Positions 1 to 32,560 of a stretch of 32,560 bases of DNA are shown piece by piece. The notes below the pieces were generated by a model that saw nothing but the letters and a program-made list of their open reading frames with translations, made no database searches and was not told the DNA's origin. The first letter of the stretch is position 1. The number at the start of each line of letters is the position of its first letter. Position numbers and translations under genes: made by a program. Source of the DNA: Streptomyces sp. NRRL WC-3618 (GTDB lineage: Bacteria > Actinomycetota > Actinomycetes > Streptomycetales > Streptomycetaceae); NCBI RefSeq assembly GCF_001280005.1, contig NZ_LGDW01000491.1, forward strand, positions 1 through 32,560, read 5' to 3'.

Positions 1-885
1 ACGCGGAGGCTCGACCGGCGGGCTCGGCCAGCCGGAACGGGGGGCGGCCTCCGGGACCCCCCGGCCCGGCCCGTCCTCTCCGGCCGAAAACCCCTCCCGC
101 GAGGACGCGGACGCGGACCCGACGCCGGGCGCGGATGCCGGACGCGGCGGAACATCCCACCCGCCACCGGCGCCCTCCTCCGCACGCAGACCCTCGGGAC
201 TGGCCGCCCGGCCATCTTCACCAGCGTCCACAAACCCGGCACCCGGCACCGAAGACGGGCGCGGCGGAGCGCCCCACGCGCCACCCGTGGCATCAGTGGA
301 TTCCGGGGCCCCGGGGCTGCCGGCTGGTCGGGCACCGTCGCCGGACAGCGCCGGTTTCCGTCCGGGAGCGGGGGGCGTCGGAGGGGTCGGCGGGAGCGGG
401 GTGCGGGTGCGGTCCGTCGGTGGGGGCGGAGTGTGGTTGCGGAAGCCCGGTGGGAAGGTCGCGGGGCCCGGGGGCATCGCGGGCGGCGGCTCCCACGGGG
501 CGCGGGGGCGTCCGGGTCCGCTGCCGCGCGTACCGTCCCACGTCCCGTAGGGGGCGCGGTCGCGCTGCGGCGGGACCCCGGGGCCGGGGGCGCCGGTCGG
601 CGGCTCCGGTGCCCGGCCCTCTCCCAGCCGGCGCCGCACGGGCGCGGCAGACGATGGCGGGGCCGCCTCCCCCAAGTCGTCCCACGCCTCACCCTCCCCG
701 GACGCGGTCTCGCGCCCGAACACCTCGTCGGTCTTGGGGACGTCGACCGTGCCCGACGCCGAGGCGAACCGGTCGTCCAGGGAGTCGCCCGCGGCCGTGG
801 GCCCGGTGTCGTCGGTGGAGTCGTCGTACAACTGCCCCCACCAGTCGTCCTCGTGACCGCTGGACCTCTCCCCCTGCTGGCTCAT
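1..885 (-). CDS. N-terminal part of a Pro/Gly-rich protein (runs off left edge)
   Basis: An uninterrupted minus-strand frame of 295 codons runs from the ATG at 885 to the window edge, so only the N-terminus is present. It starts MSQQGERSSGHEDDWWGQLY, followed by an acidic stretch to about residue 80. After that come more than 200 residues dominated by Pro, Gly, Ala and Arg with no recognisable fold: a long disordered linker. No Shine-Dalgarno lies at a normal distance, but GACAAT ends 7 nt before the ATG, so leaderless transcription is possible (inference). The catalytic part, if any, is outside the window. From memory, similar N-termini occur on streptomycete PP2C-type phosphatase or signalling proteins, but nothing in the visible part proves it. 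That the frame is coding is likely; the function is unknown. Confidence 0.75.
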   Translation of the reverse strand, partial: MSQQGERSSGHEDDWWGQLYDDSTDDTGPTAAGDSLDDRFASASGTVDVPKTDEVFGRETASGEGEAWDDLGEAAPPSSAAPVRRRLGEGRAPEPPTGAPGPGVPPQRDRAPYGTWDGTRGSGPGRPRAPWEPPPAMPPGPATFPPGFRNHTPPPPTDRTRTPLPPTPPTPPAPGRKPALSGDGARPAGSPGAPESTDATGGAWGAPPRPSSVPGAGFVDAGEDGRAASPEGLRAEEGAGGGWDVPPRPASAPGVGSASASSREGFSAGEDGPGRGVPEAAPRSGWPSPPVEPPR

Positions 886-1011
886 GCCCTCGATTGTCCA
901 CCGTATGGGCCGGTTGAAAACGGGGCATCCGCAAAATCCGGCGGGGTGTTCCGTCGTGAACGGCGTGTTCGACGGCGTGTCGGATGACACGGCGAACACC
1001 CGTGCGAACAA

Positions 1012-1055
1012 GTCGCCGGGCGGCCCCACCTCCCACGGGAGAGCCGCCCGGCGAC
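1012..1055. repeat. 13-bp perfect inverted repeat in divergent intergenic region
   Basis: GTCGCCGGGCGGC (1012-1024) and its exact complement (1043-1055) flank an 18-nt loop that contains a smaller TCCC/GGGA hairpin. It sits in the 294-bp gap between the divergent Pro/Gly-rich gene and the DUF456 gene. No recognised gene ends here, so it is not an obvious terminator; a 5' UTR structure or an unannotated small transcript would explain it. Apart from this hairpin I see nothing specific in 886-1179. Confidence 0.6.
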
Positions 1056-1179
1056 GCCGGAGTGACCAGCCACGGTGCGCTCCGATCCGAGTGTGACCCG
1101 TCTGCCTACGGTCTTCCTCGGGTTCCGCTGTGGGCTCCCCTGACCTGCGGCTACCCCCGCTCTCAGGCACGCTGGGCAG

Positions 1180-1662
1180 ATGGGAGCGTGGGATCTCCTG
1201 CTGATCGGCCTGGTGATGTTGTTCGGTCTGTGCGGAGTTCTGTTGCCCGGGGTACCGGGGTCGTGGCTCGTGTGGGCCGCGGTCTCGTGGTGGGCGCTGA
1301 AGGATCCGCGGGCGGTCTCCTGGTGGGTGCTCGTGGGCACGACCGTCGTCCTGTTCCTGTCCCAGGTGGTGCGCTGGCGGCTGCCCCCGCGCCGCCTGCG
1401 CGCGAGCGGCGCCACCCCCCGGATGGCGGTGTACGCGGGGACGGGCGCCCTGCTCGGCTTCTTCCTGTTGCCGGTGCTGGGCGCGATCCCCGGTTTCGTG
1501 GGCGGTGTCTATCTCCACGAGCGGCTGCGGCTGGGCCGGCACCGTGAGGCGGTGGCGTCCGTACGCAGGGCGATGCGGGCGGGCGGCACCAGTGTCCTGG
1601 TGGAGCTCTTCACCTGCCTGCTGATCATGGGCGCCTGGCTGGGCGCCGTTTTCTGGGGCTGA
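1180..1662 (+). CDS. DUF456-family small membrane protein
   Basis: A 160-residue, very hydrophobic protein. Membrane segments are visible at about 5-25, 27-45, 48-65, 87-112 and 135-158. Glycine- and proline-rich helices (VLLPGVPGSWLVW near 21-33, LPVLGAIPGFVGG near 97-109) are typical of the DUF456 family, whose molecular function is unknown; length also fits. The ATG at 1180 has no strong ribosome-binding site. The gene stands alone: its left neighbour is divergent, and the SGNH hydrolase converges on it with 15 bp between stop codons. Family assignment is fairly secure, function is not. Confidence 0.8.
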   Translation: MGAWDLLLIGLVMLFGLCGVLLPGVPGSWLVWAAVSWWALKDPRAVSWWVLVGTTVVLFLSQVVRWRLPPRRLRASGATPRMAVYAGTGALLGFFLLPVLGAIPGFVGGVYLHERLRLGRHREAVASVRRAMRAGGTSVLVELFTCLLIMGAWLGAVFWG

Positions 1663-1677
1663 CGGTCTCCCGACGAC

Positions 1678-2949
1678 TCACAGGCCCCTGAGGTCGGCCA
1701 GGTCGATCGAGTCGGCCAGGGCCCGCATGCCGGCGGCGTTGAAGTGGAGATGGTCGCCGCAGTCGTAGGCGGCCCGCATACGGTAAGGGAACGCCGGGTC
1801 GCGGACGGCGGCGTCGAAGTCGACGACCGCGTCGAAGATGCCGCTGCCCCGGATGACGGCGTTCACCTGACGGCGTACGGATTCATGGGCCCTCCTCCAC
1901 CGGACGTTGCCGCCGTAGGGGGTGATGGTGGCGCCGACGACACGGATGCCGCGCGCGTGGGCGCGGTTCACGAGCGACTTGTAGGCCTGCTCGAAGGCAC
2001 CCGGGACGACCTGTTCCGGGGTGCCGTTGATGTCGTTGACGCCCTCGAACACGATCAGCGCGCGCACCCGGGTCCGCGAGAGGACGTCGGCGTCGAAGCG
2101 GGCCAGGGCGCTCGGGCCGACGTGGTCGAGGAGGACCCGGTTGCCGGAGACACCCGCGTTGAGGACGCCGAGGCGGCGGCTCGGGGGCAGGACGGCGAGC
2201 CGGCGGGCGAGGCGGTCGGGCCAGCGGCGGTTGACGTCGGAGACCGTGTTGCCGCCGTCGGTGAGGGAGTCGCCGAGCGTGACCACGCTGCCGGTCGCGG
2301 GGGCGTCGAGGACGTCGATCCCGGTGACGTAGTACCAGGAGCCGAGTTTCCTGGTGTAGGCGTCGCCTTCCTCCGCCGCGGCCCAATTGCCGCCGGGTGC
2401 GACGAAGTTGGACTGTCTCGCCGCACGGTGGTAGGTCACTGGCCCGGAGTCGCCGGGGGTGTGGACGGTGACGAGCAGGTTGGCTCCGGCCGGTACGGCG
2501 AGCTTGACGGTGTCGGTGACACGGTCCTGGCCCGCCGGGACGGTCACCGTGGGGGCGCCCGCGAAGGTGGCCGTACGCATCGTGCCGGTTTCGGCGTCCG
2601 GGCTCTTCGGTTCGCCCAGTTCCTGGAGGGCGACGGTGACGGCGCCGAGGCGCAGCGGCTTGCTGCCGAGGCGGTTGGTGAGGCGGACGCGCAGCGCGCT
2701 GCCGCCGACGCTGATGTGCAGGACGTTGCGGATGGAGGCGCCGGGCCTGGCCGGGACGGTTCCGGAGGGGGCGGCCTCCCAGGTTCCCGTCCAGACGGGG
2801 GGAACGGGGGTTTCTTGGACGAGGGACGGGCCGGGGGCCGGAGGCGGTGCGGGGGTGCTCCCCGTGCCGGCTCGCGCCGGGGGCGGGACGATCGCCAGGG
2901 CGGTCACCAGGGCTACGAGGGTGTGCCGAACCATGATCGCGCGGGTCAT
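1678..2949 (-). CDS. Secreted SGNH/GDSL-family hydrolase
   Basis: A 423-residue serine esterase-type protein. The N-terminus MTRAIMVRHTLVALVTALAI continuing to about residue 27 (PPARA) is a Sec signal peptide; an ATG at 2934 is an alternative start 5 codons in. Residues ~55-200 form a beta-rich accessory domain (starting VWTGTWEAAPSG) common in actinobacterial GDSL proteins. The catalytic domain shows block I GDSLTDGG (Ser228), block III GVNDI, and the Asp/His pair in DHLHFNAAGM near the C-terminus. It should hydrolyse ester or acetyl groups outside the cell; the substrate cannot be read from sequence. It is divergent from the PPOX gene, with a palindromic candidate operator between them. Longer in-frame starts further upstream overlap the PPOX gene and were rejected. 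Confidence 0.9.
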   Translation of the reverse strand: MTRAIMVRHTLVALVTALAIVPPPARAGTGSTPAPPPAPGPSLVQETPVPPVWTGTWEAAPSGTVPARPGASIRNVLHISVGGSALRVRLTNRLGSKPLRLGAVTVALQELGEPKSPDAETGTMRTATFAGAPTVTVPAGQDRVTDTVKLAVPAGANLLVTVHTPGDSGPVTYHRAARQSNFVAPGGNWAAAEEGDAYTRKLGSWYYVTGIDVLDAPATGSVVTLGDSLTDGGNTVSDVNRRWPDRLARRLAVLPPSRRLGVLNAGVSGNRVLLDHVGPSALARFDADVLSRTRVRALIVFEGVNDINGTPEQVVPGAFEQAYKSLVNRAHARGIRVVGATITPYGGNVRWRRAHESVRRQVNAVIRGSGIFDAVVDFDAAVRDPAFPYRMRAAYDCGDHLHFNAAGMRALADSIDLADLRGL

Positions 2950-3010
2950 GTGCGCATGGATTCCCGGCCGGTCGGCCGCGCCAACGCCCGTGTCACACCC
3001 ATGGCGGCAT

Positions 3011-3030
3011 GCACGTACGTTCGCACGTAC
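3011..3030. promoter_or_regulatory. Candidate operator between divergent SGNH hydrolase and PPOX genes
   Basis: GCACGTAC occurs twice, at 3011-3018 and 3023-3030, one helical turn apart. The inner part is also a dyad: GTACGT (3015-3020), TCGC, ACGTAC (3025-3030). It lies in the 129-bp gap between two divergent starts (2949 and 3079), where a dimeric regulator could act on both. No regulator gene is adjacent; the role is inferred. Confidence 0.4.
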
Positions 3031-3078
3031 ACCCGCGTATTCGCTGCGCCCGGCCCGGCCGCCGTGCTTGGCTGCCGC

Positions 3079-3450
3079 ATGACCGAATTCAGCGCGGCCG
3101 AGCGCGCCTATCTCAGGACCCAGCGGCTGGGACGGCTGGCCACCGTCGATCCCCACGGTCAGCCGCAGGCGAACCCGGTCGGCTTCTTCCCGCAGGACGA
3201 CGGGACGATCCTGATCGGCGGACTCTCGATGGGCCGCACCAAGAAGTGGCGCAACCTGGAGAAGAACCCGAAGGTGGCCCTGGTCGTCGACGACGTGGTG
3301 AGCGTCCGCCCCTGGAAGGTCCGGGGCGTCGACATCCGCGGCGAGGCCGAACTCCTCACGGGTCCACACGAGTTGGGCCCGCACTTCAGCGAGGAGGTGA
3401 TCCGCGTCCATCCGCGGCGTATCCACAGCTGGGGCCTGGAGGAGGACTGA
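3079..3450 (+). CDS. PPOX-class (F420/FMN split-barrel) oxidoreductase
   Basis: A 123-residue protein of the pyridoxamine-phosphate-oxidase-like split beta-barrel fold. It opens with MTEFSAAERAYLRTQRLGRL, followed by LATVDPHGQPQANPVGF, the usual first strands of the actinobacterial F420-dependent PPOX group. A central segment, GLSMGRTKKWRNLEKNPKVA (about 51-70), supplies the basic residues that usually contact cofactor phosphate. The WKVRGVDIRGEAELL segment is also typical, and the length matches the family. It probably works as a small cytoplasmic dimer reducing or binding a flavin or F420-type cofactor; the substrate is unknown. The ATG at 3079 gives the conserved N-terminus. It is transcribed alone and is followed by a hairpin at 3482-3541. 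Confidence 0.88.
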   Translation: MTEFSAAERAYLRTQRLGRLATVDPHGQPQANPVGFFPQDDGTILIGGLSMGRTKKWRNLEKNPKVALVVDDVVSVRPWKVRGVDIRGEAELLTGPHELGPHFSEEVIRVHPRRIHSWGLEED

Positions 3451-3481
3451 CAGCTGTCGGGGTCACGGGGCCGAGGCGGTG

Positions 3482-3541
3482 CCCTCGAACGCCGGACGCC
3501 GGACGCCGGACCGCACTCCCGGCCTGTCCGGCGTCCGAGGG
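3482..3541. terminator. Bidirectional hairpin between convergent PPOX gene and rsgA
   Basis: Arms 3482-3497 and 3526-3541 pair with a single mismatch (core ACGCCGGAC with GTCCGGCGT; outer CCCTCG with CGAGGG). The left arm is part of a run of three tandem ACGCCGG units. It lies between the stop codons of two convergent genes, as expected for a shared terminator. No U-tract, as is normal in Streptomyces. Confidence 0.6.
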
Positions 3542-3560
3542 ACGAGGAACTACCCCTGCG

Positions 3561-4715
3561 CTACCGCTGCCGTCCCCGCTTCGCCTCCATCGCGGCCTTC
3601 CCCACCGCCGCCTTCTTCTTCCAGTCCTTGCGGATCTCCGAACGCATCCGCGCATCGGACTTGGCGATGATGTACTGGTTCTCCCGCAGCAGCTTGCGGT
3701 AGCTGTCGAGACGCCGCACGGCCAGCGCCCCCGAGTCGACCGCCTCCAGCACCGCGCACCCGGGCTCCGCCGTGTGGGCGCAGTCCAGGAAGCGGCAGTC
3801 GGCGGCCAGCTCCTCGATCTCGGCGAAGACCTGCCCCACGCCGGTACCGGCGTCCCAGAGGCCGACGCCGCGCAGCCCCGGGGTGTCGATGAGGACGCCC
3901 CCGCCGGGCAGGGCGAGCAGGTTGCGGGTGGTCGTGGTGTGCCGGCCCTTGCCGTCGGCGTCCCGGGTGGCCTGGACGTCCATGACGTCCACGCCGAGCA
4001 GGGCGTTCGCGAGCGTCGACTTGCCCGCACCGGACTGCCCGAGCAGCACGGCCGTACCGCCGGCGACGACGGCCGCGAGGACGTCGACGCCGTCCCCGTC
4101 GGCGGCGCTGACGGTGAGCACCGGCACGCCGGGGGCGGTGGCCTCCACGTCCTGGACGAGATACGAGAGTGTCGTCGCGTCCGGCACGAGGTCGGCCTTG
4201 GTGAGCACCACGACGGGCTGCGGGCCCGACTCCCAGGAACGTGCCGACGTGTGCAGCAGGGCCTCGCCGTTCGAACAGGACATGGCCAGCGCCAGGAACC
4301 GCTCGATGCGCCCGAGGTCGAGTTCGACCGCGAGCGACACACAGATGACGACGTGATCGACGTTGGTGGCCAGGACCTGGCCCTCGGAACGCTTGGACGA
4401 GGTGGAGCGTACGAAGGCGGATCGGCGGGGCAGCAGTGTCCGCACGTACCGCGGATCGCTGCCCTCGGGGTCGACGGCGACCCAGTCCCCCGTACACACG
4501 ACCTTCATCGGGTCACGCGGGACGACGAACTCGGTGTCGGCACGGACCACGTCGTCCGGGGTGACGACATCGCACATGCCCCGGTCGACCCGTACGACAC
4601 GGCCGGGCACCAGACCCTGAGCCGCGTAGGGCGAGAACTCGGCTTCCCAGTCCGCGTCCCACCCGTAAAGGGCGAGCGCGTGCGCGGAAGGAGCCTCGGA
4701 GGAAGAGAAAGACAA
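3561..4715 (-). CDS. rsgA: Ribosome small subunit-dependent GTPase A (RsgA)
   Basis: A 384-residue circularly permuted GTPase that acts late in 30S subunit maturation. An OB-fold region (about 35-95) precedes the G domain, with motifs in permuted order: G4 TKAD (172-175), G1 GQSGAGKST (226-234), G3 DTPG (277-280). A C-terminal zinc knuckle follows, with Cys307, Cys312, His314 and Cys320, then a basic tail. The start is a TTG at 4715 with a weak upstream GAAGGG. Two oddities: a 22-codon ORF with a far stronger ribosome-binding site lies upstream in the same frame, and residues 145-160 (MSCSNGEALLHTSARS) look like an insertion compared with the streptomycete RsgA sequences I remember, where LALA runs directly into WESG. 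The catalytic motifs are all intact, so the protein should work. Confidence 0.95.
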   Translation of the reverse strand: MSFSSSEAPSAHALALYGWDADWEAEFSPYAAQGLVPGRVVRVDRGMCDVVTPDDVVRADTEFVVPRDPMKVVCTGDWVAVDPEGSDPRYVRTLLPRRSAFVRSTSSKRSEGQVLATNVDHVVICVSLAVELDLGRIERFLALAMSCSNGEALLHTSARSWESGPQPVVVLTKADLVPDATTLSYLVQDVEATAPGVPVLTVSAADGDGVDVLAAVVAGGTAVLLGQSGAGKSTLANALLGVDVMDVQATRDADGKGRHTTTTRNLLALPGGGVLIDTPGLRGVGLWDAGTGVGQVFAEIEELAADCRFLDCAHTAEPGCAVLEAVDSGALAVRRLDSYRKLLRENQYIIAKSDARMRSEIRKDWKKKAAVGKAAMEAKRGRQR

Positions 4716-4775
4716 GGGGAACCCTTCGAAGGGCGGCCCCGGCAGCGCGTCAGGCGCGCGGATGTCGAGTGGCTG

Positions 4776-4844
4776 TCAGCCGGAGACCGCAGGAGTGTGA
4801 ACGACGTACTGAGAGCGGGCACTGCCCTGCGTGACGGCAATCAT
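4776..4844 (-). CDS. 22-codon ORF upstream of and in frame with rsgA (putative leader)
   Basis: The ATG at 4844 is preceded by AGGAGGT with an 8-nt spacer, one of the best ribosome-binding sites in the window. It encodes MIAVTQGSARSQYVVHTPAVSG and stops at TGA. The stop lies 60 nt before the TTG start of rsgA, and both are in the same reading frame with no other stop between. It may be a translated leader controlling rsgA, or the original N-terminus of an extended protein now cut by the stop; readthrough would add a 43-residue extension. I know no family for the peptide. Coding is inferred from the ribosome-binding site alone. Confidence 0.45.
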   Translation of the reverse strand: MIAVTQGSARSQYVVHTPAVSG

Positions 4845-4978
4845 CGAAATGCACCTCCTGCTTTCTTCTTCGTCAAGGCGGTACGCAAGTGGTCTGGACG
4901 CGCGTACCTGTTGGCGGTCCAGAGCGTACGGGAGGGGGGTGCCTCCACGCCACGCCTTTTCTTCGGTGGCCGGGATCA

Positions 4979-5734
4979 CTACTGGTTGATGAAGGCGGCT
5001 CGCGCGACCGGATGATCCGGGGCCAGCAGGAGGGGTCTGCCCTCGGACTGTGCCTCCAGCAAGGGGGCGCGCAGTGTGGAGTCCTGGGCGGCGTACAGGA
5101 CGTGGATGCGGGCGTCCCCCGACCCACGGCGGTCGACGGGTGCGACGGCGACGTTCTCGCCGTTCTCGTCGGTGACCCACAGCTTGAAATCCGCGTACCT
5201 GATCAGGTCGATGTCGGTGATCGGCGTCGGATAGTGATGCACACCCCCGCCTTTCGGCAGCGTGGCGCTGTGCGCGTGGTGGGGCAGGGGGACGCTGGCG
5301 TTGCAGATGGAGTCGGTCCATTCGGCCACGCCGTCGGCGTCCGTTATGGGGGTGTCGAGCAGTTCCCGTATGCCCAGTTCCTCGACCGCCTGCGGGTACG
5401 CCGCGTAGACGCGACGAGCGTTCTGGCGCAGGAGGTCGACTTTGGCCGGGTCGGCGCAGAACTGCGCGGACCATTCGATGCCGGCGAGGTTGCGCACCAT
5501 GAACCATCCGTCGGCGTCCTTCAGCCACAGCCCGCCGCCGTGATGGTCCTCGACGGGCTCCGGGCCGAGGAAGGGGTCCGCCACCGTGGCCAGCATGTCG
5601 TGCATGCGTTTGCGGGACTTCTTGTACTCGGGCGAATCGCTGCGCGGCGCGTGCCCCGGGATGTTGATCTCCCACTTGAGCTGTTCCTCTTCGGTGTGCG
5701 GCAGTGAGCTGTCCACCGTCTCGTGCGTTGCCAT
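4979..5734 (-). CDS. DUF6424-like protein of unknown function
   Basis: A 251-residue soluble protein without signal peptide or membrane segment. The ATG at 5734 was chosen over one 6 codons earlier because GGAGG lies 8 nt before it. The protein is rich in conserved-looking aromatic and charged stretches: GHAPRSDSPEYKKSRKRM near 27-44, EDHHGGGLWLKDADGWFMVR near 62-81, NLAGIEWSAQFC and LPKGGGVHHYPTPI. This resembles a streptomycete family that I believe is DUF6424; the name is from memory. The DHHGGG and GVHHY histidines could bind a metal or sit in an active site (inference). It is the last gene of an apparent operon with the membrane protein 41 nt upstream. Confidence 0.75.
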   Translation of the reverse strand: MATHETVDSSLPHTEEEQLKWEINIPGHAPRSDSPEYKKSRKRMHDMLATVADPFLGPEPVEDHHGGGLWLKDADGWFMVRNLAGIEWSAQFCADPAKVDLLRQNARRVYAAYPQAVEELGIRELLDTPITDADGVAEWTDSICNASVPLPHHAHSATLPKGGGVHHYPTPITDIDLIRYADFKLWVTDENGENVAVAPVDRRGSGDARIHVLYAAQDSTLRAPLLEAQSEGRPLLLAPDHPVARAAFINQ

Positions 5735-5775
5735 GTCGCGTTCCTCCCTCATGGTCGGGAACCGCCGCCGTGCGC

Positions 5776-6864
5776 TCAGGCGGCCGGTTTCTTGCTCGGC
5801 ACGTTCTCCAGTTGCTTCGCCTCGTCCGCGTCCGGATCAGCGGCAAGGAGCTTTTCCGCGCGCGTGTCGATGGTGTGGGTCAGGGCAAGTTGCACGACAC
5901 CGAACACGACCGCGTAGGCGGCGACCTGACGCCAGCTCGTTGGGTCCTTCAGCAGGGGGAGCCAGTCGGTGCCGACCAGAAGAAGACCGGTCACGGCGGT
6001 CAGGGCCCCAATGGGCAGTTTGATCATCTCCTGCCAGAACGGCAGGCTGTACGGGTTCCAGCTGCCGCCCATGCGTTGCAGCCGGCCTGCCATCGGAAGG
6101 GCCGCCCCCAGCATGCCGAGGAGCATCACCAGGCCGGTGTCCTCACCGCTTGGAGCGTGCCCGCCCAGGCATGCCTTCTTCTCACAGACGGGCACTGAGC
6201 CGCTCACCCCGTAGGCGGCGCCCAGCACGGCACCGAGCACGACGAGCAGGATGAAGCCCGCACGGATGAGGCGGTTGCGGAAGTTCCGGCTGCGAACCGC
6301 ACGCTCCTCCTCGACCGCGTAGCCCGCCTCGAGCAGTTCCGCCAGCGCGGCCGGCAGCTCCCGATCGTGTGGTGGCTCAGCGGCGAGCAGGTCGTCGACC
6401 GCCTTGAGCCGGGGATCCGTCGGGCAGAGCGGTCTGACCGTCGCCAGCACGGAGTTGGCGTGCCGACGTGCCCGGCACGGCTCGTACAGGGAGACGATGA
6501 GCACCTCGGCCTCGTGCAAGCACTGGAGCGACCCCTCGTACAACTCGCCGTGCCACCAGCTCATGAACCGGCGCCGACGGGTCCGGTCCTTGCTGCGGCT
6601 GCCGGCACTCTCGATGAGGGTTGCGGCCCTCCGCAGCAGGCAACGGGCACCGACACGCTGCTCACTTGCTCTGACACCGCATACGCAGTTCGTCTCGTCG
6701 GCCTCCCGGCACACCGAGTCGAGTTCGTGCCACAGCACGCAGAGGCGGACCTTGACGCGGTGCTGCCAGGTGTTGGGCCGCTGGGCCGGGCCACCCGGCA
6801 GATGCGGCTGGTCGCCGGGGTTGTCGTGGTCATCGTGGTCCGGCCTGCGGCTGGCCTCAGACAT
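5776..6864 (-). CDS. Membrane protein of an uncharacterised actinobacterial family (4 TM)
   Basis: 362 residues in two parts. Residues 1-~215 are cytosolic, helical and cysteine-rich (CVLWHELDSVCREADETNCVC near 42-62), with the segment WWHGELYEGSLQCLHEAEVL. Residues ~218-335 contain four hydrophobic segments, including GFILLVVLGAVLGAAYGV, LVMLLGMLGAALPM, IGALTAVTGLLLVG and AAYAVVFGVVQLALT. The order of WWxG...LHxAE, a FRNxLI turn into the first helix, a P-x-C loop, and KLPIGALTA before the third helix matches proteins I recognise across Actinobacteria that have no assigned function. Its start overlaps the hydrolase stop by 8 nt (ATGTCTGA), so the two are translationally coupled. That makes a membrane partner for the hydrolase the best guess. 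Confidence 0.8.
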   Translation of the reverse strand: MSEASRRPDHDDHDNPGDQPHLPGGPAQRPNTWQHRVKVRLCVLWHELDSVCREADETNCVCGVRASEQRVGARCLLRRAATLIESAGSRSKDRTRRRRFMSWWHGELYEGSLQCLHEAEVLIVSLYEPCRARRHANSVLATVRPLCPTDPRLKAVDDLLAAEPPHDRELPAALAELLEAGYAVEEERAVRSRNFRNRLIRAGFILLVVLGAVLGAAYGVSGSVPVCEKKACLGGHAPSGEDTGLVMLLGMLGAALPMAGRLQRMGGSWNPYSLPFWQEMIKLPIGALTAVTGLLLVGTDWLPLLKDPTSWRQVAAYAVVFGVVQLALTHTIDTRAEKLLAADPDADEAKQLENVPSKKPAA

Positions 6865-8572
6865 CTGCGTTTCCCCTGGAGTCCTCCGGGATCATCGCGA
6901 TGCGCAATGTGGCCTCGAAGCCGGTGCCACCGATCCTGAACTCCTGTCCGCCGTCGGCCGGGTGAGCCTGCTGGACGGCGGAGGTCGACTCGTTCCCGAG
7001 GTGGGGCGCCAGCGCGGCCGCCGCGTTCTGGGAGAGGTACTCCTCACCGGTGTGCACGAACACCGACTCCGCGTCGCCGCCCTGGGCCGGCAGCCACTGA
7101 ACGTAGTACTGCTTGCGGAAGACGACATTGTCGGAGAAGCCGATGCCCGCTCTGTCGCGTTCACCGACCTGGATGTCCAGCCGCAGCACCATGGTTCCGT
7201 CATCCGCGGTGCCGGTGGGCCGGACCGAGCGGTCCAGCCAGCCCTCCCAGACCAGCCTCCGGTTGGGCGGCTCCACACGCGGCCACCCGGTCGTGCGGTC
7301 ACCCGGGGCGTTCAGCGGCTTCTGCAGCTCCTGCTCCAGCGGCGGCGGGCCGTCCACGAGTTCGCCCGTGTCGTGGTCGATGTCGAAGGGGCCGTAACAG
7401 TTCTCCGCCTCCCTGCCCTGGTGGAACAGCTCGAAGTCGACGCCCCGGGGCTTGATGCCGACCCCGAGCCAGAACTCGCTCTTTCCGAAGAAGTCCGCGC
7501 CCCGCTTGACCTTGGCCCGGTCCAGCCACAGCACGACGCGGTGGGTCCCGTGGAGGAAACGCATGGCGATCTCGTACGCCTCACGCGAGGTGACCAGAGA
7601 ATCCGAGCCGCCGTGGCACTTGTCGACGAACGTCCGGGGTGCGCCGGGCAGTTGAGCCGAGGACTGCTTCACCAGACCGTCGCTGCGGTTGGCGGCGAGC
7701 GGGTCGGAGTCGGCCAGGTTGGAGAGCCGGTTGGCCCAGCTCGCCGCCTGCGTGCCGTACGAACGGTAGTTGGTGCCCACCACGGTGAGGATCCGATCGA
7801 GCGGAAACCACTTGGGGACGTTGAGGAAGTCGGTTCCGCCGGGATCGAACGAGGCCATCTCGTCAGCGGCGGCGCTGACCTGCGGCACGGCGCGCAGCAG
7901 CCACTCCGGCAGGTACTGGAACGCGATGCCCCTGTGGGGAGTGCCCAGGGTGACGATGCGGTGGACCAGTTCCTCGGGCCGGTCGCCGGCCTCCTTCAGT
8001 TGTCGCAGGGCAGCCCGGACGACCAGCCCGCCCATGCTGTGCGCGATGACGTCCACCCCGGAGAAAACCTGGTCCGTCAGCTCGGCGCCGGCCCGGATGA
8101 TCCGGATGAGTCGCGCCAGGCCCTCGCCGTAGCGGTTGATCGTCCGCGGCTGGAGGTCGTAGAAGCGGTAGACCCACAGCGTCCCGCTCACACCCTGGCC
8201 CTGGAGGACACGTGCGGCTGCCGCCTCGTCGACCGCGACCGTGCCGCTGAGCAGATCGGCCGCCCAGCGAAGACGGGTGGGGTCGTCGGGGCTGTCGCCG
8301 GCGGCGGTCAGGGGCTTGATGTCCCTGTTGTGGTAACCGACGACGTTGGTGGCGTCCCTGTACCGCCCGGACTTGAGCGCCCGCAGCACGAAGCCCTCGT
8401 AGATGTAGTTCTCGCCCTGGCGAAGCGCATAGACAGTGCCGTTGTTGAAGCCCTGGTACGCGTCGCGCTGCTCGTCCCCCACATCCGGACCGCCGAAACC
8501 GCGGACCAGGATCAGCGGGCGTACATGAGCCTTGGGCAGCGGCTCGTTCGGGTCTTTCGGCTCGTTCGCCAT
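6857..8572 (-). CDS. Alpha/beta hydrolase (lipase/PGAP1-like) with C-terminal extension
   Basis: A 571-residue protein. Residues ~15-350 form an alpha/beta-hydrolase domain: LILVRGFGG near 20-28 (oxyanion strand-turn), nucleophile elbow AHSMGG with Ser179, GTPHRG after it, and a probable catalytic His in KCHGGSDSLV. The large N-terminal domain and GTPHRG are typical of lipases/acyltransferases related to PGAP1. The remaining ~200 residues contain beta-rich sequence that I cannot assign. No signal peptide, so it acts in the cytoplasm or at the membrane. It is the first gene of the operon with the 4-TM protein and the DUF6424-like protein; the ATG at 8572 has GGAGG 9 nt upstream. Substrate unknown; lipids are plausible given the membrane partner. 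Confidence 0.85.
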   Translation of the reverse strand: MANEPKDPNEPLPKAHVRPLILVRGFGGPDVGDEQRDAYQGFNNGTVYALRQGENYIYEGFVLRALKSGRYRDATNVVGYHNRDIKPLTAAGDSPDDPTRLRWAADLLSGTVAVDEAAAARVLQGQGVSGTLWVYRFYDLQPRTINRYGEGLARLIRIIRAGAELTDQVFSGVDVIAHSMGGLVVRAALRQLKEAGDRPEELVHRIVTLGTPHRGIAFQYLPEWLLRAVPQVSAAADEMASFDPGGTDFLNVPKWFPLDRILTVVGTNYRSYGTQAASWANRLSNLADSDPLAANRSDGLVKQSSAQLPGAPRTFVDKCHGGSDSLVTSREAYEIAMRFLHGTHRVVLWLDRAKVKRGADFFGKSEFWLGVGIKPRGVDFELFHQGREAENCYGPFDIDHDTGELVDGPPPLEQELQKPLNAPGDRTTGWPRVEPPNRRLVWEGWLDRSVRPTGTADDGTMVLRLDIQVGERDRAGIGFSDNVVFRKQYYVQWLPAQGGDAESVFVHTGEEYLSQNAAAALAPHLGNESTSAVQQAHPADGGQEFRIGGTGFEATLRIAMIPEDSRGNADV

Positions 8573-8713
8573 CCCCTGTCGCCTCCGCTTCTCGGCGGAT
8601 GAAGCCCTTCGTTCATCACGCTAGGCCGAGAGGGTGACCCCCCACCTCCAGGGTTAGGCCGAACGAGTGAGCCGCGCTTTCGCTCCGGGCGCCCGCCCGC
8701 TCATGACGCCAGC

Positions 8714-8761
8714 CGGTATACCGCTGAACAACTGGGGCCCCATCAGCCGTAACTGATCAGT
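8714..8761. promoter_or_regulatory. Cluster of short palindromes upstream of gnd
   Basis: Within the 226-bp gap between the divergent hydrolase and gnd genes lie three perfect palindromes: CGGTATACCG (8714-8723), TGGGGCCCCA (8734-8743) and CTGATCAG (8754-8761), spaced about 20 bp apart and just before the gnd ribosome-binding site. The first overlaps a TATACC that could serve as a -10 element. Operator function is inferred only. Confidence 0.3.
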
Positions 8762-8798
8762 GTGGCGGTGGGAACCGCACCGAGCGAAGGAGCACACC

Positions 8799-10241
8799 AT
8801 GAAGGCGACCGCGCAGATCGGCGTCACCGGCCTTGCGGTGATGGGCCGGAATCTGGCCCGGAACTTCGCCCGGCACGGCTACACCGTGGCCCTCCACAAC
8901 CGGACCCCCGCCAGGACCAAGGCGCTGGTCGAGGATTTCGGGCACGAGGGCGACTTCGTGCCGGCGGAGACGGCCGAGCAGTTCGTGGCGGCCCTGGAGC
9001 GGCCCCGGCGGCTCATGATCATGGTGCAGGCGGGGGCGGCCACGGATGCGGTGATCGACGAGTTCGCCGCGCTCCTGGAGCCCGGCGACATGATCATCGA
9101 CGGGGGCAACGCCCACTTCACCGACACCCGCCGCCGGGAACAGGCGCTGCGCGGGCTCGGTGTCCACTTCGTGGGGGTGGGCGTCTCGGGCGGTGAGGAA
9201 GGCGCCCTGAACGGGCCCAGCATCATGCCCGGCGGCTCGGCGGGGGCGTACGCCGCGCTCGGGCCGATGCTCGAGACGATCAGTGCCAAGGTGGACGGCG
9301 AGCCCTGTGTCACCCATGTCGGCACGGACGGCGCCGGGCACTTCGTGAAGATGGTGCACAACGGCATCGAGTACGCCGACATGCAGCTGATCGGCGAGGC
9401 CTACGACCTGCTGCGCCAGGTCGGCGGTTATGAACCGGCGCGGATCGCCGAGGTCTTCCGTCAGTGGAACAAGGGGCGCCTCGACTCGTATCTGATGGAG
9501 ATCAGCGCCGAGGTGCTCGCCCACACCGACGCCGCCACCGGCAGCCCCTTCGTGGACGTGGTGGCCGACGCGGCCGGGCAGAAGGGCACCGGCCGCTGGA
9601 CCGTACACACCGCCCTGGAGCTCGGTTCCCCGGTCACCGCCATCGCCCAGGCCACCTTCGCCCGCGCCGCCTCGGGCCAGCGCGCCCTGCGCGCCGCGTA
9701 CCGGGAGCTGCCCGGCGGGAGCGGCGGGGAGCTCACCGCGTGCGAGGCGGAGCGGTTCGCCTGCCTGGTGGAGCACGCCCTGTACGCGTCGAAGCTCATC
9801 GCCTACGACCAGGGCTGGAAGATGATCCGGGACGCGTCGGTGGAGTACGGCTGGGACATCGACCTCGGCGCGATCGCGAGGATCTGGCGCGGTGGCTGCA
9901 TCGTCCGCGCCGCCTTCCTCGACCGGGTCCGCGCCGCGTACGCCGCCGAACCTCACCGGGTCACCCTGCTCACCGAGGAGGGGTTCACGGCCGAGATCGC
10001 CGAGGCCCAGGTCCCCTGGCGCGAGGTCGTCGCCACGGCCGCCCGGCACGGCGTCCCCGTCCCGGCCTTCTCCGCCGCCCTGTCGTACTACGACACCCTG
10101 CGCGCCGAGCGCCTGCCCGCTGCTCTCACCCAGGGCCAGCGCGACTACTTCGGCGCCCACACCTACCGGCGCACCGACCGCGAGGGCCGCTTCCACACCC
10201 TCTGGGAGCGGGCCGACCGCAGTGAGACCGAGCTGATCTGA
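8799..10241 (+). CDS. gnd: 6-phosphogluconate dehydrogenase, decarboxylating
   Basis: A 480-residue oxidative pentose phosphate enzyme that converts 6-phosphogluconate to ribulose 5-phosphate and CO2 with NADP reduction. The N-terminal Rossmann motif GVTGLAVMGRNLARN (8-22), IIDGGNAHFTDT (99-110), substrate loop SGGEEGALNGPSIMPGG (130-146), and the catalytic segment KMVHNGIEYAD with Lys184, Asn188 and Glu191 are all intact. The all-helical C-terminal domain carries the GQKGTGRWT signature. The length is that of the long (NADP-type) form. The ATG at 8799 has GAAGGAG 7-8 nt upstream. It is monocistronic, followed by a strong hairpin before the convergent CBM2 protein. No zwf or other pathway gene is adjacent. 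Confidence 0.97.
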   Translation: MKATAQIGVTGLAVMGRNLARNFARHGYTVALHNRTPARTKALVEDFGHEGDFVPAETAEQFVAALERPRRLMIMVQAGAATDAVIDEFAALLEPGDMIIDGGNAHFTDTRRREQALRGLGVHFVGVGVSGGEEGALNGPSIMPGGSAGAYAALGPMLETISAKVDGEPCVTHVGTDGAGHFVKMVHNGIEYADMQLIGEAYDLLRQVGGYEPARIAEVFRQWNKGRLDSYLMEISAEVLAHTDAATGSPFVDVVADAAGQKGTGRWTVHTALELGSPVTAIAQATFARAASGQRALRAAYRELPGGSGGELTACEAERFACLVEHALYASKLIAYDQGWKMIRDASVEYGWDIDLGAIARIWRGGCIVRAAFLDRVRAAYAAEPHRVTLLTEEGFTAEIAEAQVPWREVVATAARHGVPVPAFSAALSYYDTLRAERLPAALTQGQRDYFGAHTYRRTDREGRFHTLWERADRSETELI

Positions 10242-10270
10242 CCTCGGCCGCCCGCACTGTGGGAACAACG

Positions 10271-10308
10271 CCGGCCACGCCCGTAGCGGTATCGCTCGGC
10301 GTGGCCGG
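10271..10308. terminator. Bidirectional terminator hairpin, gnd / ECF-CBM2 gene
   Basis: CCGGCCACGCC (10271-10281) pairs perfectly with GGCGTGGCCGG (10298-10308), and an inner AGCG/CGCT stem continues the hairpin. It lies between two convergent stop codons (10241 and 10331), where a terminator for both strands is expected. Confidence 0.75.
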
Positions 10309-10330
10309 ATCAGTACGGGCCGCCAGGAAC

Positions 10331-11866
10331 TCAGATCGTGCAGTGGCTGCCGTTGAGCGTGACGTCGAACGGGGCCCCGTTGGTGCCCTGCCAGCTGGAG
10401 AGGAAGCCGAAGGAGACCGTGCCGTCCTCGGCGACCGCCCTGTTGTAGTCGGCGGCCGTGGCCGTGACGCGGGCGCCGTCCTGGCGGAAGTTCGCGTCCC
10501 ACATCTGGCTGACCCGCTGGCCGTCGTGGAAGCTCCAGGAGATGCTCCAGCCGTCCAGGGCCTTCGTGGTGGTGACGCTGATGGTGGCCTGGAAGCCGTC
10601 CGGCCACTCGTTGACGAGGTCGTAGTCGACGTCGCAGAACGCCGGGGCGCTCTTGTCGGGGCTCGGCTTCGGGTCCGGCTTCGGCGTCTCACCGCGCTCG
10701 GTGGACGAGGAGGTCCCCTGGGGCTCCGTGTCGGGCCGGCCCGCGGACGAGTCGCTGCCCGGGGCGGAGTCCGGGTCCGAGTTCGAGCCCGAGCCGGAGT
10801 CCGACGGCAGGGGGGACACGGACGGGGTGGAGCCCACGGGGACGGTCAGGCTGGACGGCAGGACGGACTCCGGGTCCGCCATGGGATTGGAGCCGTGCGC
10901 GCCGCCCCGCGCGGTGGCGTCGCCGTCCGAGCCGCCGAAGGGCATCAGCGACACCGTGAGCGTCAGCACCGAGACGATGACGGCCGCGACCATGATCGCC
11001 GTACGGCCGATGCGCGGACGGAACTCGCCGATGGTGAGGCCCGTGTCCACGCCCGCCTCACCGCGACCGCCGAGCAGACCGGCGTCGGCCGCGCGGCGGC
11101 GGCGTTCCAGGTAGGCGAGCCCGCCCCAGCCGATGACGCCACCGGCGAGCGCGGCGGGCAGTCCGCCGATCCCGCCGTACATCCGCAGACAGGCGGCGGC
11201 CTCGGCGCACTCCACGCAGGTCGCGAGGTGCCAGGAGAGGTCCTCGGGGACCTCGGCGCCCTGCGAGCGGCTGACCGCGTCGAGCAGCCGGGCGAAGGCG
11301 CGGCACTCGGAGCTCATCGGGAGGTCGAGGAGGTTGCGCTGGCACCGGTCCCTGAACAGGCTGCGTACCTGGGCGAGTTCCTCGGCGGCGTTGTGCGGAT
11401 CGAGGCCGAGCCGGCGGGCCACGACGGGGATCGGCAGTGCCTCCACCTCGGCCAGCCAGAGCAGGGCGGCGTCCGGCTCCTGCATGTCACGCAGGGCGCG
11501 CAGCGCGAGCGGGCGGCGCAGCGGCGGCCCCACGTACCGGGCGGCCTTGTCGGAGTTGAGCCACAGCCGCAGGTCGGGGTCGAGCTGGTGGCCGTGCCCG
11601 GTCTCCTCCCAGGACGCGGCGGTACTGCGAACCGCCGCCAGCAGCAGCGGTATCCAGGGCAGGCGGGGCATGCGGCGCCCGCTGTTGCGGGCCCCGAAGT
11701 CGGCGGCCCGGGCCGCGTGGATTCCGTGCGTGAACGCCTCGGCGGCCAGTTCGGTGCCGGCGGAGGAGCCGGACGTGCACAGGTCGGCGTACGAGAGGAC
11801 CGCGTCCCAGCACTCGGAGAACAGCGCTGCCTCGGCGGCGTCCTGAGGGGTTGGCAGATCTGGCAT
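10331..11866 (-). CDS. ECF-sigma-like / zinc anti-sigma / membrane / CBM2 fusion protein
   Basis: 511 residues in modules. (a) Residues ~10-180: helical region resembling sigma-70 regions 2 and 4, the latter as LLWLAEVEALPIPVVARRLG followed by LDPHNAAEELAQVRSLFRDR, like an ECF region 4 helix-turn-helix. (b) HLATCVEC (213-220), a His/Cys zinc motif as in ZAS/zf-HC2 anti-sigma factors. (c) Two hydrophobic segments (231-253, weaker; 289-308, strong). (d) A Ser/Pro/Asp-rich linker (315-407). (e) A CBM2-type carbohydrate-binding domain (408-511) with Cys411/Cys509 as the probable disulfide, Trp421, Trp440, Trp444 and Trp456, and the FGFLSSWQGTNGAPF signature. This is the plan described for actinobacterial ECF groups with large C-terminal extensions (ECF52/53 type). 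It probably senses an outside polysaccharide and controls transcription. GGAG lies 9 nt before the ATG. Confidence 0.85.
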   Translation of the reverse strand: MPDLPTPQDAAEAALFSECWDAVLSYADLCTSGSSAGTELAAEAFTHGIHAARAADFGARNSGRRMPRLPWIPLLLAAVRSTAASWEETGHGHQLDPDLRLWLNSDKAARYVGPPLRRPLALRALRDMQEPDAALLWLAEVEALPIPVVARRLGLDPHNAAEELAQVRSLFRDRCQRNLLDLPMSSECRAFARLLDAVSRSQGAEVPEDLSWHLATCVECAEAAACLRMYGGIGGLPAALAGGVIGWGGLAYLERRRRAADAGLLGGRGEAGVDTGLTIGEFRPRIGRTAIMVAAVIVSVLTLTVSLMPFGGSDGDATARGGAHGSNPMADPESVLPSSLTVPVGSTPSVSPLPSDSGSGSNSDPDSAPGSDSSAGRPDTEPQGTSSSTERGETPKPDPKPSPDKSAPAFCDVDYDLVNEWPDGFQATISVTTTKALDGWSISWSFHDGQRVSQMWDANFRQDGARVTATAADYNRAVAEDGTVSFGFLSSWQGTNGAPFDVTLNGSHCTI

Positions 11867-12022
11867 TTAGGGGGACTCCAGCATCAACGGCTTGCACACG
11901 CCAACGTCAAGGTCAAGGTAAAAACGTCAACTCACCCCATAAACAGAGGAGTTGGGGAACGTTTCACAGAACGGAGCCCCGAGCTTTTCACGTTTCCCGC
12001 ACAACTGACAAGCTACGTATTC

Positions 12023-12040
12023 ACATGTCGGCACATGTCA
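12023..12040. promoter_or_regulatory. Tandem CACATGTC repeat upstream of the ECF-CBM2 gene
   Basis: CACATGTC occurs at 12022-12029 and 12032-12039, exactly 10 bp apart, with ACATGT palindromic in each copy. The surrounding gap (11867-12073, 207 bp) is noticeably less GC-rich than its neighbours and holds no gene that I can support. Closer to the start, on the minus strand, TTGACCTTGACG could provide a -35 element. Binding-site function is inferred. Confidence 0.3.
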
Positions 12041-12073
12041 ACGCGGCTCGCCGTACAGGGTTCGCGGGATGAA

Positions 12074-12118
12074 CGGTGCGATCCGCACGAGTCCACATCC
12101 CTCATACGGATCGCACCG
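12074..12118 (-). terminator. Terminator hairpin after the radical SAM gene
   Basis: CGGTGCGATCCG (12074-12085) pairs over 12 bp with CGGATCGCACCG (12107-12118); the loop is 21 nt. The hairpin begins 10 nt after the minus-strand stop at 12128 and separates the radical SAM gene from the ECF-CBM2 gene, which is on the same strand, so the two are probably separate transcripts. Confidence 0.7.
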
Positions 12119-12127
12119 GCGTTCTGT

Positions 12128-13450
12128 TCAGACCTTCGTCACCGAATCCCGGGCCGGCAGGCTGTCCATGAAGGAGCTGACGGAGAACACCGCGCGGCCG
12201 GGGCCGGGTTCGCCGTAGCCGGGGGGCGAGTCGAGGCCGAAGTCGTCCATCGTGGCGCGGTAGGCCTCCAGCAGACGGATGTGGTACTCCAGCGGCGCCC
12301 CCTGGGGGTTGGCCTTGCCGAGCGGGGTGGTGGGCTCGGGGCACCAGGTGGTGAAGCGGGGCGTGATGCCGTGCGACATGAAGAAGCGCAGGCCCTCGGT
12401 GGTGGAGGCGATGGCCTCGTCGACCGTCGTGAACCCGGACGGCGCGGCCATCTCCACACCGGCCACGAAGTTGGGGATGACGTTGCGGGCGCCGAAGACC
12501 TCGGCCGAGTCGAGGATGCGCCGGTGCCACTCGTCGCGGCCCACGTAGCGCTCCTTGCCGGGGCAGTACAGCTCGAAGAGCTTGCGGTCCCACACCTCGT
12601 AGTTGGGGTGGTAGATCTGCACGCCGTAGTCCTTGAAGCGCTGTACGTCGTCCTTCGGCAGGGCCTGGGCGACGACCTTGCCGATCCAGCGGCCCGGGAA
12701 GTGCTCCTCGATGGCCTTCGCGTACATGCCGTAGAAGTCGGCCTCGTCGCGGCCCTGGAGCTTCGAGGTGATCGCACCGCCGGTGAGCGTGTAGGCGGTG
12801 GAGGTCCGGTTGGTGTCGTACCGGTTGATGATCTCCAGCGCTTCGAGGACCTCGTCCACGTCCTTGACGCCGGTGTACGGACGGCCGGCCGCCTTGTGCT
12901 GGCGCCAGTTGTGGTTGATGTCGCAGTACTGGCACTCCTCCTTGGCGCCGAAGTACTGGCAGACCCGGAAGACGGTCAGATAGATCAGGTAGCCCCACTG
13001 GATCGTGGGGGCGACCTCCATGACGGACTTCCCGTTGGACAGCTTGTGCCGGTAGTACTCCGGCATGGGCGGCACCCCGACGTCGGAGATCCGCTTCCCG
13101 TCCAGGTAGAGGCCGAGCACACCGTCCTCGCCTGCGGCCACCCGGTAGGGCGACGCCGGGTTCACCCGCACCGACACGACGGTCCGGCGCAGGTCGTAGG
13201 GGCCGCCGGTGAGAATGATCTCCTCCGGCGGGCGGCGCAGCGCGGCCTCGCCCAGCTCGGGGAGGGTGCCGTGGTCGAAGGAGAAAATGAAGTACGACTT
13301 CGGCTTGACGTCGCCGCTCTCGTTGTCGCTGAGCGCGGACGGATCGAAGGCCACACCACCCCTGAGCAGGTCTTCCTTGAAGACGGCTTCCCGCGGTACG
13401 TGGGGAAAGCGCTCCATCAGATCCTCGACCAGCGCGGTGCGGCTGCCCAT
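12128..13450 (-). CDS. Radical SAM protein with noncanonical CX8CX2C cluster motif
   Basis: A 440-residue protein. The cluster-binding segment reads CQYFGAKEECQYC (Cys164, Cys173, Cys176), spacing CX8CX2C instead of the usual CX3CX2C. The layout is otherwise that of a radical SAM TIM-barrel: a long N-terminal domain (1-~160, with GVPPMPEYYRHKL near 125-137), the cluster, the LTGGAI segment (SAM-binding GGE-like strand), IYHPNYEVWD, VIPNFVAGVEMA, and a C-terminal FTTWCPEP with one further Cys. I recognise it as a conserved streptomycete type with no assigned reaction that I know of. The ATG at 13450 was chosen because GGAGG lies 9 nt before it; an upstream in-frame ATG would add 16 unsupported residues. 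It is divergent from alditol oxidase, but no shared pathway is known. Confidence 0.88.
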   Translation of the reverse strand: MGSRTALVEDLMERFPHVPREAVFKEDLLRGGVAFDPSALSDNESGDVKPKSYFIFSFDHGTLPELGEAALRRPPEEIILTGGPYDLRRTVVSVRVNPASPYRVAAGEDGVLGLYLDGKRISDVGVPPMPEYYRHKLSNGKSVMEVAPTIQWGYLIYLTVFRVCQYFGAKEECQYCDINHNWRQHKAAGRPYTGVKDVDEVLEALEIINRYDTNRTSTAYTLTGGAITSKLQGRDEADFYGMYAKAIEEHFPGRWIGKVVAQALPKDDVQRFKDYGVQIYHPNYEVWDRKLFELYCPGKERYVGRDEWHRRILDSAEVFGARNVIPNFVAGVEMAAPSGFTTVDEAIASTTEGLRFFMSHGITPRFTTWCPEPTTPLGKANPQGAPLEYHIRLLEAYRATMDDFGLDSPPGYGEPGPGRAVFSVSSFMDSLPARDSVTKV

Positions 13451-13582
13451 CCCTTGTCTCCTCCGGCTCCGGCGGTGTTGCGGCGTTCGACTCCTCACGG
13501 TATGCCCCCGCCCGCCTGGGAGCGGGCGCGGGGGCCCTCGGGCATGTCACCCGCCGCCGCGTGAGAAGGTCGTCGCATCTGA

Positions 13583-14845
<1,263 letters not shown>

Positions 14846-14897
14846 CCTCGGACAGGGCACAGCCACGTGCGGGTGGACTTTCTTCAGCCCCTTTCCT

Positions 14898-14933
14898 AAC
14901 CCCTTGTCGAACCTCCCCCGCTGCCCATAGCCT
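14898..14933 (+). promoter_or_regulatory. Promoter with shared operator motif upstream of ROK regulator
   Basis: AACCCCTTGTCGAA (14898-14911) contains a -35 TTGTCG (14904-14909), followed after 18 bp by TAGCCT (14928-14933), a fair match to the Streptomyces -10 pattern TAGnnT. The same 14-bp motif, with one change, covers the -35 of the transporter operon at 16380. Predicted transcription starts near 14940, leaving a 5' UTR of about 95 nt. A site for the ROK protein itself is inferred. Confidence 0.5.
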
Positions 14934-15034
14934 TGCGCCGCGCCGGTGCCGTCTACTCCGGTCTGTCCGCATTCAGATCCGTACGGAATTCAGGTCCGCA
15001 CGGAGATCTGCACGGCGAGGGGGCAAGCCCGGTG

Positions 15035-16270
15035 GTGAAGCGCACGTCACGTGACATCCGCACCGCGAACCGCTATGAGGTGCTTCGCCAGATCATCGCC
15101 CGTTCTCCTACCTCCCGGCAGGAGCTGGCTGCCGCCAGCGGGCTGAGCCTGGCCACCGTCGCCACGCTCGTCGGCGAGCTGATCGAGCTGCGGATGATCA
15201 CCGAGGTCGGGTTCGAGGACTCGGCCGGTGGCCGTCCCCGGGGCCTGGTGGCCGTCAACGCGTCGGGGGGCGCGCTGATCGGCGTCGACATCGCGGAGAC
15301 GTACGTCCATGTCGAGCTGTTCGATCTCGGGCTGAACGTGCTGGCCCGCGCCGACGAGGACATGCGCCCCGGCGAGAGCCTGCCCGAGCAGGTGGTCAGC
15401 CAGGTGGCCGCCGCCGTCGGCTCCGTGGTCGCGCAGGCCGGCATCGAGGGCTCGCGGGTGCTGGGCGTCGGGGTGAGCGTGCCGGGGCAGGTCGACCGGG
15501 ACACCGGCGTCGCGGAGTACGCGCCCAACTGGGACTGGCACGACGTGCCGCTGCTCGACCTGCTGTCCGAGGTCATCGCCTACCCCCTCTACCTGGACAA
15601 TCCGCTGCGCGCCGGCGCGGTCGCCGAGATGTGGTTCGGGGCGGCGCGCGGGCGCGGGGACGCGGTGGTGGTCAACCTCGGGACGGGAGTCGGCGCGGGG
15701 CTCGCGCTCCAGGGCGGGCTGTACCGGGGGGTGAGCAACAGCGCGGGCGAGTGGGGTCACACCACGCTCGTGCTGGACGGGCGGCCCTGCCGCTGCGGCA
15801 ACCACGGCTGCGTGGAGGCCTACGTCGGCGCGCCCGGCATCATGCTCAACCTGCGGGAACTCAGCCCGGGGAGCCCGCTGTTGCACCCCGAGGACCAGAC
15901 CGCCACCATCGACGCGCTGGCCCTCGGCGTGGACGCGAACGACCCGGTGGCGATCGAGGTCGTACGGGAGACCGCCCGCTACATCGGTGCGGGCATCGCG
16001 AACCTGGTCAACCTCCTCAACCCCGAAGTGGTCGTGCTCAGCAGCTGGGTCGCCCGCAGGCTCGGCGAGCCGCTGCTGCGCGAGGTGCGCGAGGCCGTCG
16101 GCCGGCACGCGCTCAGACGGCCGTTCGCCGCCACCGAGATCGTCCTGTCCCCCATCCCCACCGATCCGGCGTGCCTGGGCGCGGCGACGTTCGCCCTCGA
16201 AGGCGCCCTGTCCTTGGTGACCCAGCGGGCGTCGGCAGCCCGGCGCACTGGCCCGATGCCGCTGAAATAG
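15035..16270 (+). CDS. ROK-family transcriptional regulator of the galactoside operon
   Basis: A 411-residue regulator from GTG at 15035 (a second GTG sits directly before it; GAGGGGG lies upstream). An N-terminal winged helix (about 12-75) includes the helix-turn-helix SRQELAAASGLSLATVATLV. The ROK domain has GVDIAETYVHVELFD (83-97), GVGVSVPGQVD (144-154), the EWGHT motif (239-243), and the zinc site CRCGNHGCVE (Cys252, Cys254, Cys259 with His242). Where ROK sugar kinases have the catalytic Asp (DND), this protein has DNP (188-190), so it should bind sugar without phosphorylating it. It precedes the binding protein gene on the same strand, separated by a terminator and a second promoter, and both promoters share a motif. 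Most probably it represses this locus until a sugar binds. Confidence 0.9.
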   Translation: MKRTSRDIRTANRYEVLRQIIARSPTSRQELAAASGLSLATVATLVGELIELRMITEVGFEDSAGGRPRGLVAVNASGGALIGVDIAETYVHVELFDLGLNVLARADEDMRPGESLPEQVVSQVAAAVGSVVAQAGIEGSRVLGVGVSVPGQVDRDTGVAEYAPNWDWHDVPLLDLLSEVIAYPLYLDNPLRAGAVAEMWFGAARGRGDAVVVNLGTGVGAGLALQGGLYRGVSNSAGEWGHTTLVLDGRPCRCGNHGCVEAYVGAPGIMLNLRELSPGSPLLHPEDQTATIDALALGVDANDPVAIEVVRETARYIGAGIANLVNLLNPEVVVLSSWVARRLGEPLLREVREAVGRHALRRPFAATEIVLSPIPTDPACLGAATFALEGALSLVTQRASAARRTGPMPLK

Positions 16271-16298
16271 GTCTGGGCCAAACGCCAACCAGGCCTGT

Positions 16299-16322
16299 GC
16301 GGACCGCTGTTGAGCGGTCCGC
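16299..16322 (+). terminator. Terminator hairpin after ROK gene
   Basis: GCGGACCGCT (16299-16308), loop GTTG, AGCGGTCCGC (16313-16322): a perfect 10-bp stem with a 4-nt loop, 28 nt after the ROK stop codon and about 60 nt before the next promoter. It should make the regulator a separate transcript. Confidence 0.75.
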
Positions 16323-16379
16323 CGCTTCGTCGTGTCCGACATACCGAACGCCCCGCAACGTTTCGAACGGACTTCGTCC

Positions 16380-16414
16380 AACCCCTTGCCGAAGCCTTAG
16401 CCGAAGGTTAACGT
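16380..16414 (+). promoter_or_regulatory. Promoter/operator of the binding-protein operon
   Basis: AACCCCTTGCCGAA (16380-16393) differs in one base from the motif before the ROK gene. It includes a -35 TTGCCG (16386-16391); 17 bp later comes TAACGT (16409-16414) as -10. The binding protein start is at 16492, with AAGGA six bases before it. Sharing across two promoters of the same locus suggests a common operator overlapping the -35, most simply for the ROK repressor (inference). Confidence 0.55.
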
Positions 16415-16491
16415 CCCGCTCCGCACCTCCTGTTTCAGCCACTCGGCGTACAGCCCGTGGCCCGCAGCCGCACCAGAGACAAGGACGTCAC

Positions 16492-17754
16492 ATGTCGGCC
16501 ATGAGCAGCAACTGGGACCGCCGATCCATCCTCCGCGCAGCGGCGGGCCTGTCCGCCGCGGGCGCGCTGACCGCCTGCGGCGGCAACAACGGCCGCTCCG
16601 GCGGGGCCGGTTCGGGCGTAAACCTGACGCAGTACTTCCACGCGTACGGCGAGGCGGGCACCGAGCAGGCCATCAAGAAGTACGCCAAGGCCTACGACAA
16701 GGCCAACGTGACCACGCAGTGGATCACCAGCGCCGACTTCGAGAGCAAGCTCTTCGCGACGCTGCTCACCAAGAACGCGCCCGACGTCTTCGAGTTCCAC
16801 CCGCAGATCCAGATGATCAAGAGCGGCCAGGTGGCGGACCTGACCGACATCATCGACCCGGTCAAGGACGACTTCAACCCGGCCGACATCAAGTCGCACA
16901 CGGTCGACGGCAAGATCTACGGCGTCCGCATGATCGACGACCCCCAGTTCTTCTTCTACCGCAAGTCGATGCTGGAGAAGGCCAAGGTCGAGGTGCCCAC
17001 CACCCTCGACGAACTGATGGAGGCCGCCGCCAAGCTGACCACCGGCAAGGTCAAGGGCCTGTACATGGGCAACGACCTGCACGGCGTCATCGACACGATG
17101 ATCTGGTCGGCCAACGCCGACCACCTCAACGAGAAGAACGAGATCGCCTACCACACCCCTGGTGTCATCGAGGGCATCAAGAAGATGCGCAAGCTGTTCA
17201 CCAGCGGCGACCTTCTCCTCGGCGCTCCGACCGACTCCTGGGACCCCTCCTCGCTCAACCAGGGCCTGTGCGCCATCCAGTTCTGCGGCATGTGGGCGAT
17301 GCCGGCGATCCAGGCCGCGCTCGGCGACGACTGGGGCATCTTCCCGTTCCCGAAGACCATCGACTCCGGCAAGCCGTCGGTCTACAACGGCGGCTGGTCG
17401 ATGTTCGTCAACGCCAAGAGCGAGAACGTCGAAGCGGCCAAGGAGTACGTCAAGTGGCTGTGGATCGACCAGAAGCAGTACCAGGAGGACTGGGCCACCT
17501 CGTACGGCTTCCACATCCCGCCGCGCGCCTCGCTCGCGCAGTCGGCCACCAAGCTCAAGTCGGGCAACGCCGCTGAGGGCGTCAAGCTCTTCAACGAGTT
17601 CGGCCACTTCGACAACATCGGCTGGACCCAGGCCATGCGTACCTCTCTCGAGGACGTCTTCGCCAACTCCGTCCGCAAGGACATGGACCCGGAGGCCGCG
17701 CTCGACAAGGCCGACGCGGCAGTCAACCGCGAGCTCAAGAAGCTGTTCGGATAG
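16492..17754 (+). CDS. Extracellular sugar-binding lipoprotein (ABC importer)
   Basis: A 420-residue family-1 solute-binding protein. The N-terminus has a twin-arginine motif (DRRSILR, Arg10-Arg11) and the lipobox LTAC with Cys29, so it is a Tat-exported lipoprotein. The mature part follows the usual sugar-binder pattern: PDVFEFHPQIQMIKSGQVAD, the hinge segment around DDPQFFFYRKSMLEKA, VYNGGWSMFVNAKS, and an EYVKWLW helix. The ATG at 16492 has AAGGA at a 6-nt spacing. First gene of the operon with two permeases and GH2 beta-galactosidase, so it probably captures a galactoside or a galactose-containing oligosaccharide; the exact ligand is not visible. Confidence 0.93.
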   Translation: MSAMSSNWDRRSILRAAAGLSAAGALTACGGNNGRSGGAGSGVNLTQYFHAYGEAGTEQAIKKYAKAYDKANVTTQWITSADFESKLFATLLTKNAPDVFEFHPQIQMIKSGQVADLTDIIDPVKDDFNPADIKSHTVDGKIYGVRMIDDPQFFFYRKSMLEKAKVEVPTTLDELMEAAAKLTTGKVKGLYMGNDLHGVIDTMIWSANADHLNEKNEIAYHTPGVIEGIKKMRKLFTSGDLLLGAPTDSWDPSSLNQGLCAIQFCGMWAMPAIQAALGDDWGIFPFPKTIDSGKPSVYNGGWSMFVNAKSENVEAAKEYVKWLWIDQKQYQEDWATSYGFHIPPRASLAQSATKLKSGNAAEGVKLFNEFGHFDNIGWTQAMRTSLEDVFANSVRKDMDPEAALDKADAAVNRELKKLFG

Positions 17755-17774
17755 GCCGCGGGACGGACCAGGAC

Positions 17775-18740
17775 ATGTCGACGACCAAGACGCGCGATCC
17801 CGCGCGCCCCGCCTCGGCGAAGGCCTCACCGGCCAAGCCGCGGCGGGCCCTGCGGGGCAGCCCCACCGTCAACTTCTGGCTCTTCACCGGGCCCTTCCTC
17901 ATCGGCCTGGCGATCTTCGTCTACGCGCCGATCCTCTGGAGCCTCTGGCTCAGCTTCTTCGAGGCCCGCTTCACCGTCACGCCCGACAAGTTCGTCGGCT
18001 TCCAGAACTACACGTACATGCTGACGAACGACGACTTCGTCGGCTCGCTCGGCACCTTCACCGCCTTCGCCGCGTTCATCGTGCCCACCACCTGGGCGCT
18101 CTCACTGGGCCTGGCCCTGCTGGTGAACCGGCTGCGCTTCATGCGGGCGTTCTTCCGGTCGGTCTTCTTCCTGCCGACCGCGTGCAGTTACGTGGCCGCC
18201 TCGCTGATCTGGAAGATGTCCATCTTCAGCGGCGTCCGGTTCGGCCTGATGAACACGATCCTCGGCTGGTTCGGGATCGACAACATCGCCTGGCTGGCCG
18301 ACCCCAACCCGCCCTGGTACTGGGTGGTCATCGTCAGCGCCCGGCTGTGGCTGCAGGCCGGCTTCTACATGATCCTGTTCATCGCCGCGCTGCAGAACAT
18401 CCCGGGCGAGCTGTACGAGGCCGCCGCCATCGACGGCGCCAAGCCCGGCTGGCAGACCTTCCGGTACATCACCCTGCCCCAGCTGCGCGCCACGTCCACC
18501 GCGGTGATCCTGCTGCTGCTGGTCGCCGCCTACCAGGCCTTCGACGAGTTCTTCAACCTCCTGTCGAAGACCACCTGGGGCCGCCCACCCCTCGTCGAGC
18601 TGTACTACAAGGCCCTGGGCGAGAGCCAGGACTACGGTTCCGGCAGCGCCGGCGCGGTCATCCTGACCGTGCTGATCTGCGCCGTGACCCTGCTCCAGGG
18701 CAAGTTCATGGGCTTCGGAAGGGGGGAGGAGTCCAAGTGA
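17775..18740 (+). CDS. ABC sugar importer permease, MalF-like
   Basis: A 321-residue inner-membrane permease. A basic N-terminal tail (1-~30) precedes six predicted membrane segments beginning at about 34, 94, 126, 183, 236 and 292. The ATPase-contact EAA loop reads ELYEAAAIDGAKPG (212-225). Membrane component of the importer with the next gene; 20 nt after the binding protein. Its stop codon overlaps the next start in GTGA. The substrate should be the one bound by the lipoprotein upstream. Confidence 0.93.
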   Translation: MSTTKTRDPARPASAKASPAKPRRALRGSPTVNFWLFTGPFLIGLAIFVYAPILWSLWLSFFEARFTVTPDKFVGFQNYTYMLTNDDFVGSLGTFTAFAAFIVPTTWALSLGLALLVNRLRFMRAFFRSVFFLPTACSYVAASLIWKMSIFSGVRFGLMNTILGWFGIDNIAWLADPNPPWYWVVIVSARLWLQAGFYMILFIAALQNIPGELYEAAAIDGAKPGWQTFRYITLPQLRATSTAVILLLLVAAYQAFDEFFNLLSKTTWGRPPLVELYYKALGESQDYGSGSAGAVILTVLICAVTLLQGKFMGFGRGEESK

Positions 18741-19642
18741 CCACCACGATGCCCGAGGTACCCGAGGTACGGGAATCCGCACCGGCGCCGGACAGGCCCC
18801 GCCGCGTCAAGCGCGGCGGCGGCGTGATGAGCTCCACCGGGCTCTACATCGCCACCGGGATGGCCGGCTTCTTCTTCCTGGTCCCGTTCTACCTGCTGAT
18901 CCGCAACGCCCTCTCCACGGACGCCGAGATCACCGGAGAGAACTGGAAGTTCTTCCCCACGGACATCCAGTGGGGCAACATCAGCCAACTGTTCGACGAC
19001 CAGACGGTGCCGTTCGCCCAGTCCCTGTGGAACTCGGCGGTCGTCGCCACCCTGCACACCACCGGCGTCCTGCTGGTGTGCTCCCTCGCCGGCTACGGTC
19101 TGGCCCGCATCCCGTACAAGCACGCCAACAAGGTCTTCTACGCCGTCCTGGGGACCCTGATGGTCCCGACCGCGGTGACCTTCGTACCCAGCTTCGTGCT
19201 GGTCTCGTCGCTCGGCTGGGTGGACACCTACCGGGGTCTGATCGTCCCGGGCCTGTTCAGTGGTTTCACCTGCTTCCTGTTCCGGCAGTATTTCCTGGGG
19301 TTCCCCAAGGAGCTGGAGGAGGCCGCGCGCGTGGACGGACTGGGCTACTGGGGTGCGTACTGGCGCATCGTGGTGCCCAACTCGCTGAACTTCTTCGCGG
19401 CGATGGCGACCATCACCTTCATCAACGGCTGGAACTCCTTCCTGTGGCCGCTGGTCATCGGGCAGAGTCCGGACGCGTGGACCGTTCAGGTCGCGCTCTC
19501 CAACTACATGACCAACCAGACCGTCGTATTCCATATGATCTTCATGGCCACCGCTTTTTCCATCCTGCCCCTGGTGTTCGTGTTCCTCTTCCTCCAGCGT
19601 TGGCTGGTACAGGGGATCGCCCAGACCGGCATCAAGGGCTGA
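18737..19642 (+). CDS. ABC sugar importer permease, MalG-like
   Basis: A 301-residue permease from GTG at 18737, which overlaps the previous stop by 4 nt (GTGA) and has GGGAGGAG upstream. Six membrane segments are visible from about residue 34 onward. The EAA loop is ELEEAARVDGLGYWGAYWR (192-210), typical of MalG/LacG-type partners. It completes the membrane part of the importer. No ATPase gene follows; the next gene is the beta-galactosidase 41 nt downstream. Confidence 0.93.
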   Translation: MTTTMPEVPEVRESAPAPDRPRRVKRGGGVMSSTGLYIATGMAGFFFLVPFYLLIRNALSTDAEITGENWKFFPTDIQWGNISQLFDDQTVPFAQSLWNSAVVATLHTTGVLLVCSLAGYGLARIPYKHANKVFYAVLGTLMVPTAVTFVPSFVLVSSLGWVDTYRGLIVPGLFSGFTCFLFRQYFLGFPKELEEAARVDGLGYWGAYWRIVVPNSLNFFAAMATITFINGWNSFLWPLVIGQSPDAWTVQVALSNYMTNQTVVFHMIFMATAFSILPLVFVFLFLQRWLVQGIAQTGIKG

Positions 19643-19671
19643 GCCGCCTATCGGACTGAACCACGGGCTGA

Positions 19672-22581
<2,910 letters not shown>

Positions 22582-22621
22582 TCGACTGCAATTCCGTCAA
22601 CTCGCTCCACCCGGAGGGTCA

Positions 22622-23635
22622 GTGAGCGGCAGTATCGAGGTCCGTGGCCTGTCCCGGACCTTCCACACCACAGTGCGGCGTCCCGGTTTCACCGGGGCGC
22701 TGCGCTCCCTCGTCCAGCCGGAGCGGATCGCGAAGGACGCCGTCTGCGACATCACCTTCGATGTCGCACCGGGTGAACTCCTCGCCCTGCTCGGTCCGAA
22801 CGGCGCCGGCAAGTCGACGACCATCAAGATACTCACCGGCATCCTCACCCCCACATCAGGCGAGGCACGCGTCGCCGGCGTGGTGCCGTACCTGGAGCGC
22901 GAACGCAACGCCCGCAACATCGGGGCGGTGTTCGGCCAGCGCACCCAGCTCTGGTGGGACCTGCCGGTGCGCGAGTCGTTCTCGATCCTGCGGGACATCT
23001 ACGAGATACCCGGGCCCGAACACGCCCTGCGCCTCCAGGAGTTCGACGACCTGCTGGCACTGTCCACGTTCTGGGACACCCGCGTACGGCATCTGTCGCT
23101 GGGCCAGCGGGTGCGCTGCGACCTGGCGGCGGCACTGCTGCACGACCCGCCGGTGGTGTTCCTCGACGAGCCCACCATCGGGATGGACGTGGTGGTCAAG
23201 GAGCAGGTGCGGGAGTTCCTGCGCCACCAGGTCGAAGAGCGCGGCCGGACGGTGCTGCTGACCACCCACGACATGACTGAGGTCGAGCGGCTCGCCGAGC
23301 GGGTCGTACTCGTCAACCACGGCCGGCTCGTGCTGGACGGCACGCTGGACGAGATCAAGAAGAGGTTCGGCTCGACCTGGCAGATCCGGGCCACCCTCGC
23401 GGACCCGCACGCCGAGGTCGCGGCACTCCCCGGCATAGCCCTGCTGCGCCGCGAAGGCCCGCAGGTGGTCTTCGGACCCGAGGGTACGGCCGCCCCGACG
23501 GTCCACCAGGCGCTCAAGCGGGTCATCGAGCGGTACGAGGTGACGGACATCGCCCTCGACGAGGCGGACCTGGAGGACGTGATGCGGGCCGCGTACGTCC
23601 ACGCCGAGATACCCGAGTCACGCGGGGGCGGCTGA
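22622..23635 (+). CDS. ABC-2 exporter ATP-binding protein
   Basis: A 337-residue ATPase. Walker A GPNGAGKST (58-66), signature LSLGQRVRCDLA (158-169, Leu replacing the first Gly of LSGGQ as is common in DrrA/YadG-like exporters), Walker B VVFLDEP (178-184), H-loop His216 in TTHDM. The C-terminal ~80 residues form an accessory domain with DLEDVMRAAY. The GTG at 22622 follows GGAGGG. It forms a three-gene operon with the two permeases below (1- and 5-nt gaps). It only 40 nt follows lacZ, so cotranscription is possible, but the proteins belong to an export family and cannot be assumed to power the sugar importer. Confidence 0.92.
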   Translation: MSGSIEVRGLSRTFHTTVRRPGFTGALRSLVQPERIAKDAVCDITFDVAPGELLALLGPNGAGKSTTIKILTGILTPTSGEARVAGVVPYLERERNARNIGAVFGQRTQLWWDLPVRESFSILRDIYEIPGPEHALRLQEFDDLLALSTFWDTRVRHLSLGQRVRCDLAAALLHDPPVVFLDEPTIGMDVVVKEQVREFLRHQVEERGRTVLLTTHDMTEVERLAERVVLVNHGRLVLDGTLDEIKKRFGSTWQIRATLADPHAEVAALPGIALLRREGPQVVFGPEGTAAPTVHQALKRVIERYEVTDIALDEADLEDVMRAAYVHAEIPESRGGG

Positions 23636-23636
23636 C

Positions 23637-24440
23637 ATGGCCGTCCTGCATGCCTGGCGGGCAGCCAGGGTCACCCCCCTCGGTGAGCTGTACGCCCCGC
23701 CCCGGATGACCGCGGCCCTGATCCGGCTGACCGTCCAGGTGGTCCTGGTGGCGTCCCTGTGGAACGGCCTCTACCAGCAGACCGGTACGACGGCCGGCCT
23801 TGACCGCGAGCAGGCGGTGACGTACGCCGTCATGGCCGTACTCGCCTCCCGGCTGCGGGAGTTGGACCAGTACGCGGGCCGCGACACCGTGCTCCAGCAC
23901 ATGCACTTCGGCACGATCGTCTACTGGTACCTGCGCCCGCTGCCACCGCAGCGCTACTACGCGCTGCGGGCGCTCGGCGAGCAGGTGTACGGGTTCGCGT
24001 GGGCGCTGGCCGGGTTCGCTCTCTGCCTGGCCGCCGGGCTGGTCCAGCCGCCCGGATCGGCCGCCGTGGCCGGGGTGTTCGCGCTCAGTCTGCTGCTCGG
24101 CCAGTCGGTTCTCTACTACGTCATGCTCGTCATCGACCAGCTGTGTTTCTGGACGCTGCGCAACGGCGCCGCGATGCTCATCCTGATCTTCGCGCAGAAC
24201 CTGCTGTCCGGGGTGTACGCACCCCTGTGGTTCTTCCCGGACTGGTTCATCACCCTCAGCTCCTTCCTGCCCTTCCAAGCCACGCTGAGCGTGCCGCTGT
24301 CGCTGTACGTGGGCCGCGTCCCGCTCTCGGACGCCGCCTTCCAGCTCGCCGTGCAGGCCGGCTGGATCCTCGTACTGGCCGTGTTCACCCGGTTCCTGTG
24401 GCGGCGGGCCGCCCTTCGTGTCGTCTCCCAGGGAGGCTGA
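23637..24440 (+). CDS. ABC-2 family permease (DUF990-like), first
   Basis: A 267-residue protein with six hydrophobic segments (around 30-45, 70-90, 115-150, 150-175, 178-200 and 235-255). The arginine- and tyrosine-containing loop GTIVYWYLRPLPPQRYYALR (about 97-116) resembles the LVRPxxxxxQ segment typical of the ABC2_membrane_6 / DUF990 permeases. One base separates it from the ATPase stop, so translation is coupled. Works as half of an exporter membrane unit with the next protein. Substrate unknown; members of the family have been linked to viologen and drug export. Confidence 0.87.
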   Translation: MAVLHAWRAARVTPLGELYAPPRMTAALIRLTVQVVLVASLWNGLYQQTGTTAGLDREQAVTYAVMAVLASRLRELDQYAGRDTVLQHMHFGTIVYWYLRPLPPQRYYALRALGEQVYGFAWALAGFALCLAAGLVQPPGSAAVAGVFALSLLLGQSVLYYVMLVIDQLCFWTLRNGAAMLILIFAQNLLSGVYAPLWFFPDWFITLSSFLPFQATLSVPLSLYVGRVPLSDAAFQLAVQAGWILVLAVFTRFLWRRAALRVVSQGG

Positions 24441-24445
24441 GGCCC

Positions 24446-25246
24446 GTGAACGCCGTACGTATCGCGTGGCGCATCACGCGTCTCAACTTCCGCGCCCAGC
24501 TGGAGTACCGCTCCGAGTTCCTGCTGATGATCGCGATCGGCGCCGTCTGGCAGGTGTCGGTGATCGTGTTCGCGACGGTGCTGCTGACCCGGTTCACCGG
24601 CATGGGCGGCTGGGACAGCTCGGAGGTGCTGCTGATCCCGGCGACCCGGATGCTGGCGCACGGCATCTTCGTACTGTTCCTCGGGCGGCTGCACGGCATC
24701 GGCCGGATCATCCAGGAGGGGATGATCGACACCTATCTGGTCCGCCCGATGCCGGTGTTCCGGCAGGTCCAGCTGTCCGTCTTCCCCACCAACGCCATCG
24801 GCGACCTGACGGTGGCCGTGGGCCTGATGGCGGGCGCGCTCTCACGCAGCGACCTGGACTGGACGGCGGGCCGGATCACGTACCTCGTGGTCTGTGTCCT
24901 CGGCGGGATGCTCCTGGAGGCGGCCCTGTTCACGGTGGTGGCCTGCGCCTCGCTGCGCTTCCCGGCCGCCGACTACTGGGGCCGCTGGCTGGAGGAGCTG
25001 CTCGGCACGTTCGGCAGCTATCCCCTGAACGTGCTGCCGAGGGCGGTGAGCGGCTTCCTCACCTTCGGACTGCCGCTCGCGTTCGTCGCGTACTTCCCGG
25101 CGGCGGTCTTGACCGGCCACGGCCATGACACCGGCGTCCCGTACTGGCTGGCGGCGGCCTCTCCGTTGCTGGGGTTGGCGGCGTTCCTGGGGGCGCGGCT
25201 GCTGTGGCGGTGGAGCCTCGGGCACTACACGGGGGTGAACGGGTGA
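24446..25246 (+). CDS. ABC-2 family permease (DUF990-like), second
   Basis: A 266-residue permease from GTG at 24446, with GGGAGG nine bases upstream. The N-terminus VNAVRIAWRITRLNFRAQLEYRSEF begins with the amphipathic helix usual for this family; FQVQLSV-type and DTYLVRPMPVFRQVQLSV segments (around 93-110) match the DUF990-type LVRP motif. Six membrane segments. Ends the exporter operon. Immediately downstream begins a region of decayed mobile-element sequence. Confidence 0.87.
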   Translation: MNAVRIAWRITRLNFRAQLEYRSEFLLMIAIGAVWQVSVIVFATVLLTRFTGMGGWDSSEVLLIPATRMLAHGIFVLFLGRLHGIGRIIQEGMIDTYLVRPMPVFRQVQLSVFPTNAIGDLTVAVGLMAGALSRSDLDWTAGRITYLVVCVLGGMLLEAALFTVVACASLRFPAADYWGRWLEELLGTFGSYPLNVLPRAVSGFLTFGLPLAFVAYFPAAVLTGHGHDTGVPYWLAAASPLLGLAAFLGARLLWRWSLGHYTGVNG

Positions 25247-25249
25247 CCC

Positions 25250-25510
25250 GGTTCAGAAGGAGTTGGCGGACAAGTTGCTGGACGGCGACCCGTCCAGCCC
25301 GGGACATCCAGGACGCCATCGACAGCTCAATGTCCGTATGGCGGACGCCCGCAGGGAAGTCGCCCGAGTACCGAGTCAAGCCCTCGCTGACGCCGGCGCC
25401 GCTGAGCTGCGGAAGGCGTGGAAGGACTACTCGGTGCCTCGGAAGCAGTCGGTGTACCGAGGCCTGACTAGGGAGATCCTGATCCACCCCGCGACCCGGC
25501 TGTCCAACAT
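25250..25510 (+). pseudogene. Remnant of a serine recombinase C-terminus
   Basis: The segment encoding AELRKAWKDYSVPRKQSVYR followed by GLTREILIHPATR (about 25404-25500) resembles the end of large serine recombinases, where a helix with a W-x-x-L/Y-x-x-x-R pattern is followed by a short strand ending in IxIHP. Just upstream, a coiled-coil-like ADARREVARV segment and, in a different frame, DIQDAIDSSM could be further pieces, implying a frameshift near 25300. No catalytic domain is present. I read it as a decayed fragment; the family call rests on short motifs only. Confidence 0.45.
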
Positions 25511-25517
25511 GCCGGAC

Positions 25518-25561
25518 GCACAGAGCGCCCCTCCCCCGGGTCCGGGAGGGGCGCTCTGTGC
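25518..25561. terminator. 18-bp perfect hairpin (strong bidirectional terminator)
   Basis: Arms 25518-25535 and 25544-25561 are exact complements over 18 bp (inner part GCGCCCCTCCC with GGGAGGGGCGC) and enclose an 8-nt loop. It follows the recombinase remnant and precedes the next small gene. The stem is longer than any other in the window. Most likely a terminator that came with the mobile element. Confidence 0.75.
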
Positions 25562-25602
25562 ATTTCCCTGCGGTGATCGCCAAGTCCGGTGAGAATCACA
25601 GC

Positions 25603-26106
25603 GTGGATGCAGGAGTTGCGGCCGTCCTGGGAACGGCCATCGGTGGAGGTCTGGCCGGGCTGACGGGCGTCGGGACGAGCTGGTTGAGCCTCCGGACGGC
25701 ACGCCTTCAGCTCCAGTCCCAAGAATCGGAGGCGGCTCGCCGGCGGCGTTTCGAGAGTCTCCAGGAGAGACGCGGCCCCCGCTCACAGGCGTACGCGGAC
25801 TTCATCGCGGCTGGCCAGGAGCTGATCGACTCCATGTATGGGGAGCAGGAAGATTTCCTGACTCAGTTCGAGGCGCTTCAGGCCAACATCCGCAAGCGCC
25901 GATCAAGCGTCGCCATCGCGGGGCCGGACTCCGTGGTTCAGGCGGCGGGCGAGTTCGCGGACGAGGTCAGGAAGTACAGAAACGAACTGGCACGCGGGGC
26001 CATTCGCGGCCACCCCCTACACCACAAGGGGAGGTTCGAACGTCCGCTGGACGGTTTCGCCGTGGCCGCACGGACCGCCCTCGAGGACGAGGGTCACCAG
26101 AGCTGA
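25603..26106 (+). CDS. Small membrane-anchored coiled-coil protein, unknown function
   Basis: A 167-residue protein from GTG at 25603 (an earlier in-frame ATG lies inside the hairpin and was rejected). One hydrophobic N-terminal helix (VDAGVAAVLGTAIGGGLAGLTGVG) is followed by a long polar, Arg/Glu/Gln-rich helical region (from TARLQLQSQESEAARRRRFE to about residue 150), likely a coiled coil facing the cytoplasm. Proteins of this plan are common in streptomycete accessory regions and integrative elements without known role. Its base composition is slightly lower in GC than its neighbours. Its stop codon abuts that of the convergent GntR remnant at TGATCA (26104-26109). Confidence 0.65.
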   Translation: MDAGVAAVLGTAIGGGLAGLTGVGTSWLSLRTARLQLQSQESEAARRRRFESLQERRGPRSQAYADFIAAGQELIDSMYGEQEDFLTQFEALQANIRKRRSSVAIAGPDSVVQAAGEFADEVRKYRNELARGAIRGHPLHHKGRFERPLDGFAVAARTALEDEGHQS

Positions 26107-26373
26107 TCAGTCCTCCAAGTCGATAACGAAGTCGACCACGGTGGTGTCGCCCCGCCTCACGATCGGGTGGGCCACCTCCACGATCCGCCCGGTGTCGGCG
26201 ATGTGGCGCCGGGTGTGGCGCAGCACGGGGACTCCCGTACCGATCCGGAGTGTCTGGGCCTCGTGCTCGTTCGGCATGCCCGCCGCGAAGGACTCGGTGA
26301 TCCTCGTGATGCGGATGCCGAGGGAGGCCATCTGTGCCCTCGTCCCGCCCGGCCACGGTTCGTGGATCGGGTC
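26107..26373 (-). pseudogene. Truncated GntR-family regulator (UTRA domain remnant)
   Basis: The last 88 residues of this frame (from DPIHEPWPGGTRAQMASLGI to VVDFVIDLED) match the second half of a UTRA ligand-binding domain: PGGTRAQMASLG, MPNEHEAQTLRIGTGVPVL, then GRIVEVAHPIVRRGDTTVVD. The N-terminal GntR helix-turn-helix and the first half of the UTRA domain are not found; the frame stays open to 26787 but its translation there shows no recognisable domain. Intact relatives often sit in pSAM2-like integrative elements. It cannot bind DNA in this form, so it is probably a pseudogene. Confidence 0.6.
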
Positions 26374-26853
26374 GGCCACCTGATCGCGGCGTACGAGTAC
26401 GAGATGGGGACCTGCGTCCGCTGCTCCCTTCGCCGGGTCCAGGTGACCCGCTTCGGCGAGATCGCGGGCGACGCGAGCGAAACCGTTGTACACCTGCTCG
26501 GAGTGCGTACAGGGGTTGCTGACCGCGCACGAGCGCTCGACGGAGCGGAAGGACACCCGGCCCCGGATCGTCCAGCTCCCCCCGGACCCCTCGCGGAGTA
26601 GAGGCCAACTGCCCCAAATGGCCCCACCCATGAGGAGAAAGCCCTGATCGCCCCGCCCTGGTGTACGTCGGCCGGACACTGGTGAGCGGTGCGGCATCAC
26701 CTTCAGCGGTTTGGGGTCGGTGAACGCAATTGCCCCGGGCCGTACAGGCCACCAGATGCCGGAGCCCCGGATCCGCGCCGCCGACACAGGCCCCGCGGCC
26801 GCCGTATCGATATGGACATCGTCCGCTCAGTTGGGGGGACACGGGGCAGCGGA
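26374..26853. other. Region without recognisable gene (decayed element)
   Basis: About 480 bp between the UTRA remnant and the terminator of the next operon. Open frames exist on both strands because of the GC content, but none has a good ribosome-binding site plus a recognisable domain. It may contain the destroyed N-terminal part of the GntR gene. I saw no clear att-type direct repeat or tRNA end here. Confidence 0.5.
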
Positions 26854-26889
26854 TGTCGGCTGGAGCCCTCACCACAGTTCCAGCCGACA
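26854..26889 (-). terminator. Terminator of the PHP metallohydrolase operon
   Basis: TGTCGGCTGGA (26854-26864) pairs perfectly with TCCAGCCGACA (26879-26889) around a 14-nt loop. It starts 8 nt after the minus-strand stop at 26898, the end of the two-gene operon. Confidence 0.75.
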
Positions 26890-26897
26890 CCCTCGGG

Positions 26898-27410
26898 TCA
26901 GTGGTCCGCGCAGCACGGTGTCGGGTCGGGTACCTCGAACGGGACCAGGGTGCCCCCGACAGCGGGCATGGCGGTGAGGACCAGTTCGCCGTTCTGCCAC
27001 TGTGGACGCACGTGATCACGCGTCATCACCCGTTGTGTCGCGGGCGGTTGGCCCGCGCTGCCCAGCACCGTCACCCGGTCGATCGCGCTGCGGGCCAGCA
27101 GCTCCCCCACCGTCACCGTGCCGGTGAGCGCGTCGGCGCCCGGGTAGAGCACCGCCCGGCCCACCTCGTCGGGCACCCCGGGTGTCACCTCGTGACCCCG
27201 CGCCGTGAGCCGCTCCTCGGCGGTGCGCAGGAGCGGCTCCGACGGCAGCGTGAACGACAGGGCCACCCGGGGCCGGTCACCGCGCACGAGGTGGGTGCAG
27301 CCGAACGTGCCCTCGGGGAGGGCGAGTTCGGCTGCCAGACGCAGGAGCAGATGATCGGCCGCGCGCAGGTCCGACACCGGGGTGTCGGACCAGAAGGCGT
27401 ACAGCGTCAC
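26898..27410 (-). CDS. Hypothetical protein with C-terminal CCADH motif, coupled to PHP hydrolase
   Basis: A 170-residue soluble protein from GTG at 27410, overlapping the upstream stop by 4 nt (GTGA). It begins VTLYAFWSDTPVSDLRAADH and looks alpha/beta; there is no signal peptide. The C-terminus is PDPTPCCADH, with two adjacent cysteines and a histidine three residues later, a plausible metal or haem ligand set at a free chain end. Tight coupling to a secreted metallohydrolase with a polyhistidine N-terminus makes a metal-related accessory role possible, but this is inference; I do not recognise the family. Confidence 0.75.
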   Translation of the reverse strand: MTLYAFWSDTPVSDLRAADHLLLRLAAELALPEGTFGCTHLVRGDRPRVALSFTLPSEPLLRTAEERLTARGHEVTPGVPDEVGRAVLYPGADALTGTVTVGELLARSAIDRVTVLGSAGQPPATQRVMTRDHVRPQWQNGELVLTAMPAVGGTLVPFEVPDPTPCCADH

Positions 27411-29110
27411 GAAGGCAGCACCCACACCGGGTTCGAGTAGAACCACAGGTCGCGCCACGGGTCCGCGTCGCCGATCACGTCGATGGCCGGGCCCGCCGGG
27501 TCGACCGCCGCGCCCATCGCGCCGACGGCGGACCGGTTGCCGTCGCTGCCGCGCAGCCGGAGGTACACCGGACGGTCGACGCGCCCGAGGTCGAACGTCA
27601 GCCGGACCGTGCCGGTGGACCGGTTCACGTCGTACGACTTGACGACCTTGGCCGTGGGCGCCGTGAAGGTGTCCCGGTCCGCGACCGGGCCGGTGACATC
27701 GCCCTGGATGACGTCCACGCGGGCCAACGTCGGGACGAAGCCAGCCCAGTTGGGGCCGCCGGCCGACGTCACGTCCACAGTGAGGGTGACCTTCGTGCCC
27801 CTCTTCACGTGCAGCGCGCCGCCGAGCGTGCTCCATCGGCCGCCGCCCGAGACCCGCACGTCGAGACCGCTGAGCAGCTGGCCGTGGTCCACCCAGACCC
27901 GGCCGGCCCGGATGCCGTCCATGACGGCGGCGTAGGAGAAGCCGTCGGCGCCGACGTGGGTGCGGCTGTACTGGCCGGGCCAGTAGTCGCCCTCGGTGAG
28001 GTCGATCTTCCCGCCGTAGACCGGGTCGTCCTGCTTGCCGTTGGCCTCGTAGTCACTGTTCGGGCCGCGGACCGCGGTGTCCGTGTAGACGTTGTGCGAG
28101 TCGGAGTTGGCGGTGATCCACCAGGGCCTGCCCTCGGCGAGCAGGCTGTCCCACAGGCCGCCGACGGTGGCCGTCATCCAGTCGAAGCCGCCCCACGTGC
28201 GGTAGCTCTCCAGCGGGTAGCCCGCGAAGGAGTTCGCACCCGGGCTGTTGTCGTACAGGCCGCGGGCCCGGCCCATGCCGATGTTCGCGGGCATCCCGCC
28301 GGCCTGGTGTCCGGGGGCGCCCTCCATACCGACGGCGATCCGGCGCCCCGGGGTGGCGTCGCGCCAGGCGCGGATCTCGTGCGGTGAGTCGATGCCCTTG
28401 CGTGCCGGGTGGTTGGCGAGCATCAGGATGTCCTGGACCTTGCGCCGCTTCACCTGGTCCGCGAGGAAGTTGAGGCCGGCGATGGCCAGCGCCTCGTTGG
28501 CGGGCGTCGAGTCGGTGGCGCCCTTCACACCGCCGTCGTAGTCGGTCTCGAACTGCTTGAGGACGGAGACCTCGTTCCTGCCGGGGTGCACGAAGACCGT
28601 GCCGTGCTCGGCGGCCGGGATGTTCCACTCCAGGCCCTGGAAGACGAGGGTGTCCTCGTAGGCCGCCCGGGCCGCCCTGATGTCCGGGTTGACCTTCTCG
28701 ACACCGATCTTCGAGTGGGTCACGTTGCCGTGGTCGGTGATGACCATCCAGTCCAGGCCGTGCCGGGCGCCCTGGCGGACCTGGTCGACGACGCGGTACT
28801 TGCCGTCGTTGCTGTACTGCGTGTGGATGTGGTGGTCACCGGAGAGCCACAGGAAGCCCTTCGTGTGGCGGCGGCCTGTGGCCGCGTACGCGGGTGCGGC
28901 GGCCGGAGCGACGACGCTCGTGGCGGCGAGGCCCGCGCCGAGCAGACCCGCCCTGCGCAGCAGCGAGCGGCGCGACGCCTGCTCGGGGCTCAGGGCCTCG
29001 TCGGGCACGGACGTGTCGAAGGCCGCCGGCAACTCCGTACCTGCGCCGCCCTCATGACCGTGATGGTGGTGATCTCCGTGTCCGTGCGAGTGCCCGTGCC
29101 CGTGCCCCAT
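27407..29110 (-). CDS. Tat-exported CehA/McbA-type PHP metallohydrolase with His-rich N-terminus
   Basis: 567 residues from the ATG at 29110 (GGAAGG seven bases upstream; longer starts lack support). Residues 2-20 hold ten histidines (GHGHGHSHGHGDHHHHGH). A Tat signal follows: SRRSLLRR (46-53), hydrophobic stretch, cleavage after AYA near 76. The catalytic domain has the PHP metal ligands: GDHHIHTQYS (91-100), ITDHGNVTHSK, GLEWNIPAAEHG, LANHPARKG, and NSDSHN. A beta-rich C-terminal domain (about 390-567) follows. It should hydrolyse a phosphoester or related substrate outside the cell. The His tract is on the cytoplasmic side of the signal and would be removed on export, so it may load metal before Tat transport. 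Divergent from an EEP-fold enzyme. Confidence 0.88.
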   Translation of the reverse strand: MGHGHGHSHGHGDHHHHGHEGGAGTELPAAFDTSVPDEALSPEQASRRSLLRRAGLLGAGLAATSVVAPAAAPAYAATGRRHTKGFLWLSGDHHIHTQYSNDGKYRVVDQVRQGARHGLDWMVITDHGNVTHSKIGVEKVNPDIRAARAAYEDTLVFQGLEWNIPAAEHGTVFVHPGRNEVSVLKQFETDYDGGVKGATDSTPANEALAIAGLNFLADQVKRRKVQDILMLANHPARKGIDSPHEIRAWRDATPGRRIAVGMEGAPGHQAGGMPANIGMGRARGLYDNSPGANSFAGYPLESYRTWGGFDWMTATVGGLWDSLLAEGRPWWITANSDSHNVYTDTAVRGPNSDYEANGKQDDPVYGGKIDLTEGDYWPGQYSRTHVGADGFSYAAVMDGIRAGRVWVDHGQLLSGLDVRVSGGGRWSTLGGALHVKRGTKVTLTVDVTSAGGPNWAGFVPTLARVDVIQGDVTGPVADRDTFTAPTAKVVKSYDVNRSTGTVRLTFDLGRVDRPVYLRLRGSDGNRSAVGAMGAAVDPAGPAIDVIGDADPWRDLWFYSNPVWVLPS

Positions 29111-29283
29111 GGCTGTGCCTTCCTGCGTCACGCGACGCCCGTAGTAGTGCGCCGCCTGAGGAGAATCCGTGCGAAACATGAACCTTGTTCAACCAGCGGA
29201 TGATCTCCGGACGGCCCTGAGGCGACGGATCTCCACTCCACTCACTGTTCCCCCAACAGCCCTTGTACAGCACACTGTTGGCC

Positions 29284-29304
29284 GTGAACCTGAGCAGTGT
29301 TCAC
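29284..29304. promoter_or_regulatory. Inverted repeat between divergent secreted phosphoesterases
   Basis: GTGAAC (29284-29289), 9-nt spacer, GTTCAC (29299-29304), in the 219-bp gap between the PHP and EEP genes and 26 nt before the EEP start. A second small dyad, TGAAC-CTT-GTTCA, lies at 29179-29191. GTTCACC also resembles one half of a PHO box, but no proper 11-nt direct repeat is present. Operator role is inferred. Confidence 0.35.
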
Positions 29305-29329
29305 CTACCCCCCTGGAGACATCCCCACC

Positions 29330-30649
29330 ATGAGAAGACTCATCGGCACCCTCGTGGCCGGCGCCCTGGCACTGACCGGGCTCGCCACGACCGGTTCGAC
29401 TCCGGCGGTCGCCGCCACGTCGGGCAGCTTCAACCTCCTCACGTACAACGTCGCGGGCCTCCCGGACTTCCTGAGCTCGGGCAAGCCCAAGGTGAACACC
29501 CCGCTGATCTCCCCGCGTCTGGGCGCGTACGACATCGTCAACGTGCAGGAGGACTTCAACTACCACGCGGCGCTGTACGCGAACGACAACCACCCGTACC
29601 GCACGGCGACGAGTGGCGGAGTGCCCTTCGGGGACGGCCTCAACACCCTCTCGAACTTCCCGTTCCAGGACATCGAGCGGGTGAAGTGGAACAAGTGCAC
29701 CGGCACCAACTGCCTCACCCCGAAGGGCTTCTCACTGGCCCGGATGCGGATCGCCGAGGGTGTCTACGTGGACGTGTACAACGCCCACCCCAACGCTGAC
29801 GACTCCGAGGACGCGTACGCCGCCCGTCGGGCCAACATCTCGCAGCTGTCCGCGTTCATCCAGGCCAACTCCGCGGGCAACGCGGTGATCGTCGCCAGTG
29901 ACACGAACACGCGGTACACGCGCACGCCCGACAACATCCGCACGCTCGTGTCGGACAACGGCCTCACGGACGCCTGGGTCCAGCTGGCGAAGGGCGGTGT
30001 GCAGCCGACGCAGGGCGCCGAACCGCTCATGTGCCCGACGAGCGCGCCGACGAACACCTGCGAGGTCGTCGACAAGGTCCTCTACCGCGGCAGCAAGCTC
30101 GTGAACCTCTCCGCGACCCGCTACAACAACGAGTGGGCGTCCTTCCTGGACTCGGCGGGCGGCAACCTCTCCGACCACTTCCCGCACACGGTCGACTTCT
30201 CCTGGACGCTGCCCTCGAACCTGCGCGCGAGCGACGTCGTGGGCGGCCCGCACGGCACGGCGTTCAACGACTCCGACGACCTGTCGGCGACGCCCTCGCC
30301 CCGCACGCTCACCCTGCGCGGCGGCTCCCGTCTGGACGGGGTCTCCCTGACGCACGACGGCGGCACGACCCTGACCCACGGCGGCACGGGCGGCACCGCC
30401 ACCTCCCTCACCCTGGCGTCCGGCGAACACCTCACCTCGGTGAAGCTGACGCAGGGTCAGAGGGACGGCCGTACAAGGATTTTCTCCGCGGCGTTCACGA
30501 CGGACCGGTCCCGCACGCTGGCCTCCGGCACGACTACGACGGACGCTGCGACGTTCACCGCGCCGTCGGGCTGGCAGATCGTGGGCTTCACGGGCCGTTC
30601 GGCCGACGAGATCGACCAGCTGGGCGTGGTGTACGCACCGATCGCCTGA
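29330..30649 (+). CDS. Secreted endonuclease/exonuclease/phosphatase-fold enzyme with jacalin-like domain
   Basis: 439 residues. A Sec signal peptide (1-28, ending PAVA) fixes the ATG at 29330, although GGAG is rather far (11 nt) upstream. The EEP domain (about 33-290) has Asn40 in LLTYNVAGLP, the Mg-binding Glu74 in NVQEDF, AHPNADD (151-157) in place of the usual THL/H motif, Asp190 and Asn192 in SDTNTR, and Asp281-His282 in SDHFPH. The C-terminal ~140 residues (about 300-438) resemble a jacalin-like lectin repeat: TLRGGSRLDGVSLTHDGG, then IVGFTGRSADEIDQLGVVY. The enzyme is a secreted nuclease or phosphodiesterase/sphingomyelinase-type phosphatase that may bind glycans. Substrate not readable. 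Confidence 0.88.
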   Translation: MRRLIGTLVAGALALTGLATTGSTPAVAATSGSFNLLTYNVAGLPDFLSSGKPKVNTPLISPRLGAYDIVNVQEDFNYHAALYANDNHPYRTATSGGVPFGDGLNTLSNFPFQDIERVKWNKCTGTNCLTPKGFSLARMRIAEGVYVDVYNAHPNADDSEDAYAARRANISQLSAFIQANSAGNAVIVASDTNTRYTRTPDNIRTLVSDNGLTDAWVQLAKGGVQPTQGAEPLMCPTSAPTNTCEVVDKVLYRGSKLVNLSATRYNNEWASFLDSAGGNLSDHFPHTVDFSWTLPSNLRASDVVGGPHGTAFNDSDDLSATPSPRTLTLRGGSRLDGVSLTHDGGTTLTHGGTGGTATSLTLASGEHLTSVKLTQGQRDGRTRIFSAAFTTDRSRTLASGTTTTDAATFTAPSGWQIVGFTGRSADEIDQLGVVYAPIA

Positions 30650-30796
30650 GGTCGTCTGAGGCAGCCAACTCCGTTGAGCGGTAGGGCTGTTGCGGGGGCG
30701 GGCACCACTTCGTGGGTCCGCCCCCCGTCCCCGGCCGCGCGCACATCCTGGAAAATCAGTGCACTCCGGGCCGTTCCAGCCGGTAGCTTCGGGAAA

Positions 30797-31606
30797 ATGA
30801 GTGATCACTACGACGTGCACGGCTCAGGCCCCGTCCTCCTCATCATCCCCGGCGGCGCCGGACACCCCATGGGCCTCGAGAAGGCGACCGCCCTCCTTTC
30901 CGAACGCTTCACCGTCGTGACGTACGACCCTCTCGGCCTCGCCCACGGCCGACTCGGCGAGCCCGTCGAGGAACAGCGCGTCGAGTGGTGGAGCGAGGGC
31001 GCGGCCCGGGTACTCGACGCGGTACTCCCCGAGAGCGAGTCCGCGTACGTGTTCGGCACCAGCGCGGGCGCCGTGGCCGCCCTCGACCTCGCGACCCGGC
31101 ACCCGGACCGGCTGCGGCACGTGGTCGCTCACGAACCCCCGGCCGTCGCGGTCCTGCCGGACGCCGAGCGCCAGCGGGCGATGTTCACGCAGGTGCGCGA
31201 CACCTACCGCGCCCAGGGCATCGAGGCGGCCGCTGCCCATATGACGGCGGGCATCGAGGAACGGCCCCTCACCCAGCAGGAACTGGACAAGGTGTCGGAC
31301 TCCGAGCCGCAACCACCGTCTCCCGCCGACGAGTTGGCGACCCCCATGGCCATCATGCTCACCCGCGTCGTGGTCCCGTTCACCTCCCACTCCCCCGACC
31401 TCGCCGCCCTTTCCGCTCCCTCTCCCCGACTCACCGTCGCCGTGGGCGTCGACTCGGCCGGCCAACTCCTGCACCGCACCGCCTCGTTCCTCGCCCGCCG
31501 GACGGGCAACGTCGCCCGCCAGTTCCCGGGAGGGCATCTCGCGGCGCAGACGCACCCGGCGGAGTTCGCGGCGCGGCTCAAGGAGACGTTGCTTCCGGCG
31601 GGGTGA
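30797..31606 (+). CDS. Alpha/beta hydrolase
   Basis: A 269-residue soluble hydrolase. Oxyanion motif IIPGGAGHPMG (16-26), nucleophile Ser89 in FGTSAGA, likely acid Asp219 in GVDSAG, and His247 in GGHLAAQTHP. The ATG at 30797 follows GGGAAA with poor Shine-Dalgarno; the choice is based on the start of the domain (SDHYDVHGSGPVLLIIPGG). An accessory lid region (about 120-200) is Pro- and Glu-rich. No substrate is suggested by the context. Its 3' end overlaps the convergent PEP mutase-family gene by 29 bp. The 147 bp before it hold no other feature that I can support. Confidence 0.85.
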   Translation: MSDHYDVHGSGPVLLIIPGGAGHPMGLEKATALLSERFTVVTYDPLGLAHGRLGEPVEEQRVEWWSEGAARVLDAVLPESESAYVFGTSAGAVAALDLATRHPDRLRHVVAHEPPAVAVLPDAERQRAMFTQVRDTYRAQGIEAAAAHMTAGIEERPLTQQELDKVSDSEPQPPSPADELATPMAIMLTRVVVPFTSHSPDLAALSAPSPRLTVAVGVDSAGQLLHRTASFLARRTGNVARQFPGGHLAAQTHPAEFAARLKETLLPAG

Positions 31607-32441
31607 CACGAGTCGGTGCATTGCCGTGGGCCGGGTCGAGCCGGTGGCACTGAGGGCGCCGCCTGCCGAGGGCCACCACGTCGTCGTACGAGGGTGCCGC
31701 ACCCTGGGGCGCCCGCCCCGCCCTGATGTCCGTGAGCGCGTCCACGGCCGCGCCCAGTGCCCGCCGATAAAGCAGCGAACCGAGGCTGACTCGGCGTACG
31801 CCCAGGTCACCGAGTTGGGCGACCGTCGGTCCGGTGGGCGAGTAGAGGATGTTGAGCGGCACGTCGACGCGCTTCACCAACGCGGCGATCCCGCCCGGGT
31901 CGGTCAGCCCGGGGACGAACACTCCGTCCGCGCCCGCCTGTTGATAGGCGTCGAGGCGGCTCATGGTGTCCCGGGCCAGGGTGGGGGAGCGGCGGTCGCC
32001 GAGCCAGTACGTGTCCGTCCGGGCGTTGACGAAGAGGCCCGGGGCGGCGGCCTTGACGGCGGCGATCTTCTCGGCGTGGCGGGCGGCCGGTCCGAGGCCG
32101 TCCTCGAGGTTGATACCGACGGCGCCGACGGCAGCCAGTTGCCGTGCGAACTCCCCTACCTGGGTGGGGTCTTCACTGAATCCGCCTTCCGCGTCGACGG
32201 ACAGCAGGAAGTCCTCCGAGCCGAGGTTCAGGGCGAGCTGGAGGGTGTGGTCGCCGGTGGCCGCCGTTCCGTCGGGCAGTCCGACGGCCGCGGCGACGCC
32301 GAGACTCGTGGTGCCGATCGCCGCGAATCTCTGGGCGGCGAGGAGCACGGCCGAGGCGTGGTCCCAGGCGTTGGGGAGGAGGAGGGGCTCGTCGCGGTGA
32401 TGGAGGGCGGCGAAGGCGGACATGGGCGTGGGCGTGGTCAT
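31578..32441 (-). CDS. Isocitrate lyase/PEP mutase-family protein
   Basis: A 287-residue TIM-barrel protein of the PEP mutase/ICL superfamily: PNAWDHASA (23-31), Asp83 and Glu85 in SVDAEGGF (metal/substrate region), NLEDGLG with Glu113, FVNARTDTYW, and GVFVPGLTD. The catalytic KKCGH of true isocitrate lyase is missing, so a carboxyphosphonate/oxaloacetate-like lyase or an uncharacterised member is likelier. The ATG at 32441 shares ATGA with the stop of a minus-strand frame coming from the right edge. The 3' end overlaps the convergent hydrolase by 29 bp. No phosphonate genes are visible nearby, so the reaction is unknown. Confidence 0.88.
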   Translation of the reverse strand: MTTPTPMSAFAALHHRDEPLLLPNAWDHASAVLLAAQRFAAIGTTSLGVAAAVGLPDGTAATGDHTLQLALNLGSEDFLLSVDAEGGFSEDPTQVGEFARQLAAVGAVGINLEDGLGPAARHAEKIAAVKAAAPGLFVNARTDTYWLGDRRSPTLARDTMSRLDAYQQAGADGVFVPGLTDPGGIAALVKRVDVPLNILYSPTGPTVAQLGDLGVRRVSLGSLLYRRALGAAVDALTDIRAGRAPQGAAPSYDDVVALGRRRPQCHRLDPAHGNAPTRVTPPEATSP

Positions 32442-32560
32442 GCGGCCACGGTAGGGGCGGGTCCGTTCGGCGACCGCCGAACCGTCCCGGCCGTCCTTGC
32501 CAGCCCGGCCATCCCCGCCCTCCTCGCCATCCCGGCCATCCCGGCCAGCCCCGCCAGCCC
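32438..32560 (-). CDS. Possible C-terminal end of an upstream gene (cut by right edge)
   Basis: A minus-strand frame enters from the right edge and gives 40 codons, then TGA at 32440-32438, which overlaps the ATG of the PEP mutase-family gene in ATGA. It begins GLAGLAGMAGMARRAGMAGL, a repeat of Gly-Leu/Met-Ala triplets that results from 9-bp tandem repeats (CGGCCATCC, 32526-32550). The ATGA arrangement is typical for coupled genes, yet such repetitive sequence could also be noncoding. Not enough is visible to decide. Confidence 0.35.
   Translation of the reverse strand, partial: GLAGLAGMAGMARRAGMAGLARTAGTVRRSPNGPAPTVAA

Follow-up and report, generated by a model that had tools for sequence, protein, structure and literature searches.

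The fusion gene lies on the minus strand at positions 10331-11866 of the window, the whole stretch of 32,560 nucleotides of Streptomyces sp. NRRL WC-3618 DNA that we analyzed, and it begins with an ATG at 11866. Its product of 511 amino acids joins a sigma-like region, a zinc anti-sigma domain, a transmembrane (TM) helix, and a CBM2 domain in a single chain, as the original prediction had proposed for these exact coordinates. Upstream of it lies a radical SAM gene (NF045502; 12128-13498, minus strand) that is co-directional with the fusion gene in 80/80 fetched loci and whose product has a median identity of 91% across them. An FAD-linked gene resembling sugar-lactone oxidases (13601-14845, plus strand) is found near the fusion gene in 71 of the 80 fetched loci. 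The window also holds a ROK-family regulator (14933-16270), a transporter permease gene (17775-18740), and a LacZ-type GH2 beta-galactosidase (19684-22581, plus strand). There is no recognized sigma gene among the window neighbors scanned with Pfam.

The fusion is not a product of chance or of faulty assembly, because homologues match it along its whole length. In a protein database search that scored 7998 candidates, 824 proteins match at E≤0.001; CBM2 is present in all of the best 120 of these, with 100% of the query aligned and not one homologue lacking the domain, while unrelated CBM2 enzymes may be among the other 704. We also scanned named genomes, which gave 287 relatives, and in 80/80 of the loci kept from it (79 Streptomyces records and one labeled Actinobacteria bacterium OK074) the match spans all or nearly all of the fusion protein. 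In translations of the distant loci L143, L145, and L147, the frame still terminates in what by eye is a CBM2-like stretch. The nearest database protein among the matches listed is 96% identical and is labeled Streptomyces turgidiscabies. Some orthologues come from species whose names refer to plant scab, but many other species have one too; the gene is therefore not specific to pathogens. Of 121 Streptomyces genomes drawn evenly, 45 carry it, taking E≤1e-60 against residues 1-320 as the criterion.

The same draw speaks to a functional link with the radical SAM gene, which we considered and rejected. The radical SAM gene is present in 44/45 of the genomes that bear the fusion gene and also in 28/76 of those that lack it, and in three genomes (G052, G066, and G091) it lies far from the fusion gene; for these reasons, neighborhood alone may account for the linkage.

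The C-terminal domain (residues 411-509; 10340-10636, minus strand) matches Pfam PF00553 at E 1.2e-25, with 90.2 bits against a cut-off of 24. W421, W456, and Y474, together with C411 and C509, are invariant in 121/121 rows of the CBM2-family alignment; the three aromatic residues align with W, W, and W of 1exg, which along with 6qfs is the closest solved relative by sequence. Pfam recognizes no enzyme domain in the protein. A Ser/Pro-rich linker (residues 308-408; 10643-10945, minus strand), variable and fast evolving with a dN/dS of 0.85, connects CBM2 to the TM helix (residues 288-307; 10946-11005, minus strand).

The original prediction had asked whether two hydrophobic segments both span the membrane, which would leave CBM2 inside the cell, or whether the first is not a true TM helix. 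On the 19-residue Kyte-Doolittle scale, for which we take 1.6 to be the TM threshold, the maximum for segment 228-262 ranges from 0.94 to 1.55 and that for segment 283-315 from 2.09 to 2.66, the one below and the other above the threshold in 121/121 rows. A topology with two TM helices is thus ruled out, and the doubt about the first segment proves justified. In the AlphaFold2 model, this first segment contains two confident short helices, residues 235-245 and 249-261; the pair (235-261, GVIGWGGLAYLERRRR; 11084-11164, minus strand) is not a membrane helix and is the most constrained part of the protein, with a dN/dS of 0.076. The model also supports the single TM helix at 288-307, and the 15 residues preceding it are more positive than the 15 that follow in 106 of the 121 rows, equal in 12, and less so in 3. 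A partial control comes from the ricin-bearing relatives described below: the segment matching 228-262, located by a search string in only 22 of 120 proteins, has a maximum hydropathy of 0.99, and 20 of those 22 have a later TM segment above 1.6. Since only the second hydrophobic stretch exceeds the threshold, and does so in every row, the protein is most simply read as having one membrane helix, with the N-terminus inside. CBM2 is predicted to lie outside the cell, which settles the topology on paper.

The N-terminal region resembles a sigma factor more in its overall layout than in its match to standard profiles. No sigma domain is found in the protein at E≤1 with Pfam or NCBIfam, including TIGR02937, and none of the 100 PF08281 matches in the host genome (150 of 319 first-look candidates scored) lies on the contig of the fusion gene; 88 of these matches exceed the cut-off, though some of them may not be sigma factors. 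Against a profile of 30 host ECFs, the fusion protein scores 12.1 bits and the best shuffle 7.9, of 200 made and 199 scored; among its paralogues, L002 reaches 28.2 bits, and L007 (8.1), L003 (7.8), and L005 (-0.2) stay at the level of shuffles. We set aside a sigma call from such single-sequence scores as weak, and for that reason it rests on three other lines of evidence. A profile-profile alignment to the 30 host ECFs is collinear over 157 columns, with a probability of 89% and E 2.1e-6 in a single comparison. BLASTP against the host ECF52 orthologue, L138, gives E 8e-16 over 268 positions, again in a single comparison. Finally, the first 17 Foldseek rows for the AlphaFold2 model are all sigma-factor or transcription-initiation entries, none of which reaches E 0.001. 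By profile alignment and model, the sigma-2-like region covers residues 10-104 (11555-11839, minus strand) and the sigma-4-like helix-turn-helix region residues 118-181 (11324-11515, minus strand). The resemblance of residues 1-190 to sigma regions 2 and 4 on which the original prediction had staked its reading is there, with both folds recognizable and structural scores that are middling; in the models, the sigma-2-like region does not have the first sigma-2 helix found in ECF52.

Following the sigma-like region is a zinc anti-sigma domain of the ASDI/ZAS type (residues 184-232; 11171-11317, minus strand) with the ligand pattern C188-x24-H213-x3-C217-x2-C220. These four ligands are invariant in 121/121 CBM2-family rows and also in 43/43 aligned sequences that include L002, L007, and ricin-bearing rows, but the Pfam zf-HC2 profile (pfam13490) finds no match in the fusion protein at E≤1. 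The modeled helices at 186-200, 208-216, and 218-227 form a three-helix bundle and are followed by those at 235-245 and 249-261, so that the features of a class I zinc anti-sigma domain are all present: the Hx3Cx2C motif with an upstream Cys or His, the bundle, and then a fourth helix. In class I anti-sigma factors, as an excerpt of PMC7406223 describes them, helices 1-3 bind sigma-4 and helix 4 binds sigma-2. Because the helix pair 235-261 is located where helix 4 would be, we infer that it corresponds to this helix.

To compare constraint along the chain, we used dN/dS from 150 of 170 ortholog pairs at 78-93% identity, which are not independent of one another. The values are 0.20 and 0.25 for the sigma-like parts, 0.21 for the zinc domain, 0.08 for the helix pair 235-261, 0.34 for the stretch before the TM helix, 0.19 for the TM helix itself, and 0.47 for CBM2. 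Given the low values in the sigma-like, zinc, and helix-pair parts, the cytoplasmic interior, including the sigma-like part, is under purifying selection and is not decaying.

What the sigma-like part seems to have lost, judging from the alignments, is several promoter-contact residues, which are replaced and kept so across the CBM2 family. Sigma-E presumably contacts its promoter through R171, S172, F175, and R176. Of the positions compared with promoter-contacting basic residues of regions 4.2 and 2.4, lysine or arginine is found at 161, 166, 81, or 87 in 0/121 CBM2-family rows, and R80 is retained in 121/121. Positions 161 and 166 align with promoter-contacting arginines, and a basic residue is present there in 26 of the 30 host ECFs; these reference ECFs are the best-scoring PF08281 loci fetched and so lean canonical. 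Residue 162 is acidic in 97/121 rows, and the region 2.2 Asp is replaced at position 39. At position 87 the fusion protein has Glu and 25 of the 30 host ECFs have Arg, but we withdrew this loss as a peculiarity of the CBM2 family, for R87 is found in 0/14 ECF52 orthologues as well. The ECF52 orthologues have also lost the region 2.2 Gln (14/14, with Ala in 13 and Ser in 1); they keep a basic residue at one of positions 161 and 166 in 14/14, with none at 161 in 8/14. The charge of region 2.3-2.4 is likewise -1 in the one-piece protein L139, and the ranges touch, with ECFs starting at +1 and the CBM2 family reaching up to +2. The ricin-bearing sister family has R166 in 121/121 rows and a basic residue at 161 in 65/121; the loss of contacts is therefore not common to the whole clade. 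For the CBM2 branch the case for lost DNA contacts is clear, but the ricin branch gives a mixed picture, and a conserved replacement may also reflect a changed specificity.

Alignment of 21 upstream regions revealed one unvarying block amid otherwise unlike DNA: a candidate promoter or operator of the form GCTTGTCAGTTGTG-N7-CGTGAAARGCTC (26 bp plus N7; 11981-12013, minus strand). In the window and the 80 loci, this element has no mismatch in 76 cases, one in 4, and four in 1, and it ends 79-121 bp before the start codon. Genome searches found a single copy in the host genome at ≤3 mismatches, so that no regulon sharing the element appears there at that threshold. Across the 121 Streptomyces genomes, at ≤1 mismatch, the element is present in 40 of the 45 that carry the gene, once in each and always 79-119 bp before the fusion gene, and in none of the 76 that do not; the five gene-bearing genomes without it at this threshold are G052, G066, G082, G087, and G091. 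The Fisher value of 7e-27 for this association is inflated by shared descent, but the absence of extra copies stands. Distant orthologue loci L145, L146, and L147 have the element with 4 to 5 mismatches; at L143 the best match has 6, no better than the background of the paralogues. In the stretches fetched around L002, L003, L005, L007, L138, and L139, the element is absent, the best match having 6 to 8 mismatches per locus. A dedicated upstream element probably sets the fusion gene's own expression. This single-copy element linked to the gene makes the gene's regulation directly accessible at the bench.

Between the element and the start codon, the leader contains an inverted repeat, CAACTC...GAGTTG (11928-11954, minus strand), whose arms are mostly conserved in 50 leaders (that of the window together with 49 of 78 distinct ones from the fetched loci). 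The consensus fold of these 50 leaders has an energy of -1.63 kcal/mol and 8 pairs, 3 of them changed on both sides. This lends weak support to an RNA hairpin, and the repeat may be either a hairpin or an operator. No Rfam match at E≤1 falls within 11700-12300, and neither a consensus sigma-70 promoter nor an intrinsic terminator was found in 10200-12300.

Four paralogues in the host genome (L002, L003, L005, and L007, on contigs C445, C130, and C460) match the fusion protein within residues 11-408; on C445, two of the four are separated by about 10 kb. The three complete ones, L002, L005, and L007, share its N-terminal architecture and its clade and differ in carrying a ricin-type lectin (Ricin_B_lectin) outside in place of CBM2; L003 is cut by the end of its contig. 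The L002 family also has R at 166 in all rows, which the CBM2 family does not. Just before the paralogue at L007 is a gene (209-1150, plus strand) that by eye looks like a sigma gene of the SigB/SigF type, with a PF08281 match at C460:29954-30097. The host ECF52 orthologue L138 has matches to Sigma70_r2 (7.6e-13), zf-HC2, and Sigma70_r4_2, the last below its cut-off, and scores 61 bits against TIGR02937. A further one-piece sigma/zinc protein of 613 amino acids is encoded at L139 (424-2265, minus strand); its C-terminus is very rich in proline, and it has no recognized outer domain.

We built a tree of 58 rows from the fusion protein with 10 of 120 CBM2 homologues, L002 with 12 of 120 ricin-bearing ones, 14 ECF52 orthologues, 16 of the 30 ECFs, and L003, L005, L007, and L139. 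All fused forms stand apart from ordinary ECFs (100/99), a split that may be aided by the ECF rows consisting of the sigma part only. The 27 rows of CBM2, ricin, and sister forms sit on a branch apart from ECF52 (100/99), so the fusion protein does not group with the ECF52 orthologues; the CBM2 stem is long (1.33), which calls for caution about long-branch effects. The ECF52 rows are not one clade, since two of them are outlying, and they need two changes rather than one. The fusion protein is related to one-piece sigma/anti-sigma proteins of the ECF52 type and probably descends from one.

How might these parts work together? The reading we favor, at just under even odds (a probability of about 0.48), is that the fusion protein is a membrane receptor whose sigma-like module acts through protein contacts and is not a conventional sigma factor. 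CBM2 would engage cellulose or a cellulose-like glucan outside the cell, from plant matter or from the glucan that Streptomyces deposit at their own hyphal tips; an excerpt of PMC11022532 describes such cellulose. The bacterium's own tip cellulose is an attractive ligand, given a linker of only about 100 residues and the role of the related SCO4117 in development. Binding would alter the state of the cytoplasmic sigma-like/zinc pair through a conformational change or through proteolysis, which is the expected route for ECF48, ECF52, and ECF53 (PMC8999054, in excerpt). With the contact residues lost, the output would be a protein contact and not the reading of a promoter: the sigma-like module might bind or free an anti-sigma domain, either its own or one belonging to a sister protein (ECF52, for example), or it might do so with some other partner. 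We prefer this reading because the module has lost much of its DNA-contact chemistry, a loss that has persisted, whereas the zinc module and the rest of the interior are conserved. Counting against it, ECF52 is a working regulator and has itself lost R87, the region 2.2 Gln, and often the basic residue at 161.

Those same ECF52 losses strengthen a serious rival, possible though on balance doubtful: a working ECF-type sigma factor of altered specificity, in which glucan binding triggers proteolysis, freeing the N-terminus to associate with RNA polymerase and to recognize a diverged promoter, above all that of its own gene. The sigma-like model, the purifying selection on both sigma parts, and the invariant R80 are what such a factor would display. 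The two-part element, one copy per genome, 79-119 bp before the gene and confined to genomes that bear it, would fit an autoregulated promoter, and positive autoregulation has been suggested for SCO4117 (PMC5826349, in excerpt). On the other hand, the basic residues at 161 and 166 are gone from every row, with an acidic 162 in most; the first sigma-2 helix is absent from the model; Pfam finds no sigma match; and the spacing of the element's halves is, in our judgment against what we take ECF promoters to look like, unlike the usual -35/-10 pair. The release of the sigma-like part upon binding outside, as the original prediction had it, therefore fares unevenly: the architecture fits, but the case for a working sigma factor is weakened by contact residues that are replaced across the CBM2 family and in part kept in ECF52.

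Two further explanations strike us as improbable. If CBM2 merely tethered hyphae to cellulose, with the cytoplasmic part a structural stub that plays no role in signaling, a single-pass membrane protein with a conserved aromatic face and no recognized enzyme domain is what we would expect to see; yet the cytoplasmic half evolves more slowly than CBM2 (dN/dS of about 0.2 versus 0.47), its zinc ligands are invariant, and the paralogues retain the same interior beneath a different outer domain. The other holds that the protein is mainly a membrane anti-sigma factor whose zinc domain controls a separate sigma factor, the fused sigma-like part filling the site until a signal arrives. The invariant zinc motif, the exceptional conservation of the helix pair, and the sigma-4 and sigma-2 contacts of class I helices agree with it, and possible clients exist in the host ECF52 orthologue and the PF08281 matches over the cut-off; no recognized sigma gene accompanies it among the window neighbors scanned. 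This explanation overlaps with the protein-contact receptor that we prefer.

A wider version of the protein-contact receptor, unlikely in its full form, would be a Streptomyces receptor family with varied sugar-binding outer domains (CBM2 and ricin lectins). The sigma part of an ECF52-like ancestor would have turned decoy, the glucan signal, perhaps from the cell's own tip cellulose, would pass through anti-sigma domains traded between paralogues, and pseudo-sigma receptors would tune true ECF52-type sigma factors. The CBM2 branch by itself separates the parts, with a conserved anti-sigma motif and a sugar-binding domain on one side and a sigma-like domain without several DNA-contact residues on the other. 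If this branch does signal, it shows how a transcription factor could be turned into a component of a receptor. We found no published account of the CBM2 branch, or of a membrane-anchored cellulose-binding Streptomyces sigma factor, in the open-licence literature.

Among known systems, the ECF52 type SCO4117 of Streptomyces coelicolor is closest, with the same order of sigma-2, sigma-4, zinc finger, membrane helix, Pro-rich stretch, and carbohydrate-binding module, the last being smart00776 in place of CBM2 (PMC5826349, in excerpt). Homology extends through the VIGW helix, and the TM region and outer Pro-rich extension of ECF52 have their counterparts in the single TM helix and Ser/Pro linker. 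Unlike ECF52, the fusion protein has no sigma domains that Pfam recognizes, has replacements at positions 39, 81, 161, and 166, and belongs to a separate clade. The same excerpt reports that SCO4117 acts in development and that Pinto & Mascher 2016 proposed that ECF52 senses polysaccharide, upon which proteolysis or a conformational change leads to release, so the release idea of the original prediction is not new. Reviews present ECF52/53-type proteins as one-piece sensors with expected proteolytic activation and carbohydrate domains that lack experimental validation (excerpts of PMC8999054 and PMC10766802). The RsgI proteins of Clostridium thermocellum are anti-sigma factors located in the membrane; they sense polysaccharide substrates and undergo cleavage within it (PMC12203970, in excerpt). 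Compared by description, RsgI and the fusion protein are both membrane-bound, with polysaccharide sensing that for the fusion protein is proposed. RsgI is a separate chain from the SigI sigma factor. In PhyR, an alphaproteobacterial anti-anti-sigma factor, a sigma-like domain binds an anti-sigma factor (PMC5830050, in excerpt); PhyR is a response regulator, whereas Pfam recognizes no response-regulator domain in the fusion protein, and the principle alone is common to both. The layout and the idea of release are thus already known from ECF52; as far as our searches show, the novelty lies in the CBM2 branch and its altered sigma surfaces, in the sister family that carries lectins, in the topology, and in the one-copy upstream element.
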